In this document: one piece after another, positions 1 to 64,000 of the stretch
Layout of the letters: each line of letters begins with the position of its first letter
Position numbering within the stretch: position 1 is the first letter of the stretch
NCBI GenBank assembly: GCA_003105035.1
Contig: PQAL01000036.1
Span: 136,499-200,498, forward strand
Direction of reading: 5' to 3'
DNA length: 64,000 bases
From: Anaerolineales bacterium
GTDB lineage: Bacteria; Chloroflexota; Anaerolineae; Anaerolineales; UBA4823
Translations under genes and position numbers: made by a program
Notes under the pieces: model-generated
Told to the model about the DNA's origin: nothing
The model's input: the letters and a program-made list of their open reading frames with translations, nothing else
Database searches by the model: none

Positions 1-1682
1 CTGAACGAGAACAGGTCTGGGTCCTGCCAAATACCAAGCCAGTAAACATTATCATAAATAAGCTTCGTTATCTCGTAGAAGGTCTGTTGTCGTTCGGCGA
101 AGTCAAATTGAGTCAGCTGCTTAAGGAATAGCCCATCCAGAGTCTCATCACACAGACCTGTGGGGCTGGAACCAGCCGGATTCGCATCGCTGGGGATGTT
201 TGAGCATAGCCAAACGGTCGTGTTCGGATCTGGCCAGTAGGGTGAATCTGAATATTCGATGAGATCCAGGGAGAAGTTGGCGGAGGGGCCATCATCCTGG
301 TATCCGTTAAAGAAGGTGTCGGAATCGTAGCTCAACAGTTCCGTCCCGATTCCTACTGCAGCCAGATCTTGCTGGCCAACTGCCTGGGTATCCTGGCGAA
401 CTTGCCGGTTGGTTGTTCCCCACTTTAATACCAACTCGACCCCATCTTTATCGACGGTACCGTCGCCATTGGTATCGGTCCAGCCTGCTTCCGCCAGTAA
501 AGTTTTAGCTTTATCAGGGTCGTAGGGATACGGGGTTATGGTTGGGTCGACCCATGGGCTCTTATCCCAATCGGTGGCTGCCACACCTGTTAGACCAAGT
601 AGTAAATCATCCACCAGTTTCTGCCGGTTGAAGGCATAGGCAATCGCCTGGCGAACCTTCACATCCTTTAGTGCCGGGTTGCCTTTCTCAGGATGCAAAT
701 TGATGTAAATACCTTCGTTGTAACCTGAGAAAGAATTGAGGATTGTGATATTTGCTGCTTGCAGCTGAGGCACATCAGGGTAACCAAAGAATGTGCCTAC
801 ATCGCCATCACCCGAAACCAGGGCTGCGATATTCGAAGCATCATCCGGAACAAATTTGAAGAATAACTCATCGACTTTAGCTGGCTCAAGCCAGTAATTG
901 TCATTCCTGACAAAGCGGGCAAAGCTGCCAGATTGCCATTCTTCGAATACGAATGGTCCACAACCGACGGTTGGAGCCCTGTTCCATTCGGCGGTATCAA
1001 GGGTGCCTTCCGCATCAAAGACGGGTTGCAGAATGTGCTTGGGGATGATCGGGGTACTGCTGGTCGAACCGCTAAAGAGCGTTGCCTGCCATGAAGCAAA
1101 AGGCTCTGGGAAATTAAATACCACAGTTTGGTCATCCGGTGTTTCGACGGATGTTATTAAATTATATGGCGAGCGGGTGCTCACAGCGTTCGAATCAGCC
1201 ATGATCATGTCGTAGGTGAATTTAAAGTCTGCAGAGGTGATTGGCTCACCATCTGACCACTTAATATCGTCCCTCAACTTGAAGGTAAATGTCTTACCAT
1301 CGTTGGTTATCCCGCCATTTTCGAGGGTTGGCATCTCTTTCAATAAATATGGAAACGCCTTTGCCTCGTCGTCAAACAGCCATGGTGTACACATATAGGC
1401 TGGATAGATTACTGACACGAACCACATGTTGGTGTAGATGGGGTTGAGGTTATCAAACTCCTGGCCCCAAATGAACGTCAGCACCTTCTTTTCAGCTGGT
1501 GCGGTAGTGGGTTCTACAACCGGTGGAGCTTCTGTGGGTTGGGCGACAGGTGGCGCTTCAGTGGGCTGCACGACAGGCGGAGCTTCTGTGACGACCGTAG
1601 TCGCGGTCGGTGCGGTAGTGCAGGCAGAAAAAACAAAAGTGGCGATTATCAATAGGGTAAACAAAATATGTTTACGTTGCAT
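1..1682 (-). CDS. Peptide/nickel-type ABC transporter substrate-binding lipoprotein (SBP_bac_5), 3' end outside window
   Basis: I translated the reverse strand from the ATG at 1682 and it stays open for 560 codons to the window edge. It begins with a positively charged n-region, a hydrophobic segment and a lipobox-like FSAC (Cys21), so it should be an extracytoplasmic lipoprotein. A Pro/Thr/Glu linker (residues about 22-63) follows, then a solute-binding domain typical of family 5 binding proteins, with WSDGEPITSADFKFTYD near the start of the domain and a segment reading VRQAIAYAFNRQKLVDDL later. Such proteins deliver oligopeptides, nickel or sometimes oligosaccharides to an ABC permease; the ligand cannot be told here. 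An AGGAG Shine-Dalgarno lies just upstream. The permease genes would be beyond the left edge. Confidence 0.9.
   Translation of the reverse strand, partial: MQRKHILFTLLIIATFVFSACTTAPTATTVVTEAPPVVQPTEAPPVAQPTEAPPVVEPTTAPAEKKVLTFIWGQEFDNLNPIYTNMWFVSVIYPAYMCTPWLFDDEAKAFPYLLKEMPTLENGGITNDGKTFTFKLRDDIKWSDGEPITSADFKFTYDMIMADSNAVSTRSPYNLITSVETPDDQTVVFNFPEPFASWQATLFSGSTSSTPIIPKHILQPVFDAEGTLDTAEWNRAPTVGCGPFVFEEWQSGSFARFVRNDNYWLEPAKVDELFFKFVPDDASNIAALVSGDGDVGTFFGYPDVPQLQAANITILNSFSGYNEGIYINLHPEKGNPALKDVKVRQAIAYAFNRQKLVDDLLLGLTGVAATDWDKSPWVDPTITPYPYDPDKAKTLLAEAGWTDTNGDGTVDKDGVELVLKWGTTNRQVRQDTQAVGQQDLAAVGIGTELLSYDSDTFFNGYQDDGPSANFSLDLIEYSDSPYWPDPNTTVWLCSNIPSDANPAGSSPTGLCDETLDGLFLKQLTQFDFAERQQTFYEITKLIYDNVYWLGIWQDPDLFSF
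1506..1586 (-). repeat. Three tandem 27-bp repeats coding EAPPV(V/A)(Q/E)PT
   Basis: Codons 33-59 of the binding lipoprotein are three near-identical nine-residue units, EAPPVVQPT, EAPPVAQPT and EAPPVVEPT. They form the flexible linker between the lipid anchor and the binding domain. Such units change copy number easily by slippage or recombination. Confidence 0.85.
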
Positions 1683-1827
1683 CTTATTCTCCTCTGAATT
1701 TATGTTGGATGGATAGATATTGCTCCATATTTACAAAGCCGAAGAGCAAAACACGGTTATTGATAATATTCGACCATCGACCTCCTTGTCTTATGTTGAG
1801 TATGTCAATTTTTACCATTGATTTGGG

Positions 1828-1848
1828 ATGCTTCAAGCATTGAAGCAT
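1828..1848. promoter_or_regulatory. Palindrome at the predicted transcription start, possible operator
   Basis: ATGCTTCA (1828-1835) and TGAAGCAT (1841-1848) form a perfect 8-bp inverted repeat with a five-base centre. It lies directly downstream of the -10 box of the binding-lipoprotein promoter, where a repressor dimer would block initiation. No regulator gene is adjacent. It could also act as an RNA hairpin at the extreme 5' end of the leader. Confidence 0.4.
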
Positions 1849-1878
1849 ATTATAGTATTTAATCGGCTTTTTTGCCAA
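1849..1878 (-). promoter_or_regulatory. Promoter of the binding-lipoprotein gene
   Basis: On the minus strand TTGGCA (1878-1873) and a perfect TATAAT (1854-1849) are separated by 18 bases. Transcription would begin near 1842, giving a leader of about 160 bases before the ATG at 1682. This is a match to the sigma-70 consensus, not a measured start. Confidence 0.6.
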
Positions 1879-1899
1879 CCTCTTTCCGCAGGTTTTAAG

Positions 1900-1905
1900 T
1901 ATAAT
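1900..1905 (+). promoter_or_regulatory. -10 box six bases before the M20 start codon
   Basis: A perfect TATAAT lies six bases upstream of the ATG at 1912. There is no Shine-Dalgarno sequence and no good -35 at 16-18 bases. The geometry puts the transcription start at or within a few bases of the ATG, which suggests a leaderless mRNA. Confidence 0.45.
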
Positions 1906-1911
1906 TAAATT

Positions 1912-3093
1912 ATGCTGAATCATCATAAAAAGTTCATTTGTTCAGAAATCGAGCACCAATCGGAAAAATTGTGGGCAATCAGCACCAAGCTATTTAATGA
2001 GCCGGAGACTGCCTTTAAAGAATTCAAAGCCAGTCAGCTTCTTACCCATGCTCTGCAGGAAGGTGGGTTCAGTGTAGAAGGCGGGATCGCCAATCTGGAC
2101 ACTGCTTTCCGGGCGTCCATCGGTGACCAGGCCCACCCATGCATTGCCATCCTGGCTGAGTACGATGCCCTGACGGGTCTGGGGCACGCCTGCGGCCATA
2201 ACCTGATTGCTTCGGCAGCCATTGGCGCTGGCCTGGCACTGGCCGAGCTACAGCCCCGCTTACCAGGTCTCATCCAGGTAATTGGCTCTCCAGCTGAAGA
2301 GGGGGGTGGTGGTAAGATCATATTAGCTGAAGCCGGGGTATTTGATTCGGTTGATGCTGGCATGATGTTCCACCCGGCTGCAAAGAACATGGTCTTACGT
2401 AGCTCCCTCGCTTCCGCCAAGCTGAGAATGGAATTTTTCGGCAAAGCTTCGCATGCCGCCGCAGCCCCTGAAGAAGGCATCAATGCATTAGATGCATTGA
2501 TCCTGACCTTCAACAATATCCATGCCATTCGCCCCCTCCTTGGCCCGAAGGATGTCATTGCTGGCATCATCCTGAATGGAGGCGAAGCAGCCAACATAAT
2601 CCCTGCCTATACTTGTGCAGATTTTAGTATTCGCAGTCTTACTTCCCAACGCAGGGATGAGATCATCGAGAAAGTTAAAGCCTGTGCTCAAGCTGGCGCC
2701 CAGGCAGTCGGCTGCCAGCTGAAACTCACCCTTTCGCCGGGCTACAAGAACATGTTACCCAACCATGTCATTGCGGATTTATTCTCCGCCAATCTTGAAA
2801 TAGTCGGTCGCCAGGTGGTTGAACCGGGCCCGTTCGAGCGCATGGGCTCCACCGATATGGGAGATGTCAGCCACATTATCCCCGCCATCCACGCTTACCT
2901 GGCGATCGCACCAGAAAATATCGCTGGTCACACCCTGGAGTTTAAGGAATACTGTATCTCTGAAGCGGGTAAATCGGCCATGCTAGATGCAGCCAAAGCA
3001 TTGGCAATGACAGTTGTGGATTTGCTTACCGATCCTTCCCTGGTTCAGAAGGCAAAAGTAGAATTGAACCGTACAATAAGTGAAAAATCCTGA
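1912..3093 (+). CDS. M20 family metallopeptidase/amidohydrolase (AbgB/PM20D2-like)
   Basis: A 393-residue enzyme of the M20 di-zinc family, probably cleaving an amide bond in a dipeptide, acyl-amino acid or aminobenzoyl-glutamate-like substrate. The metal site is visible: AEYDALTGLGHACGHN at residues 82-97 gives the bridging Asp and a His ligand, Glu129-Glu130 in SPAEEGGGG supply the catalytic base and a ligand, and MFHPAAKN follows around 152-159. GSTDMGDVSHIIPAIHAYLA is the typical C-terminal motif. No signal peptide is seen, so it is cytoplasmic. It sits divergent from the ABC binding-lipoprotein gene, which would fit degradation of imported peptides, but that link is inference. The exact substrate is unknown. 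Confidence 0.88.
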   Translation: MLNHHKKFICSEIEHQSEKLWAISTKLFNEPETAFKEFKASQLLTHALQEGGFSVEGGIANLDTAFRASIGDQAHPCIAILAEYDALTGLGHACGHNLIASAAIGAGLALAELQPRLPGLIQVIGSPAEEGGGGKIILAEAGVFDSVDAGMMFHPAAKNMVLRSSLASAKLRMEFFGKASHAAAAPEEGINALDALILTFNNIHAIRPLLGPKDVIAGIILNGGEAANIIPAYTCADFSIRSLTSQRRDEIIEKVKACAQAGAQAVGCQLKLTLSPGYKNMLPNHVIADLFSANLEIVGRQVVEPGPFERMGSTDMGDVSHIIPAIHAYLAIAPENIAGHTLEFKEYCISEAGKSAMLDAAKALAMTVVDLLTDPSLVQKAKVELNRTISEKS

Positions 3094-3122
3094 TATCGGA
3101 GTGATGAATAGGAGGCAATATT

Positions 3123-3779
3123 ATGGCAGGGCACTATCTTCAAAGTCTTTTAGGCGAACGCGAGAATGTCATCCTGGCGACCAGGCACCATTGGTTTGTC
3201 CTGGCCAGCTCAATCGTTCTTGAAGCAGTCTTAGTATCGATCATCTTCATTGCAACGATCCTGATTTCGATTTACGCTTACGGCAAAACACCTGCCTGGT
3301 GGATTATCAGTGTATTGGGCTTCTTGCTTATGCTGATACCCATCACCACCGGCACGCGGGATATCCTGAACTGGTCGAATCACCAGTTCATTATCACCAA
3401 TCATCGTGTGATGCAGATCTCAGGCATCTTCAACAAAAGTGTGATTGATTCCTCGCTGGATAAAGTCAATGATATCAAGATGGACCAATCAGCGTTGGGA
3501 CGGTTGTTTGGTTACGGGGATATCGAAATCCTGACCGCCAGCGAATTAGGGGTCAACCTGTTCAAAAAAATTGATGAACCGGTGAAGTTCAAAAGCGCCC
3601 TGATAAACGCCAAGGCATATCTCGAGCATACCCCTGAAGAAGCTCCTGAACCAAAAGTCGAAGAAAACAAAGCTGACATCCCCGACATGATCAATCGCCT
3701 GGCCGATTTACGTGCCCGGGGCGTCATTACAGAGACTGAATTCCTGCAGAAGAAATCTGAGCTCCTATCTAAAATCTAA
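3123..3779 (+). CDS. Membrane protein with bacterial PH domain (YdbS-like) and C-terminal SHOCT helix
   Basis: A 218-residue protein with two hydrophobic segments (about residues 24-52 and 57-78), then a bacterial pleckstrin-homology domain (about 84-165) containing NHQFIITNHRVMQISGIFNK and a GYGDIEILTASE strand. The last 30 residues, DMINRLADLRARGVITETEF, are a SHOCT motif, a short helical pair often found at the ends of membrane-associated proteins. Its function is unknown; PH-domain proteins of this kind are proposed to act at the membrane. A strong AGGAGG lies seven bases before the ATG, and its stop overlaps the start of the next gene, so the two are translationally coupled. Confidence 0.85.
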   Translation: MAGHYLQSLLGERENVILATRHHWFVLASSIVLEAVLVSIIFIATILISIYAYGKTPAWWIISVLGFLLMLIPITTGTRDILNWSNHQFIITNHRVMQISGIFNKSVIDSSLDKVNDIKMDQSALGRLFGYGDIEILTASELGVNLFKKIDEPVKFKSALINAKAYLEHTPEEAPEPKVEENKADIPDMINRLADLRARGVITETEFLQKKSELLSKI

Positions 3780-4945
3780 TGAGCACCAGCTTTTTGAAAT
3801 TCGAAGAGCTCACCTGGCCTGAGGTTCGAGCAGTACACCGCCGAACTCCGCTCGTGCTTCCTCTGGGATCCGGCTATGATATGCATCGCCTGGCCGATGC
3901 CCTGGGCAATCCTGAAATTGCCTACCTCCTGCCTTCATTTCCTTATGGGTGGCAGGGTAGTGGCCTGGTTGTCTCCGATGCTGTGCTGAGCAGGTATCTC
4001 GAAAATCTTATCTCAGGGCTGTGGGATGACGGATTCACCAATACGTTTGTTCTCGTTCCACAGGGTCTTCAACTGAATCTTTGTGTTCCCTGGTTGGCTT
4101 TACCCCACCAGTCAACGGTTTTCCAGAGTAATTCTCTTCCTGCGGAAACTGAGCACGGCAAGCTTGTGCTCATTCCTATTGGACATACCGAACAGCATGG
4201 CTTTCACCTGCCCCTATCCACCGACACGATGATCATTGAAGCAATCGCTCAAGGCACAGCCTCAGCTTTCTCCGAGCAGACCACCCTCCTTCCGGTCATG
4301 CCCTATGGTGTCAGCACCCACCGCCAATCTTTCGCCGGTACGTTTAATGCCGGAGGGCGTGCCTTTGAGGATTTCTGGATCAACGTGATCGATGTCCTGG
4401 CTGAACGTAGGTTTAAACTATTTTATTTAATCAACGGCCACGGAGGAAACAGCTCGTTTATTATTAATGCCATCAAATATGCCGGCGAACGTCACCGGCG
4501 TATCTTCTGCGCCACAGCCTGGCTGTATCTCTCCGGTCCACAAGGTATTGCCGCACTCGAAAAATATCGCCAATCCGGTATCGGTGGCATGGGCCATGCC
4601 TGCGAGCTTGAAACTTCATTCATCCTCCACTTGCACCCCGAGCTTGTCCATATGGAACGTGTAGTGGATGAAGTCGATTTTGTTGCTACACCTTCATATT
4701 ATATGGATTGGGTGGAGGGAGGTGCGTTAATCGCCAACCCACCTTGGGATGATGACTCGAAAACCGGTGCTTACGGAGCTGGTAGCCTGGCAACTGCTGA
4801 AAAAGGCAGGCTGTGGCTCCAGGCAGCCATTGACGAGAAGGTAGCGCATATCAAGGAAATCTTTCAACAGCACCAGCTACGTGAGGCACGGCGGGAGAGC
4901 GGCTATGGATTATGGGGCGAAGTTAATAAGAGCGGGTATACTTAG
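3779..4945 (+). CDS. Creatininase-family amidohydrolase with extra N-terminal half-domain
   Basis: 388 residues; the start overlaps the preceding stop as TAATG. From about residue 125 on it is a creatininase/MftE-like metal-dependent amidohydrolase: IPIGHTEQHGFHLPLSTDT carries the Glu138, His140 and Asp149-type ligands, and LINGHGGNSS and MGHACELETS follow in family order. Residues about 8-98 look like a second, decayed copy: WPEV, VLPLGSGYDMHRL, AYLLPSFPYG and FVLVPQG align in order with the same strands of the main domain (LLPVMPYG, FYLINGHG), but the metal ligands are gone. Members hydrolyse creatinine or cyclic amides; this substrate is unknown. The family is usually about 240-260 residues, so this one is long. 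Confidence 0.82.
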   Translation: MSTSFLKFEELTWPEVRAVHRRTPLVLPLGSGYDMHRLADALGNPEIAYLLPSFPYGWQGSGLVVSDAVLSRYLENLISGLWDDGFTNTFVLVPQGLQLNLCVPWLALPHQSTVFQSNSLPAETEHGKLVLIPIGHTEQHGFHLPLSTDTMIIEAIAQGTASAFSEQTTLLPVMPYGVSTHRQSFAGTFNAGGRAFEDFWINVIDVLAERRFKLFYLINGHGGNSSFIINAIKYAGERHRRIFCATAWLYLSGPQGIAALEKYRQSGIGGMGHACELETSFILHLHPELVHMERVVDEVDFVATPSYYMDWVEGGALIANPPWDDDSKTGAYGAGSLATAEKGRLWLQAAIDEKVAHIKEIFQQHQLREARRESGYGLWGEVNKSGYT

Positions 4946-5160
4946 AACGCTTGCGTTTTCTATCGTTTGACATCGATAAGGCCGGAGGTTTTTCGGTAAG
5001 AATTTCCCCCGTATCTAGACATTCATCCCATCCGATTCCTCGACTCTCAGTGTAGATAGTGGTCAAACATGCTCAGATATCATGGCTATGCGCATGTCGG
5101 GAACTTTTTCATCGTCTATTCGTTAGTTTTCAATCGCTATTTTTCTTCGCCAATCACCTG

Positions 5161-5169
5161 TGGTATAAT
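5161..5169 (+). promoter_or_regulatory. Extended -10 promoter of tRNA-Thr
   Basis: TGGTATAAT is a full extended -10 element. Initiation would fall near 5176, nine bases before the mature tRNA. There is no good -35, as expected for extended -10 promoters. Confidence 0.6.
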
Positions 5170-5184
5170 CCCGTCGCCTTTACC

Positions 5185-5257
5185 GCCACCGTAGCTCAGA
5201 CGGCAGAGCAAGCGTTTCGTAAACGTTAGGTCAAGGGTTCAATTCCCTTCGGTGGCT
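5185..5257 (+). tRNA. tRNA-Thr (anticodon CGT)
   Basis: A complete cloverleaf can be folded by eye: acceptor GCCACCG paired with CGGTGGC, D-arm GCTC/GAGC, a five-base anticodon stem around the loop TTCGTAA, the variable loop AGGTC, and the T-arm AAGGG TTCAATT CCCTT. The anticodon CGT reads the Thr codon ACG. The discriminator base is T and the CCA end is not encoded. It is a single tRNA with its own promoter. The 240 bases upstream (4946-5184) hold no gene that I can see. Confidence 0.95.
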
Positions 5258-5340
5258 CAATAATTTTAATCGACCGTTAGTATTCGCCTTCCCTCCCTGT
5301 TCGATGCTTCTATTTGCTTCCCCCAACAACCGTATTCCAG

Positions 5341-5346
5341 TATAAT
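5341..5346 (+). promoter_or_regulatory. -10 box six bases before the udk start codon
   Basis: A perfect TATAAT ends six bases before the ATG at 5353, with no Shine-Dalgarno between. This is the same arrangement as at 1900 and 9182 and suggests a leaderless transcript. Confidence 0.45.
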
Positions 5347-5352
5347 TCCTGC

Positions 5353-5985
5353 ATGCCAAATCGTACACCCCCTCTCGTGATCGGAATTGCCGGTGGAACA
5401 GGCTCAGGAAAATCCACAGTTGCAAAAGTGATCATCGATAGGGTGGGTGCCAGTCACATTGCCCTTTTGCCTCATGATGCATATTATAAAAACCTCACAC
5501 AGCTTGAGCCGGCTCAACGTGCATTGATTAATTTCGACCATCCTGATTCTCTCGAAACCAGCCTTTTGGTTCAGCACATCAAGCAACTCAAAATTCTTGA
5601 GCCCATCGAGCTGCCTGTATATGATTTTAAGACGCATACCCGTACGAACACCACCGTACATGTCGACCCTCAGCCGGTCATTCTGGTTGAAGGTATCTTG
5701 ATTCTGGCAGAGAAAGCGCTACGCGAGCTCTTTGATGTAAAAATTTTCGTCGATACTGACGCGGATATCCGCTTTATTCGGCGTCTTGAACGGGACATCG
5801 CCGAAAGAGGGCGCACAAGTCAATCTGTCGTAAAACAATATCTGGAAACCGTTCGCCCCATGCACCTGGAATTTGTCGAGCCGTCCAAGCGTTATGCGGA
5901 TGTTATCATCCCTGAAGGTGGCTTGAATACGGTTGCGATGGACATGGTGGTTGCCAGGCTCGAAGCGCTGTTACGCAACCACTAA
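5353..5985 (+). CDS. udk: Uridine kinase
   Basis: A 210-residue P-loop kinase that phosphorylates uridine and cytidine in pyrimidine salvage. GIAGGTGSGKST (residues 11-22) is the Walker A motif. HDAYYKN, the FDHPDSLE nucleoside-binding segment, PVYDFKTHTR, VEGILILAE and the lid region RRLERDIAERGR match the uridine kinase/phosphoribulokinase family in order and length. An in-frame TTG at 5314 would add 13 residues, but these are not part of the family and the TATAAT at 5341 would then lie inside the gene, so I chose the ATG at 5353. Confidence 0.93.
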   Translation: MPNRTPPLVIGIAGGTGSGKSTVAKVIIDRVGASHIALLPHDAYYKNLTQLEPAQRALINFDHPDSLETSLLVQHIKQLKILEPIELPVYDFKTHTRTNTTVHVDPQPVILVEGILILAEKALRELFDVKIFVDTDADIRFIRRLERDIAERGRTSQSVVKQYLETVRPMHLEFVEPSKRYADVIIPEGGLNTVAMDMVVARLEALLRNH

Positions 5986-6010
5986 TCATAATGTAGAAAG
6001 GAATTGAATA

Positions 6011-6523
6011 ATGACAGCTCAGCAGTGGTCAAAACCTCCTGATATGGAGATTGATCCCAAGAAATCGTATATTGCAATTTTGAGTACCGATAAAGGTGAC
6101 ATTACCATTAAACTTTTTCCCGATAAAACCCCGCGCACGGTTAATAATTTCGTTTTTCTGGCTCGCCAAGGTTTTTATGATGGCACCATCTTCCACCGGG
6201 TGATCACCGATTTCATGGTTCAGGGAGGCGATCCGTCCGGCACTGGAATGGGTGGACCCGGATATCGCTTTGCGGATGAATTCGACCCTAGTTTGCGCCA
6301 TGATAAAGCTGGCATTCTTTCTATGGCCAATGCTGGCCCGAACACAAATGGCTCACAATTCTTTATCACCCATGTTCCCACTCCCTGGTTGAACAACAAG
6401 CACAGTGTCTTTGGCCAGGTCACGGATGGAATCAATGTCTTGTTTTCCATTCCTGCTCGTGATCCATCCAAACGTGATTCTCCTGCTGTTAAACTTATTG
6501 CCGTGAAGATCCTGGAAGAATAG
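6011..6523 (+). CDS. Cyclophilin-type peptidyl-prolyl cis-trans isomerase
   Basis: A 170-residue cyclophilin that catalyses isomerisation of peptide bonds before proline. The active-site set is present: [20 protein letters not shown] holds the catalytic Arg plus Phe, Met and Gln, and [16 protein letters not shown] holds the Asn, Gln and Phe positions. There is no signal peptide, so it is cytoplasmic. AAAGGA lies ten bases before the ATG. It is followed four bases later by the VTT-domain gene and is probably cotranscribed with it. Confidence 0.93.
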
Positions 6524-6527
6524 CTTT

Positions 6528-7085
6528 ATGAATTCCAGGTGGCTGCTGCTAGCCGCTCGCATCTTCGCCTTCCTTGTCGTTATAGCAATAACAATTTTCG
6601 TTTACCTGGTGGGCGATAAAGCAAAGCAGCTGGCAGTATATGGCTATCCTGGAATTTTCGTGATTTCATTCCTGGCATATGCCACGGTTTTTGTCCCTGC
6701 ACCGGGGGTGCTGTTCGTTTCTGTAATGGGCACCACGCTGACACCCTGGTTGGTAGGATTGGTTGCAGGAGCGGGGGCTGCAGCTGGCGAGATAACCGGG
6801 TACTTGTTCGGTTTTAGCGGCCAGCCTGTAGCAGAAAAAGCCAAAATTTATGGGAAAATGGTTGAGTGGTTAAATAAAAATGGCGCCCTGGCAATTTTGC
6901 TGTTGTCCGCTGTACCTAATCCCTTTTTTGACGTCACTGGCGTGGCTGCTGGTGCCTTGAAAATGCCAGTCCGTAAATTCATGCTATGGACCTGGATTGG
7001 TGAAACGATTAAAATGATGGCTTTTGCATACGGTGGGGGTGTAGTCTTTAAATACATTTTTGATTGGATCAGGAGCTGGCTATGA
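6528..7085 (+). CDS. VTT-domain (DedA/TVP38-like) membrane protein
   Basis: 185 residues with a short N-terminal membrane helix (about 7-27) and several further hydrophobic segments. The central stretch, PAPGVLFVSVMGTTLTPWLV followed by the small-residue-rich GAGAAAGEITGYLFG, is typical of VTT (SNARE-associated) proteins, as is VPNPFFDVTGVAAG with its re-entrant loop character. Family members are thought to move lipids across membranes. Its stop overlaps the start of the next gene by ATGA. Confidence 0.8.
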   Translation: MNSRWLLLAARIFAFLVVIAITIFVYLVGDKAKQLAVYGYPGIFVISFLAYATVFVPAPGVLFVSVMGTTLTPWLVGLVAGAGAAAGEITGYLFGFSGQPVAEKAKIYGKMVEWLNKNGALAILLLSAVPNPFFDVTGVAAGALKMPVRKFMLWTWIGETIKMMAFAYGGGVVFKYIFDWIRSWL

Positions 7086-8443
7086 TCGACATGAAGCTTT
7101 ACGACAATTTCTTAGAAAAGAATTTGGAACGCAGCATTTCCGAGCTTGCGGATTACTGCCGCCAGCCTAGCGTCGCTGCCCAGAATTGGGGCCTAGTTGA
7201 GTGCGCTGAGCTGACCAGAGATATGCTTAACTCCAGGGGTTTCACGGTTGAAATTATCTCGACTGGTGGTGCGCCGGTAGTGTTTGCTGAGAAGGCCGGA
7301 CGCTCGGATAAAACCTTGCTCTTTTACAACCACTACGATGTGCAGCCACCTGAGCCACTTGATTTATGGGATAGCCCTCCTTTTGAGCCAACCCTGAGGA
7401 ATGGTAAACTCTACGCCAGAGGGGTCAGCGATGATAAGGGACACCTGGTTAGTCGCTTGTTCGCCATTGATTCACTCCTGTCGATCGATGGAGAGCTCCC
7501 TTGTAATATCAAATTCGTCGTTGAGGGTGAAGAGGAAGCCAGCAGCATCCACCTCAAAGGTTTCGTCCTCAATCACCTGGATAAACTAAGCGCAGATGCC
7601 TGTATCTGGGAGTTTGGAGGAGTGGACCATCGCGAAGTGCCTGTTCAGTACCTGGGTTTACGCGGAATCTGCTACGTAGAATTATCCGTTGAGACGGCAA
7701 TAATCGATGTGCACTCAGGTATAGGTGGCTCAATTTTCCCCAATGCAGCATGGAGACTCGTTTGGGCTCTCTCCACCTTGAAAGGTGAAGATGAACGTAT
7801 CCGTTTGCCTGGTCATTATGACACAGTCAAGCCACCCAGTGAACGCGACCGGCAGCTATTTTCTATGCTTCCCGAAACAGCGGATGAATACAAGACTCTC
7901 TATGGTGTTGACCACTTCCTCCGTGGCATTGAAGGAGGACTGGAGCTTCGCCTGGCGGAGGTATTCGAGCCCACCTGCACCATCTGCGGTCTGACCTCCG
8001 GTTATCAGGGCGAAGGCTCAAAGACCGTGCTGCCTGCAAAAGCTTCAGCAAAGGTAGATTTCCGCCTGGTACCAGACCAGACTCCTGAACAGGTTTTGAA
8101 ATCCCTCCGCCTCCATCTGGACCGTGAAGGATTTTCAGATGTGCAGATCCAATTCCTGGGCGGAGAACAGCCTGCTCGCACCGATCCCGATGACCCGTTC
8201 GTCGCACTGGTGGTGGAAGCCGCACGGCCGGTATACGGTCAACCCATGCAGATCATCCCCATGGGTGGTGGCTCAGGACCGAACCACGCATTTGTTCATA
8301 ACCTCCACCTGCCTGTGGTCTCCGCAGGCATCGGTTACCCAGGCGCTCAAGGCCATGCCCCCAATGAAAACATCCGCCTCGATCTCTACTTAAAAGGTGC
8401 CCAACACATCGCCCGCATCCTCAAGGAATTTGCCAATAGCTGA
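7082..8443 (+). CDS. M20 family dipeptidase (carnosinase/CNDP2-like)
   Basis: A 453-residue di-zinc peptidase. The metal site reads NHYDVQPPEPLDLWDSPPFE with the usual YARGVSDDKGHL downstream and VEGEEEASS for the catalytic Glu pair; VDFRLVPDQTPE and GGGSGPNHAF are further family signatures. It probably hydrolyses dipeptides in the cytoplasm. I placed the start at the ATG at 7082 because it overlaps the upstream stop as ATGA and has AGGAG seven bases upstream; an in-frame ATG at 7064 lies inside the upstream gene. It is the last gene of this small operon and is followed by a strong hairpin. Confidence 0.9.
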   Translation: MIDMKLYDNFLEKNLERSISELADYCRQPSVAAQNWGLVECAELTRDMLNSRGFTVEIISTGGAPVVFAEKAGRSDKTLLFYNHYDVQPPEPLDLWDSPPFEPTLRNGKLYARGVSDDKGHLVSRLFAIDSLLSIDGELPCNIKFVVEGEEEASSIHLKGFVLNHLDKLSADACIWEFGGVDHREVPVQYLGLRGICYVELSVETAIIDVHSGIGGSIFPNAAWRLVWALSTLKGEDERIRLPGHYDTVKPPSERDRQLFSMLPETADEYKTLYGVDHFLRGIEGGLELRLAEVFEPTCTICGLTSGYQGEGSKTVLPAKASAKVDFRLVPDQTPEQVLKSLRLHLDREGFSDVQIQFLGGEQPARTDPDDPFVALVVEAARPVYGQPMQIIPMGGGSGPNHAFVHNLHLPVVSAGIGYPGAQGHAPNENIRLDLYLKGAQHIARILKEFANS

Positions 8444-8471
8444 GTTTTTTCCATATCCAAAATATCGAATA

Positions 8472-8511
8472 GAGAAAAGAGAATGCTCGGCCCTGGGCAT
8501 TCTCTTTTCTC
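8472..8511. terminator. Long inverted repeat after the dipeptidase gene
   Basis: GAGAAAAGAGAATGC (8472-8486) and its exact reverse complement (8497-8511) form a 15-bp stem with a ten-base loop. There is no long T-run beyond the stem, though the arm itself is pyrimidine-rich. It lies between convergent genes and could end transcription from both sides. Confidence 0.6.
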
Positions 8512-8577
8512 AAGAAACCAACCATTTTTGTTTCTAGTTTCTAGTGATTTACCTGGGTTATTAACAATTTCCAGTTA

Positions 8578-8811
8578 CTATGTGTGCACTTTCGCGTGCT
8601 CAAAAACCTGAGTGGTTTTTGTGCCTGTCGAAGCATTAATCTCTTTATGTGCTTCGAGCAGCTCTGCAGACATCGGCCAGGCTCTTCGCTCTGCCAGGCG
8701 GGCACGTTCATAAGCTTTATCCGCCATGGCAGCTCCTCTACAAAGTGCGAGAGTGAAAAAAAGCACTCCGGTAAAGATGAAAAGGATTATTCCAATCACG
8801 AACGCAGTCAT
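8578..8811 (-). CDS. Small single-span membrane protein, unknown function
   Basis: A 77-residue reading frame. Residues about 4-26 are strongly hydrophobic (GIILFIFTGVLFFTLALC), followed by a charged, probably cytoplasmic, helical tail with many Ala, Arg and Glu residues. GGAAAGGA lies seven bases before the ATG, which supports real translation. I do not recognise a family. Overlapping plus-strand frames here have no ribosome site and look like shadows. Confidence 0.55.
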   Translation of the reverse strand: MTAFVIGIILFIFTGVLFFTLALCRGAAMADKAYERARLAERRAWPMSAELLEAHKEINASTGTKTTQVFEHAKVHT

Positions 8812-9178
8812 ACTGGTATCCTTTCCGAATAACTATTTGAGCAGCAATGTTTATTTTACGTTAACCACCTTACAAAATCAAGTGCCAAACCTTGCATTAA
8901 TGCAAACATTATTGTTAATTCATCTTCAATTTATGTTATTTAAGCTTTCGATACTGATAAACAAGATCCGATATGGATTCAGTTACAATTTTTATGCCGT
9001 TTTATTTTTGGATAGCTATATTTTTTTCGTAGATTTGGATTTTGGAAAAATCGTTAATTTCGCGAGAATCTGAACTCCAGGCAGATTCTTTACATTCTCC
9101 TTAGAGAAATGAATTCCTCGAATAGAAACGCATATCCTATACAAAAGCTTCGCTTTACCAGGCTGTTAGTCACCCTGC
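8812..9178. other. AT-rich intergenic region
   Basis: About 370 bases without a convincing gene; much of 8840-9060 is conspicuously AT-rich. One plus-strand frame reaches into it from 8726 but has no ribosome site and low-complexity content. The region must hold the promoter of the small minus-strand gene at 8811. A hairpin is present at 9065-9089. Confidence 0.5.
9065..9089. other. Hairpin upstream of dinG
   Basis: AGAATCTG (9065-9072) and CAGATTCT (9082-9089) pair across a nine-base loop and are followed on the plus strand by TTTACATT. It might be a weak terminator protecting dinG from upstream transcription, or a protein site. Confidence 0.3.
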
Positions 9179-9187
9179 TGGTATAAT
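9179..9187 (+). promoter_or_regulatory. Extended -10 promoter abutting the dinG start
   Basis: TGGTATAAT ends seven bases before the ATG at 9195, so initiation is predicted at the A of the start codon. No Shine-Dalgarno is present. This is the clearest leaderless arrangement in the window. Confidence 0.55.
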
Positions 9188-9194
9188 CCGTCCC

Positions 9195-11990
9195 ATGGAT
9201 TCCATCGTTGCCATTGATATCGAAACCACCGGACTCGATCCGCAAAAAGATTCCATCATCGAGATCGGAGCAGTCCGTTTTTCGACAAGCCGTATCGAAG
9301 ATGAATGGAACTCCCTGATAAATCCAGGTCGCAAGATCCCACCATTCATCACTCAGCTGACCGGTATCAATGACCATATGGTCCTTGAAGCGCCTGCGAT
9401 TCAAAACATCTTACCTGACCTGCGTTCATTCGTAGGCGATTCCCCCATCCTCGGTCATAATGTCGGATTCGACCTCGCCTTTCTATACCGGCAAGGGCTA
9501 TTCAAAGCAAATGATCAGCTGGATACCTATGAAATTGCCTCCGTCCTGCTCCCAACCGCGGGGCGTTATAACCTGGGCTCATTGGGCCAGCAGTTGAATA
9601 TCCCCTTGCGGGCCAACCATCGCGCCTTAGATGATGCCCGGGTAACCTCAGCAGTCTATCGATCGCTACACGAAATCGGCATGCAATTACCAGTTCAGCT
9701 GCTGGCTGAGCTAGTCCGCCTGGGTGAAGGTCTGGATTGGGCAGGCTATGGTTTCTTCTATAACCTCTTACGATCCAGGTCGAAAGAGACGATTTCTGCC
9801 CGGCAGGTCAGGCAGGGGTATTCGGGACCAATTTTTGAAGCATACCACGTCCGCGATGTCTCGCCGCTCACACCTAACCCCCAGCTCAGCCCACTCGATC
9901 CCGATGAAGTCGCATCTGCCCTAGAGCCTGGTGGAATTTTCTATCACCACTTCCCTAATTATGAGCACCGGCCCCAGCAGATCGAGATGCTCAGGGCGGT
10001 CACTCGTGCCCTCACAGAAAATCGCCACTTACTGGTCGAAGCAGGCACCGGTACCGGCAAAAGTATGGCTTACCTGCTACCGTCTGCGTTGTGGGCTGTA
10101 AAAAATGGTCAGCGAGTGGTCATATCCACGAATACCATTAACTTGCAAGACCAGCTGATCAATAAAGATATTCCTGACCTATGCCAGGCGATGGGATTGA
10201 ACCTTTCGGCTGCGGTGATGAAAGGCCGCTCAAATTACCTCTGCCCGCGCCGCCTCGAAAACATGCGCCGGCGTGGACCTGGTAACGCTGACGAGATCCG
10301 TGTTTTGGGTAAGGTGCTTGTCTGGTTGCTCTCGACTAATACCGGCGACCGCAATGAGCTTAATCTAAACGGATTGGTTGAACGCGATATCTGGCTTCGC
10401 CTGTCAGCGGATGACGAAGGCTGTACCACAGAAAACTGTATCAAGCGTGGCGGGATCTGCCCTTTCTATCGCGCTCGTCAGGCGGCTCTGGCTGCCCATA
10501 TTCTGATCGTTAATCATGCTTTACTGCTGGCAGATGTTGCCACCGGAAACCGTGTTCTCCCCGAATATAACTACTTGATCGTAGATGAGGCGCATCACCT
10601 GGAAGAAGCTACCACCAGTGCTCTAAGCTTTAAAACTACTGAGTATCTACTTGATCGCGCCATGCGTGAGCTGGGTAGTCCAAATTCAGGCGCGCTTGGT
10701 AAGCTGATTGGTATCCTGGAAGGAAATGTTTTGCCTTCCGACTTTGCAGCCATTAACCGCTACATCCAACAAGCGACAGATCTGGCATTTCATTTTCAAA
10801 CATCAACCCAGGCATTCTTCCGCTCCATCGAAGAGTTTCTTTTCGAGCAACGTGAAGGCAATGACATCGGTATGTATGCTCACCAGGAGCGTATCCTACC
10901 TGCCACCCGTACGCAACCTGCCTGGGCCGATGTTGAAGCTGCCTGGGAAGAATGTGACGCATCGCTAAAACCATTAGTTGACAACCTGGCAGGATTGCTT
11001 CAGGCGTTGGGTGAAATTGCCGAAACCCTGCCTGAAGAGGATGATGATACCATCTCCAACCTGAGGAGCCTCTATCTCAGGTTAGTCGAGATCCAGAATA
11101 ACTTGTATTCCCTGGTATTCGAACCGAAGCCTGAATCCATCTATTGGTTTGAGATTCAACCCAACAGCCGGCAGATTTCCTTGAACGCAGCTCCGCTGAA
11201 TATCGGACCCCTGATGCAGAAGTACTTGTGGAACGAAAAATCTGCTGTGATTCTCACCTCAGCGACACTTACCACGGCCGGTGAATTCAATTACCTTAAA
11301 GGCAGGCTTTACGCGAATGAGGCCTATGAGCTGGCTGTCGGTTCTCCGTTCGATTATGAAACTTCGGTATTATTGTATATTGCAAACGATATCCCTGAAC
11401 CTTCCGATCGCTCTGGCCATCAACGCGCAGTCGAGCAAGGCATCCTGAACCTGTGCCTTGCCACCGGGGGTAAGGCCCTGGTTCTTTTCACCTCATACGA
11501 CCAGCTGCGCCGGACTTACAACAGCATAAAAGATTTACTTAGCCGTAAAAATATCCAGGTCTATCTTCAGGGCGAGGGTGCCTCAGCAAGCTCTCTCCTG
11601 GAAAATTTCAAGGTGGAGGAACGTGCTGTACTCTTCGGAACCCGTGCTTTTTGGGAAGGTGTGGATGTGCCCGGAGCAGCTTTATCGGTGCTGGTCATCG
11701 TGAAGCTCCCCTTTGATGTGCCTTCTGATCCGATCGTAGCCGCTCGTTCGGAGACATTTGAAGACCCCTTTACGCAATACTCCTTACCCGAAGCCATCTT
11801 GCGTTTCCGGCAGGGGTTCGGCCGTCTGATCCGCACCCAATCTGATCGTGGCATCGTGGCAATCTTCGATCGGCGCATCATGTCAAAACGTTATGGCCGG
11901 CTTTTCACCGATTCTCTCCCCACCTGCACCACCCGGGTAGGTCCTGCCTCTGAACTCCCCAAGCTGGCAGTTCGCTGGCTAAATCTATGA
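9195..11990 (+). CDS. dinG: DinG-family ATP-dependent DNA helicase with N-terminal DnaQ-type 3'-5' exonuclease
   Basis: 931 residues. The first about 165 form a DEDDh exonuclease: VAIDIETTGLD carries Asp8 and Glu10, ILGHNVGFDLAF the third acidic residue and HRALDDARV the His/Asp pair. The rest is a superfamily 2 XPD-like helicase: AGTGTGKS (Walker A, about 283-290), VDEAHHLEEA (DEAH, about 460) and a C-terminal GTRAFWEGVDVPG and RQGFGRLIRT. Cysteines in YLCPRRLE, EGCTTENC and GGICPF are spaced like the Fe-S ligands of XPD/DinG helicases. Proteins of this fused kind are thought to unwind and trim DNA or R-loops in repair. The start is fixed by the adjacent -10 box. Confidence 0.92.
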   Translation: MDSIVAIDIETTGLDPQKDSIIEIGAVRFSTSRIEDEWNSLINPGRKIPPFITQLTGINDHMVLEAPAIQNILPDLRSFVGDSPILGHNVGFDLAFLYRQGLFKANDQLDTYEIASVLLPTAGRYNLGSLGQQLNIPLRANHRALDDARVTSAVYRSLHEIGMQLPVQLLAELVRLGEGLDWAGYGFFYNLLRSRSKETISARQVRQGYSGPIFEAYHVRDVSPLTPNPQLSPLDPDEVASALEPGGIFYHHFPNYEHRPQQIEMLRAVTRALTENRHLLVEAGTGTGKSMAYLLPSALWAVKNGQRVVISTNTINLQDQLINKDIPDLCQAMGLNLSAAVMKGRSNYLCPRRLENMRRRGPGNADEIRVLGKVLVWLLSTNTGDRNELNLNGLVERDIWLRLSADDEGCTTENCIKRGGICPFYRARQAALAAHILIVNHALLLADVATGNRVLPEYNYLIVDEAHHLEEATTSALSFKTTEYLLDRAMRELGSPNSGALGKLIGILEGNVLPSDFAAINRYIQQATDLAFHFQTSTQAFFRSIEEFLFEQREGNDIGMYAHQERILPATRTQPAWADVEAAWEECDASLKPLVDNLAGLLQALGEIAETLPEEDDDTISNLRSLYLRLVEIQNNLYSLVFEPKPESIYWFEIQPNSRQISLNAAPLNIGPLMQKYLWNEKSAVILTSATLTTAGEFNYLKGRLYANEAYELAVGSPFDYETSVLLYIANDIPEPSDRSGHQRAVEQGILNLCLATGGKALVLFTSYDQLRRTYNSIKDLLSRKNIQVYLQGEGASASSLLENFKVEERAVLFGTRAFWEGVDVPGAALSVLVIVKLPFDVPSDPIVAARSETFEDPFTQYSLPEAILRFRQGFGRLIRTQSDRGIVAIFDRRIMSKRYGRLFTDSLPTCTTRVGPASELPKLAVRWLNL

Positions 11991-12012
11991 TACTAACCTA
12001 AGTATTGCTGTG

Positions 12013-12624
12013 TTATCTTTCCCGGGGGGTTTCTCCGGGGAGGTTCAGCTCACCTCCGTCTTTGCGATAAAACACCAGTACCGTGCTCCCGTAATGCCTT
12101 TGGTCAAACTCCACCAAGTTCTCAAGAGGTAGTTCTTCACCAATCGGTTTGTATTCGATCGGGTGGATCTGCACGATCAACCAGGCATCATCAGATAGCC
12201 AGGCAGGTTGCCGGTCAATTAATACCAATGACTTGCTCCACATCTCCTTGTACTGAGGGGGAGCAATAAAAATGTAGTCGAACGACTGGTTGGGGGCCCG
12301 GTCAAGCAGGCTGAAGGCATCTCCCTGGTTCACTATTGCCCCTTGCTCGAGGCCGGTGATTTTGAGGTTTTCGCGGATGATGGTGTATGCCTGCCGGTTG
12401 AGTTCATTGAACTGTACAAAAGCCGCCCCCCTGCTCAACGCTTCAATGCCGACACTGCCCGTGCCCGCGAACAGGTCTAAAAATGATGCCCCTACAATGT
12501 CAGGCCCGATGATGTTGAAAAGTGCCTGCCTGACCTTGTCGGTGATTGGCCTGGTTGTGTCTCCAGGCACCGAGCGGATCCGCCGGCCACGTGCTTTACC
12601 CCCAATGATCCTGAGATCACTCAT
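12013..12624 (-). CDS. rsmD: 16S rRNA (guanine(966)-N2)-methyltransferase RsmD
   Basis: 203 residues from the ATG at 12624; an in-frame upstream start would add 20 non-family residues lying inside the preceding gene. MSDLRIIGGKARGRRIRSVP is the classical RsmD N-terminus, TRPITDKVRQALFNII follows, and the SAM-binding motif is DLFAGTGSVGIEALSRGA. The catalytic motif IV, normally (N/D)PP(Y/F), reads IAPPQY here, so the acidic/amide residue is replaced. It methylates G966 in the 30S P-site region in other bacteria. The start overlaps the end of the UroD-like gene by eight bases, so translation is likely coupled. Confidence 0.85.
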   Translation of the reverse strand: MSDLRIIGGKARGRRIRSVPGDTTRPITDKVRQALFNIIGPDIVGASFLDLFAGTGSVGIEALSRGAAFVQFNELNRQAYTIIRENLKITGLEQGAIVNQGDAFSLLDRAPNQSFDYIFIAPPQYKEMWSKSLVLIDRQPAWLSDDAWLIVQIHPIEYKPIGEELPLENLVEFDQRHYGSTVLVFYRKDGGELNLPGETPRER

Positions 12625-13612
12625 GCCGTGCGGCCTGCAAAGCAGCCAGGATATTTGCGGATGGCGTCGTGGTTTGCAGCACACAACCCGTCCCCAGGAT
12701 AAAGCGCTGGTTTGCAGTACTCAAGATCGCATCACGCGCTTCTGAATGCACATGTTCGGGTGTACCCAGCTCCATTGTCGCGGTGCGTTGCAGCCCACCA
12801 CACACCACGCCTGGGAATAGTTCCTTTCCTTCTTTTAAAGACGGATAAGTTTCACGGTCATGCCAGTTGATCACTTGTACGGGGTAATCGGTAAAGACAT
12901 TGAACATGACATGATTGCCATGCAGATGGATCATATTCAGCCATTTATCACGCACAGCGGAGAGGATTTCTAAGTCAAGCATCTTACCAAATTGCTTATA
13001 CTCAGCTTCAGATAACAACTGATAGTTCCCATGTTGAACTGCGTAGAATACCCCGGCATTCCCTGTTTGGCTGGCGGCTTCAATAAAACTGCGTGTGGTT
13101 TCGGCAATCACTTTTAAACCTGCCAGCACCGCCTCCGGATATTGGCGGATGTGTACCAGCAGGGCTTCTCCACCAACCAGGTTTTTAGCCTGAGCAAGTG
13201 GACTGAAGATGGTCTGAAGGATGGGAACGTCTGGCCCGAGTTCATTGCATATTATTTTTAAGCATGAGAGCTGTTCACCTAAATACCCTTTATAAGGATC
13301 CAATACTGGAAGCTTGAGCCAATCTTCGGGGGTATGGATTACCCGGCGTGTATACTGCCTGGTTCCCTCTGAGTTTCCCTGCCATTCATCTTCTGCACCC
13401 CAATCTTTAATGCAGAATGAAGAAGCAGGTGTCACCTTAACCAGGTCGAAATCATATGTTTTCTGAAAGCTGATCACCGCATTTGCCAGGCTCTCGGGAG
13501 ATTGATCATCTACCGGGAAATGTCGCCAAAGGGCAACTGGTGTATCTTCACGGCTTTCTCCATTCAAGCATTTTTCTATTCGCTCTCGATGCGTAATGTT
13601 TTTCTTACCCAA
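12617..13612 (-). CDS. Uroporphyrinogen decarboxylase-family protein (corrinoid methyltransferase type)
   Basis: A 331-residue TIM-barrel protein of the UroD/MtaA superfamily. It lacks the RQAGRY signature of true HemE near the N-terminus and instead reads TPVALWRHFPVDDQSPESLA, as in UroD-like methyltransferases that move methyl groups to or from corrinoid proteins. A His-rich IHLHGNH motif near residue 237 and a GTGCVLQ cysteine near the C-terminus occupy positions where MtaA-type enzymes bind zinc (His-x-Cys and Cys). The start is a TTG at 13612 with GGGAG eight bases upstream; no ATG or GTG fits. Substrate unknown. A corrinoid protein is encoded at 26947, a possible but unproven partner. 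Confidence 0.75.
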   Translation of the reverse strand: MGKKNITHRERIEKCLNGESREDTPVALWRHFPVDDQSPESLANAVISFQKTYDFDLVKVTPASSFCIKDWGAEDEWQGNSEGTRQYTRRVIHTPEDWLKLPVLDPYKGYLGEQLSCLKIICNELGPDVPILQTIFSPLAQAKNLVGGEALLVHIRQYPEAVLAGLKVIAETTRSFIEAASQTGNAGVFYAVQHGNYQLLSEAEYKQFGKMLDLEILSAVRDKWLNMIHLHGNHVMFNVFTDYPVQVINWHDRETYPSLKEGKELFPGVVCGGLQRTATMELGTPEHVHSEARDAILSTANQRFILGTGCVLQTTTPSANILAALQAARHE

Positions 13613-13677
13613 CTCGTTTTCTCCCTTCGATCACACGACCACCACTTAGCAGGCACCTTGCGGGGTAAATCCGGTAA

Positions 13678-14877
13678 TTATTTTGCATCATTTATGGTTG
13701 AGTCCACAGCTGTGTTAATCTCATCTTCTTCACTGGATTGCTCAGATAGATATTTTTCAATGAATTGAGACCGTCGCATTCGTAACGCCATCGGTGCAAT
13801 GACCTGTAAGTCATCCACAGTCACTTCCTTACGGTTGTCCAATGCTGCCAGAGCTTTCATGCCCTCAAACATAGTGATTTCCGCCCGCAGAGAATCAATC
13901 TTCAAGCTTTTAATCAATTTCAAACCCTGATTGTAAAGTAGTTCAGAGATACAAACTTCCGCTAGAATGTCACGCGCTAGCTGGACTTCACCCTGAGCAA
14001 TCATGGTTTCATCCTTATATTCCTGTATCACTTTGTGCGGATTCTTCAAGAAAGCCTGAGCTCTTTGATAAGCTTCCAGGCGGTCGTGGTTATCTTCCAA
14101 ACCTCGCACGACAACACGTAATCCGAAACGGTCCATGATCTGCGGCCGTAGACGGCCTTCTTCTGGGTTCATTGTGCCGACCAGCATGAAACGTGACCGA
14201 TATGTGGCGGTATTAGTCCCTCGCTTGACTGTATAGGATCCATACGCGGCAGCATCCAAGATGGCATCGACCACATCATCAGAAAGAAGGTTGACTTCGT
14301 CGACCAGCAGTAAGTTGCGGTCGGCGTGCGATAGGATTCCGTGCTGCAACCGCAGGCGTTGGGTACCCAAATCCGTTTCATTGGTTGCCCCGACCACATC
14401 TTCAATGCGGGCATTCAAGGGCAGCTCAACCAGCCTGATTTTATCCATTGCAGCCAATGGCTCACCCATGGCATATTTCCTGGCACAGCTCGGGCACACC
14501 GCATCGATTCCACCCGCTTCAATATCTTCTGGCATGCAGCCGTAGAAACACAAGCTGCGTGGGATTTCTGGCACCAGGTCTACCAAACCTCGGATGGCGG
14601 TCGTTTTACCCGTGCCGCGTGGTCCTATCAGCAGCACACCTCCGATCGCCGGATTGATCAAAGCAAGCAAGAGCGCATATTTCATCTCTACCTGACCAAC
14701 CAGCGCCAGGAAAGGAAAAGGCAAGCTCTCAACCAATCCACTATCCGGCTGTGATTGAGCTTCAACCAGATCCTTGCCTGTGGTATGCGCCAGGAGTGCT
14801 TTTAACGATGGGAATTTACTTGCCGTTCCAATTGGATCTTCGGGTAGTCCGGGTTGCTCGGAGGATTCATTATCCAT
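13678..14877 (-). CDS. ChlI/BchI-like AAA+ ATPase
   Basis: 399 residues. LIGPRGTGKTTAIR is Walker A (about residues 84-92), LLLVDEVNLL Walker B (about 189-198), and FMLVGTMNPEEGRLRPQIMD the sensor region with arginine finger, all characteristic of the magnesium chelatase I subunit group. Four cysteines (110, 114, 128 and 131; the last pair in CPSC) sit in the insert after Walker A and may bind metal. No ChlD (VWA) or ChlH gene is nearby and no chlorophyll genes are seen, so a generic chelatase or MoxR-like remodelling role is as likely as Mg insertion. It begins 17 bases after a small repeat protein gene, probably one operon. Confidence 0.82.
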   Translation of the reverse strand: MDNESSEQPGLPEDPIGTASKFPSLKALLAHTTGKDLVEAQSQPDSGLVESLPFPFLALVGQVEMKYALLLALINPAIGGVLLIGPRGTGKTTAIRGLVDLVPEIPRSLCFYGCMPEDIEAGGIDAVCPSCARKYAMGEPLAAMDKIRLVELPLNARIEDVVGATNETDLGTQRLRLQHGILSHADRNLLLVDEVNLLSDDVVDAILDAAAYGSYTVKRGTNTATYRSRFMLVGTMNPEEGRLRPQIMDRFGLRVVVRGLEDNHDRLEAYQRAQAFLKNPHKVIQEYKDETMIAQGEVQLARDILAEVCISELLYNQGLKLIKSLKIDSLRAEITMFEGMKALAALDNRKEVTVDDLQVIAPMALRMRRSQFIEKYLSEQSSEEDEINTAVDSTINDAK

Positions 14878-14894
14878 AGGTGTTGCTCAGGTGA

Positions 14895-15278
14895 TTAATC
14901 CATGTCCTCGCGCAGCTCACCAAAATCGACGGGAGGCATCATATCAGGACGGTCCAGTAAAACATCCATCTCTCCGAAGGTTAATTCCGGCATCATCGGT
15001 GCCAGGGGAGAGATGGCCGGTGGCTTGATCCGTAAAGTGAAAGGCGGAATAATATCCATGCGTGGCCGATTGTACCCATCTGCCAACTTTCGCAGGATGC
15101 GTGGACCTTCTGCCAGCCAACCGACGTAATGACCATGTGTAGAATAAATGATTCGGTCGGATGATACCCAACCGATCCATTCACCTTCGCAATTAAAAAT
15201 ATAGGGGTATGCCATAAATGCGCCTACATCGCCATTGGTCATATAGATGGGGACGAGCGGTGTCTCGGTTATCATCAT
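14895..15278 (-). CDS. Small protein with beta-strand IY/GW repeats, unknown function
   Basis: 127 residues. The first about 65 show a repeating pattern of an aromatic pair, a Gly turn and a GW or GWL ending (PIYMTNGDVGAF, YIFNCEGEWIGWV, IIYSTHGHYVGWL, PRILRK), which resembles the four-fold beta-flower type of small domain; I cannot confirm that without a search. The C-terminal half is rich in Pro and Met (IIPPFTLRIKPPAISPLAPM), ending in an acidic tail. AGGTG lies just before two consecutive ATGs. It is 17 bases upstream of the ChlI-like ATPase, hinting at a functional pair. Confidence 0.65.
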   Translation of the reverse strand: MMITETPLVPIYMTNGDVGAFMAYPYIFNCEGEWIGWVSSDRIIYSTHGHYVGWLAEGPRILRKLADGYNRPRMDIIPPFTLRIKPPAISPLAPMMPELTFGEMDVLLDRPDMMPPVDFGELREDMD

Positions 15279-15335
15279 TCACCTGTCCGTCAATATCGCC
15301 TTACTAAACCTTTGATTAATCATTGAGTACACAAT

Positions 15336-15800
15336 TTATGATTCTACATCACTATAAGTCCAGTAACGGTTGGCAAAGAAATTCCAAAATAATACAATCA
15401 CTACCGCAATTGCCAGGGTGAGGTTTTCGCCCATCATATCTGCTGGAAGGATCAATAACTTTTGGGGTAACAGGCTACATAATTTACTGATAACCGGCTC
15501 CAGGAACTTTAATATCGGTATGCGGATAAACAACCCAATTGTATTGATCAACGCAAACTGGAGTAGCTGCCGAAAGAGAGGTTTTGAGCGGGAATCAGGA
15601 TAAGTCCAGTACCGGTTCCAGAAAAAGTTACTCAGGATGGCGCAGATGAAAGAAATAGATCCAGCCCAAACATATGGCATCCCAAATAACCGGTGCAATA
15701 CGTTTTCAATGCCGAAGTCAACCACCGCACCAAATGTACCAACGACCAGGAAACGGAAAAACCTGGTCCGTTCGCGCTGATTTACCAATAATACCGTCAT
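15336..15800 (-). CDS. GtrA-family membrane protein
   Basis: 154 residues with four hydrophobic segments and the GtrA hallmarks [20 protein letters not shown] at the N-terminus and two copies of an NRYWTY motif (after helix 2 and at the C-terminus). GtrA proteins are linked to transfer of undecaprenyl-linked sugars across the membrane for cell-surface polysaccharides. It overlaps the upstream UDP-glucuronate decarboxylase gene by four bases (ATGA), so the two are coupled and should serve the same envelope glycan. Confidence 0.87.
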
Positions 15801-16756
15801 GCAATACCCAATTTGCTTTTGAAATAGGGGATGGTTTTGAGTAATCCCTCATCGATACTGATCTTCGGTTCCCAACCTAAGATGGTCTGAGCTCGGGTGA
15901 TATCCGGGCGCCTGCGTTGAGGGTCGCTCTCTAAACGATCGGCTTTTTTGTAGATAATCCCGGCTTTATTTTTTACCAGTGCATTGATTCTTTCAGCGAA
16001 CTCTAGGATCGTCAGCTCAACCGGGTTTCCAATATTGACGGGCATATGCTCGTCAGATAATAACAGCCTGACAATTCCTTCGATCAAATCATCCACATAG
16101 CAAAAACTACGCGTTTGTTGACCATCACCATATACGGTCAGTGGCTCACCTCTCAATGCTTGCTGCATGAAATTCGGCACCACCCGGCCGTCATCCAGGT
16201 GCATCCGGGGGCCATAGGTGTTGAAAATCCGCACGATTCGGGTGTCGATCCCGTGGAAGCGATGATATGCCATGGTTAAAGCTTCGGCGAAGCGTTTGGC
16301 TTCGTCATACACCGATCTTGCCCCAATCGGATCGACATGCCCCCAGTAACTTTCAGTTTGAGGATGTTCCAACGGGTCACCATAAATTTCACTCGTGCTT
16401 GCTAATAAGAATCTGGCACCATTCGCCCGCGCCAATCCCAGGGTGTTGTGCGTCCCAAGTGCGCCAGCTTTCATCGTTTGGATGGGGAGATTTACATACC
16501 CGTAAGGTGACTTTGGATTGGGACTTGCCGGTGAAGCAAAGTGTAGCACCGCATCCAGCTTCCCAGGGACAAAGATAAAATTGGACACATCATGGCGGAT
16601 GAAGGAAAAGTTTTGATTGCTCGATAAGTGGGCAATATTCTCAGGGCTGCCGGTGATGAAATTATCCATACCTACCACCACATGCCCATTCCCTAACAAC
16701 CGTTCGCACAGATGGCTTCCGAGAAAGCCCGCTGCTCCTGTAATCAATATCCTCAT
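15797..16756 (-). CDS. UDP-glucuronate decarboxylase (UDP-xylose synthase)
   Basis: A 319-residue extended short-chain dehydrogenase. [19 protein letters not shown] is the NAD-binding Rossmann motif, [11 protein letters not shown] holds the catalytic Tyr-x-x-x-Lys, and [20 protein letters not shown] plus [18 protein letters not shown] are characteristic of UDP-glucuronate decarboxylases, which make UDP-xylose. I chose the ATG at 16756 because GGAG lies nine bases upstream; an in-frame TTG at 16771 is inside the preceding gene. It sits between a lipoprotein gene and gtrA, consistent with cell-surface polysaccharide assembly. Confidence 0.88.
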
Positions 16757-16761
16757 CCCAT

Positions 16762-18399
16762 TTATCTCCAATCTACCCGGCTGGTTAAGCCATCTCCAGT
16801 GATTTGCTGTGCGGCGCTAGTTTCAGCATCCACGATCCAGATATTCCCATTATAAATGACTGCAATGGCATAATTTCCACCAATTCCTACTCCTGCCGGA
16901 GACCAGGCAACCTGCTGAGGTTCAAGGCCTGTTGTGTCTTGTGGGGGAAAAAGGTTTTTCTGGTTCGAACCATCCCTGTCCATGACAGTCAACCAATATG
17001 CACTGCGTTCGCTTACACTTGGATCTATCGCCTGTAAGTAGGCGACATAGAAAGTATCCTGTTCAACATTGCTTCCTGATTCATCATCATAAACGTTGGC
17101 TGTACGGATAACCGGTGATACGACCGGATAAGCAAACATGCCAACATCCTCAACCAGGCTGATCGGAGAACCACCTGTGAGTGGAATACCTAGCAAGTCA
17201 AACTGTTGAGACTCTCCATTAGTTTCTCCACCAGAAAGAATATGGTTAATCGTGTACACGACCTGTCCATCCGGTGACCACGCGACACCTGGTACCCATG
17301 CCCAATCACCATTCGTCTGGTAGGGCAAGATGCTGAGTAACCTGGTCTGGGAACCGCTCTGTTCATCGATCAGCCCAATAGCATCTGGCTGAGCAAATAA
17401 GAATTGCACCTGGTCGGGTGACCAGGCATATTGTGTTCCCCACCAACCATAAACACCGCCTGAGTTAACCCCCACGGTCTGCTCGGTTAATCCGCTGGTA
17501 TTTTCCCCAGCAATATCTAATGTGAACAAGTCGTTATTAGCCTGCCAGCCTGGTGCTGCTTCCCGCCATTCTGCCGTCGAGTAAGCTACCTGGCTGGAAT
17601 CACCGCTAAATTCTGCATAATGAACAACATTCCGAATCTTCAGATCGATAAGCCGGATCGGGTTAGCCGAGAGATCAGCCATCCACAGGTTATTAATCTG
17701 GTTAGCTTCATCCGTAAAACGCGTAAATAGTAAATAAGTGCCATTTCGCGATAATGTGAAGATTCTCCCATCCAGGTCCCCCGTTGATACCGCACAGAAC
17801 CTGTTCCTGGTGCTGACCTCCATGATCCAGGCATTCCCTGCCGATAAGTAAGCGATTTTTCCCGGAATATTGAGCGCCGTGAAACTTGAATTGGTACCAA
17901 CCATCATCACTTCAGGGACAGCTTCCTTGATGATGACGGTTTTAATCGGCTCGTTTATGACCTCAATGCCATCTTCAATCTCGCGCCGGTAAGTGATTTC
18001 CGAGAGGCCATTTTCGCCGGGCTGGCTTAATCGCTTTTCGCCTTCCGGTAAGGCCTCGTTTTTCAGCTCCTGGTGCTCAAATGGCAAGTGAATCTCCTTC
18101 GTATAGAGCTCTTCAACCACGCGGATCACTTTCACATTGATCCCATCGGACAGTTTGCTGTACAAAGGAGGTTCAACCCGGTCTAGCTTACTAAGCTCAA
18201 CATGTGCAGCTTGCAATGCTTCCACCACTGTGCTGCCTGAAGGGATCGTTATCTGTGTCTGCTGACCATCTGCAGCAACGATCACAGGCATTAATTGAGG
18301 TGTTGACGATTGATCGGTACACCCAGCGAAAAGAATGCCTGTAATTATCAGCAGAATCAAATGGAAGAGAAAAGAATCCGTCCGATGGTATAATCGCAA
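16762..18399 (-). CDS. Lipoprotein with DUF348, G5 domain and TolB-like beta-propeller
   Basis: 545 residues starting at a TTG (an in-frame stop lies six bases upstream, and no ATG occurs before the signal peptide). A hydrophobic signal ends in ILFAGC (Cys27), so it is lipid-anchored outside the membrane. Residues about 38-92 match the ubiquitin-like DUF348 fold, about 95-169 a G5 domain ([20 protein letters not shown], then a conserved EVMMVGT end), and the rest is built of WSPDG/AWSPD-type repeats of a PD40/TolB propeller. DUF348-G5 modules occur in cell-wall proteins and G5 has been associated with N-acetylglucosamine binding. The combination with a propeller suggests an envelope glycan-sensing or scaffolding role, by inference only. 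Confidence 0.82.
18386..18394 (+). promoter_or_regulatory. Extended -10 promoter for scpB
   Basis: TGGTATAAT on the plus strand predicts initiation near 18401 and a leader of about 50 bases before the ATG at 18451. It overlaps the first codons of the divergent lipoprotein gene. Confidence 0.5.
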
Positions 18400-18450
18400 G
18401 GTTCACTCGCCCGTCGAGTAAATTTCTCCAAACCAACGTAACATTATAGC

Positions 18451-19035
18451 ATGTCCGATAAACCCACCGCTCAAAATACCCCTGACCTGATCGTTGCCCG
18501 CCTGGAAGCATTGTTATTTGTCGCGGCAGGGGCGGTCCTGCCTGCCCAGCTGGCTACCGCCCTTGATTTACCTTTACGAGTGGTTGAAAACGCACTAGAC
18601 ATCCTGGAGAAGCAGCTTGCTTCAGAAATATCCCCGCGCGGTTTTCGGTTACAGCGCCATCTTGGGCGCGTTCAGCTAACCACCGCACCGGATATGGCTG
18701 ACGACGTTGAGCGCTTTCTGGGTCTCGAATCGACCAGTAAACTAAGCCGGGCAGCCCTCGAGACCCTGGCGATCATTGCTTACCAACAGCCAGTCACGCG
18801 CCCCGAAATTGATGCGGTCCGCGGCGTCAGCTCGGATGGAGTCTTGAAAAGTCTTCTCAGCAAAGGCTTGATCCAGGAAGTCGGCCGTGCAGAAAGACCC
18901 GGCAGACCCATCCTATACATGACCACCGCGGATTTCTTGCAGAACTTCGGGTTGAATTCTCTTGAGGAGTTACCTCCGTTATCGACAGAGCTTGGAACTC
19001 CCCCTTCGTCGACCGAATATTTATCAGAAGTTTGA
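18451..19035 (+). CDS. scpB: Segregation and condensation protein ScpB
   Basis: 194 residues with the two winged-helix domains of ScpB, the kleisin-binding partner in the Smc-ScpA-ScpB condensin. VARLEALLFVAAGAVLPAQL at the N-terminus, LSRAALETLAIIAYQQPVTR and ALRGV-like DAVRGVSSDGVLKSLLSKGL in the second domain are diagnostic. scpA is not in the window; it is commonly adjacent, so its absence is worth noting. The gene converges with the GH5-like gene, 16 bases apart. Confidence 0.93.
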   Translation: MSDKPTAQNTPDLIVARLEALLFVAAGAVLPAQLATALDLPLRVVENALDILEKQLASEISPRGFRLQRHLGRVQLTTAPDMADDVERFLGLESTSKLSRAALETLAIIAYQQPVTRPEIDAVRGVSSDGVLKSLLSKGLIQEVGRAERPGRPILYMTTADFLQNFGLNSLEELPPLSTELGTPPSSTEYLSEV

Positions 19036-19051
19036 TCTACCTGATAAGCCG

Positions 19052-20275
19052 TTAGGTCGGTTGTGCCCCTTTTTTCCAATATTCATATAAATTTAAAATC
19101 TTTTCCAATGTACCCTCGTAATACTCTGAGCGTGGATACGGCAAAGTTATTGACCTGCCAGGTTGTTGTACCACAGGTTTCTGCTCGTTAAACACCTTAA
19201 GCACCTGCGCGTGAGGCTTTATGCTTCCATCCGGTCTTACTAAACCAAAGTACCGTTCATGCCGCGATTCTTTACAGGGTGGCTTTTCCCACAAGCTGGG
19301 GTGATAATCGGCGAAACACCATGCCATGGCGCCGATCGCACCCACTTCCACTAACCTGGGCAGTACAGCTGCGTAATATGCTGCCAGATCTTCTTCTGAA
19401 GCCATGAATTGCTTCATCTCCTGACCGTAGGCAATCCATTCCCATTCTTGCGAGGCTTTGCCTGGAGGTGCTGTACAGCCTCCGAATTCTTCCATCAACA
19501 CCGGTTTGCCAGAGATGGCAGCCGTTAATGCACAGGTGAATGGCACAAAATCTACATCGAGCGGTCCGGTTGCCAGTCCTTGTGCATACATTGGGTAGGC
19601 ATGCATCACTGCGAAATCCATCTTTGCGAAGATCTGGTCAACCCTCAGTCCATTGTTGTAGAGCAGGCTGGCCACGTGCAGTCCGCAGGTCACCGGGTGA
19701 CTGGTGTCAACCTCGTTTATAGAATCAACCAGACGAGATGCCCATTTTTCACCTACCTGGTCATTGGCAGGCCAGGCAAAGATATCCGGCTCATTCCCAA
19801 GGTTCCAGCAATAAATCGCCGGGTGTTCCTTGAGCGCTTTGATCACGGTTTTTAGCTGCAGGATTTCTGAATTGAGCAGGCTTTCATCGGAGTACGGATT
19901 CCGATAGCCACTCTCCACAATCTTGCCTGAGCTGACTACCTGGCGAATGTATTGAGGCTTTTCACCTTGCAACATCCAAGATGGTGCCCAATTAGGTCCG
20001 CTCATATGTCCGGTAAAGAAGGTTATATCCAACTTCAAGCCAAGCCTGCTGGCAATATCACACACCATGATCAGGTTATTCAGGCTGGTTTTTGAGATAT
20101 TTCCGGGTTGCGGCTGGAAATCTTCCCACAGCAGGAAGATACGCACCAGTGATAATCCCAACTCGCTGATTAGTGCAAATTCTTCGCTTACTTCGCCCGC
20201 GTCGAATTGCGACCACCAGTACATGGCCTTCTTTCTCGGCCAGTAATTTACACCTAACAGGAAAGGTTGGCTCAT
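19052..20275 (-). CDS. GH5-like clan-A glycoside hydrolase
   Basis: A 407-residue (beta/alpha)8 enzyme without signal peptide. NLGNEPDIFAW contains the acid/base Glu after the fourth strand, and KPVLMEEFGG the nucleophile Glu, the pattern of clan GH-A. GVNYWPRKKAMYWW at the start and FFTGHMSGPNWAPSW are like cellulase/beta-mannanase-type members seen in Chloroflexota. The bond cleaved cannot be told; beta-mannoside or beta-glucoside are likely. It diverges from the GH13-to-GH38 cluster and probably belongs to the same glycan use. Confidence 0.8.
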   Translation of the reverse strand: MSQPFLLGVNYWPRKKAMYWWSQFDAGEVSEEFALISELGLSLVRIFLLWEDFQPQPGNISKTSLNNLIMVCDIASRLGLKLDITFFTGHMSGPNWAPSWMLQGEKPQYIRQVVSSGKIVESGYRNPYSDESLLNSEILQLKTVIKALKEHPAIYCWNLGNEPDIFAWPANDQVGEKWASRLVDSINEVDTSHPVTCGLHVASLLYNNGLRVDQIFAKMDFAVMHAYPMYAQGLATGPLDVDFVPFTCALTAAISGKPVLMEEFGGCTAPPGKASQEWEWIAYGQEMKQFMASEEDLAAYYAAVLPRLVEVGAIGAMAWCFADYHPSLWEKPPCKESRHERYFGLVRPDGSIKPHAQVLKVFNEQKPVVQQPGRSITLPYPRSEYYEGTLEKILNLYEYWKKGAQPT

Positions 20276-20393
20276 CGCACTTTTCTCATATTCGCAAGAC
20301 TTTCACGTATAATAAAGCAATTATAAGGTTTTTTGATCACGCCAGGCTGTAAATATCATCTGATCAAGTATTGGGAGCGCCAGTAACCACTTT
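20276..20393. promoter_or_regulatory. Divergent promoter region of the glycan cluster
   Basis: Two perfect TATAAT boxes face apart: plus strand 20308-20313 for the GH13 gene and minus strand 20325-20320 for the GH5-like gene. Neither has a good -35. Within the plus-strand leader, TTGATCA (20333-20339) and TGATCAA (20361-20367) form a spaced 7-bp inverted repeat that could bind a regulator. No LacI- or AraC-type regulator gene is nearby. Confidence 0.4.
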
Positions 20394-22025
20394 ATGAATC
20401 ATCCAAATTATCCATCCACACCAGCCTGGCTCGAAGACGCCGTTTTTTACCAGATTTACCCTCAATCTTATTATGACTCAAATGGGGATGGAATCGGGGA
20501 TATCCCCGGTATCATTGCGAAACTGGATTATCTCCAATCGCTGGGCGTTACTGGATGTTGGCTGAATCCCTGTTTTGAGTCTCCCTTCCAGGACGCCGGG
20601 TACGACGTGGCGGACTATCGCAAGGTTGCTCCCCGTTATGGGACGAATGATGATTTGAAAAACCTGTTCTTTGAAGCTGCCAGGCGTGGAATCCACATCC
20701 TGCTCGACCTGGTTCCTGGTCATACTTCACTTCAGCACCCCTGGTTCATTGAATCTTGTAAACCTGAAGCCAACCGATATTCTGATTACTACATCTGGAC
20801 CGACAGTGCCTGGAAGTGGGAAGTGCCAGGCTATAAGGTCATTAGTGGTTACGCTGATCGCGATGCCAGTTTTATCACCAACTTTTTCTACTTCCAACCT
20901 GCACTAAATTACGGCTATGCCAATCCTGACCCGTCTCAACCCTGGCAGCAGTCTGTGGATGCACCTGGTCCCCAGGCTGTGCGCCGTGAGCTAAAGGAGA
21001 TCATGCGCTTCTGGCTAGAAATAGGCGCCAGTGGCTTCCGGGTGGATATGGCTTTCTCCCTGGTCAAAGGTGATCATGGCAGCCGTGAGACGGCTAAAAT
21101 CTGGAAAGAGATCCGCACCTGGTTGGACGCAGAATATCCCGAAGCCTGCCTGATCTCTGAATGCGGCGTCCCCTCGCTTGCTATCCCAGCAGGTTTTCAT
21201 ATGGACTTTTGTCTCCCATTTGGGATGCCGGGATATACCGCTTTACTCCGCAAATCCTATGGTCCTGGCCCAGGCAGCGACCCTTATAGCTTCTCATTCT
21301 TCGATGCCATCGGCAATGGCAACATCATGGAATTCCTGGATGAGTACCTGATGCATTATCGGGCTACCCGCGGCTTGGGCCATATCGCTATCCCCACAGG
21401 GAACCATGATATCAACCCTCGCCTGAGCAAAGGCCGTAACCTGCGCGATCTCGAGCTGGTATTCATGTTTTTAATGACCATGCCAGGGGTTCCTTTCATC
21501 TGGTACGGTGACGAGATCGGTATGCAGTCGTTCGATGATCTATCATCAAAAGAAGGGGGATACAACCGCACAGGTTCTCGCACGCCCATGCAGTGGTCAG
21601 AAGCACCCAATGCCGGTTTTTCAACCGCCTCAAATGAATCCCTCTACCTGCCAGTTGACCCTTCTCCAGACCGTCCATGCGTTGAAGCCCAGGAGCGCGA
21701 TCCCGATTCCATCCTCCAGCGGGTTAAAAAATTAGTGGCTATACGAAAAGCACATCCGGGTCTGCAAGCTTCGGCTCGTTTCGAGGTCTTGTATGCGGAA
21801 CCGGGAAAATATCCATTTATATACAAAAGAAAAACCGGAAGCGACACCTATATCATTGCGCTGAATCCTGCTGAGAGAGCCTGTAGTGGTGAAATTAGCT
21901 ACACTGCTACCCAATCTCCTGAGTGGATTTATGGAGAAGAGGGAATTTTCCAGCTTGGAAAAAGCAATTTACAATTTCATTTATCGGGTGTGAGTGGTGG
22001 AATCTACCGCATACGAGAGCCCTGA
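20394..22025 (+). CDS. GH13 alpha-amylase-family glycosidase (alpha-glucosidase-like)
   Basis: 543 residues. The N-terminal VFYQIYPQSYYDSNGDGIGD is the oligo-1,6-glucosidase/alpha-glucosidase signature. Conserved regions follow: DLVPGHTSLQH, GFRVDMAF (nucleophile Asp), LISECGVPS (acid/base Glu) and TGNHDINPR (transition-state Asp). A C-terminal beta domain ends the protein. No signal peptide is visible, so it acts on intracellular alpha-glucosides. It is the first gene of a tightly spaced set (six bases to the next gene). Confidence 0.9.
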   Translation: MNHPNYPSTPAWLEDAVFYQIYPQSYYDSNGDGIGDIPGIIAKLDYLQSLGVTGCWLNPCFESPFQDAGYDVADYRKVAPRYGTNDDLKNLFFEAARRGIHILLDLVPGHTSLQHPWFIESCKPEANRYSDYYIWTDSAWKWEVPGYKVISGYADRDASFITNFFYFQPALNYGYANPDPSQPWQQSVDAPGPQAVRRELKEIMRFWLEIGASGFRVDMAFSLVKGDHGSRETAKIWKEIRTWLDAEYPEACLISECGVPSLAIPAGFHMDFCLPFGMPGYTALLRKSYGPGPGSDPYSFSFFDAIGNGNIMEFLDEYLMHYRATRGLGHIAIPTGNHDINPRLSKGRNLRDLELVFMFLMTMPGVPFIWYGDEIGMQSFDDLSSKEGGYNRTGSRTPMQWSEAPNAGFSTASNESLYLPVDPSPDRPCVEAQERDPDSILQRVKKLVAIRKAHPGLQASARFEVLYAEPGKYPFIYKRKTGSDTYIIALNPAERACSGEISYTATQSPEWIYGEEGIFQLGKSNLQFHLSGVSGGIYRIREP

Positions 22026-22031
22026 TGCCTT

Positions 22032-23783
22032 ATGGAAAACTTCTCTTTAGATCAGATACCATTTTCACGCAACGGATCATTCCTGCTGATCACCTCACGT
22101 AACTCGAGCGGTTCTCCCCGCCTGCTTTACAAGACTTGCAGTGGCCGAGTGCACAACCTGCATGACATTCCATTCCCTGCCGATGAATTCTTCGAGCTTG
22201 CATTAATCAAGAATGGACAGGAAATCCCTTATACCTGGCAAGCCCAACCCGGGCTGTTGATCTTGTCCGGCCCTTCTGGTGAGGAGGTCAGCATCGTGTT
22301 TGCTGACCAGGCCACGTTGCAATTTCATGCCCGGAATACTGGCCTTCGTTTGATGCCTTCCAAGGTGTTCCCTGTACAATATTCTCCTGTCCCCCACCAG
22401 ATTTACCTGATTGACTGGTTTGCGCGTGGCATCCACATGTTCCATGCGGATGAGAATACTCGCTTGCTCGCCAACATTACACCCATCGTCACCGGGATCG
22501 AAAAACACTGGGGTGAGTTTCCTTGTACGATCACCTTTGAGCCCAGGCTTGAAAATACAACCATCAATGGGGCGATTCGTTTTTCTCGCTACGAGGGCTT
22601 TTGGGAGCAACCCCCTGGTGACCTTGCCAAAGCCCATGCATCGCTGAAAACGGAATTATCAAGCTGGATGCAGAAGTTACCTTCCGTCCCGGAAAAATAC
22701 CAGGAGAAGGCCGAGCTGGCCTGGTTCTTATTATGGAATTGCCAGGTGCCTGCTGAAGGTGCTCTAAACCGTCCAACGATTTACATGAGCAAATTCTGGA
22801 TGAATGGCATCTGGGCCTGGGACAACCTGTTTAACGCCCTGGCCCTCGCCAGGGCAGACCATCGCCTGGCCTGGGATCAGCTTTTCCTGTTTTTCGATTA
22901 CCAGGAGCCCAATGGCATGATTCCAGACATGATCACCGATATGGAGCCGATATACGGCTTTACCAAACCTCCCATCCAGGGTTGGGCGATCTTGCAATTA
23001 GTCGACCGCTTGGGCATCGAAAAATCGCTCCCTTATCTCCGCAAGGTATACGAGCCGTTGAGCCGCCTTACCAGGTGGTGGTACACCTATCGCGATTTCG
23101 ATCATGATGGACTACCCCAGTACTTCCATGGCAATGACTCCGGCTGGGATAACGCCACTGTTTTTGATCAGGGTGAGCCTATTGAAGGTGCAGACCTGGG
23201 CGCCTATATGGTTTTCCAATGCGAATGCCTGTCCTTCATCGCAGATGCGATTAACCGGCCTGAAGAAGCCAAACAATGGAAGGCAAGAGCCCAAAAACAG
23301 CTCTCAGATCTACTTGTCCATTCCGTCAGGGGTGGTCACTTCATCTCGCCCGTCAGTGGCACTTCGCAGGCTGAGCCCAGCCAATCGCTGATTAATTATC
23401 TCCCCCTGATTTTAGGCCAGCGCCTGCCTGAGCGCATCCGTGAAGCGTTAATTAATGACCTTCGACCCGGGGGTCCATTTTTGACGGAATTTGGCCTGGC
23501 TTCAGAACCGCCCTCCAGCGTTAAATATATGCATGATGGCTACTGGAGAGGGCCGATATGGGGTGCTTCCACCTATCTGGTTTTCGATGGTCTTTTGCAA
23601 TCAGGTGAGACACCCTTGGCTGGTCTGATTGCTGAACGTTTTTGCGATATGTGCCTGCAAGTGCCTGGCTTCTGGGAAAATTATGATGCCCTGACCGGCC
23701 AGGGTTATCGCTGCCCGGGGTATTCATGGACGGCTTCGATATTTATATTACTCGCCGAATGGCTGGCGAAGAAAAAATCATAG
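22032..23783 (+). CDS. GH63-like (alpha/alpha)6-barrel glycosidase
   Basis: 583 residues. After an N-terminal beta domain (about 1-190) comes a helical barrel with MNGIWAWDNLFNALAL, YFHGNDSGWDNATVF, DGYWRGPIWGASTYLVF and GYSWTASIF, a set found in GH63 and related GH37/mannosylglycerate hydrolase enzymes. The Asp in the first motifs and Glu/Asp near GWDNAT are candidate catalytic residues. It probably releases an alpha-linked glucose or mannose residue. No signal peptide. It could also be annotated as a trehalase-like or debranching-like enzyme; the bond cleaved is uncertain. Confidence 0.75.
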   Translation: MENFSLDQIPFSRNGSFLLITSRNSSGSPRLLYKTCSGRVHNLHDIPFPADEFFELALIKNGQEIPYTWQAQPGLLILSGPSGEEVSIVFADQATLQFHARNTGLRLMPSKVFPVQYSPVPHQIYLIDWFARGIHMFHADENTRLLANITPIVTGIEKHWGEFPCTITFEPRLENTTINGAIRFSRYEGFWEQPPGDLAKAHASLKTELSSWMQKLPSVPEKYQEKAELAWFLLWNCQVPAEGALNRPTIYMSKFWMNGIWAWDNLFNALALARADHRLAWDQLFLFFDYQEPNGMIPDMITDMEPIYGFTKPPIQGWAILQLVDRLGIEKSLPYLRKVYEPLSRLTRWWYTYRDFDHDGLPQYFHGNDSGWDNATVFDQGEPIEGADLGAYMVFQCECLSFIADAINRPEEAKQWKARAQKQLSDLLVHSVRGGHFISPVSGTSQAEPSQSLINYLPLILGQRLPERIREALINDLRPGGPFLTEFGLASEPPSSVKYMHDGYWRGPIWGASTYLVFDGLLQSGETPLAGLIAERFCDMCLQVPGFWENYDALTGQGYRCPGYSWTASIFILLAEWLAKKKS

Positions 23784-23805
23784 ACTGCACAGGGATTCAA
23801 TCTCG

Positions 23806-26800
23806 ATGGTTGATTTCAATTCATTACTACATCTTGGTGGTTCCTGCACCTGGGAAATGCCTCAGCTCACCGGCTTTAATAAACTTCCCCCGCGTGCCAC
23901 TCTCTACCCCTACCCGAATTCCGATGCTGCGCTGCAGGCTGATCGTAACGCCTCTCCCTGGTTTCTAAGCTTGAATGGCACCTGGGACTTCCAGCTACAC
24001 TCCTGCCCGGAAGAGCTTACCAACTCAGCATTACACGAGGCGGATTGGACACCCATTGAAGTTCCAGGTAATTGGACTATGCAAGGTCACGGCTATCCGC
24101 ATTATACGAATGTAGTCATGCCCTTCCCCAACCTCCCCCCGGAGGTTCCTGATGAAAATCCCACAGGCATTTATCGTAAGACTTTTAGCCTACCTGCTAC
24201 CTGGCAGGATCGTCGTATCGTCCTTCACTTTGGTGGCTGCGAGGGTGCATTATTTGTGTTTCTCAATGACCATCCCGTTGGTATCAGCAAAGATGCGCGG
24301 ACGCCTGCTGAATTTGATGTATCCTCCCTGGTTAAGCATGGAGAACCTAACGAATTGCTCGCTATCGTTACGCAGTGGTCCGACGCTAGCTTCCTGGAAG
24401 ACCAGGATCACTGGTGGCAGGCAGGCCCTCAGCGTGAAATATTTCTTTACTCCACTGGTCTCCCATTCATCCAGGATGTATTTGCACTCTCCGACCTGAC
24501 GGATAATCATCAGGGGGGTCTTCTTCATGTAAAGGTAGCACTTGGCTTTCCAGGTGAACGAGCACAAAATTGTGAAGTTGAAATTCAATTATGCGACCCA
24601 CAAAATATTATTGTAATCACCGATACGCAGAAAATCGGCTCGGATTCATTAACCGATGAGTGGCTTGCTCCTGCTGCCCCTTCCAATGTATTGATGTTTG
24701 AGCATTCCATTCCTTCCCCTTTGCCCTGGTCAGCGGAAGACCCTAACCTATATACCTTACTGATCATCCTAAGGTCACCAGGCGGAGAAGAATCAACCAG
24801 TTGCAAGGTCGGCTTTCGCAAGATAGAAATCCGTGAACGCATGCTGTTGCTCAATGGTAATCGCATCATGATCAAGGGAGTCAATTACCATGATCATGAT
24901 GAGAGTACTGGCAAGGCAATCTCGAGGGAATTGTTTGAAAAAGACCTGCACCTGATGAAGCAGTTCAACATTAATGCCATCCGCACCTCGCACTATCCCA
25001 AGGACCCCTATTTTTATGACCTGTGTGATCAGCTTGGTTTTTATGTTGTAGATGAGGCCAACCTTGAAACCCACGCCTTTTACCAGGATCTCTGCCATGA
25101 CACCCGCTACACCAATGCGTTCCTGGAACGCAACCAGGCCATGGTCGAGCGCGACAAAAATCATCCCTGCATCATCCTGTGGTCGTTAGGGAACGAAAGT
25201 GGTTATGGCCCTAACCATGATGCAGTCGCTGGTTATATTCGTGGGCGTGACCCAAGCCGGCCATTGCACTACGAATCTGCCCTGGGGAATTATTGGGAAG
25301 GCGCCGAGTGGCAAGGTGGCCAACGCGTCACCGACGTGGTCTGCCCGATGTATCCACAGATTGAAAACATCATCAGCTGGTCACAAAATGATAAAGGTAA
25401 TCGTCCGATGATCTTGTGTGAGTATTCGCATTGCATGGGTAATAGCAACGGCTCTCTTTCTGATTATTGGGCTGCGTTCGAAAAATACCCCGGCATGCAG
25501 GGTGGCTTCCTATGGGAGTGGATCGATCATGGCATTTTGCACACCGGAAAAGATGGAAAATACTATTATCTATATGGGGGTGATTTCGGCGACCTGCCTA
25601 ACGACGCCAACTTCTGCACCGATGGGATCGTCTGGCCCGACCGGACACCCCACCCGGCGTTATACGAGTTCAAATACCTTGCCCAGCCGTTGAAAGTCAG
25701 TCGCCTGGCAAGCAGTGCTGAACGTTTCCGCATCACCAACAAGCAAGATTTTACGTCCTTAGCGTGGTTATGCGGGCGATGGGAGCTGACTTGTGATGGT
25801 GAGGGTATCCTGAGTGGTGAGATTACAGACCTGAACATTGCTCCGCATCACTCGAAAATCATTGAGTTGCCTATTCGTAATTCCTTTGAGCGCGATGGAG
25901 AATATTTCATAAATTTCATTTTTTCCCAACGTAACGCAACAGCCTGGGCACCGGCTGGCCATGTTGTTGCCTGGGAGCAACTCCCACTTTCCAGGCTTCC
26001 GGTAAAAGCAAAACCAGGTGGAAAACAATCCCAGAAAGCTGGAAAGATCGATATTCGTCAGACTAATCAGCATATTTTGTTATCCACTGGCCCAATACAC
26101 GCCATGTTCGATTTGATGGAAGGTGAGCTGACCGAATTCGGTGCAGGTGTCAATTTCATCATGCATGGCCCTCGTCTGAACGTTTGGCGAGCAGCCACTG
26201 ATAATGATGGCATCAAGCTATTGAAAGACCGCCTTATCGAATCGATGAAGGTGTTGTCATTCTGGGACGCGCTTGGCTTGCCAGCCCTGCGATACCGCTT
26301 GAAGTCGTTTCGGCTCGTCGAGCAACCTGGCTCGCTGCCTAAGGTAGTAATCAAGCAGCTAGCGTCGGGGAGGGATCAATGGGAGGATTTTACATTCACA
26401 CAATCTTACACGCTCCTTACTTCAGGGAAGCTTGTCGTCTCCTGCGTGCTCATTGCTGGACCCGGTATCATTGACCTGCCGAGGGTTGGAGTCAGCCTGT
26501 GCCTTCAGCCTGGCCTGGAAAATCTCACCTGGTACGGTCGCGGACCATACGAGAATTATCCCGATCGGAAGTCTTCAGCCATGCTTGGGATCTACCACAG
26601 CACTGTTTCCGAACAGTATGTACCATATATTATGCCCCAGGAACATGGTCATAAAACCGATACCAGGTGGTTGCTTTTAAATGATGCGGATGGCCAAGGG
26701 ATTAAAATTGTGGGTCATCCAACGCTTGAATTTAATGCCAGCCATCTCACCGATCATGATCTATATTCTGCCCATCATACTGTAGATCTGCAGCCGAACC

Positions 26801-26943
26801 CTGAGATTTATTTGAATATTGACGCTGCCATGCGTGGTCTGGGCACTGCCAGCTGTGGTCCCGATACGCTGGACCAGTATCGCTTGCTCAAGCCCAGGTA
26901 TTCTTTCAGCTTTTCGATGGAAATATCTCCAAGGAATTTTTAA
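23806..26943 (+). CDS. lacZ: Beta-galactosidase, GH2 LacZ type
   Basis: 1045 residues, close to the length of E. coli LacZ, with the five-domain arrangement: jelly-roll (WFLSLNGTWDFQL, PGNWTMQGHGYPHYTN), immunoglobulin-like domains, a TIM barrel and the C-terminal Bgal_small_N domain (TWYGRGPYENYPDRK). The acid/base Glu is residue 464 in WSLGNESGYG and the nucleophile is Glu539 in LCEYSHCMGN, almost the same numbering as LacZ. It hydrolyses terminal beta-galactosides in the cytoplasm. It starts 22 bases after the GH63-like gene and ends three bases before the corrinoid protein gene. Confidence 0.93.
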   Translation: MVDFNSLLHLGGSCTWEMPQLTGFNKLPPRATLYPYPNSDAALQADRNASPWFLSLNGTWDFQLHSCPEELTNSALHEADWTPIEVPGNWTMQGHGYPHYTNVVMPFPNLPPEVPDENPTGIYRKTFSLPATWQDRRIVLHFGGCEGALFVFLNDHPVGISKDARTPAEFDVSSLVKHGEPNELLAIVTQWSDASFLEDQDHWWQAGPQREIFLYSTGLPFIQDVFALSDLTDNHQGGLLHVKVALGFPGERAQNCEVEIQLCDPQNIIVITDTQKIGSDSLTDEWLAPAAPSNVLMFEHSIPSPLPWSAEDPNLYTLLIILRSPGGEESTSCKVGFRKIEIRERMLLLNGNRIMIKGVNYHDHDESTGKAISRELFEKDLHLMKQFNINAIRTSHYPKDPYFYDLCDQLGFYVVDEANLETHAFYQDLCHDTRYTNAFLERNQAMVERDKNHPCIILWSLGNESGYGPNHDAVAGYIRGRDPSRPLHYESALGNYWEGAEWQGGQRVTDVVCPMYPQIENIISWSQNDKGNRPMILCEYSHCMGNSNGSLSDYWAAFEKYPGMQGGFLWEWIDHGILHTGKDGKYYYLYGGDFGDLPNDANFCTDGIVWPDRTPHPALYEFKYLAQPLKVSRLASSAERFRITNKQDFTSLAWLCGRWELTCDGEGILSGEITDLNIAPHHSKIIELPIRNSFERDGEYFINFIFSQRNATAWAPAGHVVAWEQLPLSRLPVKAKPGGKQSQKAGKIDIRQTNQHILLSTGPIHAMFDLMEGELTEFGAGVNFIMHGPRLNVWRAATDNDGIKLLKDRLIESMKVLSFWDALGLPALRYRLKSFRLVEQPGSLPKVVIKQLASGRDQWEDFTFTQSYTLLTSGKLVVSCVLIAGPGIIDLPRVGVSLCLQPGLENLTWYGRGPYENYPDRKSSAMLGIYHSTVSEQYVPYIMPQEHGHKTDTRWLLLNDADGQGIKIVGHPTLEFNASHLTDHDLYSAHHTVDLQPNPEIYLNIDAAMRGLGTASCGPDTLDQYRLLKPRYSFSFSMEISPRNF

Positions 26944-26946
26944 GCC

Positions 26947-27588
26947 ATGGAAACCATTCTCTACCGGATTTTCGCAGATGTGCTGCACGGCAACCATAAA
27001 GATACTGTAAGTGATGTAAGATCTGCCTTAAACCAGGGTGTGCTTCCATTATTGATACTAAATCAGGGGATGATTGCAGCCATGCAGGAAGTTGGGCGGT
27101 TGTTCGAAGCTGGTGAGTATTACGTTCCCGAGATGCTCGTTTCTGCCCGGGCAATGCAGGCCGGTATGAGCGTGCTCAAGCCATACATATCTGATCAGGA
27201 TGCACACCCATCTGGAAAAGTTGTGCTTGGCACGGTATCAGGCGATTACCATGATATCGGCAAGAATCTGGTTAAAATGATGCTGGAAGGCTCCGGATTC
27301 GAAGTCATCGATCTGGGTGTGGATGTAAATGCGAAGACTTTTGTTAGCGGAGTAGCAATGCATCAAGCCGATATCCTGGCGATGTCAGCCCTGATCAACT
27401 CCACCATGCCACACATGCGCCCGGTCATTGAAGCTCTGGAAGAATCCGGCATCCGTGAGCGGGTAAAGGTCCTGGTGGGGGGAGCACCTGTCTCTGAAAC
27501 ATTTGCCCACCAGATTGGAGCCGATGCTTATGCGCCGGATGCCAGCCGGGCAGCTTCCACAGCGAAATCGCTTCTGGCCCTCCGCTAA
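26947..27588 (+). CDS. Corrinoid (B12-binding) protein of the MtaC/MtbC/MttC type
   Basis: 213 residues: an N-terminal helical cap (about 1-85; MQEVGRLFEAGEYYVPEMLV) and a Rossmann-like cobalamin domain with GTVSGDYHDIGKNLV, whose Asp-x-His-x-x-Gly supplies the lower cobalt-ligand His. MSALINSTMPHMRPVIEAL and VLVGGAPVSETFA complete the family pattern. Such proteins carry a methyl group between a substrate-specific methyltransferase and an acceptor. It lies three bases after lacZ inside a glycoside hydrolase cluster, an unusual location, and no methyltransferase is adjacent; the nearest candidate is the UroD-like gene at 12617. Confidence 0.88.
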   Translation: METILYRIFADVLHGNHKDTVSDVRSALNQGVLPLLILNQGMIAAMQEVGRLFEAGEYYVPEMLVSARAMQAGMSVLKPYISDQDAHPSGKVVLGTVSGDYHDIGKNLVKMMLEGSGFEVIDLGVDVNAKTFVSGVAMHQADILAMSALINSTMPHMRPVIEALEESGIRERVKVLVGGAPVSETFAHQIGADAYAPDASRAASTAKSLLALR

Positions 27589-27658
27589 TAAGGGTGTGAA
27601 TAGAGATAGATTTGGGAACATTCGGGGAAACTCATCGTTCATATATGGAGAGTCGATC

Positions 27659-30600
27659 ATGTCGCTAAGCAAGGAATGGCTGAACCGCATCACCCATTGG
27701 AATAACGCCCTTTGGCAGATCTGTTATGAGCCTTTGCAAACCCTTGAGCTGAGTGGATTCGTCACCCGAAAGCAGCTTACGGCGGAGCAGGCACTTATGC
27801 ACAAATTTCACTCCATGCCCCTGGGCACTGCCTGGGGGGCAAAATGGGAATACGGCTGGTTCCAGTGTGAGTTCAGTTTACCTGATAGGGCAGCGGGGAG
27901 GCGGATTGTTCTGTACATGAACCCGGCAGCCAAATCTCCGGAGGATGGTGAGTGCCTAGTTTGGGTCAACGGAAAAGTAGCTGGAGCTTTTGGATGGGCA
28001 AAACGTGAGCTAACCCTCACCAGGAATGGCATTCCCGGGGCAAAATACGCTATCCTGGCAGAAGCCTATGCCGGGCATGGCCCTTTTGGCACCCACGACG
28101 TCCCCGTCATGGGCGGAGGCCCGGTGAGATACGGACATCCACCCTTCCCCGAGATTGGTAACACACAGTGTGTGGTCGGTAGCACAAGCTTTGGTATCTG
28201 GAGAGAGCAGGCTTACCAGCTAGCTTTGGATTTCACCACCCTGTTCGAGCTACGTAACAGGCTTGACCATGCTTCATTGCGAGTCTCGGAAATTGACCAG
28301 GGTTTGAAGGATGTCACCCTGCTAATCGACCTCGAGCTGCCTGAGCCGGAAATGCTGGAGACCATCAATTTCGGCCGTGAGAGATTACACGCTTTGCTCG
28401 CCAGTATTAACGGCTCTACCGCCCCCACCTTATTCGCCTTTGGGCATGCGCATATCGATGTCGCTTGGCTCTGGCCGTGGGCGGAGACAGACCGGAAGAT
28501 TGCTCGCACGGTCAGTAATCAGCTCGCCTTGATGGAAGAATATCCGGATTACCGTTTCCTCCAATCACAACCTCAGCTTTATCTCATGTTGAAGAGCCAT
28601 TACCCCGAATTATACGAACGCCTCAAACAGGCTGTTCTGACAGGCAAGGTAATCGCTGATGGAGCCATGTGGGTCGAAGCTGATACCAACATCACGGGGG
28701 GTGAAAGCCTGATCCGCCAGATCATGTATGCCAAGCAGTTCTTTAAGCAGGAGTTCAACCTGAATATGGAGGTGATGTGGCTGCCCGATGTATTCGGTTA
28801 CACCGGTTCCCTTCCCCAGATCCTCCTCCAAAGTGGATGCACCAGCTTTGCAACCCAAAAGATCGCCTGGATTTATCATGGAGGCGATCCGTTCCCATAC
28901 ACGACATTTCTTTGGGAAGGGATTGATGGCTCTGTCATCCCAACCCATATTTTCTCGGATTACAACAGTGAGACACGACCCAGCAGCTTGCTCGACCGTT
29001 GGGAAGGTCGTTTACAGAAAGATGGCATCCGCTCGATGTTATTACCCTTCGGTTGGGGTGATGGAGGTGGTGGCCCTACCCGTGACCACCTGGAATTCCT
29101 GGCTCGTGCTAAGGATCTGGAAGGCTTGCCCAGGGTCAGACTGTCTTCCCCATCAAAATTCTTTGCCGATCTAAAACAACAAGGCCTTCCTAAAGAACGG
29201 TATGTGGGTGAGCTGTATTTCCAGGCTCACCGCGGTACCTTCACAACCCAGGCACGCACGAAAAAACTTAATCGTCAAAGTGAAATTGCCTTAAGGGAGG
29301 CTGAGCTTTGGGGCTCAATTGCCTATATCCTGAATGGGTATCGTTTTACATCAATAGAGCTAAAACCTTCGTGGCTTAAGCTACTGCTCAATCAATTCCA
29401 TGATATCCTGCCGGGTTCATCAATTCACCGGGTTTATGAAGAAGCCGAGGCAGCCTTCTCACAGGTGATCTCTTCTACTAAAACTTCTACACGATCCTCC
29501 CAGATCTCATTGATCCCCACGAAGACGCCTGGCTTTTTCACGATTTTTAATTCGCTATCCTGGGAACGAAAAGCACTCATAGAAACATCACAAGGTGTTT
29601 TTGAGGTGATCGTGCCAGCTTGCGGTTGGACAACGGTAAATGAAGGCACAAGCCAGCCCAAGAGTTTCCAGAATGGGCGGGTGAAAACAACCCGCACCAG
29701 TCTCGAGAACGAATTTCTAACCGCTACTTTTAATGACAAAGGTGAGCTGGTCAGCCTTCTAGATAAAGAAACACATATGGAGCTGTTGACAGGTCCCGGG
29801 AACCGCTTCTGTCTGTATAAAGACATCCCTGCTCGGTTTGATGCCTGGGATATCGACAGTATGACCGAAGCTTTGCTCATGACCACTGACGAACCGGTGA
29901 GCCTGGAAGTTTTGGCGGCAGAACCATACATTGGCAAGTTGAAGCTCAGTCGCAAGCTCCACAATTCAACCATCTCCCAGGTTATTAGCCTAGAAAGCGG
30001 AAAACGGGTCATCAAATTTGAGACCGCCGTCGACTGGCAGGAAAGCCACAAACTGCTCAAGGTAGCCTTTCCGGTTAATTTCCACGCCAATGAGGCCATC
30101 CACGAGATCCAATTTGGCCATATCCGCAGGCCAAACCACCGATCCCGCCCGTTTGATGCTGATCGTTTCGAAGTGTGTAATCACAAGTGGAGCGCCCTGG
30201 CAGAGGAGAATCGTGGAATTGCTATCCTGAATGATTCAAAATATGGCATCAACGTGCTCGGCAACATCATGAACCTCACCCTTCTGAAATCTGCCCTGGC
30301 ACCTGATCCTCTCGCCGATAAAGGACATCAAACCTTTACCTATGCCCTCTATTCCTGGAATGGAAGTTTTGGAGAGAGCGAAGTGGTCAAGGAAGCGTAT
30401 GAATTGAATAATCCAATAAGCCAGCTGCCAGGTGCGGCTGGTGAGGTATCATGTTTCAAATTAGATGTTTCGAATGTTATTCTTGAAACAGTCAAACTGG
30501 CTGAAGATGGCTCAGGTGACCTTATCCTGCGATTATATGAATGCAAGCGTAACCACACCCGCTGCAGCCTGGTAACCACACTTCCTGTACAGGACGCCAC

Positions 30601-30727
30601 GCAGACTGACATGCTGGAAAGATTTCAATCGACGTGCGACATAACACAGGGTAAAATCGAGCTAGAATTTCATCCTTTCGAGATCAAAACCTTGCGTCTT
30701 TCGATGGTAAACCAAGAGCATGAATGA
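27659..30727 (+). CDS. Alpha-mannosidase, GH38
   Basis: 1022 residues from the ATG at 27659, which has GGAG eight bases upstream; an in-frame ATG at 27503 lies inside the corrinoid gene. GHAHIDVAWLWPWAET carries the zinc-binding His and Asp, MWLPDVFGYTGSLPQIL the nucleophile Asp, and LLPFGWGDGGGGPT the next conserved block; KPSWLKLLLNQFHDILPGSS leads to the beta-sandwich domains. These are characteristic of cytoplasmic bacterial/Ams1-type GH38 enzymes, which trim alpha-mannosides from oligosaccharides. Last gene of the glycan cluster; rluB follows 33 bases later and may be read through. Confidence 0.92.
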   Translation: MSLSKEWLNRITHWNNALWQICYEPLQTLELSGFVTRKQLTAEQALMHKFHSMPLGTAWGAKWEYGWFQCEFSLPDRAAGRRIVLYMNPAAKSPEDGECLVWVNGKVAGAFGWAKRELTLTRNGIPGAKYAILAEAYAGHGPFGTHDVPVMGGGPVRYGHPPFPEIGNTQCVVGSTSFGIWREQAYQLALDFTTLFELRNRLDHASLRVSEIDQGLKDVTLLIDLELPEPEMLETINFGRERLHALLASINGSTAPTLFAFGHAHIDVAWLWPWAETDRKIARTVSNQLALMEEYPDYRFLQSQPQLYLMLKSHYPELYERLKQAVLTGKVIADGAMWVEADTNITGGESLIRQIMYAKQFFKQEFNLNMEVMWLPDVFGYTGSLPQILLQSGCTSFATQKIAWIYHGGDPFPYTTFLWEGIDGSVIPTHIFSDYNSETRPSSLLDRWEGRLQKDGIRSMLLPFGWGDGGGGPTRDHLEFLARAKDLEGLPRVRLSSPSKFFADLKQQGLPKERYVGELYFQAHRGTFTTQARTKKLNRQSEIALREAELWGSIAYILNGYRFTSIELKPSWLKLLLNQFHDILPGSSIHRVYEEAEAAFSQVISSTKTSTRSSQISLIPTKTPGFFTIFNSLSWERKALIETSQGVFEVIVPACGWTTVNEGTSQPKSFQNGRVKTTRTSLENEFLTATFNDKGELVSLLDKETHMELLTGPGNRFCLYKDIPARFDAWDIDSMTEALLMTTDEPVSLEVLAAEPYIGKLKLSRKLHNSTISQVISLESGKRVIKFETAVDWQESHKLLKVAFPVNFHANEAIHEIQFGHIRRPNHRSRPFDADRFEVCNHKWSALAEENRGIAILNDSKYGINVLGNIMNLTLLKSALAPDPLADKGHQTFTYALYSWNGSFGESEVVKEAYELNNPISQLPGAAGEVSCFKLDVSNVILETVKLAEDGSGDLILRLYECKRNHTRCSLVTTLPVQDATQTDMLERFQSTCDITQGKIELEFHPFEIKTLRLSMVNQEHE

Positions 30728-30760
30728 TGAAATTCAGAATGATACGAGGACAATGCTCAT

Positions 30761-31555
30761 ATGAAGGAAAGATTACAGAAATTGCTCGCTGCCGCAGGCT
30801 ATGGTTCACGACGCTCCTGCGAAGCTCTGATTCTGGCTGGCAGGGTGACGGTTAATGGCGAAACTGCCCAATTAGGGTCAAAAGCTGATATCGCTGAAGA
30901 TCAAGTTAAGCTGGATGGTAAGTTGATCAAGCGGCCAGAAGCAAACCAGTACATCGCTTTATACAAACCTCGTGGGGTTATATCTGCAGTCACTTCACCC
31001 GATGCTCGCCCCACGATACGTGACCTCGTGCCGCTCGAAGGCACTTTATATCCTGTGGGACGTCTCGATGCAGACAGTGAAGGGTTGATCCTCCTGACCA
31101 ACGATGGTGACCTGGCCAATCAGCTCACCCATCCCCGCTACGGGCACGAGAAAGAGTATCGCGTGCTCGTCGCCCGTCATCCAGATGAAAAACAACTTAC
31201 CGCCTGGCGCCACGGAGTGGTGCTTGAAGACGGCTATCGCAGTGCACCCGCCCAGGTTGATATTGAAGCTAATTCCGGTAAAGGGACCTGGTTGATAGTA
31301 ACCATGAAGGAGGGTCGCAAACGCCAGATACGTGATACCTGCCGCCAGATTGGCTTACCGGTAGTCACGATCATCAGGGTGAGGATTGGTCGTTTGCGAC
31401 TTGGCAGCTTGAAGGCTGGTGAGTGGCGCAAGTTGACTGAAAACGAAATAAATTCCCTGAAAAAACCCGTTGATTCAAAAAGTGTTCACAAACCAGCTGG
31501 TAAACAAAACACCCGACGCCCAATCCAGCATATCAAGAAGACTAAAAACGGGTAA
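30761..31555 (+). CDS. rluB: RsuA/RluB-family pseudouridine synthase
   Basis: 264 residues. An N-terminal S4 RNA-binding domain (RLQKLLAAAGYGSRRSCEAL) is followed by the catalytic domain with YPVGRLDADSEGLILLTNDG, containing the catalytic Asp, and KEGRKRQIRDTCRQIGLPV. The C-terminal 30 residues are basic and disordered-looking (Lys/Arg-rich). The enzyme isomerises a uridine in rRNA; RluB (23S U2605) is the likeliest assignment but RluE/RluF/RsuA cannot be excluded by eye. GAGGA lies upstream of the ATG at suboptimal spacing. The 150-base gap downstream (31556-31705) holds no further gene. Confidence 0.85.
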   Translation: MKERLQKLLAAAGYGSRRSCEALILAGRVTVNGETAQLGSKADIAEDQVKLDGKLIKRPEANQYIALYKPRGVISAVTSPDARPTIRDLVPLEGTLYPVGRLDADSEGLILLTNDGDLANQLTHPRYGHEKEYRVLVARHPDEKQLTAWRHGVVLEDGYRSAPAQVDIEANSGKGTWLIVTMKEGRKRQIRDTCRQIGLPVVTIIRVRIGRLRLGSLKAGEWRKLTENEINSLKKPVDSKSVHKPAGKQNTRRPIQHIKKTKNG

Positions 31556-31705
31556 TTTTTGTTGATATGCTTTAATATCATGCCTTCCTGTTATATGGCA
31601 CACACTCTCATCGACCATACACAAGGTTTACCGCACGGATATGTAGACCCATGGTAAATGAGTTACAATATGCCCGTTTAATGAATAGTGTAGTGAGGAG
31701 TACGA

Positions 31706-34700
31706 ATGGAAACACCCGTCAGTGCATCGCCAGAAGTGAATCCATCCTGGTTGGATCTTAAGCTATTTCGTTCACCGATCATTAGTCTTGAGAAATTGCT
31801 ATTTGCGCTCATCCTGATCATTGCAATATTTACCCGGCTGTACATGCTTGAGCCACGGGTCATGAGCCATGATGAGACTTCGCATACTTATTTCTCCTGG
31901 CTCTTTTATAAAGGTGATGGCTATGCGCACGACCCGGTTACCCATGGACCATTCCAATTTCATATCGTCGCCCTCTCCTACTTCCTTTTTGGGGATAGCG
32001 ATACCACTGCCCGTATACCTGCAGCTTTATTCAGTATTGCCACCGTGGCGTTCATGTGGGCTTACCGCAGATATTTAGGTCGCGCTGGCGCTCTCGTAGC
32101 GGCACTCTTGCTAACAATTTCCCCTTATATCCTCTATTATGGGCGTTATGTGCGTAACGAAGCCTTTGTGGCGTTTTATGCTGTGGTGATGCTGTGGGCC
32201 ATCTTACGCTATCTCGACACTGGGAAATATAAATACCTTTATGTCTTAACCGCGGTTGTCGTTCTCCATTTCACCACTAAAGAAACCTCATTTATTTATG
32301 TTGCACAGGCATTGTTGTTCCTGGTTGGTTTCCTTGTTTATCGTCTGATGCGCAGAGACTGGAAGCTCCCCAATCAAAAAGCGTCATTTATCACGGCACT
32401 GGGATCAGCCCTAGTATTCCTTTCCTCAGGGATTTTGATCAGATATTTAAGCTCCAAGGTCATAACCACTGGCCTTGAAGAACCGAAGTATCCATTCTTT
32501 GCTGCAATCCCACCTTGGATTAGCCTGGTTTTGATTGCCATTGGTGTGGTTGGAATTACTGCTGCTTTGTACCTGGTAATCAGTGGGCTTGGCTTGAAGC
32601 GAATCCGCCAGGAGCGCTCATTTGATCTGCTCATGCTCCTGGGTACCCTGGTGTTACCCCAACTATCCGCGTTCGCCATCAGTGCGGTAGGATGGACCAT
32701 CCCTGTCAATGCGGCTGAAGTCCGTGCCCTGACCTTAACCGATATGGTCCACATGGCACTGATTGTCGTGCCGATCATTCTTATCTCCATCGTTTTGGGT
32801 TTGTGGTGGAACTGGCGTCAATGGCTGATCAATGCTGGTATCTGGTATGCCATCTATATTGTGCTATACACCAGTATGTTTACCAATGGCGCCGGATTTT
32901 TTACCGGATTGGTTGGATCACTTGGTTATTGGCTCGAACAACAGTCAGTCAACCGTGGTGACCAGCCTCTTTATTATTACATGTTGATCCAGATACCAAT
33001 TTACGAATTCCTGCCTGCCATCGGCACAGTACTCGGAGTCCTCCTCGCCGTCCTGGGACGAAAAACTGTTCCAGATGCATTATTCCTGGATGAAACCGAG
33101 ACGCCGGAAGCAAACCCTTCCCTAGTCGTCGCTGATGCTGTTGAAGATCTGCCAGCGGATTCAGAGCCTATACCATCTCAAGCTAGCACAGACGGTGAAC
33201 TGCCTCCTATTGAATTCGATACTCCGGTGACTGGTATATTGATCTTCTGGGTCATCACCAGCCTGTTAGCATACACAGTTGCCGGCGAAAAAATGCCCTG
33301 GCTCACTGTGCACATCACCCTGCCGATGATCCTCCTCTCCGGTTGGTCAATCGGGTACCTGATCGATACAACGGATTGGTCTAGCTTCAAGGAGAAGAAA
33401 GGCTGGTTGGTATTCGCCCTCCTGCTCGTATTCCTTCCTGCCCTCATCAGTGCGATCCGCATTCTATTTGGCGTAAATCCACCTTTTTCCGGGAAAACGC
33501 TGGAGCAGCTGTCGGCTACGAGCGGTTTCGTCATCGCAGTCATCGCCACCCTTGCCAGTGGGATTGGTCTGATCATGCTCACCCGTAACTGGCCTGGAAG
33601 ATTGGTACGGCGCAGTCTAGCTTTTGCGTTTTTTGGGCTATTAGTTGTCCTGACTGCACGTGCTGCATTCACAGCTTCCTACACAAATTATGATCTTGCT
33701 AAGGAATATCTGGTATACGCCCATTCTGCTCCGGGAGATAAAATAGCCCTGCAGCAGATCACTGATATCTCCCGCCGGCTAACTGGCGGGCTTGATATCA
33801 CGGTAGCCTATGATGATAAGACTACCTACCCGTTCTGGTGGTATCTGCGAAATTTCACCAACCAGCGTTACTATGGCAATGCACCCACGCGTGACCTGAG
33901 AGATGTCCCATTAATCCTGGTCGGGCAGGATAATTACGGCAAGATCGAGCCGGTAGTTGGCCAGGCATACGACAAGTTCGAGTATAGTCGTATCTGGTGG
34001 CCGAATATGGATTATTTCAACCTCACCTGGGAACGCATCTGGAATGCCATCACGGACCCACAGATGCGCGAAGCACTTTTCCAGATCTGGCTTTACCGCG
34101 ATTACACTCTATATGGTCAGCTCACCGGTGAAGATACCAGTCTGCAAAACTGGAGCCCCTCTGAAAAATTCAGGTTATATATCCGCAAAGACGTGGTCGC
34201 ACAATTATGGGATTATGGATCGACCACCAGCGCAACCACGCCTGTCCAGGCTGACCCATATGAGGGCAAACAGCTTTCAACCAGCGCCGACCAGGTGTAT
34301 GGCACCGCAGGCGTAGAACCAGGTCAGTTCAAGACTCCGCGTGATGTTGCCCTGGCAACGGATGGTTCGCTGTATGTGGCTGATAGCTTTAACAACCGCA
34401 TTCAGCATCTTGCTGCGGATGGCAGCGTGATCAAGGTATGGGGTTCCTTTGCTGATGTCTCGAAGGGCGATGCCCCCGGAGGTACCTTTTATGAGCCGTG
34501 GGGAATTGCTGTTGGCCCCGATGGCTCGGTCTATGTTACCGATACCTGGAACCACCGCATCCAAAAATTCACTGCAGATGGCCAATTTTCCTTGATGTGG
34601 GGTTATTTCGGCCAGGCCGATACCCCCTTTGCCATCTGGGGACCACGTGATATTGCTATCGATGCTCAAGGGCAAGTATTTATCACCGACACAGGCAACA

Positions 34701-35170
34701 AACGTATCGTAGTATATGATGAGAACGGTAACTATATCACCCAATTTGGCTCCGTTGGCCTCGGGTTGGGTCAGTTTGATGAGCCAGTCGGTGTGGCACT
34801 GGACAAGGATGGCCTGGTGTATGTCACCGACACCTGGAACCAACGCATCCAGGTCTTTGCAGCTGACGCAAGCGGAAATTATATTGCCTCAAATAGCTGG
34901 GAAGTCGTTGCCTGGTACGGACAGTCGCTGGATAATAAACCGTATATCGCCGTGGACGAGCAGGGAAACCTGTACACAACTGATCCTGAGGGATATCGCG
35001 TACTTCATTTTACTACCTCGGGTACGTTTGTTAATTATTTTGGTGATTACGGTGTGGGTACAGATCAATTCAACCTGCCAACTGGGATCGTCACCGATGG
35101 TAAAGGTGGGGTTTGGATCGCCGATGCTGGAAATAATCGCATCATGCATTTTTCACTACCAAGCCAATAA
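31706..35170 (+). CDS. GT-C membrane glycosyltransferase (TIGR03663/ArnT-like) fused to NHL-repeat propeller
   Basis: 1154 residues. About 700 N-terminal residues contain many membrane segments; the first loop has MSHDETSHTYFSWLFYKG, an acidic motif typical of GT-C transferases that use polyprenyl-phosphate sugars, followed by GPFQFHIVALSYFLFGDSD. A periplasmic-type region follows (about 700-855). From about residue 860 to the end are six NHL-type blades with repeated FKTPRDVALATDGSLYVADS/NNRIQ-like units. A strong GAGGAG precedes the ATG. The family is predicted to glycosylate proteins or lipids at the membrane; the propeller outside may bind the acceptor. Followed by a terminator. Confidence 0.85.
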   Translation: METPVSASPEVNPSWLDLKLFRSPIISLEKLLFALILIIAIFTRLYMLEPRVMSHDETSHTYFSWLFYKGDGYAHDPVTHGPFQFHIVALSYFLFGDSDTTARIPAALFSIATVAFMWAYRRYLGRAGALVAALLLTISPYILYYGRYVRNEAFVAFYAVVMLWAILRYLDTGKYKYLYVLTAVVVLHFTTKETSFIYVAQALLFLVGFLVYRLMRRDWKLPNQKASFITALGSALVFLSSGILIRYLSSKVITTGLEEPKYPFFAAIPPWISLVLIAIGVVGITAALYLVISGLGLKRIRQERSFDLLMLLGTLVLPQLSAFAISAVGWTIPVNAAEVRALTLTDMVHMALIVVPIILISIVLGLWWNWRQWLINAGIWYAIYIVLYTSMFTNGAGFFTGLVGSLGYWLEQQSVNRGDQPLYYYMLIQIPIYEFLPAIGTVLGVLLAVLGRKTVPDALFLDETETPEANPSLVVADAVEDLPADSEPIPSQASTDGELPPIEFDTPVTGILIFWVITSLLAYTVAGEKMPWLTVHITLPMILLSGWSIGYLIDTTDWSSFKEKKGWLVFALLLVFLPALISAIRILFGVNPPFSGKTLEQLSATSGFVIAVIATLASGIGLIMLTRNWPGRLVRRSLAFAFFGLLVVLTARAAFTASYTNYDLAKEYLVYAHSAPGDKIALQQITDISRRLTGGLDITVAYDDKTTYPFWWYLRNFTNQRYYGNAPTRDLRDVPLILVGQDNYGKIEPVVGQAYDKFEYSRIWWPNMDYFNLTWERIWNAITDPQMREALFQIWLYRDYTLYGQLTGEDTSLQNWSPSEKFRLYIRKDVVAQLWDYGSTTSATTPVQADPYEGKQLSTSADQVYGTAGVEPGQFKTPRDVALATDGSLYVADSFNNRIQHLAADGSVIKVWGSFADVSKGDAPGGTFYEPWGIAVGPDGSVYVTDTWNHRIQKFTADGQFSLMWGYFGQADTPFAIWGPRDIAIDAQGQVFITDTGNKRIVVYDENGNYITQFGSVGLGLGQFDEPVGVALDKDGLVYVTDTWNQRIQVFAADASGNYIASNSWEVVAWYGQSLDNKPYIAVDEQGNLYTTDPEGYRVLHFTTSGTFVNYFGDYGVGTDQFNLPTGIVTDGKGGVWIADAGNNRIMHFSLPSQ

Positions 35171-35190
35171 ATTATACCGATTAACGATAC

Positions 35191-35233
35191 AATGCCCTGT
35201 GACGAACCTTAGGATCTCCCAGGGCATTTTTTT
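35191..35233 (+). terminator. Rho-independent terminator after the GT-C/NHL gene
   Basis: AATGCCCTG (35191-35199) pairs with CAGGGCATT (35220-35228), followed by a run of seven Ts. The loop is 20 bases long. The remaining bases to 35404 hold no gene that I can support. Confidence 0.75.
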
Positions 35234-35404
35234 ACTTAATCATATGTGATTTTCTGGCATCCCTGTCTCCTGAATTGATGGTCATCGAGAAATTCTGGTT
35301 AGTCCTATCCTCCATCCAGATTTTATCTACAGCGGTGATGCGAAAATAGTATATATGTGACCTCCGAGAGGTTATGTTCGTCAAACAAAGGCGGAATACC
35401 TGGG

Positions 35405-35413
35405 TGGTATAAT
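35405..35413 (+). promoter_or_regulatory. Extended -10 promoter of sucCD
   Basis: TGGTATAAT predicts initiation near 35420, a leader of about 40 bases and then a GTGAGGAG ribosome site before the ATG at 35462. No matching -35 is seen. Confidence 0.55.
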
Positions 35414-35461
35414 CACCCCGCTGGTTAATTCAAATAATCCTCATGTGAGGAGTTTTAAGGG

Positions 35462-36610
35462 ATGAAACTACACGAATACCAATCTAAACAAATATTTTCA
35501 CGCTACGGCATCCCCATCCCAAAAGGACGGGTTGCAACCACCGCTGACGAAGCACGCAGCATTGCCATCGAGCTGGGTGGGCGGGTGGTTATTAAATCGC
35601 AGGTTTTGGTAGGTGGGCGTGGCAAGGCTGGCGGTATCCGCCTGGCCAAAGACCCGCACGAAGCCGAAGATGTCGCCGCCCAAATCCTGGCGATGGAGAT
35701 CAAGGGATTGCCAGTCCGCAAGGTGCTGGTGGACGAAGCTGCAAGCATCTCCAAGGAAATATACCTGGGTATCACCAATGATCGTGCTGCCCGCAGGCCT
35801 GTCATGATGGCCTCGTCAGCAGGCGGTGTGGAGATTGAGGAAGTCGCCCGTACCACCCCTGAAAAGATCATCAAGGTGCATATTGATCCGCTCCTGGGCC
35901 TCAAAGATTATCAGGCGCGAAACATTGCAATCGGCATCGATCTACCCAAACAGCACTGGAAAGTCTTTAACCAGATCGCAGCTGGACTCTGGCGTGCCTT
36001 TCTTGATTGCGACGCCACCCTTGCTGAGATCAACCCCCTGGTCGTGACGGACAGTGGTCAGCTCATCGCCCTGGATGGCAAGATGCTGATCGACGATAAC
36101 GCCTTATTCCGCCATCCCGACCTGGCTGACCTGCGGGACCTGGACGTTGAGGCACCAGCCGAAGTGGAAGCACGCAAGTATGGCCTCACTTATATTAAAC
36201 TTGACGGGAATATCGGTTGTATGGTGAATGGGGCGGGACTGGCCATGACGACCATGGATATTATCAAGCTATTCGGCGGAGAGCCTGCTAATTTTCTTGA
36301 TATCGGCGGTGGTGCTGGCTCTGATAAGGTGGCAGCTGCGATCCGCATCATCCTTACTGATCCGAACGTAAAAGCGGTATTGTTCAATATCTTTGGCGGT
36401 ATCACCCGTGGTGATGAAGTTGCTCGAGGTATCCTGGTTGCCTTAAATGATGTCAAAACTAATATCCCCATGGTGATCCGCCTGGTCGGTACCAATGCAG
36501 AAGAAGGACGCAAGCTGCTTTCAGATGCCAACCTGATTACTGCTGAAACCTTAGCCGATGCTGCCAAAAAAGCGGTCGCAGCTGCAAAAACTGGAATAGC
36601 AGGGAGGTAA
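35462..36610 (+). CDS. sucC: Succinyl-CoA ligase (ADP-forming) subunit beta
   Basis: 382 residues, normal family length. [20 protein letters not shown] at the N-terminus begins the ATP-grasp domain; [14 protein letters not shown] lies in the nucleotide site, and [18 protein letters not shown] and [13 protein letters not shown] are the C-terminal CoA-ligase signatures. With SucD it interconverts succinyl-CoA and succinate with nucleotide phosphorylation in the TCA cycle. sucD follows five bases later. Confidence 0.96.
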
Positions 36611-36615
36611 ATACA

Positions 36616-37479
36616 ATGAGTATCCTGATCAACAAAAATACACGCCTGCTTGTCCATGGCATCACGGGTAATGAGGGTCTTTTCCACAGCACACAGATGT
36701 TGGCATATGGCACCAATGTGGTTGCCGGTATGACCCCTGGGAAAGGTGGGGAATGGGTGATCGAAGGGAAAGTTCCCGTTTTCGATTCGGCCAAGGTAGC
36801 GGTTGAAGCCACCGGCGCCAATACCAGCTGCATCTTTGTTCCATCCCGCTTCGCAGCTGATTCGATCTATGAAGCTGCTGATGCAGGAATTTCGTTAATT
36901 GTGTGCATCACCGAAGGTATCCCGGTGCAGGACATGATGAAAGTCAGGGATTATCTGGATCAGAAGCGGGTTCGCCTGGTAGGGCCTAACTGTCCGGGTC
37001 TGCTCACCCCAGGGGAAGCCAAGGTTGGCATCATTCCGGGAAACATTGCCATCCCCGGTAATGTTGGGGTTGTTTCCCGCTCTGGCACCCTTACCTATGA
37101 GGTGCTCTATGCTTTAAAACTATTAAATAAAGGTGTCAGTACCTGCGTGGGTATCGGTGGTGATCCGATCAATGGCACCAACTTCATCGATACCCTTACC
37201 ATGTTTGAAGCCGATCCACAAACCGAGAAAATTGTCATGATTGGTGAAATTGGTGGTACTGATGAAGAGAAAGCTGCCGATTACATCTCTAAGCACATGA
37301 CTAAGCCGGTAGTTAGCTTTATTGCTGGTCAAACTGCTCCTCCCGGAAAACGCATGGGACACGCCGGTGCTATCGTTGAAGGTGGCTCAGGCTTGGCGGC
37401 TGACAAGATTAAAGCCCTCCAAGCTGCAGGGGTCAGGGTAGCGTCACATCCTGAGGAGATCCCTAGCCTTCTCTTTTAG
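36616..37479 (+). CDS. sucD: Succinyl-CoA ligase subunit alpha
   Basis: 287 residues. [20 protein letters not shown] is the CoA-binding Rossmann start, [20 protein letters not shown] the conserved middle, and [11 protein letters not shown] holds the active-site His that is phosphorylated during catalysis. GGGAGG lies seven bases before the ATG. It forms an operon with sucC and is closed by a strong terminator. Confidence 0.96.
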
Positions 37480-37495
37480 GAAAATCACTGAATAT

Positions 37496-37529
37496 AAAAA
37501 GCCTGTTGTTTCGAACAACAGGCTTTTTT
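37496..37529 (+). terminator. Rho-independent terminator of sucCD
   Basis: AAAAAGCCTGTTGTT and AACAACAGGCTTTTT form a 15-bp perfect stem with a three-base loop, ending in a T-run. It is symmetrical enough to work in both directions. Confidence 0.92.
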
Positions 37530-37625
37530 GCTTCATTTCCAATAACACTACTCTGTAATGTTAAACCTTTGACGCTCTCTGGTTTCTCGATGTATCCTCG
37601 GTTATGAGTTGATGAAATTAATAAA

Positions 37626-37653
37626 GGGGCTGTCCACTTGCCCAGACAGCCCC
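37626..37653 (-). terminator. Terminator of acpP
   Basis: On the minus strand GGGGCTGTC and GACAGCCCC form a nine-base stem with a ten-base loop followed by TTTATTAATTT. It starts about 20 bases after the acpP stop. Confidence 0.8.
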
Positions 37654-37674
37654 GTAATAGCTTGAAATTTTCAA

Positions 37675-37914
37675 TTACATGTGGGCTTGGAGATAATCAA
37701 CAGCCTGGCCAACTGTTTTGATCTCCTGGGCTTCCTTATCAGAAATCTCACCGCCAAATTCGTCCTCAAACTTCATGATCAGCTCGACTAGGTCTAATGA
37801 ATCAGCTTCAAGGTCTTCGCGAAAACGAGCCTCAAGGGTGACTTTCGATTCATCTACGCCTAGTAAGTCAATAATGATAGCTTTTACCTTGTCGAAAACT
37901 TCAGTATTCTCCAT
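37675..37914 (-). CDS. acpP: Acyl carrier protein
   Basis: 79 residues, acidic and helical. [20 protein letters not shown] contains the Asp-Ser-Leu motif whose serine carries the 4'-phosphopantetheine arm that holds fatty-acid intermediates. I chose the ATG at 37914 because an excellent TAGGAGG lies ahead of it; the longer frame to 38013 runs through the promoter. It is transcribed alone, with its own promoter and terminator, divergently from fni. Confidence 0.95.
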
Positions 37915-37958
37915 GATCTTTGATCCTCCTACAAAATTATGTGCCTGGTATTCTGGCA

Positions 37959-37986
37959 ATTGTATCCTGTGATGATATTCTGTCAA
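37959..37986 (-). promoter_or_regulatory. Promoter of acpP
   Basis: Perfect TTGACA (37986-37981) and TACAAT (37964-37959) with a 16-base spacer on the minus strand. Initiation is expected near 37952, about 38 bases before the ATG. Confidence 0.75.
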
Positions 37987-38002
37987 GTGCATGATTCGGT
38001 TG

Positions 38003-38031
38003 TTGACATGCATTCTTCAGGCTGGTAAGAT
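38003..38031 (+). promoter_or_regulatory. Promoter of fni
   Basis: Perfect TTGACA (38003-38008), a 17-base spacer and TAAGAT (38026-38031) preceded by TGG, so it also has an extended -10. Initiation near 38038 leaves a 20-base leader with GAGGA before the ATG. The -35 boxes of this and the acpP promoter are only 16 bases apart, back to back. Confidence 0.78.
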
Positions 38032-38057
38032 TATCCAGACTAGAGGAACACTTGAAA

Positions 38058-39086
38058 ATGGAAGAAGTTACGCCGATTGGCTCGCGAAAAAATGACCACC
38101 TGCACATCAACCTTCAGCAGGATGTTTCATCCGGCCTGACCACCGGATTGGAAGAGTATCATTTCGTTCATTGTGCACTTCCGGAGATCAATCTTTCCGA
38201 GATCGACTTGGGCGTAAACCTGTTTGGTAAACACCTCTCGGCTCCGCTCCTGATCTCTTCCATGACCGGTGGCACTGCTGAAGCGGGGCAAATCAACCAG
38301 ATTCTTGCTTCGGCTGCAGAGCAGGCTCAGATCGCCATGGGAGTTGGTTCCCAACGCATCGCTATAGATCATCCTGAGCTAGCGCACACCTTTCAAATCC
38401 GCCGCCAGGCACCTACGGCATTGATATTTGCCAACCTAGGTGCGATTCAGCTTAATTACGGCTATGGCCTCACTGAGTGCCAGCGCGCCGTCGACATGGT
38501 CCAGGCTGACGCGCTTGTTTTGCATCTAAACGCGCTTCAGGAAGCGCTCCAACCTGAAGGCCAATCCAACTTTGCCGGATTATTAAATAAAATCGAAACC
38601 ATCTGTCATGCTTTACCGGTACCTGTAATTGCCAAAGAGGTTGGTTGGGGCTTCTCGAAACAGGATGTCTCCTTGCTTGCCCAGGCGGGTATCACTGCCA
38701 TAGATGTAGCTGGCTCAGGAGGGACGTCATGGTCACAGGTTGAGATGCACCGTGCCGAGACTGAAGAGCAGCGTAAGCTAGCGGCGGCTTTCCACGGCTG
38801 GGGCACACCTACATCAGATGCGATCCTGAATGTCATCTTAACAGCACCTGGCGTAAAAGTAATTGCTTCTGGTGGACTTAGATCAGGCATGGACATTGCT
38901 AAATGCATTGCCCTGGGTGCATCTATCGGTGGTTTAGCTGGGCCGTTCCTGAAAGCTGCTGCCCGATCTCTTGAAGAAACGCTTGCATTGATTGATTTGT
39001 TAAAACAAGAAATCCGTGTTTGTATGTTTGCTACTGGTTCATTGACCTTGGATCAACTGCGCCACGAAAAACTGGTTGGAAAGTAG
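38058..39086 (+). CDS. fni: Type 2 isopentenyl-diphosphate delta-isomerase (FMN-dependent)
   Basis: 342 residues. RKNDHLHI at the N-terminus, LLISSMTGGTAEAGQINQIL, MGVGSQRIA and the flavin-binding DVAGSGGTSWSQVE are diagnostic of the type 2 enzyme, which interconverts IPP and DMAPP with reduced FMN. IASGGLRSGMDIAKCIALGA is the phosphate-binding end of the barrel. I chose ATG 38058 over the TTG at 38052 because GAGGA is ten bases upstream of it. The prenyl synthase gene begins four bases after its stop, so the two form an isoprenoid operon. Confidence 0.95.
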   Translation: MEEVTPIGSRKNDHLHINLQQDVSSGLTTGLEEYHFVHCALPEINLSEIDLGVNLFGKHLSAPLLISSMTGGTAEAGQINQILASAAEQAQIAMGVGSQRIAIDHPELAHTFQIRRQAPTALIFANLGAIQLNYGYGLTECQRAVDMVQADALVLHLNALQEALQPEGQSNFAGLLNKIETICHALPVPVIAKEVGWGFSKQDVSLLAQAGITAIDVAGSGGTSWSQVEMHRAETEEQRKLAAAFHGWGTPTSDAILNVILTAPGVKVIASGGLRSGMDIAKCIALGASIGGLAGPFLKAAARSLEETLALIDLLKQEIRVCMFATGSLTLDQLRHEKLVGK

Positions 39087-39090
39087 GCTT

Positions 39091-40113
39091 ATGCCGGTCA
39101 ATCAAGTCGAAAATCTCGCCCAAACCTGTTTAGAAGCAATTGAAAATTCTCTAAAGAAGGCAGTATTGCGTTCCCAAGAATTCGGCGATTCAATGTTGTA
39201 TGATATGCTTGCCTACCATATGGGATGGGTGGATGAGCTCGATCAAGTTACTACCCGTGGAAAACGCATTCGCCCATTACTGGTTTTGCTTGTGTGTAGC
39301 GCAGCGGGTGGTGATTGGAACATAGCCTTGCCGGGTGCCACTGCGGTGGAATTAATCCACAATTTTTCATTGATTCACGATGATATTGAAGATAATTCTC
39401 CCACACGCCGTGGGCGACTCAGTGTTTGGAAAAAATGGGGGATTCCCCAAGCCATAAACACCGGCGATGCCATGTTTGCCCTGGCACATCTGGAAGCCAT
39501 CAGGCTTTCTCAAACAGTTGATTCGTGGGTGGCCATAAAATCTGTTGACCTGCTTCAACGTACCTGCTTGCATTTAACCCAAGGGCAGTTCCTTGATCTG
39601 TCATTCGAATCCCGTAGTGACCTGTCTGTTGATGATTATTGGCCTATGGTGGAAGGAAAGACAGCCGCACTAATTGCTGCCAGCACAAAATTGGGTGCTC
39701 TCGCAGCTTATTGCGATGATGCAGTGATTGAGGCATATCACAAATTTGGCCGCTCGCTTGGCCTGGCTTTCCAGGTTGAAGATGATTTACTTGGGATTTG
39801 GGGTAATGCTTTATTGACTGGTAAATCAACTCAAAGTGACTTGTTTACCGGCAAAGTAACACTCCCTGTGTTGTTTGGGCTTTCCAGGGCAGGTAAATTT
39901 GCCGATCTTTGGAATAGCGGGCCGATTACCGAAGATAAAATTCATTTTGTTGCAGACCTATTGGAAGCTGAGGGTGCTAAGGAATTCGCCCAGTCCGAAG
40001 CCAGGCGTTTATTGCAGGATGCTTTTTCATGGTTGGATCGGGCTCGTCCAGCTGGTATCGCCGGTGAGGCTCTGAGAAACCTCGCCCTCAGCCTGGTAAA
40101 TCGTCAATCATAA
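39091..40113 (+). CDS. Polyprenyl (geranylgeranyl-type) diphosphate synthase
   Basis: 340 residues, all-helical trans-prenyltransferase. LIHDDIEDNSPTRRG is the first Asp-rich motif (DDxxD) with its two arginines, and FQVEDDLLGIWG is the second. GKRIRPLLVLLVCSAAGG holds the IPP-binding region. Bulky or small residues before the first motif set chain length; I can only say that it is farnesyl to longer-chain. It follows fni, which supplies its allylic starter. It converges with hemW seven bases away. Confidence 0.92.
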   Translation: MPVNQVENLAQTCLEAIENSLKKAVLRSQEFGDSMLYDMLAYHMGWVDELDQVTTRGKRIRPLLVLLVCSAAGGDWNIALPGATAVELIHNFSLIHDDIEDNSPTRRGRLSVWKKWGIPQAINTGDAMFALAHLEAIRLSQTVDSWVAIKSVDLLQRTCLHLTQGQFLDLSFESRSDLSVDDYWPMVEGKTAALIAASTKLGALAAYCDDAVIEAYHKFGRSLGLAFQVEDDLLGIWGNALLTGKSTQSDLFTGKVTLPVLFGLSRAGKFADLWNSGPITEDKIHFVADLLEAEGAKEFAQSEARRLLQDAFSWLDRARPAGIAGEALRNLALSLVNRQS

Positions 40114-40120
40114 CTTCACA

Positions 40121-41317
40121 TCAAATAAATTCCATGAATACCTGGTTTCCCAATAGGTACCCTTTTTTGGTTAATCGCAGCCTATCGTCCGCAGCACCCA
40201 CCCATTCCAATAATCCGTACCGGATGAGCTGCTCGATTTGAGTACTGAACCTGTTTTCTAACTTCATCCCAAACCGATGATCAAACTCCTGATTCGATAC
40301 CCCTTCAGATACGAGTCGTAAGCCCATCATCATTGTCTCGCCAATTTCAGTAACGGTATCGATCCGATGACATTGCATTGTTGCAGGTGTGCGAGGGAAT
40401 TTTGCCGACACTCCATAAACATCGGCACCACTCATCCTTTTTATGTACACTCCGGGCGTTAATACGTCTACTGTGCGGTGACTGGCGATGAAACCATGAG
40501 CACCCGCTCCCACCCCGAGATAGGGCAAGTTCCTCCAATATTGGAGGTTGTGTTTGCACGAATACAGCTCACCTGCGTCATCTTGCCTGGCCCAATTTGA
40601 GATTTCATATTGAACAAATCCATAAGCAGTAAGCTGCTCACTGGCAACCTCATACATATCAGCTGCCAGGTCGGGGTCTGGCTCCGGTAGCATGCCTATC
40701 TCCACCTGATGTTGCATTGAGGTGCCGTGTTCCAGGGTTAATGCATATAGGGAGAGGTGTTCTGTTTGCATCACTAAAGCCGCCCCGACTGACCTTCTCC
40801 AGGAATCGATCGTCTGACCAGGTAACCCGTAGATTAAATCCAGGCTGACATTACCTATCCCGGCTTTTCGTGCACACTCCACCGCACGGATGACATCAGT
40901 GTGTGAATGCTGCCTCTGTAACATGGACAGCTCGTATTCGTCAGCCGACTGCATGCCCAGGCTGACCCGATTGACACCCATGGCAGAGATCTCTTTCAAG
41001 TAGCCTTCAGTTACCGTCCCAGGATTGGCTTCAAGGGTGATCTCTATCGAAGGTGATAAATAAAATCTATTGTTTGCAGTGTCGATGATCTTGCCCAGCT
41101 CGTTGGCTGCCAGGATTGATGGGGTACCTCCGCCGATGTACATGGTGTGAATAGCCAGTGGATCACCCGAGGCATTGGAGAGAAATGAAATCTCTTCGCA
41201 GACCGACTGTACATATTCCGGGATCAACTGCTGCAGGCCGGCATACGTATTAAAATCACAATATCCACACCTGTGCTTGCAAAAAGGGATGTGGACATAT
41301 ATGCTTACCCAATTCAT
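40121..41317 (-). CDS. hemW: Radical SAM protein HemW (coproporphyrinogen III oxidase-like)
   Basis: 398 residues. YVHIPFCKHRCGYCDFNTYA carries the CxxxCxxC Fe-S motif plus the C-x-F-type pattern, with the cysteine spacing found in HemW rather than the true HemN, which has an extra cysteine (CxxxCxxCxC). TMYIGGGTPSIL, EANPGTVTEGYL, RVSLGMQSADEYEL and DLIYGLPGQTIDSW follow in order. HemW binds heme and is thought to hand it to acceptor proteins. A HemW C-terminal domain is present. No other heme genes are adjacent. Confidence 0.93.
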   Translation of the reverse strand: MNWVSIYVHIPFCKHRCGYCDFNTYAGLQQLIPEYVQSVCEEISFLSNASGDPLAIHTMYIGGGTPSILAANELGKIIDTANNRFYLSPSIEITLEANPGTVTEGYLKEISAMGVNRVSLGMQSADEYELSMLQRQHSHTDVIRAVECARKAGIGNVSLDLIYGLPGQTIDSWRRSVGAALVMQTEHLSLYALTLEHGTSMQHQVEIGMLPEPDPDLAADMYEVASEQLTAYGFVQYEISNWARQDDAGELYSCKHNLQYWRNLPYLGVGAGAHGFIASHRTVDVLTPGVYIKRMSGADVYGVSAKFPRTPATMQCHRIDTVTEIGETMMMGLRLVSEGVSNQEFDHRFGMKLENRFSTQIEQLIRYGLLEWVGAADDRLRLTKKGYLLGNQVFMEFI

Positions 41318-41398
41318 TTCCAGAGTATATCACGGGTAACTTTCCAAAGGCTTTCTTGCATGCCAGGTTTCCTGGGCAGCACGGAGGACAGAAAAAAC

Positions 41399-41407
41399 TG
41401 GTATAAT
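41399..41407 (+). promoter_or_regulatory. Extended -10 promoter of the LysM protein gene
   Basis: TGGTATAAT predicts initiation near 41414, about 30 bases before the ATG at 41445. No Shine-Dalgarno is obvious before either possible start codon (41445 or 41472). Confidence 0.5.
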
Positions 41408-41444
41408 CCGCCAAGTCCGGTCAACCCCGGCACCCCTTACAAAT

Positions 41445-42602
41445 ATGACTCCTGAGACAAATACAACCCCCATGAAATTGTGTCCTACTTGCGGGACGCG
41501 AGTGAAGGAAGATGCAACCCGCTGTCTGGTCTGCGGCGCAGACTTGACGAATACAGAAAAAACCGCTCAATCCACAAAGGTCGTGCAAGGCAGCCGAATG
41601 CCGTCAATCACCATAAGCCTGCCTGCAGCCCTGGGCTTATTAGCTCTTTTCCTTGGTATTGGGGCGGTCATCGTATTTTTCGCCCTACGCCAAACTCCTG
41701 AGGCAGCAGTACCACCCACTGCCACATCCACAGAGACACCCACTGCAACGACCACCCAGACTGCAACCATAACGCCTCTACCCACGCTCACCAGCACTCC
41801 CGAGCCAAGCCCCACACCGATAACGTACATGGTAAAGGCCAACGATACCTGCATCAGCATTGCGGCCTTTTTTAATACGTCTGTGCAGAGTATTGTGACA
41901 CTAAATAACCTTCCTGCTGCTTGCAATACATTGTATATCAACCAGCCGATCCTTATCCCACAACCTACACCCACGGCATCTCCTATGCCTTCAGCTACAT
42001 ACAGCCTGGTCGAACAGACGGAAGCGGCTTGTGAAAAGGTTGAGATCATTGTCCAATCGACCGATACACTGGGCAGCATTTCCGCCATCTATAACGTCCC
42101 TATGGATGCGATCAGAGAGGAAAATGGTCTGCCTAATGATACGGTCTACCTGGGTCAGCCACTGGTCATCCCATTGTGCCGTCAATTTGCCACGCCTGGC
42201 CCATCGCCGACAGCCACACCTCCGCCTCCCTACGCAGCTCCAAACTTGTTACTGCCTGCCAACGGTGCTCCATTTTCTCTCGCTGATGATTCAATCACCT
42301 TGCAGTGGGCTGCGGTGGGATCGCTCAACACAAATGAAGCTTACCAGGTCACCATCGAAGACCTTACCTCTGGCATGGGACCATCGCTAATCGACCAGGT
42401 GACGGATACGAAATATCTGGTATCTTCCACTCTAAGACCCACGGATGGCATAGCTCACATATTCAGCTGGATCATCGAGGTGGTTCGCATCACTGGTTCG
42501 GACGAATCAGGAAACCCCATGTGGACTTCTGCTGGAATTGCCAGCACACCCAGGTATTTCAGCTGGATCGGCGCTCCATCGGTAATCACACCAACCCCAT
42601 AA
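41445..42602 (+). CDS. Membrane-anchored protein with zinc ribbon, two LysM domains and Ig-like C-terminus
   Basis: 385 residues. Residues about 12-34 form a four-cysteine zinc ribbon (CPTCGTRVKEDATRCLVCG), then one membrane helix (PAALGLLALFLGIGAVIVFF, about 58-77), a Pro/Thr-rich linker, a LysM domain (MVKANDTCISIAAFFNTSV, about 126-168), a second LysM-like domain (about 190-240), another Pro/Thr linker and a beta-rich C-terminal domain. The topology puts the zinc ribbon in the cytoplasm and LysM, which binds peptidoglycan-like glycans, outside. An internal ATG at 41472 would remove nine residues but keep the ribbon. Function unknown. Confidence 0.82.
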   Translation: MTPETNTTPMKLCPTCGTRVKEDATRCLVCGADLTNTEKTAQSTKVVQGSRMPSITISLPAALGLLALFLGIGAVIVFFALRQTPEAAVPPTATSTETPTATTTQTATITPLPTLTSTPEPSPTPITYMVKANDTCISIAAFFNTSVQSIVTLNNLPAACNTLYINQPILIPQPTPTASPMPSATYSLVEQTEAACEKVEIIVQSTDTLGSISAIYNVPMDAIREENGLPNDTVYLGQPLVIPLCRQFATPGPSPTATPPPPYAAPNLLLPANGAPFSLADDSITLQWAAVGSLNTNEAYQVTIEDLTSGMGPSLIDQVTDTKYLVSSTLRPTDGIAHIFSWIIEVVRITGSDESGNPMWTSAGIASTPRYFSWIGAPSVITPTP

Positions 42603-42605
42603 TAA

Positions 42606-42636
42606 AACCAGCGGTGGGCAAAACCCACCGCTGGTT
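42606..42636. terminator. Bidirectional terminator between the LysM gene and gltA
   Basis: AACCAGCGGTGGG (42606-42618) and CCCACCGCTGGTT (42624-42636) form a 13-bp stem with a five-base loop. T-rich tracts follow on both strands, and it lies between two convergent stop codons. Confidence 0.9.
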
Positions 42637-42659
42637 ATTTATATATGATCTTGATGTAG

Positions 42660-43967
42660 CTAGGCAGCCTTGCTAGCAATATCTTCAAGCATGGCAGTTG
42701 TCAGAGATTTTGGCCGCTCAATCGGTTGGCTGAGAGCGCGCGCCCAAACTACATTGGCAGATACCCCCAGGATGCGGCTGACTCCGAATATAACCGTATA
42801 AAAATCAAATTCCTTTACTCCAAAGTGATACTGTAGCGAACCGCTGATCGCATCAACATTCGGCCATGGGTCCTTGGCCTTACCCTGCTCCATAAGGACG
42901 CCCGGAACTACATCGTAGACCAGGGAGGCCAGCTTAAAAATCTCATCTTCAGGGAAATGCTTCCTACCGAACACTAATTGGGCTGTATACCTTGGGTCGG
43001 TCTTGCGTAGTACCGCATGACCGTAGCCAGGAATCACCTGTCCACGGTTTAATGTGTCCCAGGCGAATTGTTTTAATGCTTCTTTGTCGTAGGCGCACTC
43101 GCCACATTTCTCCTTTACCTCTAGCAGCCACATCAGGCATTCCTGGTTGGCTAAACCATGCAGTGGTCCAGCCAGACCGCTTAATCCTGCTGATGCAGCG
43201 TAATAGATATCGGAAAGTGAGCTCGCTACCAGGTGCGTGGTATGCGCACTGACATTACCGCTCTCATGATCTGAATGCAGCAGGAAGTACAGGCGTGATA
43301 GATCCTGGTATAGAGGATCGGTAATTCCCATCATGTGGGCGAAATTCGCACCCCAATCCAGGCTCGGGTCTGCAGGGATGATCTCCCCATGATGATATTT
43401 CAGCCGGTAGATGAATGCTGCAATCTCAGGGAGTTTGGCTGTCAGGTTAAAACTGTCTTCAAGCATTGGCTCCCAGTAGGCATCCTTTTTAAGACCTTGA
43501 TGGTATTGCTTTGAGAACAACGACTCTCTTTGTAATGTTAATACCGCCAGAGTAAATAATGTCATGGGATGCGCATCAGCTGGCATGGCTCTGATCGTAT
43601 CAAACACATATTGTGGTACTTTCCCCCGCTGCTTCCATTCCTGCTCAACTTCCAGGGCTTGCTCTCTCGTGGGAATGCTTCCCACCAGGAATAAGTAATA
43701 GAGCGCTCCAACATAGGGTATCTCAGCCCCTTCAGGCTTGGGTAGTTTTTCCAGCACTTCGGGGATGGTGTAGCCTCGGAAACGAATTCCCTCTGCCGGG
43801 TCAACGTAAGAAATGTCAGTTACCAGGCTTTTAACATCCCGCATTCCGCCATACACCTGTGAAATAGTAACATCACCGACCTTTACCTCACCCTTCTCCT
43901 TAACAAGTTTCTTTACTCGTCCACGCCATTCAGGGAGTTGCTCAGCGATTTTGTCTTTTAATATCAT
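42660..43967 (-). CDS. gltA: Citrate synthase, eukaryote-like type
   Basis: 435 residues. It condenses oxaloacetate and acetyl-CoA. LHSDHESGNVSAHTTHLV, GLAGPLHGLANQE with the catalytic His, GQVIPGYGHAVLRKTDPRY with the second catalytic His, and EQGKAKDPWPNVDAISG with the catalytic Asp are all present. These segments, and FRGYTIPEVLEKLP near the N-terminus, read much more like mitochondrial citrate synthases than like the common bacterial hexameric type. Related eukaryote-like enzymes are known from Geobacteraceae. GGAG lies six bases before the ATG. It follows mdh by 13 bases, so oxaloacetate production and use are co-ordered in one operon. Confidence 0.93.
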   Translation of the reverse strand: MILKDKIAEQLPEWRGRVKKLVKEKGEVKVGDVTISQVYGGMRDVKSLVTDISYVDPAEGIRFRGYTIPEVLEKLPKPEGAEIPYVGALYYLFLVGSIPTREQALEVEQEWKQRGKVPQYVFDTIRAMPADAHPMTLFTLAVLTLQRESLFSKQYHQGLKKDAYWEPMLEDSFNLTAKLPEIAAFIYRLKYHHGEIIPADPSLDWGANFAHMMGITDPLYQDLSRLYFLLHSDHESGNVSAHTTHLVASSLSDIYYAASAGLSGLAGPLHGLANQECLMWLLEVKEKCGECAYDKEALKQFAWDTLNRGQVIPGYGHAVLRKTDPRYTAQLVFGRKHFPEDEIFKLASLVYDVVPGVLMEQGKAKDPWPNVDAISGSLQYHFGVKEFDFYTVIFGVSRILGVSANVVWARALSQPIERPKSLTTAMLEDIASKAA

Positions 43968-43980
43968 GGTCTATCTCCGC

Positions 43981-44919
43981 CTATATGTTTACCAGATTTT
44001 TCAATGCTTCTGTGGTTTGCTTAACAGCTTCTGCCGAACGATTTAGCGCTTCACGTTCTTCATTGTCAAGGTTATATTCGATGATTTTTTCTATTCCATT
44101 GCTTCCCAATTGGACTGGTGCACCAAAATAGATGTCGTGTAAACCATACTCACCCTTCATGTATGCTGAAGCAGGGATAATCAAATGTTTATCTTTTATG
44201 ATTGCTTCAACCATTTGAGCCAGGGCTGCTGCTGGTGCGTAATAGGCACTTCCAGTCTTCAATAGGTTGATGATCTCTGCGCCACCCTTACGGGTACGAT
44301 TGACAATAGACTCAAGGCGCTCTGCCGGGATGAGATCTCTGAGTGCTGTGCCTGCTACATTGGAATGCCTGGTCAGCGGCACCATCTCATCACCATGCCC
44401 ACCCAACACATAGCATTGTACATTTTCCACCGATACACCCAATTCTGCTGACACGAACGAACGCATGCGTGCCGAGTCCAGGATCCCCGCCTGGCCTACT
44501 ACCCGTTCAGGAGGCAGCTTGGTGAGTTTCATCGCCAGGTATGCCATCGCATCAAGCGGATTCGTTAAAATGACATAGATCGCATTGGGTGACCTTTTTA
44601 TCGTTTCCAAGGCTGCCTTGCTGACTATTTCCGCATTTGCAGTGAGCAAGTCATCCCGGCTCATTCCGGGTTTGCGCGGCAGGCCGGCTGTGATCACGAT
44701 AATATCCGACCCGGTTGTTGCATCATAGTCATTTGTGCCAGTGATTCTTACATCCTTACCAATAACCGGCATGGCTTGTTGAAGGTCAAGTGCCTTGCCC
44801 TGTGGCATGCCTTCAACAATGTCTACCAGGACGATGTCTGCAAACTCCCGCTCAGCCAACCAATGTGCAGTCGATGAGCCTGTCATGCCTCCACCAATGA
44901 TCGATACCTTATTTTTCAT
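43981..44919 (-). CDS. mdh: Malate dehydrogenase (LDH-like type)
   Basis: 312 residues. SIIGGGMTGSSTAHWLAE is the Rossmann motif and the Asp in VLVDIVEGMPQGKALDL after the second strand indicates NAD. GLPRKPGMSRDDLL holds the mobile loop with the substrate-binding arginines that mark malate rather than lactate specificity, and VLGGHGDEMVPLTRHS the catalytic His. GGAGG lies four bases before the ATG. It sits between trxB and gltA on the same strand. Confidence 0.95.
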   Translation of the reverse strand: MKNKVSIIGGGMTGSSTAHWLAEREFADIVLVDIVEGMPQGKALDLQQAMPVIGKDVRITGTNDYDATTGSDIIVITAGLPRKPGMSRDDLLTANAEIVSKAALETIKRSPNAIYVILTNPLDAMAYLAMKLTKLPPERVVGQAGILDSARMRSFVSAELGVSVENVQCYVLGGHGDEMVPLTRHSNVAGTALRDLIPAERLESIVNRTRKGGAEIINLLKTGSAYYAPAAALAQMVEAIIKDKHLIIPASAYMKGEYGLHDIYFGAPVQLGSNGIEKIIEYNLDNEEREALNRSAEAVKQTTEALKNLVNI

Positions 44920-44950
44920 GTTCCCTCCATTTATAATTTAAATAAAGTGA

Positions 44951-45940
44951 TTATTTCACAGCAATCGGTTGCTGTTGCTCAAGCTTTTCGATGTACTTGA
45001 CTGCCTGCATGGCGGCCGCAGCTCCCATCCCTGCAGACGTGACCACTTGCCTGAAATTTGGGTCTCCAGCCTCTCCAGCGACGTATACACCGGGGATATT
45101 CGTCGCTAACAGACTATCTGTTTTTATATAGCCCCTATCATCTAAATCAAGCGCATCAGCGAAGATCTTGGTATTTGGAACGTGCCCAATAAATATGAAA
45201 ACCCCATCCGTTGGTAAGCTCGACACATTACCGGTTTTTACATTCTTGATGTTTACACTTGTTACTTTATCTTCACCTAATATCTCAGTAATGACGCTAT
45301 CCCAAACAAACTTGATCTTGGGATGCTCACTGGCACGCTTCTGAAGGATAACTCCAGCACGCAGGCTATCCCGTCGGTGTACCACGGTGATCGATCTGGC
45401 ATACCGTGTTAAAAACAGGCTCTCTTCGAGCGCGCTATCACCACCACCAACCACGATTACATCCTTTTCCTTAAAGAACCAACCATCACAGGTGGCGCAA
45501 TAAGATACACCTCTGCCGGTCAGCTCTTTTTCGCCCGGAACATCCAGGTGAGTCGCCTGTGCGCCAGTGGCGATAATAACCGTCTCGGCGAAATATTCCG
45601 CATTATATGTCTTGATGCGAAATGGGTGCTCCTCTAATAGAGCTTCTACTGCAGTATCGTATTCAACCCTGGCTCCAAACTTCTCAGCCTGTTTTTGGAA
45701 TAGATCGGATAATTGTTGCCCGCCCACACCATCTGGGAAGCCCGGGTAGTTCTCAATCGTATGTGTTAATGAAGCCTGTCCACCTAAATCCATTCCAGTT
45801 AAAACGACTGGGTCAAGGTTTGCCCGGGCAGCATACAGAGCCGCAGATAGACCTGCCGGTCCTGAACCCAGGATTAATACCTTCACTCTTTTTTCATTTT
45901 CTGATCGATCAGTGGTGTTATTTTTCAGTACCAATTCCAT
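44951..45940 (-). CDS. trxB: Thioredoxin-disulfide reductase
   Basis: 329 residues. LGSGPAGLSAALYAARANL binds FAD, SYCATCDGWFF carries the redox-active CATC pair, and VVGGGDSALEESLFL is the NADPH-binding motif. FIGHVPNTKIF and GVYVAGEAGDPNFRQVVTSA end the FAD domain. It passes electrons from NADPH to thioredoxin in the cytoplasm. The first about 14 residues are an extra charged extension. It is the first gene of the trxB-mdh-gltA set, with AAGG eight bases before the ATG. Confidence 0.93.
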   Translation of the reverse strand: MELVLKNNTTDRSENEKRVKVLILGSGPAGLSAALYAARANLDPVVLTGMDLGGQASLTHTIENYPGFPDGVGGQQLSDLFQKQAEKFGARVEYDTAVEALLEEHPFRIKTYNAEYFAETVIIATGAQATHLDVPGEKELTGRGVSYCATCDGWFFKEKDVIVVGGGDSALEESLFLTRYARSITVVHRRDSLRAGVILQKRASEHPKIKFVWDSVITEILGEDKVTSVNIKNVKTGNVSSLPTDGVFIFIGHVPNTKIFADALDLDDRGYIKTDSLLATNIPGVYVAGEAGDPNFRQVVTSAGMGAAAAMQAVKYIEKLEQQQPIAVK

Positions 45941-46044
45941 TCGAAAACCTTTCTTCAGGAGGAATTTTCTTGTTTATTCAGTTGACTTGCTTTCTAATCG
46001 TCATAATTTATGATGCACCTTAATGCTAATAGTTGCATCGATGA

Positions 46045-47751
46045 TCAGCTGATGATGGTCCACAATAAAGCGATCAGGCTGGCGATTCTCAATGTCCAGA
46101 TCAAAATAAGCTGATCGGCCGGCGACACTAGAATTGATGCAATCAGCAGGGCAGCAAATATAATTCCGCTGGCCAGCTTAGAGATTGTTTTTTCAAGCCT
46201 CTTGATATTTTCACTAAGCTGCGGATCACGAACTTTGAGTTCGCCTCGCTCCAGCCTGGAGATTAATGCATCTGCTCTGACCGGTAGGCTGATCAGTCTG
46301 CGTGCATAGTCTCCCACTTCTTTTACCCAATATCCCCAATCATGCTGAGCTTCTTCTTTAATGATCTTTTGTGTAAAGGGGGTGAGCTGCTCAAATACGT
46401 TAATTTGCGGATCCAACCCGATGCACATTCCAGATAATATGCCAACAGCCCTGCCCAGGAAGATCAAGTCTTGAGGTAGCTGGAAGGGCATATCATATAG
46501 AATATCGCGGAACTGATAAGCAAAATCATGGATCTCCTCCATCTTTATTTGTGCCAGCTCATCCATGCCTTTACCCCAGAAGCGTTCAAACATGGCTGAT
46601 TCTGCCTTTTCTAGCAGCTCTGTATCCGCACCGGGCAGCAATATCCCCAAGATTTGATAAGCTTTTATCACTCTGGCTGTATCCTGCAATGCTACACCAA
46701 CTAACAACTCCCGCAGTCCTAATTTGATCTCAGGTCGCATTCGTCCAACCATGCCGAAATCGATGAAAGTGAGAATCCATTCATTACTTCCAAGCTTATC
46801 ACCATCAAGTTTCTTCAAAGGTTTGACAAACAGGTTCCCGGGGTGTGGATCAGCGTGGAAAAAACCATCTTCAAAAATCTGTTTCAAGTAGTTATTTAAC
46901 AGCCTTGTTGCGACTTCAGTTCTATCTATCCCAGCCGCACTGATCTCCTCATAATCAGTTATCTTGATGGCGCGCACATCTTCGAGGGTCAACACCCGCT
47001 TGGTTGTGTGGGTCCAAACGACTTTTGGAACAAGCACACCGGGATCGTTGAGGAAATTCGCAGCAAAGGTTTCAGCATTCTTGCCCTCAGCCAGGTAATC
47101 TATCTCCTCATAAAGGCCTCGCGAAAACTCTGCCAGCAGCCCTTGGATATTTACTCGTTTCCGTATGGGTGGATACCTTTTTATCCACCCGCCAACGGTC
47201 TTCACCGCGGCCAGGTCAGTTGCGATGATAGCTTCAATGTTTGGCCGTTGTACTTTAACCACCACTGAGTAGTCGATCCACTCAGCCATCTCACCTGAAG
47301 GAACTTTAACACCATAGGCAACCGCTTGTTCACCCGTTATGCGTAGTTTTGCCAGATGAGCCTGGCCTAAGGAAGCCGCAGCTAACGGTTTAGCGTCAAA
47401 CTCGACAAACTTATCCAGAATAGGCAGGGAAAATTCTGTTTCTACGACTTCCCGGATGTCATCAAATGATTCAGAAGGTACTTCGTCTTGTAACCCAGCC
47501 AACACGTCGGTGGCCGCGCTGGGTAAGACATCGACCCGCGCAGACAGGAATTGGCCTACCTTGATTAATACTCCCCCCATTTGAACAGCTAAGGATCGGT
47601 ACCTTACTGCGATGTTTCGGACCCGTTCATTCCGTGTACGGTTCGACCACTTAGCCAAACCGATGCGCGGTAGGATCAGGTCCCAGAATATCTCGCTAGT
47701 AAGGATGCTGGCGAAAAAAAAGAGAATCCTTCGATAGCGAGACTTGAGCAT
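46045..47751 (-). CDS. AarF/ABC1/UbiB-family protein kinase-like ATPase
   Basis: 568 residues. The family signature LAAASLGQAHLAKL (the Ala-rich nucleotide loop with KxGQ-like MGGVLIKVGQFLSARVDVLP before it) and the catalytic FFHADPHPGNLFV and LTFIDFGMVGRM motifs are clear. The C-terminus has two hydrophobic segments that anchor it in the membrane. UbiB/COQ8 proteins are atypical ATPases supporting quinone synthesis or lipid handling. No quinone genes are adjacent. It follows the universal stress gene by 13 bases on the same strand and is probably in its operon. Confidence 0.9.
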   Translation of the reverse strand: MLKSRYRRILFFFASILTSEIFWDLILPRIGLAKWSNRTRNERVRNIAVRYRSLAVQMGGVLIKVGQFLSARVDVLPSAATDVLAGLQDEVPSESFDDIREVVETEFSLPILDKFVEFDAKPLAAASLGQAHLAKLRITGEQAVAYGVKVPSGEMAEWIDYSVVVKVQRPNIEAIIATDLAAVKTVGGWIKRYPPIRKRVNIQGLLAEFSRGLYEEIDYLAEGKNAETFAANFLNDPGVLVPKVVWTHTTKRVLTLEDVRAIKITDYEEISAAGIDRTEVATRLLNNYLKQIFEDGFFHADPHPGNLFVKPLKKLDGDKLGSNEWILTFIDFGMVGRMRPEIKLGLRELLVGVALQDTARVIKAYQILGILLPGADTELLEKAESAMFERFWGKGMDELAQIKMEEIHDFAYQFRDILYDMPFQLPQDLIFLGRAVGILSGMCIGLDPQINVFEQLTPFTQKIIKEEAQHDWGYWVKEVGDYARRLISLPVRADALISRLERGELKVRDPQLSENIKRLEKTISKLASGIIFAALLIASILVSPADQLILIWTLRIASLIALLWTIIS

Positions 47752-47764
47752 TTGTTTACTAATC

Positions 47765-48562
47765 CTAGATGATCATTACAGAACAATTACTGCGGTTCAA
47801 CAGTTGATCGGTGATATCATCAAGTAGGGTTCCTTGCCAGCGGTCTTGCCCAGGTTGATAGTGAGACCCGACGACCAACAGCTCATACTTACCCTCGGAT
47901 AACTCATTCAGTACTTCTTCGACCACCATTCCATGCCGGATGCGCGGCTCAATCACACCAGTGACTCCCGCACCTCTCAGCTGTTTTGTCGACTTTTCGA
48001 TCAGCAAGTCTTGTGATTGTGCCGGTGGCGGACCATCGGCTTCAGAGACGCTACCTTTACTTTGAATAACGTGTAGTAAACCGATTTGCGCTGGTGTTTT
48101 GGAAATCCATTTTCCTCCCAGCTTCATCGTCTCGCTGGCAGGGGCATCGGCACCAGTGCAAAATAGCACCTTCTGGAATTGCTCAGGCGAATTTCGTACC
48201 ACCAGGAAATGGGTGTGTAATTTTCGGGCAAGCTTACCTGTGGTGCTACCGACTTTAGGATGGAGTAATCCGATCTGGTCTCTACCTCCACCCACGATCA
48301 CCAGGTCATAGGAGTGTTCTAAAGCCTCCGCCAAAATTTCTTCGATCGGGTCACCATGCCTAACCTTTGTGCTAACTGTAAATTTTTCTCCTAAGTACTT
48401 ACTGATCTCCACCAATGAGTTGTTCAACTTTTTGATATCTTCCTTGCCTTCGCTTACAGCCAGAACAGTTGCCTTGGTCGGCTTGAGAAATCCAAATTTG
48501 GTGGTAATTTCGGCTACTTGCATGGAAGCGCTCGAGCCATCGGTACATATGAGTATATCCAC
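47765..48562 (-). CDS. Tandem universal stress protein
   Basis: 265 residues containing two UspA-like domains (about 1-125 and 128-265). The second ends with VVGSHYQPGQDRW, TLLDDITDQLLNRSNCSVMI, and the first has IVGGGRDQIGLLHPKVGSTT, both close to the ATP-binding G-2x-G-9x-G(S/T) pattern. The start is a GTG at 48562 with AAAGGAG six bases upstream. The role is probably stress-linked nucleotide binding. It leads a two-gene unit with the UbiB-like gene. Confidence 0.87.
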   Translation of the reverse strand: MDILICTDGSSASMQVAEITTKFGFLKPTKATVLAVSEGKEDIKKLNNSLVEISKYLGEKFTVSTKVRHGDPIEEILAEALEHSYDLVIVGGGRDQIGLLHPKVGSTTGKLARKLHTHFLVVRNSPEQFQKVLFCTGADAPASETMKLGGKWISKTPAQIGLLHVIQSKGSVSEADGPPPAQSQDLLIEKSTKQLRGAGVTGVIEPRIRHGMVVEEVLNELSEGKYELLVVGSHYQPGQDRWQGTLLDDITDQLLNRSNCSVMII

Positions 48563-49018
48563 AGAAAGCTCCTTTACTGGTATCTGATCTCAGTGACATT
48601 TTTCAAGTAGTATATTTTACCTTGAATATCTCGAAGATTAAAGCATGAACCTACAGGATCTGGTATGTTTTGTTACTAGAACCTCTCCTCTAAAAGTTTT
48701 TGCTTAATTACTCACTGAATTCTCTATAATATTTTTACCATCCCACCATACGCAGGTAAATCACAACGGAGTTCTCGGATTCCACTCTGGTTTTGAGAGT
48801 GAAGAATTTATTTCTTCCAACCTTGAATAAATCTGCATGTTCTCGTAAATCATTGTTAGTTTATATGAGATTACTAGTTTTTTTTGAGTAGTTACATTTC
48901 ATCTCTAATTTAAATGATTAGAATTGAACCAGGCTTTTCCCTTTATGTTGACTGATGCACACGGGATATCTCATTTATAATAAGCTGTCGATATGAAGGT
49001 GACCAGGCTATTCTGACC
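48563..49018. other. AT-rich intergenic region between divergent genes
   Basis: 456 bases with no convincing gene. A TATAAT at 48976-48981 lies 37 bases before the DUF4032 start and may be its -10; the TTGACT at 48948 is 22 bases away, too far for a normal -35. Another TATAAT at 48725-48730 has TTGCTT 19 bases upstream. GAAGAA/TTCTTC near 48803 makes a small hairpin. Nothing else stands out. Confidence 0.45.
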
Positions 49019-50236
49019 ATGCATAAATTCATCTACTTATCCGAACAATCTTCGACCATTCCTAATTTTGATGATCTGCCATGGGATCATCAATTGTCCG
49101 ACTGGGCGGGTTCCGAACCGCGTGTTGAGCAAATTCAGCACGGGGTATCCCGCCACCCGGTCGTTTTTGTCAATTACAGTGGGAGTTTATTTGTGGTCAA
49201 GGAGCTGCCCGAAGGGATTGCCAAGAAGGAATTTGAGCTACTGACGCAGATACAAAAACAAGGCTTACCGTGTGTTGCTCCACTGGGTTATGCTTCCCTG
49301 GTACGTGAGCGCGTCTCTTCAAGTATTCTATTCACCAGGTTCCTGGTAGCCTCAGTACCATTCCGCTCCTTGTTCATTGGTAATGTTATTACGAAGCATC
49401 AGACTCATTTATTGGACGCAATATCTGGTCTGTTGGTCCAACTTCACTCAAATGGATTTTACTGGGGTGATTGCTCACTCTCGAATATCCTGTTCCGGAG
49501 AGATGCGGGTGCACTGCAAGCCTACTTGGTCGATGCTGAAACGGCAGAATATCACTTGCCGCATCTCTCCCCGGTACTCCGCTATCACGACCTGGAGATA
49601 ATGAAGGAAAATATCCTCGGCGAGCTAGCTGACCTTCAAGCAGAGGATAATCTCCCGCTTGGTCATCCGATTGAGGAAATTGGACCTTACATTCAACAGC
49701 AATACCGCGAATTATGGGAGGAGATCACCCGTGAGGAAATTATCGGTCCCAACGAGCTATATCGCATCCAGGAGAGGGTACGCGCCTTAAATTCTTTAGG
49801 CTTTTCTGTGAAAGATATCGAGCTAAAAAATGAAAATCAGGGTAATCACTTGAAATTACGGATTTTCGTGTCTGACCGAAATTTTCACCGCAACCAACTT
49901 ATTGAGGTTACCGGTTTATTTGCTGAAGAACACCAGGCCCAACAAATAATGAACGAAATCTATGAGCTGAAAGCAAATATGGCGAACGCTGGCAATCCGG
50001 ATATTACCCTTGAAGCCATTGCCTTCTATTGGCTCGAACAAATATATAAACCTGTGCTGGAGCAGCTTAAACCTTTGCTGGATGACCCTGACCATCCGAA
50101 ATCAAATGCTGATCCGTTGGAAGTTTATTGCCAGATACTTGAACACAAGTGGTATATGTCTGAACAGGCGCACCGTGATGTTGGGCATCACACAGCTGCG
50201 GAGGATTTCCTACTGCGCTTCGGATCACCAAACTAA
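49019..50236 (+). CDS. Kinase-like protein with DUF4032
   Basis: 405 residues. The N-terminal about 200 read like a small lipopolysaccharide-kinase/Rio-type domain: FVVKELPEGIAKKEFELLTQ supplies a Lys and Glu for ATP, FYWGDCSLSNILFR resembles the catalytic HxDxxxxN loop with His replaced by Trp-Gly, and YLVDAETAEYH resembles the metal-binding DFG loop. The C-terminal half matches DUF4032 as I know it. A real phosphotransfer activity is possible but unproven. No ribosome site is seen before the ATG. Transcribed alone and closed by a bidirectional terminator. Confidence 0.75.
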   Translation: MHKFIYLSEQSSTIPNFDDLPWDHQLSDWAGSEPRVEQIQHGVSRHPVVFVNYSGSLFVVKELPEGIAKKEFELLTQIQKQGLPCVAPLGYASLVRERVSSSILFTRFLVASVPFRSLFIGNVITKHQTHLLDAISGLLVQLHSNGFYWGDCSLSNILFRRDAGALQAYLVDAETAEYHLPHLSPVLRYHDLEIMKENILGELADLQAEDNLPLGHPIEEIGPYIQQQYRELWEEITREEIIGPNELYRIQERVRALNSLGFSVKDIELKNENQGNHLKLRIFVSDRNFHRNQLIEVTGLFAEEHQAQQIMNEIYELKANMANAGNPDITLEAIAFYWLEQIYKPVLEQLKPLLDDPDHPKSNADPLEVYCQILEHKWYMSEQAHRDVGHHTAAEDFLLRFGSPN

Positions 50237-50248
50237 CTCAGAACATTA

Positions 50249-50276
50249 GGGCAGCCAGATTATTTTCTGGCTGCCC
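50249..50276. terminator. Bidirectional terminator between the DUF4032 gene and trpB
   Basis: GGGCAGCCAGA (50249-50259) and TCTGGCTGCCC (50266-50276) form an 11-bp stem with a six-base loop between convergent genes. Confidence 0.85.
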
Positions 50277-50288
50277 TTGCTCATTATT

Positions 50289-51662
50289 CTATGCAGGTAT
50301 GCTAATCTTCGGCAGATGCTCCAGCGATAGTTGGATTGCTGCTTCAGGATATTCGTAATCTTCCAGCTTGCCGCTCAGATAAGCCTGGTACGCGCTCATG
50401 TCGTAATCGCCATGACCTGACAGGTTGAAGAGGATAACCCTTGCTTCGCCCTTCATTTTTGCATCCAGGGCTTCATCGATTGCTGCTCTGATTGCGTGAG
50501 CAGACTCAGGAGCTGGAATGATGCCTTCGGTTTGGGCAAATTGAATGGCTGCCTCAAACGTTGCCAGTTGGTGGACAGCCACAGCCTGGATATACCCCGC
50601 ATCATACAGTGCACAGATCAAGGGTGCCATCCCATGGTAACGTAAGCCACCAGCGTGGATCGGTGGTGGCACAAAATCATGCCCGAGAGTGTACATTTTG
50701 ACAATGGGTGCCATGCGAGCACTATCGCCATAGTCAAATCGATATTCGCCTTTAGTCAAGGAAGGGGTGGCCATCGGTTCAACGGCTAGCAGGCGGGTTT
50801 TCCTGCCATCCTTTAAATTTTCGCGCAGGAATGGGAAAGCAATACCTCCAAAATTCGAGCCGCCACCCACACATCCGATGACAACATCTGGATATTCTCC
50901 AGCCATATCCATCTGTTTCAAAGCTTCTTGCCCGATGACGGTCTGGTGCAACAGGACGTGATTGAGCACGGAACCAAGGCTGTACTTCTTCGCTCCACCC
51001 GATTTCACGGCCATTTCCACTGCTTCAGAAATGGCGATCCCCAACGAACCTGGGCTATCGGGGTCCTGGGAAAGAATTAATTTACCATAATCAGTGTGGG
51101 CCGTGGGGCTGGGGTGGACCCTGGCGCCATAGGTTTCCATCAGGAAGCTCCGGTATGGCTTTTGATGGTAGGACACCTTCACCATATACACATCCAGTTG
51201 TAAATCAAAAAACCGGCATGCCATGGAAAGCGCCGAACCCCATTGTCCTGCTCCAGTTTCAGTGGTTAATGCTTTGGTTCCTGCAACCTTATTATAGAAA
51301 GCCTGCGGGACAGCGGTATTGGGTTTATGGCTGCCGACAGGCGATGTTCCTTCATATTTGAAATAGATATGAGCGGGTGTGTCCAATAATTTCTCCAACC
51401 GGCTCGCACGAATGAGTGGCGTAGGCCGCCATAATTTATAGATCTCCTGCACCTCCTTCGGAATCTCAATGTAGCGCTCAGTGCTGACTTCCTGCTGAAT
51501 CAATTCCATGGGGAAAAGCACATTTAGAAATTCCGGTGTTATTGGCTCAAGGGTTTGCGGGTTTAATATCGGAGTTGGCGCGAGCGGGCTATCCGCACTC
51601 ATGTTGTACCAGTATTTCGGAAGGTCCGTCTCATTCAATAGGAATTTCATTGTGTCGTTCAT
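50289..51662 (-). CDS. trpB: TrpB-like PLP enzyme (tryptophan synthase beta, TrpB2 type)
   Basis: 457 residues from the ATG at 51662, which has GGAGGT four bases upstream; a longer frame to 51746 would run through the leader terminator. [34 protein letters not shown] (with the PLP Lys in SHKPN) and [12 protein letters not shown] (phosphate-binding Gly loop) identify the fold-type II TrpB. The length and GSHKPN sequence fit the TrpB2 group (TIGR01415) rather than the standard 400-residue TrpB1. It makes tryptophan from indole and serine, possibly without a TrpA partner. No other trp gene is present. A Trp-specific T-box precedes it, directly supporting a tryptophan role. Confidence 0.9.
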
Positions 51663-51701
51663 TTCTACCTCCATTAACGATATGGTTTTTAAAATGCAAA
51701 A

Positions 51702-52036
51702 CGCATCCATCCCAAGGGGACGAACGCGCTCAGTCCGTGGTGCCACCCCGATTAAGCCGGCAGGCTACTTAACAAAAAATCCCGTCATGATGCAACGGGA
51801 TAAAGCCAGCTTCACTCTTTTCAGATACGATCCACTATCCTGGATGATATCTTTTGCCGTGATAACGGTGGCAGCTCCGGCGTAGGCTACTCCTCAAGAA
51901 ATCCCATCTGGTTTCACCTTGCAACTCAGAGGTCCATTCAGTCTCATCGTGCGGGCAAGATTCTCATCTACACTTGCTCTCTGTGCCACCGTATTAGGGC
52001 TTACTCGTCCTCTTCGAAGTCATTCAGTATTAAGTT
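51702..52036 (-). ncRNA. Tryptophan T-box riboswitch leader
   Basis: Reading the minus strand from the promoter, the leader has an AGAGAG motif at 51982-51977 as in stem I, then GAATGGACC, where TGG at 51936-51934 followed by A is a Trp specifier codon. A hairpin with a T6 run (51801-51773) occupies the stem III position. The T-box GGGGTGGCACCACGGAC (51749-51733) can form an antiterminator ending at the CCCC near 51716. The competing terminator pairs 51727-51717 with 51713-51702 and is followed by TTTTGCATTTT. Uncharged tRNA-Trp would stabilise the antiterminator and let trpB be transcribed. Confidence 0.88.
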
Positions 52037-52042
52037 GGGGGA

Positions 52043-52070
52043 ATTATATGCTGAATAATTTATTTGTCAA
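52043..52070 (-). promoter_or_regulatory. Promoter of the T-box/trpB transcript
   Basis: Both hexamers are perfect: TTGACA (52070-52065) and TATAAT (52048-52043), 16 bases apart on the minus strand. The -35 lies only a few bases past the folA stop. Initiation is expected near 52036. The strength of the promoter suits control by attenuation. Confidence 0.85.
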
Positions 52071-52077
52071 CCCTGTT

Positions 52078-52572
52078 TTAATGCTTACGCTGCAGGATTT
52101 TAAACTCTGTTACGAATTCATCACCCTCATGCCTGGTAGCAGTCAGGGTAGTGATAGTCTGCCAATCTGCAGCATTGATCCTGGGGAAGAATACGTCAGC
52201 CTTTGAAACTGTCAGTACCAGGGTGAGGTAGATTTTGTCGGTGATCTCTATCGTTTGTGCGAAGATCTCACTTCCACCAATGATAAACAGTTCATTCTCT
52301 CCGTTCGCTTCCGCATACGCAATCGCCGCCGGTATGGAATTCTGATAAATTACGTCTACAGGCGAGTCAAATTGCCTATGCGAAACTACCAGCATAATTC
52401 TTCCGGGCAGGGTTTTACCGATCGATTCATACGTTTTCCTGCCCATCAGGATATGATGGCCCATGGTCAGCTGTTTGAACCTTTTTAGATCCGATGGCAA
52501 GTGCCAGGGCAAGCGGTGATTTTTCCCGATACCACCCTTTTCATCCACCGCCGCGATTAAAGAGATGATCAA
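52078..52572 (-). CDS. folA: Dihydrofolate reductase
   Basis: 164 residues. [20 protein letters not shown] with the mobile loop, [20 protein letters not shown] with the catalytic acidic residue, [17 protein letters not shown] and [11 protein letters not shown] are the standard DHFR motifs. It regenerates tetrahydrofolate with NADPH. Its ATG overlaps the thyA stop by four bases, so it is coupled to the enzyme that creates its substrate. Confidence 0.95.
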
Positions 52573-53363
52573 ACAGAGATCTCCGCCTTGATACTCGGAT
52601 GGCTTTGATAATTGACCAACGCGAAGTCCTCAAATGAGAAATCATCAATCGATTTAATTCCAGGATTGAGAGTCATGCTTGGCAATGGGTATGGCTCTCT
52701 GGTTAATTGCAGCCTGGCCTGCTCGAGATGATTTACGTATAAATGTGTGTCGCCCATCACCTGGACAAGCTCACCCAGCTGCAGCTGACAGACCTGAGCG
52801 ACCATCATCGTTAATAACGCGTATGAGGCGATATTGAATGGTACTCCCAGAAAAACATCCGCTGAACGCTGGTAGAACTGGCATGACAATTTACCATCAG
52901 CAACATAAAATTGAAATAACAGGTGGCATGGCGGCAGAGCCATCTGGGGAATTTCCCCCACATTCCACGCATTGACAATCAAGCGGCGAGAATTTGGGTC
53001 CTTCTTGATTTGCTCGATCACCTGGTTGATCTGGTCAATGACTCGACCATCCGCTGTTCTCCACTGACGCCACTGTACACCATATACCGGCCCCAGGTCG
53101 CCATTTTCATCTGCCCACTCATCCCAGATCCCCACACCATGCTCTTTCAAGAACTTTATATTACTCTCCCCGCGCAAAAACCATAATAATTCATAAATTA
53201 ATGATTTAAGATGAAGTTTTTTTGTTGTAAGAATAGGGAATCCCTTGTTTAGATCGAAACGCATCTGGTAACCGAACACCGAAAGGGTACCGGTTCCAGT
53301 TCGGTCAGATTTTTGAACCCCATGGTCAAGAATGTATTGCAGTAAATCAAGGTATTGACGCAT
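52569..53363 (-). CDS. thyA: Thymidylate synthase
   Basis: 264 residues from the ATG at 53363, exactly the length of the E. coli enzyme, and [15 protein letters not shown] aligns with its start; a TTG at 53381 would add six residues. [33 protein letters not shown] with the catalytic Cys, [19 protein letters not shown] and [14 protein letters not shown] are all present. It makes dTMP from dUMP using methylene-tetrahydrofolate. It begins 23 bases after ribF in the same direction. Confidence 0.96.
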
Positions 53364-53386
53364 ATCCCATCCAAGGCCCAAATATT

Positions 53387-54325
53387 TTATTTTTTGCTTG
53401 TAGAAGCCAGAATTTCACGTGTTCGGTGGACATCTGTGTGGATCTGTGCCAGAAGTTCATCGATGCTTTGAAATCGTTCCTCGCCGCGCAAGCGTTCGAT
53501 AAAGATCAGGGAAAGCTTCCGGTTGTACAGGTCATCTGAAAAATCGAGAATATATGCTTCGACATGGGATAGATGGTCAGTGTTTTCAAATGTCGGCCGG
53601 GTACCCACATTGACTGCTGCCAGCAGTTTCTTACCATCGAGCTCTGCGTAACACGCATACACTCCAGCACATGGAATGAGCTTTTCTGTACCCGTTTCCA
53701 GGTTCGCGGTTGGGATACCAATCTTTTTTCCCCTGCCATCCCCTTGAACGACGACGCCAGTCACCTGGTAAGGTCTTCCCAACATCCTGCCCGCTTCGGA
53801 GATATTGCCCATGGTGAGCAGGTTTCGTATCAGGCTTGAAGAGACGACCTGGCCATCATCTTTGACTGGCTCTTCCACATGCAGTTTATAACCAAATTCA
53901 GCTTCATGGGCTTTTAGAAATTCGATATTTCCTTCTCGACCTTTACCCAGGGCAAAGTCATGGCCGACCCACAGGAGATTGAACCCAAGGTGGTTTTTTA
54001 GATACGTCAGGTATTCACGGGCTGATGATTGGGACAATTCGTAGGTGAATGGATGGGTAATCACGATATCGACCCCCAAACCATCTAATAATGCCAATTT
54101 TTCTTCAGGGGTCGTGAGGTAAAATGCCCCGCTCCTGCCTCTCAGGATCACAGCAGGATGTGGATGAAAAGTCAGTACAGCCGACTTTGCTCCATTCCCA
54201 TGGGCTTCACTGTTGAGCGCATTGATCAATTTTTGGTGTCCAATATGAATCCCATCAAACGAACCAATGGTTAACCAGGTATTACTTATATTGACACCTT
54301 GTAGAGAAGTAAAATGCTGCGCCAT
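53387..54325 (-). CDS. ribF: Bifunctional riboflavin kinase/FAD synthetase
   Basis: 312 residues, normal length. The N-terminal FAD synthetase domain has the nucleotidyltransferase motif [14 protein letters not shown] and [14 protein letters not shown] with SSSLIRNLL. The C-terminal riboflavin kinase domain has [16 protein letters not shown] and [20 protein letters not shown], ending in an [15 protein letters not shown] motif. It makes FMN and FAD. Its place directly after truB is the common bacterial arrangement. Confidence 0.95.
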
Positions 54326-54344
54326 GGGGTGTCAGGATCATTAT

Positions 54345-55271
54345 CTATGAGAAAAATACCTTGCGTGGTTGCCACTCATTCGTTGCTTCATCCAGCTCCA
54401 TTAATGCAACCAGGTCTCCCTGTTGGCTGATGCCTCTTACCCACCCCTTCGCATCACCTTCTGCAGTGATACGGTGACCATGGCGAATCAACTCGACCTG
54501 ATCACCATCCAGCTCGACCATATGCCAATCACCTAATGCCTCAGCGGCTGGGATTAGGAATTTATACCAATCACCCACATGAAATGCATCTTGCAGCCTG
54601 CGTAAGGGAACTGCATCACGTAGCGTGAACCGGCCACTTTTCGTCCTGCGCAGACCGACTAAGTGAGCGCCACATCCTAATGCTAATCCCAGGTCATTGG
54701 CCAGTGAACGGACATATGTACCCGATGAGCAAAACACATCGATGACGGCTTCTGGCGGGTTCCATTCCAGCAATTCCAGGCTGTAAACCTGAATAGTCCT
54801 TGGTTGAAGTTCCACTTCTTCGCCCTCACGCGCCATCTCATAAGCTTTTCTTCCTTGTACCTTGATGGCAGAATAGGGCGGTGGCACCTGTTGAATTTCA
54901 CCGATAAACTGCTCCAGAGCGGTCTCAAATTGCTCTTCGGTGATGTGATCAACCGAGCTGGAAGAGGTAATTTTTCCTTCTGCATCATATGTATCGGTCG
55001 TGCTGCCCAGATGGACAGTTGCCTGATATCGTTTATCAGACGCAGAGACATACTCGCTTAAACGAACCGCGGGGCCGATCAGGACAACGAGCACACCTGA
55101 TGCTCTTGGATCCAACGTCCCTGTATGTCCCGCACGGTGGATGTTTGTGCCCCGCCGGATGATCTGTACGACATCGTGCGAAGTCAATCCAACCGGTTTG
55201 TCAACGACTAATACTCCCGAAACAGCATTCTTTAATTGATCTTCATAATTCTTGTTCATATTCATTCCCAT
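54345..55271 (-). CDS. truB: tRNA pseudouridine(55) synthase TruB
   Basis: 308 residues. VSGVLVVDKPVGLTSHDVVQ and HTGTLDPRASGVLVVLIG with the catalytic Asp identify TruB, which makes pseudouridine 55 in the T-loop of tRNAs; YSAIKVQGRKAYEMAREGE and CSSGTYVRSLANDLGLALG follow. Three in-frame ATGs lie within the first seven codons and none has a clear ribosome site, so the exact start is uncertain. It is between nrnA and ribF. Confidence 0.95.
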   Translation of the reverse strand: MGMNMNKNYEDQLKNAVSGVLVVDKPVGLTSHDVVQIIRRGTNIHRAGHTGTLDPRASGVLVVLIGPAVRLSEYVSASDKRYQATVHLGSTTDTYDAEGKITSSSSVDHITEEQFETALEQFIGEIQQVPPPYSAIKVQGRKAYEMAREGEEVELQPRTIQVYSLELLEWNPPEAVIDVFCSSGTYVRSLANDLGLALGCGAHLVGLRRTKSGRFTLRDAVPLRRLQDAFHVGDWYKFLIPAAEALGDWHMVELDGDQVELIRHGHRITAEGDAKGWVRGISQQGDLVALMELDEATNEWQPRKVFFS

Positions 55272-55281
55272 TAAAATAATC

Positions 55282-56280
55282 CTATCGCACCTTCTCGATA
55301 GTATGTGTGACTATATTCAGTGCATCTTTCGTCTGGTCCAAGACGCTCTCTAATATGTTATCGAGGTTACCTTTCACATCTGCACCCGCTGCGGCTTTGT
55401 GCCCCCCACCGCCAAAGATGCGCGCAATCTCTGAAACATCCAAACTTGTTTCAACACTGCCGCACAGCCGCCAGCTTATTTTAACATAACCTTCATCTTG
55501 TTCTGTAAGGATAACGGCGATTTTCGCGCCTTCAATCGCAGATAAAATTTTAACTAAATCCGCATCATCACGTGAAGGGTAGCCTGCTGCTTCGCGTTCA
55601 TCCAATGTCAGGGTAGTCCATACCAGGCCATTTTCCATCTTTATTTTTGATAAGCCCGCACTCCAATATCGCGCTGACGCGAGAGATTGCTCAACAACAG
55701 TTTTGTAGTATACACCCGCCAGGTCACCACCTGCTTCCATCAAAGAAGCAACCAGCCTTAAGACATCTGGATTTACATTGGTGGTCCGAAAGCCGATTGT
55801 GTCGGTTACGATTCCCGTGATTAGAGCATCTGCGATCGGCTTGGTGATCTGAAGACCAAGCTTAGGCAGGATTTCCGCCAGTACTTCAGCTGTCGCTGCT
55901 GCATCGGGTACCACCAGGTTGATTTTTCCGAAATTAGTATTGGTCTTATGGTGATCAATATTGAGATCTGCATAAGCGTAGTCAAATTCGGTGTTCGTCC
56001 GCTCAATTTCAGCTGAATCGACCACAATAACGTACTCATACCCGCTTTGCGGTTGTGTTGCAATCAGCTGACTTCCCTCTAAGAACCGGAAATTATCAGG
56101 GATCTTATCCTTTAATACCATTTGAACTGACTTACCTTCGGAGAGTAATGCCAAGCCAACCGCAAGCAACGACCCAATGGCATCGCCATCTGGTCGCTGA
56201 TGTGATAGTACCAGGAATTTTTTTGCCAGGTTAAATTGGTCACGAATTATTGTAATCAATTCATGATCAGAGACCTTCAT
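55282..56280 (-). CDS. nrnA: DHH-family phosphoesterase NrnA (nanoRNase/pAp phosphatase)
   Basis: 332 residues. The DHH domain has LSHQRPDGDAIGSLLAVGLA (motif I, Asp-x-Asp), VVVDSAEIERT, and LNIDHHKTN (the DHH motif); the DHHA1 domain ends with the substrate-binding FGGGGHKAAAGADV. It degrades very short RNAs and 3'-phosphoadenosine 5'-phosphate. The start overlaps the end of rbfA by 14 bases. A gene of this kind between rbfA and truB is common in Gram-positive-like gene orders. Confidence 0.93.
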   Translation of the reverse strand: MKVSDHELITIIRDQFNLAKKFLVLSHQRPDGDAIGSLLAVGLALLSEGKSVQMVLKDKIPDNFRFLEGSQLIATQPQSGYEYVIVVDSAEIERTNTEFDYAYADLNIDHHKTNTNFGKINLVVPDAAATAEVLAEILPKLGLQITKPIADALITGIVTDTIGFRTTNVNPDVLRLVASLMEAGGDLAGVYYKTVVEQSLASARYWSAGLSKIKMENGLVWTTLTLDEREAAGYPSRDDADLVKILSAIEGAKIAVILTEQDEGYVKISWRLCGSVETSLDVSEIARIFGGGGHKAAAGADVKGNLDNILESVLDQTKDALNIVTHTIEKVR

Positions 56281-56671
56281 TTTTTCCCACCCTTTTCCTT
56301 TTACTTTTTACCTTTTCCTGTGAATCAGTTTGATGGAGAGATATTAACAATCGTTCGATATGGTCAGCTTTTTCAAAAGTAGAATCCCAATGAAATCGCA
56401 AGCGTGGAAAGACTCTCAAGTCGAGGCGATGGGCCAGCTCACTACGCAAATATCCCTGGGCATGTTCAAACCCGGCCAGTACTTCCTGTGAGCGCTCCAC
56501 TCCTTCGATCGCACTCACATATACCTCAGCGTACGCCAGCTCTTTATCGACTTCGACATCCGTGATGGTCACCCCTTTCAGGCGTGGGTCATTGCTCTCC
56601 ATCAGGACGATTTCTGATAGTTCTTCACGGATGCGATCCGATATTCTGGTCAAGCGCGTTTTGGATACCAT
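56267..56671 (-). CDS. rbfA: Ribosome-binding factor A
   Basis: 134 residues with the RbfA type II KH fold: RISDRIREELSEIVLMESND at the start, VTITDVEVDKELAYAEVYVS and LDLRVFPRLRFHWDSTFEKA near the end. It helps mature the 5' end of 16S rRNA in the 30S subunit. The last about 20 residues are a basic tail. It follows infB by 18 bases; no Shine-Dalgarno is obvious. Confidence 0.93.
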   Translation of the reverse strand: MVSKTRLTRISDRIREELSEIVLMESNDPRLKGVTITDVEVDKELAYAEVYVSAIEGVERSQEVLAGFEHAQGYLRSELAHRLDLRVFPRLRFHWDSTFEKADHIERLLISLHQTDSQEKVKSKRKRVGKNEGL

Positions 56672-56689
56672 GCAAATTTACACAACCTT

Positions 56690-58483
56690 CTATGCGGCAG
56701 GTACTTTCTCAACCAGGACACATTCGATCTTATCGCCTTCATTAAAATCATCGAAGTTCCGGATGGAGATACCGCACTCAAATCCCTGCCGGATCTCTTT
56801 TACGTCTTCCTGGAGGTGTTTTATGGATGAAATCTCGCCAATGGCAACGATCTCACCACTCCGTAACACTTTCCCCCGCAAATTCCTCCTGATCTCGCCA
56901 TCAGTCACGTAACAACCCGCGATATTGCCTACCTTGGAAATTCGGAATACCCTTCTCACTTCAGCATGCCCCAAAACAGTCTCTTTTTCCACCGGCTCGA
57001 GCATGCCATTAAGTGCCTTCTCGATATCTTCAATCATCCGATAGATAATGTCATACAGCCGGATAGAGACGCCTTCTTTCTCTGCAACTCGTCGTGCTGC
57101 TACATCCGCCTGAACACTAAAACCGACAATAACCGCCTTGGATGCTGCCGCAAGCATCACGTCATTTTCAGTAATGTTCCCCGTTTCTGCATACAGGATA
57201 TTGACCGACAGCGCTTCCGTGCATAAATCCTTTAGCGAAGAAATGATCGGTTCCAATGATCCCTGGACATCTGCCTTGATTATCAGCTTTAATTCGTGGA
57301 CTTCTCCAGCTTGAAATTGGTCAAAGAGCTGTTCCAGTGTGATCTGCGCCTTTTTATTAGAGGTGGTTGACTTACCTCCGGCTGCATTTTCTGTCACGAT
57401 GACGCGTGCTTCACGTTCAGAGGGAACGACCTGAAATAGGTCACCTGCCTGAGGAACTTCGTTCAGTCCCATCACGGATACCGGAGTTGATGGACCCGCC
57501 TTGCGAATTCTCCGCCCTCGAAAATCAAATAAAGCCTTCAGCTTGCCAAATGATTTTCCCACTACAACCACATCACCGACTTCAAGCGTGCCATTTTGGA
57601 CAAGGAAAGTCGCCATAGCGCCTTTTGCCTTGTCTAGCTCTGCTTCTATGACCGTCCCGATAACTTCCCCATTGGGGTTCGCCCGGATATCCATATTATC
57701 AGCCACCAGCACGATCGCTTCCAGCAGGTCTTCAAGGCCTTCCCTTCGTTTGGCTGACAACGGAACAACGATCGTATCTCCATCCCATTCGTCAGGCACC
57801 AGTTCAGCTTCTGCTAGCTGTTGCTTAACGCGGTCCTGGTCGGCATTAGCTTTGTCGATTTTATTCATTGCAACGATGATAGGTACTTTGGCAGCTTTCG
57901 CATGGGCAATGGCTTCTTTGGTTTGTGGCATAACACCGTCGTCGGCTGCAACTACCAGGATAACGATATCTGCGCCTTGGGCACCGCGTGCCCGCATTGC
58001 AGTGAAAGCAGCATGGCCAGGCGTGTCTAAAAATGTAATCAGGTGACCATTATGCTCTGCCTGGTATGCACCAATATGCTGGGTGATCCCACCGACTTCG
58101 CCCTCGGCTACGTTCGTTTCCCGTACTGCATCGAGCAGGGTGGTCTTTCCATGGTCGACATGCCCGAGGATGGTCACCACTGGAGGTCGTGCTGATAGAT
58201 TCTGCTCAGCTTCCTTGGCGATAACTTTCCGCCATTGGGGTATCTCACCCAGGTCTTGTTCAGTGACCTTGGGACTCTCAGGGACAGCTTCAAAGCCCAT
58301 CTCTGATGCCACGATGGCAGCAGTGTCAAAATCAATCGGTTGATTAATACTCGCCATCACTCCATTCGACATCAATGCTTTGATGACATCAATGGGGCTG
58401 GTCTGCATGATCTGGGCAAGATCACGCACGGTGATGCTTGATGAAAGCTCTATTTTCTTTGAATTATGGCCGTTCTCGCTCAT
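56690..58483 (-). CDS. infB: Translation initiation factor IF-2
   Basis: 597 residues from ATG 58483, with GAGGT seven bases upstream; a TTG at 58495 is less likely. A single IF2_N domain ([20 protein letters not shown], about residues 13-60) is followed by the GTPase: [17 protein letters not shown] (G1), [13 protein letters not shown] (G3) and [10 protein letters not shown] (G4), then domains II, III and IV. It lacks the long charged N-terminal region of E. coli IF-2, a normal short form for this type of lineage. It brings initiator tRNA to the 30S subunit. Confidence 0.95.
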
Positions 58484-58556
58484 ATGGTACCTCAATTCAT
58501 CAATTTATTTGACCCTTATGAGCGGGTGAGATGGATCACTCGATCATTATCGGCCC

Positions 58557-58838
58557 TTAGTCCGCTAATGATGCGGCGTAATTCATTAATCGCTCGCGTT
58601 CTTCCTGGGTAAAGCTGACTTTTAAAGCACTGGAGAGTGAACCAGACAAGCCTGCCTCCCAGCATGAACGTAGGTCATGAAGGTATGCGCCCCGACCAGC
58701 TAATTTTCCCGTCGGATCGATCACGACACCTCCCGGGCTTTTCACGATGCGAATCATCGATCGTTTCGGCATTACCTGCCTGCACCCAACACAGGTGCGT
58801 TGTGGAATATGCCTTCTTCTACCGGTTCTGCGGGGCAC
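58557..58838 (-). CDS. ylxR: YlxR/RnpM-family RNA-binding protein
   Basis: 93 residues. RTCVGCRQVMPKRSMIRIVK and GRGAYLHDLRSCWEAG are the YlxR (DUF448) signatures; the family binds RNA and in Bacillus subtilis interacts with RNase P. The start is a GTG at 58838 with AAGG six bases upstream; an ATG two bases before it is out of frame. It stands between nusA and infB, its usual position. Confidence 0.92.
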   Translation of the reverse strand: MPRRTGRRRHIPQRTCVGCRQVMPKRSMIRIVKSPGGVVIDPTGKLAGRGAYLHDLRSCWEAGLSGSLSSALKVSFTQEERERLMNYAASLAD

Positions 58839-58857
58839 ATGACCTTCTTATAATCGT

Positions 58858-60831
58858 CTAGTAAGTCCAATCATCTTCCCAACCGCCGCGTTTTCGCTTT
58901 CGCTTTACCACGGTAATATCCCGGTCAGGATCATACTCAACTTCCACGAATTTCTTCTTCTTTTTCTTCTTCTTACCTTTTTTATCAAGATCCTCTTCGT
59001 CTTCCTCTTCCTCAGTTTCCGTCTGGACGCCGAGGATTTCTGGACGTAAAGTGAAGATCTCGTTGAAATCGACTACTTTTTCTGGTTCACCTTCGGTTAC
59101 TTCACCACTCACCGCTGGAACTGGCTCTTCAGCACTGGCAACAGGCTCAGAAATTTCTTCAACTACTTGTGCACCTGCTTCAACAGGTTCAGCAGCCTGA
59201 AGCTCTTCAACTTCAGCTGGCTGTTCAGGAACAGCGGCAACTTCAATTTCCGGTAAAGCTTCTTCAACTGCAACTTCAACTTCGGGCTCCGCTGGAGCTT
59301 CAGTTACTACCTCGACAACTTCCGGTTCCGGTGCTGGGAAGGAAATCGTGGTCAGTTTTTCCTTGATTTCTTCCATGGCTTTCGGACCGATGCCACTGAT
59401 CCCCAAGACGGCATCTTCGTCTAATGCCAGCTGGAACATCAAATCTCCGATCGTCTCGTATCCAGACGAACTGAGTAGATCGTAGATACGGTCAGACAAG
59501 GCCAGGTCTTCCAGTGACATCGCAAATGCTGCAACCGGTATCTTAGAACGAATATCCTTTCGACGGGCTTCATCCGCCAGCTTTTCTGCAGTCCGACGAT
59601 GAATCACACCACGCTCAACCCGATCAACGAATTGACTCAAGATTTGATATTCTTCAGGGGTGATGGGTCGCCCTTCCGCCTTCTTAGTCAGGATGACCTC
59701 GATCCTGGGGATGTTCTCCACTTCTGTTTCTGCCATGAAAACAAATTCAACGTCGCTTTGCAGCCTGTGAACCGCATCACCCGCAGCTTCTAGCAGGGAT
59801 TTAATGTCAATTCTCCAGCCCGTCAGCTTGGCTGCCAGGCGAGCATTTTGACCATCGCGTCCAATCGCCAGGCTAAGCTGGTCATCCATCACTACGACTG
59901 TAGCGGTTTTCGTGCCTTTGGCGTGTTCATTCAAGTACACACCCGTCACCCTGGCTGGGCTTAGCGCCTTCGCGATGTAAGATGATGGGTCCGTGTCATA
60001 TTCGATGACATCGATTTTTTCGTCGTTTAATTCGCGCACGATCGCCTGGATACGTACTCCCCGAATGCCAACACAGGCACCCACGGGATCAACTGCGGGT
60101 TGTAAAGCAGCTACGGCCACCTTGGAACGTTGCCCGGGTTCCCTGGCAATCGATCGGATTTCCACTAATCCATGGTAAATCTCGGGGACTTCGTTCTCAA
60201 GTAGACAGCGCAGGAAATTCCTATGCGAACGCGACAATACAATTTGAGGTCCACGTGGAGTTTGCTTTACCTCTAGCAGCAACGACTGGACACGGTCATG
60301 CACTCTGAAATGCTCACCATTTATCTGCTGATTTCGGGGGAGGACGCCTTCCGCTTTCATGTCCAATCCAAGGGTGACTTGCTGCGGGGTGACTGCCTGG
60401 ACCACACCACTGACGATCTCACCCACCTGCTTGGCGTAATATTTCATCTGTGAATCACGCTCAGCTTCTCGAATGCGTTGTTGGATCACCTGGCGTGCAG
60501 TTTGAGCAGCCACGCGTCCAAAATTGTTAGGCGTCGTTTCACAAACGATCATTCCACCCAGTTCAGCATTAGGGTCCAATTTTTGAGCCTGCTCGAGAGT
60601 GACCTCTGTGCGGTCATCCTGCACGCTATCAACGATCTCTTTTTCAGCATACACCGTAACTTCGCCAGTCTCAGGGTTGATCTTGGCTTCAACCAGTTGC
60701 GCCTGGGAGGCGTTCACTGCCCGGCGGTATGCAGAAACCATCGCTGCTTCGAGGGCTTCCAGGACAACGTTTTTCGGAAGTCCTTTCTCCTCAAGCACCT
60801 CATTAAATGCCAACATGAACTCGTTTTTCAT
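58858..60831 (-). CDS. nusA: Transcription termination/antitermination factor NusA with long acidic/lysine-rich tail
   Basis: 657 residues. The N-terminal RNA-polymerase-binding domain ([20 protein letters not shown]), an S1 domain ([20 protein letters not shown]), KH1/KH2 with [20 protein letters not shown] and [18 protein letters not shown], and a helix-hairpin-helix segment ([15 protein letters not shown], about 485-500) are in order. After about residue 510 comes a low-complexity tail: Pro/Glu/Val repeats, an acidic block, eight consecutive lysines, then a more conserved-looking [20 protein letters not shown] end. NusA controls pausing, termination and antitermination. Start: ATG 60831 is very close to its AAGGA; ATG 60816 is an alternative. 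Confidence 0.93.
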
Positions 60832-60882
60832 TCCTTAATTATCTCCGAACAAAAAAGACAACGGGATTGGCCTTATACGCAA

Positions 60883-60907
60883 GAAAAGTGGGGGCTGCCC
60901 ACTTTTC
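60883..60907 (-). other. Hairpin in the nusA leader
   Basis: GAAAAGTGGG and CCCACTTTTC pair perfectly over ten bases with a five-base loop, about 50 bases before the nusA start and 25 after the predicted transcription start. On the minus strand it ends in TTTTCTTG, a terminator-like form, so it could be an attenuator for nusA autoregulation. Confidence 0.45.
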
Positions 60908-60940
60908 AACGTCGCCACTATCTATACCTCTACTGTCATA

Positions 60941-60969
60941 ATTTTAGCACGGATATTACCGGATTGCAA
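60941..60969 (-). promoter_or_regulatory. Promoter of the nusA-infB cluster
   Basis: TTGCAA (60969-60964), a 17-base spacer and TAAAAT (60946-60941) preceded by TGC, an extended -10, on the minus strand. Initiation near 60934 gives a leader of about 100 bases. Confidence 0.65.
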
Positions 60970-61006
60970 GGTTACAGGTATCAATTAATTATATATTCAT
61001 CTATAT

Positions 61007-62029
61007 TTACAACTCCCAGATCGATTTTGCACGTTCTACGACGTACTTCCAGGCAGTATTTTCTCTATATGGACAAGGGTATGGGTCTTCCCAGGCTTTC
61101 CCGAGCAAGGCATTGGTCACGGCCAGGCTGCACGCACTGGCAGCCTCCAGGTCATAGCCTCCCTCCAGGAACAGGCTGACTTTCCCTTCACAGTGCAAAT
61201 CTGCCCAGATGCACAATTTTCTGATCAGTTCCGCATACCCGTTGGCTGTTAATAACAGCTGTCCAAGCGGGTCCAGCCAATGTGGATCGAAACCATAACT
61301 GACCAGCAGCATTTGGGGCTGTTTACGCTCAAGCAGCGGCAGGATCAGCTGATCCATTATGGCCTGGAATGCTTCATCACCTGAGCCAGCAGGTAGCGGG
61401 AAATTCGCTGTCCATCCTTCGCCATCCTGCTCTCCGATATCCTCCAGCTGGCCAGTTCCTGGATAAAACGGTGATTGGTGGGTTGATAAATAGAAAACAT
61501 CATCTCTCATCCAGAAGCTGTCCTGCGTCCCATTCCCATGATGCAAATCCAGGTCGATTATTGCTAGCCGGTCAATCGAATAATTGCTTACCAGGTGCTC
61601 AGCTGCAATGGCGACATTGTTTAATAAACAAAAACCCATTCCCTGCCCATGCATGGCATGGTGACCTGGTGGTCGGGTCAACGCAAAGCCCCGCCTGGCT
61701 TTTCCTTCCCAGGTACTCACAGCCACAGCAGCTGCGCCACCAGCTGCCTGTCGAGCGAGCTTCCAGGAAGCCACAGTCGTGTAGGTGTCCATATCCAAAT
61801 GACCCGCTCTCTTGCAGGTTAGCTGCAACAGGTTCAGATACGCCGGTGAATGAACAGATGTGAGGATCTCATCAGATAGTGCAAGCGGTTCAAGCTTCGG
61901 GTACCCTTCCCATATTCCCGCCTGGATAAAAGCCTCCCTGATGGACTCTACTCGTTCAGGGCGCTCAGGATGTCCTGCTTCATGGTGAGCTTCATGCCCT
62001 TCTGGATAGAAAAAGACGATGTCTTCCAT
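61007..62029 (-). CDS. Histone-deacetylase-family amidohydrolase (acetoin utilisation/acetylpolyamine amidohydrolase-like)
   Basis: 340 residues. FFYPEGHEAHHEAGHPERPE at the start, TRPPGHHAMHGQGMGFCLLN with the catalytic His pair, and IIDLDLHHGNGTQDSF with the zinc-binding Asp and His are diagnostic of class II-like HDAC-fold zinc hydrolases. Bacterial members deacetylate proteins, acetylpolyamines or other acetamides; the substrate here cannot be read. GGAAGG lies four bases before the ATG. It is transcribed toward nusA but nusA has its own promoter in between. Confidence 0.9.
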   Translation of the reverse strand: MEDIVFFYPEGHEAHHEAGHPERPERVESIREAFIQAGIWEGYPKLEPLALSDEILTSVHSPAYLNLLQLTCKRAGHLDMDTYTTVASWKLARQAAGGAAAVAVSTWEGKARRGFALTRPPGHHAMHGQGMGFCLLNNVAIAAEHLVSNYSIDRLAIIDLDLHHGNGTQDSFWMRDDVFYLSTHQSPFYPGTGQLEDIGEQDGEGWTANFPLPAGSGDEAFQAIMDQLILPLLERKQPQMLLVSYGFDPHWLDPLGQLLLTANGYAELIRKLCIWADLHCEGKVSLFLEGGYDLEAASACSLAVTNALLGKAWEDPYPCPYRENTAWKYVVERAKSIWEL

Positions 62030-62114
62030 TTTCCTTCCAGTTTCAACTACTATAACCTACCTGTGGCTTGATCGTATACTGCTAATCGGATCCATCTGGA
62101 ATATACATAATTGT

Positions 62115-62786
62115 CTATGCGAAATCAATATAATCCGTGGAGTATTTCGAAAAATCTGCATAATGACCCCGATATTCCTCAGGCAGCAAGTCCGCCAGCT
62201 GATACATAATCTCATCGACCATTTTTTGGCGGAGCGTCTGGCTTAACCGTGTTTCAGGAAACCTCAGCCTGAACAGCTTACCCACCTTGATATTAAAATC
62301 AGTCCTTTTCAGCCTGTTGATATTTTCTCGAAATCTCTCACTTCCATAATAAACCATGGGTAGGATGGGAGTGTTGTTATGGTGCGCTAGCAAGGTGATT
62401 CCCGGCAACCCACGCCCCATCTTCCCCGTTCCGCTGCGCGTCCCCTCCGGGGTGATGGCCAGGATTTTCCCCTGGTCCAGAGCTTCTAAGGCCTTTCTAA
62501 ACGCAGTCGTATCAGCTTCACCACGCTGAATTGGTATTGCTCCCCACAAATCGAATAGCAGTCCCATCAAAGGGTTATCCCAGGTTTCAGCCTTGGCGAA
62601 ACCAGTCACCTGCCTGGGTTGCAGATGGGTGAATACCAGCGGTACTTCCATAAAATTGATGTGATTACAAGCAATAATAAGCGGTCCTTCCTGGGGTACC
62701 TTCACCAGCTGGCTATCATCTACATCGCAGAGAATGCGGGTGAATCCCTTAATGGACGTATTGACGATATTGTAAGCAATATTCAT
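62115..62786 (-). CDS. plsC: 1-acyl-sn-glycerol-3-phosphate acyltransferase
   Basis: 223 residues. IIACNHINFMEVPLVF is acyltransferase motif I, but the usual His-x4-Asp is His-x4-Glu here. Motif III is clear as ITPEGTRSGTGKMGRGLPGI and motif IV as NNTPILPMVYYG. It should add the second acyl chain to make phosphatidic acid at the membrane. The start is two bases after the stop of the lipid kinase gene, so both are one lipid unit. Confidence 0.87.
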   Translation of the reverse strand: MNIAYNIVNTSIKGFTRILCDVDDSQLVKVPQEGPLIIACNHINFMEVPLVFTHLQPRQVTGFAKAETWDNPLMGLLFDLWGAIPIQRGEADTTAFRKALEALDQGKILAITPEGTRSGTGKMGRGLPGITLLAHHNNTPILPMVYYGSERFRENINRLKRTDFNIKVGKLFRLRFPETRLSQTLRQKMVDEIMYQLADLLPEEYRGHYADFSKYSTDYIDFA

Positions 62787-62788
62787 GG

Positions 62789-63718
62789 CTACATAGCTGG
62801 CGCAATGATTTCCAGAGGACAGTGGATGATTTTTATTTCCAGCTCACTGCCGGCTGTACAGATCGTCTCACCATCTGCATGGGTTGGCAGTGTCCCTTTT
62901 TCTGCCTTGACATGGATTTTGGCTGCCCGTCCCGTCTTGATCTGCGGCTGAGTTGCCTGCGTCCCTTTCATAAACCGCGGGATCATAGTTAGGATTCCAA
63001 TCCTGCTTAATTGGCCGGCGATACACAAATCCAGCAAGCCATCGCTGGTGTTGGCTTGAGGTGCCATCATGAAACCTCCCCCCATCCGCCTCCCGTTCAT
63101 AATTGAAATCATCAATGATGGTTGGGTTATGACCGCATCATCATATTCGATACGGACCAGTGGTGCATTGAAAAAGAGAAAGATCGTTCGTAGGGCAGCC
63201 ACCATGTAGTTCATGAAACCATGCAAGTGGGTTAACTTCATGGCTTCGAAGCCGACAACTGCATCAAAACCGATCCCGACCCCATTTCCAAAATACCTTC
63301 CCTGCGGATAATCGCCTCCCTTAACCAAACCAACATCCATCGGCTTGTGATCACCCTTCATAAAAACCTTGAATCCTTCTGGTAACCCTGGGGGGACACC
63401 GAAGCCGAAGGCGAAATCATTGCCCCTACCGATGGCAATGATGCCCATTTTTGTGTTCCGATATCCATTATCCCAGGCTTCCATCAGCCCATTCAATACC
63501 TCATTGGAGGTTCCATCCCCACCTGCAGCAATGACTATTCCGTGACCATCGGATGCTGCTTGTCTGGCCAGTAAGATTGCATGACCGACATACTCTGTCA
63601 TAGCAATTTCACTTTGCGGCGCGTTCTCTTTAACCAGATTCTCGATTTCCGGCAAAACCTGCCGTCCATACCCTTGCCCGGCAATCGGATTAACAATGAT
63701 CAGCGTCTTTTCAACCAT
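62789..63718 (-). CDS. Diacylglycerol/lipid kinase (DAGK catalytic domain, YegS/DgkB-like)
   Basis: 309 residues from ATG 63718. LIIVNPIAGQGYGRQVLPEI opens the nucleotide domain, IAAGGDGTSNEVLNGLMEA is the conserved GGDGT motif, and GIIAIGRGNDFAFGFGVP follows; the C-terminal half is the beta-sandwich lid. It phosphorylates a lipid such as diacylglycerol. A GTG nine bases upstream is too close to GAGG to be used, while ATG 63718 has good spacing. The start overlaps the preceding stop as TAATG. Confidence 0.9.
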   Translation of the reverse strand: MVEKTLIIVNPIAGQGYGRQVLPEIENLVKENAPQSEIAMTEYVGHAILLARQAASDGHGIVIAAGGDGTSNEVLNGLMEAWDNGYRNTKMGIIAIGRGNDFAFGFGVPPGLPEGFKVFMKGDHKPMDVGLVKGGDYPQGRYFGNGVGIGFDAVVGFEAMKLTHLHGFMNYMVAALRTIFLFFNAPLVRIEYDDAVITQPSLMISIMNGRRMGGGFMMAPQANTSDGLLDLCIAGQLSRIGILTMIPRFMKGTQATQPQIKTGRAAKIHVKAEKGTLPTHADGETICTAGSELEIKIIHCPLEIIAPAM

Positions 63719-64000
63719 TATGGACACACCTCAGGAATATTATCGTAGTTGAAGATCAAGATTGGGCTGCTGGCAAGCTGCTCAATGGTCCCTGATGTCT
63801 GGTAACAGGTATCCAGTTTAGCTTGCGACCATACCATGTCATATGTAACCCAATAAAAGGATCCAGGTTGCGTATTAAAGATGACCATGAAAGCATTGGG
63901 TCTTTCAACAGTCTCGATGATGATGCCTTTAACACATAGCGTCTGGCCCACGTCGGCGAGAGTGATCGTAAGTGCATCGCGGCACGCTGAAGCGGGTGGG
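63718..64000 (-). CDS. C-terminal part of an unknown protein, 5' end outside window
   Basis: The frame is open from the window edge to a TAA at 63718-63720, 93 codons. The visible part reads LADVGQTLCVKGIIIETVER, AFMVIFNTQPGSFYWVTYDM and a hydrophobic SSPILIFNYDNIPEVCP end; the alternating strands resemble an OB-like beta barrel. Two or three cysteines could form disulfides, which would suit an exported protein. I do not recognise a family. Its stop overlaps the lipid kinase start, so it is the upstream gene of that lipid operon. Confidence 0.6.
   Translation of the reverse strand, partial: PPASACRDALTITLADVGQTLCVKGIIIETVERPNAFMVIFNTQPGSFYWVTYDMVWSQAKLDTCYQTSGTIEQLASSPILIFNYDNIPEVCP

Follow-up and report, generated by a model that had tools for sequence, protein, structure and literature searches.

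UroD-superfamily O-demethylases of the MtvABC, MtoABC, and CdmBCA systems act on methoxylated aromatics or haloalkanes (PMC8630106, PMC13222342). In type 1 mlp clusters, UroD-family proteins, a corrinoid protein, and a Ram/RACE activase belong to one system, for which methyl-sulfur/selenium substrates have been proposed; these clusters require at least two Mlps and Ram together, with sulfur/selenium genes (PMC10418091). Nothing on corrinoid-dependent (anaerobic) sugar O-demethylation was found in the literature searched, which comprised open-licence PubMed Central papers.

The window, a 64,000-nucleotide stretch of DNA from an Anaerolineales genome, contains a gene (26947..27588, + strand) whose product is almost certainly a corrinoid methyl-carrier protein, the CP of a three-component corrinoid methyltransferase system. 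The product has the same domain order, length, axial-histidine motif, and fold as the corrinoid proteins of such systems (MtvC/MtoC/OdmA-type and MttC/MtgC-type; 1y80, 4jgi, and 7xcn), whereas its locus is without MTI, MTII, and activase, its neighbors are glycosidases, and its residues Y101 and I150-N151-S152 occur in 0 of 108 relatives. The scheme that we propose is the one described for MtvABC, MtoABC, and CdmBCA, in which MTI, carrier, MTII, and activase lead to tetrahydrofolate and the Wood-Ljungdahl pathway. However, MTI is absent from the window locus, and related carrier loci hold sugar-catabolic rather than aromatic genes. The components that define type 1 mlp clusters are likewise absent. 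Our preferred but tentative reading is that the protein is an orphan methyl carrier whose methyltransferase, plausibly a sugar O-demethylase, is encoded at another locus. Among the genomes examined, the placement of its gene in a glycosidase operon is confined to this lineage.

The carrier protein

The carrier frame extends from an ATG at 26947 to a stop at 27588 (213 codons, no internal stops) and encodes a 213-aa protein with B12-binding_2 (PF02607, 72 bits) and B12-binding (PF02310, 92 bits) domains, both far over the cutoff. A B12-binding_2 cap followed by a B12-binding domain within about 210 aa is the architecture of corrinoid methyl carriers, and every residue of the D-x-H-x-x-G/S-x-L/GG cofactor motif is present (axial His102 in D100-Y-H-D-I-G105, S147-A-L149, and G178-G179). 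A phmmer search of known structures matched the corrinoid proteins 1y80, 7xcn, 4jgi, and 3ezx. The AlphaFold model (pLDDT of 94.5) has a helical cap and a Rossmann-like fold and resembles the B12 modules of MttC, MtaC, and MetH as well as 4jgi; the B12 domain is 56% identical to that of 1y80 from Moorella thermoacetica, at 0.9 Å. The first-pass annotation described a complete B12 protein starting 3 bases after lacZ and followed by a GH38 gene, and the intact frame, domains, motifs, fold, and intergenic gaps all agree with that description. The gene is a further member of a known family, an ordinary protein in an odd place.

The same annotation called the protein "MtaC/MttC-type", a label that holds for the family but not for the substrate type. 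The carrier scored under every curated cutoff of the substrate-specific NCBIfam models (MtgC, 217 versus 370 bits; MtbC, 180 versus 350 bits; MtaC, 131 versus 450 bits), including those of the best-scoring models, glycine-betaine MtgC_2 and pyl_corrinoid. Since none of these cutoffs was reached, the substrate of the carrier cannot be told from sequence. The MetH model gave 148 bits for the carrier and 102 bits for its paralogue on contig C33.

The carrier retains 64 of 71 conserved columns, every motif residue among them, and the carriers paired with methyltransferases on contigs C24 and C18 deviate more. Residue 101, inside the D-x-H motif, is tyrosine, which was seen in none of the 108 other carriers, and residues 150 to 152 are Ile-Asn-Ser, where 104 to 106 of those 108 have Leu, Thr, and Thr. 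In known corrinoid structures, the loops with these residues face the cofactor. The substitutions may represent specialization or drift.

The glycosidase run and its distribution

The carrier lies within a same-strand run that begins with a GH13 gene of the trehalose synthase/alpha-glucosidase-like kind (20394..22025, +). This is followed by a GH63/MGH1-like glycosidase gene related to mannosylglycerate/glucosylglycerate hydrolases (22032..23783, +), a LacZ-type GH2 beta-galactosidase gene (23806..26943, +), the carrier gene, a GH38 alpha-mannosidase gene of the Ams1/cytosolic type (27659..30727, +), and, last, an S4-domain RNA pseudouridine synthase gene (30761..31555, +). Sequence searches placed GH13 nearest to trehalose synthase/alpha-glucosidases, GH63 nearest to glycosylglycerate hydrolases, and GH38 nearest to cytosolic Ams1-type alpha-mannosidases. 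The gaps along the run are, in order, 6, 22, 3, 70, and 33 bases. The lacZ stop codon ends at 26943, GCC separates it from the carrier ATG, and an AAGGA within the 3' end of lacZ is a possible ribosome-binding site for the carrier. For GH38, a TTG start at 27503 was judged less likely than the ATG at 27659, which is preceded by GGAGAG and yields the 70-base gap. Scans for promoters and terminators returned matches no commoner than those in shuffles. The run from GH13 to the pseudouridine synthase is probably one transcript. The carrier gene resembles its neighbors in the run in GC content, GC3, and codon usage, so that composition gives no sign of a recent foreign insertion.

No methyltransferase gene is present in the run, and UroD-type MTI, MTII, and activase genes are all absent beside the carrier. 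Because the locus holds no partner, we infer that the carrier acts with a methyltransferase encoded elsewhere.

A conserved association of corrinoid genes with GH2 and GH38 genes, which the first-pass annotation suggested looking for, was not found. A corrinoid gene was seen beside 0 of 26 LacZ homologues (1.5-kb flanks) and at 0 of 34 GH38 loci, and GH2 or GH38 was seen near other carriers at 0 of about 109 loci (6-kb radius); some contigs in this survey were short, which makes single negatives weak but not their sum. Among sampled genomes from the same order, none had a match to this type of LacZ at an E value of ≤1e-250. Neither 60 relatives nor about 85,000 scanned species genomes yielded a relative of the carrier exceeding 59% identity, and viral contigs yielded no relative. 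Since the GH2-carrier-GH38 arrangement is absent from all other loci examined, its placement is lineage specific: the carrier gene lies among intracellular-type glycosidases in this lineage only. This is the pattern of an isolated insertion absent from relatives, which that annotation had named as a refutation of its own proposal.

At one GH38 locus (L177:8184-12589, genome G009), a UroD-family gene is directly upstream of the GH38 orthologue, at the place where the window has the carrier, and a UroD gene lies within about 7 kb of GH38 at five more loci. A rough chance estimate is about 3 of 34 loci, and this association is therefore at most a weak enrichment, because many of those genomes hold dozens of UroD genes (48 or more UroD-like proteins in some).

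Methyltransferases and one-carbon genes of the genome

The UroD-superfamily protein encoded at 12617..13612 (- strand) had been put forward as a possible partner of the carrier. It matches the MtaA-type methyltransferase model only weakly (69 bits against a cutoff of 244) and 4ay7 at 3e-8, and it has H-L-H-G and G-C where 4ay7 has the motifs H-I-C-G and G-C. Of the 38 genomes examined from the same family, 34 carry it, with few exceptions as a single copy, at roughly 50 to 67% identity. RsmD is a neighbor in 29/29 relatives and an AAA ATPase in 21, and the 1.5-kb flanks contained no corrinoid gene in any of the 29. The gene is 13 kb from the carrier and on the opposite strand. This core distribution and synteny with RsmD, with no corrinoid gene nearby, indicate that the protein is not a dedicated partner, and the proposal was dropped; the gene is a core gene that was not brought in with the carrier locus. 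The cassette of AAA ATPase, UroD-like, and RsmD genes (window 12013-14877, -) is conserved across the order, and its UroD-like protein retains HLHG, often with GTGC. The genome of the window has no strong match to HemE.

Nine frames with a B12-binding_2 domain were found in this genome, one a longer protein of 438 aa and eight short free-standing carriers. Four of the short carriers lie by MtmB-family genes (three on C18 and one on C10), one by an MTTB gene (C24), one with a UroD gene (C33), and one adjoins a divergent UroD-like protein (C37). An adjacent methyltransferase is thus present for 7/8, and the window carrier alone is without one. The unpaired methyltransferases comprise four MTTB genes on C38, one MTTB gene on C43, and one UroD gene on C10. 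The four on C38 are in tandem and accompanied by an Opp transporter (G000 C38:23760-29630), and no carrier gene was present within the 18 to 20 kb examined around the C38 and C43 genes.

On C18 and C10 (L158:7701-16054, L157, and L160:46-2194), several MtmB-family genes stand beside carriers. Those scanned have no in-frame stop and therefore no pyrrolysine codon. L158 also has amidohydrolases and xanthine-dehydrogenase-type subunits, and these loci perhaps serve N-demethylation of purine- or hydantoin-like compounds.

The genome has two RACo genes. One, on C18, is within a Wood-Ljungdahl cluster, next to CODH/ACS, CdhDE, MeTr, and CooC, calls made by reading protein N termini, with RACo alone domain scanned. 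The other (G000 C36:112333-114862; L174:8333-10862) is 49 kb upstream of the carrier on the same contig and is preceded by a gene for a 235-aa protein without a Pfam match. A stand-alone homocysteine S-methyltransferase (PF02574, 295 aa) is also encoded, and no full-length MetH is among the B12-binding frames.

Sugar-linked relatives and competing readings

The nearest paralogue of the window carrier, at 50% identity, is the C33 carrier, which lies in a run with an esterase, a UroD-type protein, an FGGY kinase, and a sugar ABC transporter (SBP_bac_1 and permeases; G000 C33:239520-247382; L155:9520-17382). In trees built from 109 and 53 carriers, the window carrier has a long end branch (0.75) and belongs to no starred set, and the order around it is unresolved. 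It lies outside two well-supported MTTB-linked clades (100/99 and 100/97). Its nearest relatives by tree path, with weak support, are the carriers of L062 and L061; the L139 and L148 carriers, which adjoin MTTB, fall in that same part of the tree. Carriers with a "sugar" context do not group together in the tree (7 changes, the same as in shuffles), and descent therefore cannot place the window carrier among sugar-linked carriers. The tree gave no resolved answer when used to name the partner.

Several related carriers are found in hexuronate operons. L062 has the order Opp ABC, UroD, carrier, UroD, glucuronate isomerase, SDR, lactate-racemase-like protein, 6-phosphogluconate dehydrogenase, and PfkB kinase. 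The carrier, two UroD genes, UxaC, and Gnd recur in L146, from the same order as the organism of the window, and L061 combines Opp ABC, a carrier, three UroD genes, and a UxaC called on a single-sequence profile only. Each of these cassettes (L062:2673-11961, L061:7992-13002, and L146:717-9801) holds a carrier with at least two UroD-type proteins. By their gene content, they are likely routes for O-methyl-hexuronate demethylation; general knowledge of xylan suggests 4-O-methyl-glucuronate as the substrate. Xylose-isomerase-like and FGGY genes are present at the L143 and L138 carrier loci.

In the mechanism that we favor, one or other of the two RACo proteins would bring the cobalamin of the carrier to the Co(I) state. 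A substrate methyltransferase with its gene at another locus would then methylate it, and the methyl group would pass to tetrahydrofolate and on to the Wood-Ljungdahl pathway. The methyltransferase would most likely be a UroD-type O-demethylase of the sugar-catabolic kind, as at C33, so that the cell could use methyl ethers carried by sugars that the enzymes of the operon set free or that enter with them; alternatively, the unpaired MTTB-type enzymes would supply the methyl groups. The C33 paralogue with its UroD, esterase, kinase, and transporter genes, the L062 and L061 operons with Opp ABC, UroD, and UxaC, and the position outside both MTTB-linked clades point, weakly, to a sugar-type UroD enzyme as the leading choice of partner, with MTTB enzymes next. 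Against this choice, the UroD at C33 is already paired with a carrier, and the weak tree placement, long branch, unclustered sugar contexts, and odd cofactor-loop residues count against the reading as a whole. The sugar O-demethylation idea of the first-pass annotation thus remains alive through the C33 paralogue and the relatives with UroD and glucuronate isomerase, having lost both its UroD partner and the GH2/GH38 association.

A general carrier for the unpaired MTTB enzymes, used in quaternary-amine demethylation and placed among glycosidases by accident, is an unlikely but serious alternative. Each side lacks what the other would supply, the top NCBIfam models are of glycine-betaine and pyl_corrinoid type, and L139 and L148 provide MTTB-linked carriers in the same part of the tree. 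Yet all NCBIfam scores are under cutoff, the strongly supported MTTB-linked clades exclude the window carrier, its nearest paralogue is UroD linked, and the C24 carrier, itself MTTB linked, could serve the C38 and C43 enzymes. No dedicated methanol or methylamine methyltransferase, a partner that would speak against a sugar substrate, was shown; these MTTB genes are the candidates.

Slightly less probable is that the gene is a neutral or decaying hitchhiker, inserted in the operon without a functional link and perhaps under relaxed selection. The arrangement found in no other genome examined, the long branch with unique substitutions at near-invariant positions, and the locus without a partner are what such a hitchhiker would leave, but a full-length frame that keeps most conserved columns and all motif residues, a confident predicted fold, codon usage like that of its neighbors, and the greater deviation of the paired C24 and C18 carriers argue against decay. 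We regard as improbable a split-MetH role in methionine synthesis, in which the methyl group would go to the stand-alone homocysteine S-methyltransferase. That enzyme, the missing full-length MetH, the MetH score above that of the C33 paralogue, and the second RACo on the same contig fit this role; however, the carrier is unlinked to PF02574, the MtgC and pyl_corrinoid models score higher than MetH, other carriers could do the same job, and a core role should be conserved, which the 59% ceiling on identity and the lack of a conserved context contradict.

The preferred reading, an orphan carrier plausibly serving a sugar O-demethylase, belongs to a wider and more doubtful proposal: that in Chloroflexota, and possibly others, corrinoid carriers and UroD-type methyltransferases strip O-methyl groups from sugars such as 4-O-methyl-glucuronate before catabolism, with the methyl group then entering the Wood-Ljungdahl pathway. 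The carrier described here would be one of this kind, recruited into a glycosidase operon. In several Chloroflexota, the comparison reveals carriers and UroD-type methyltransferases within hexuronate operons and operons with a sugar kinase, and these sugar-linked operons appear to be undescribed. If true, the proposal would tie methyl ethers of plant polysaccharides to acetogenic C1 metabolism and would explain what some of the many UroD-like proteins so far without a substrate act on.

A family of 366-aa proteins (L138:6928-8028, L144:6915-8063, and L145:4495-5565) had no Pfam match and, by sequence search, no match among solved structures (PDB). In two genomes its gene immediately precedes that of a carrier, and in a third it lies close to one; the family is a candidate new methyltransferase.
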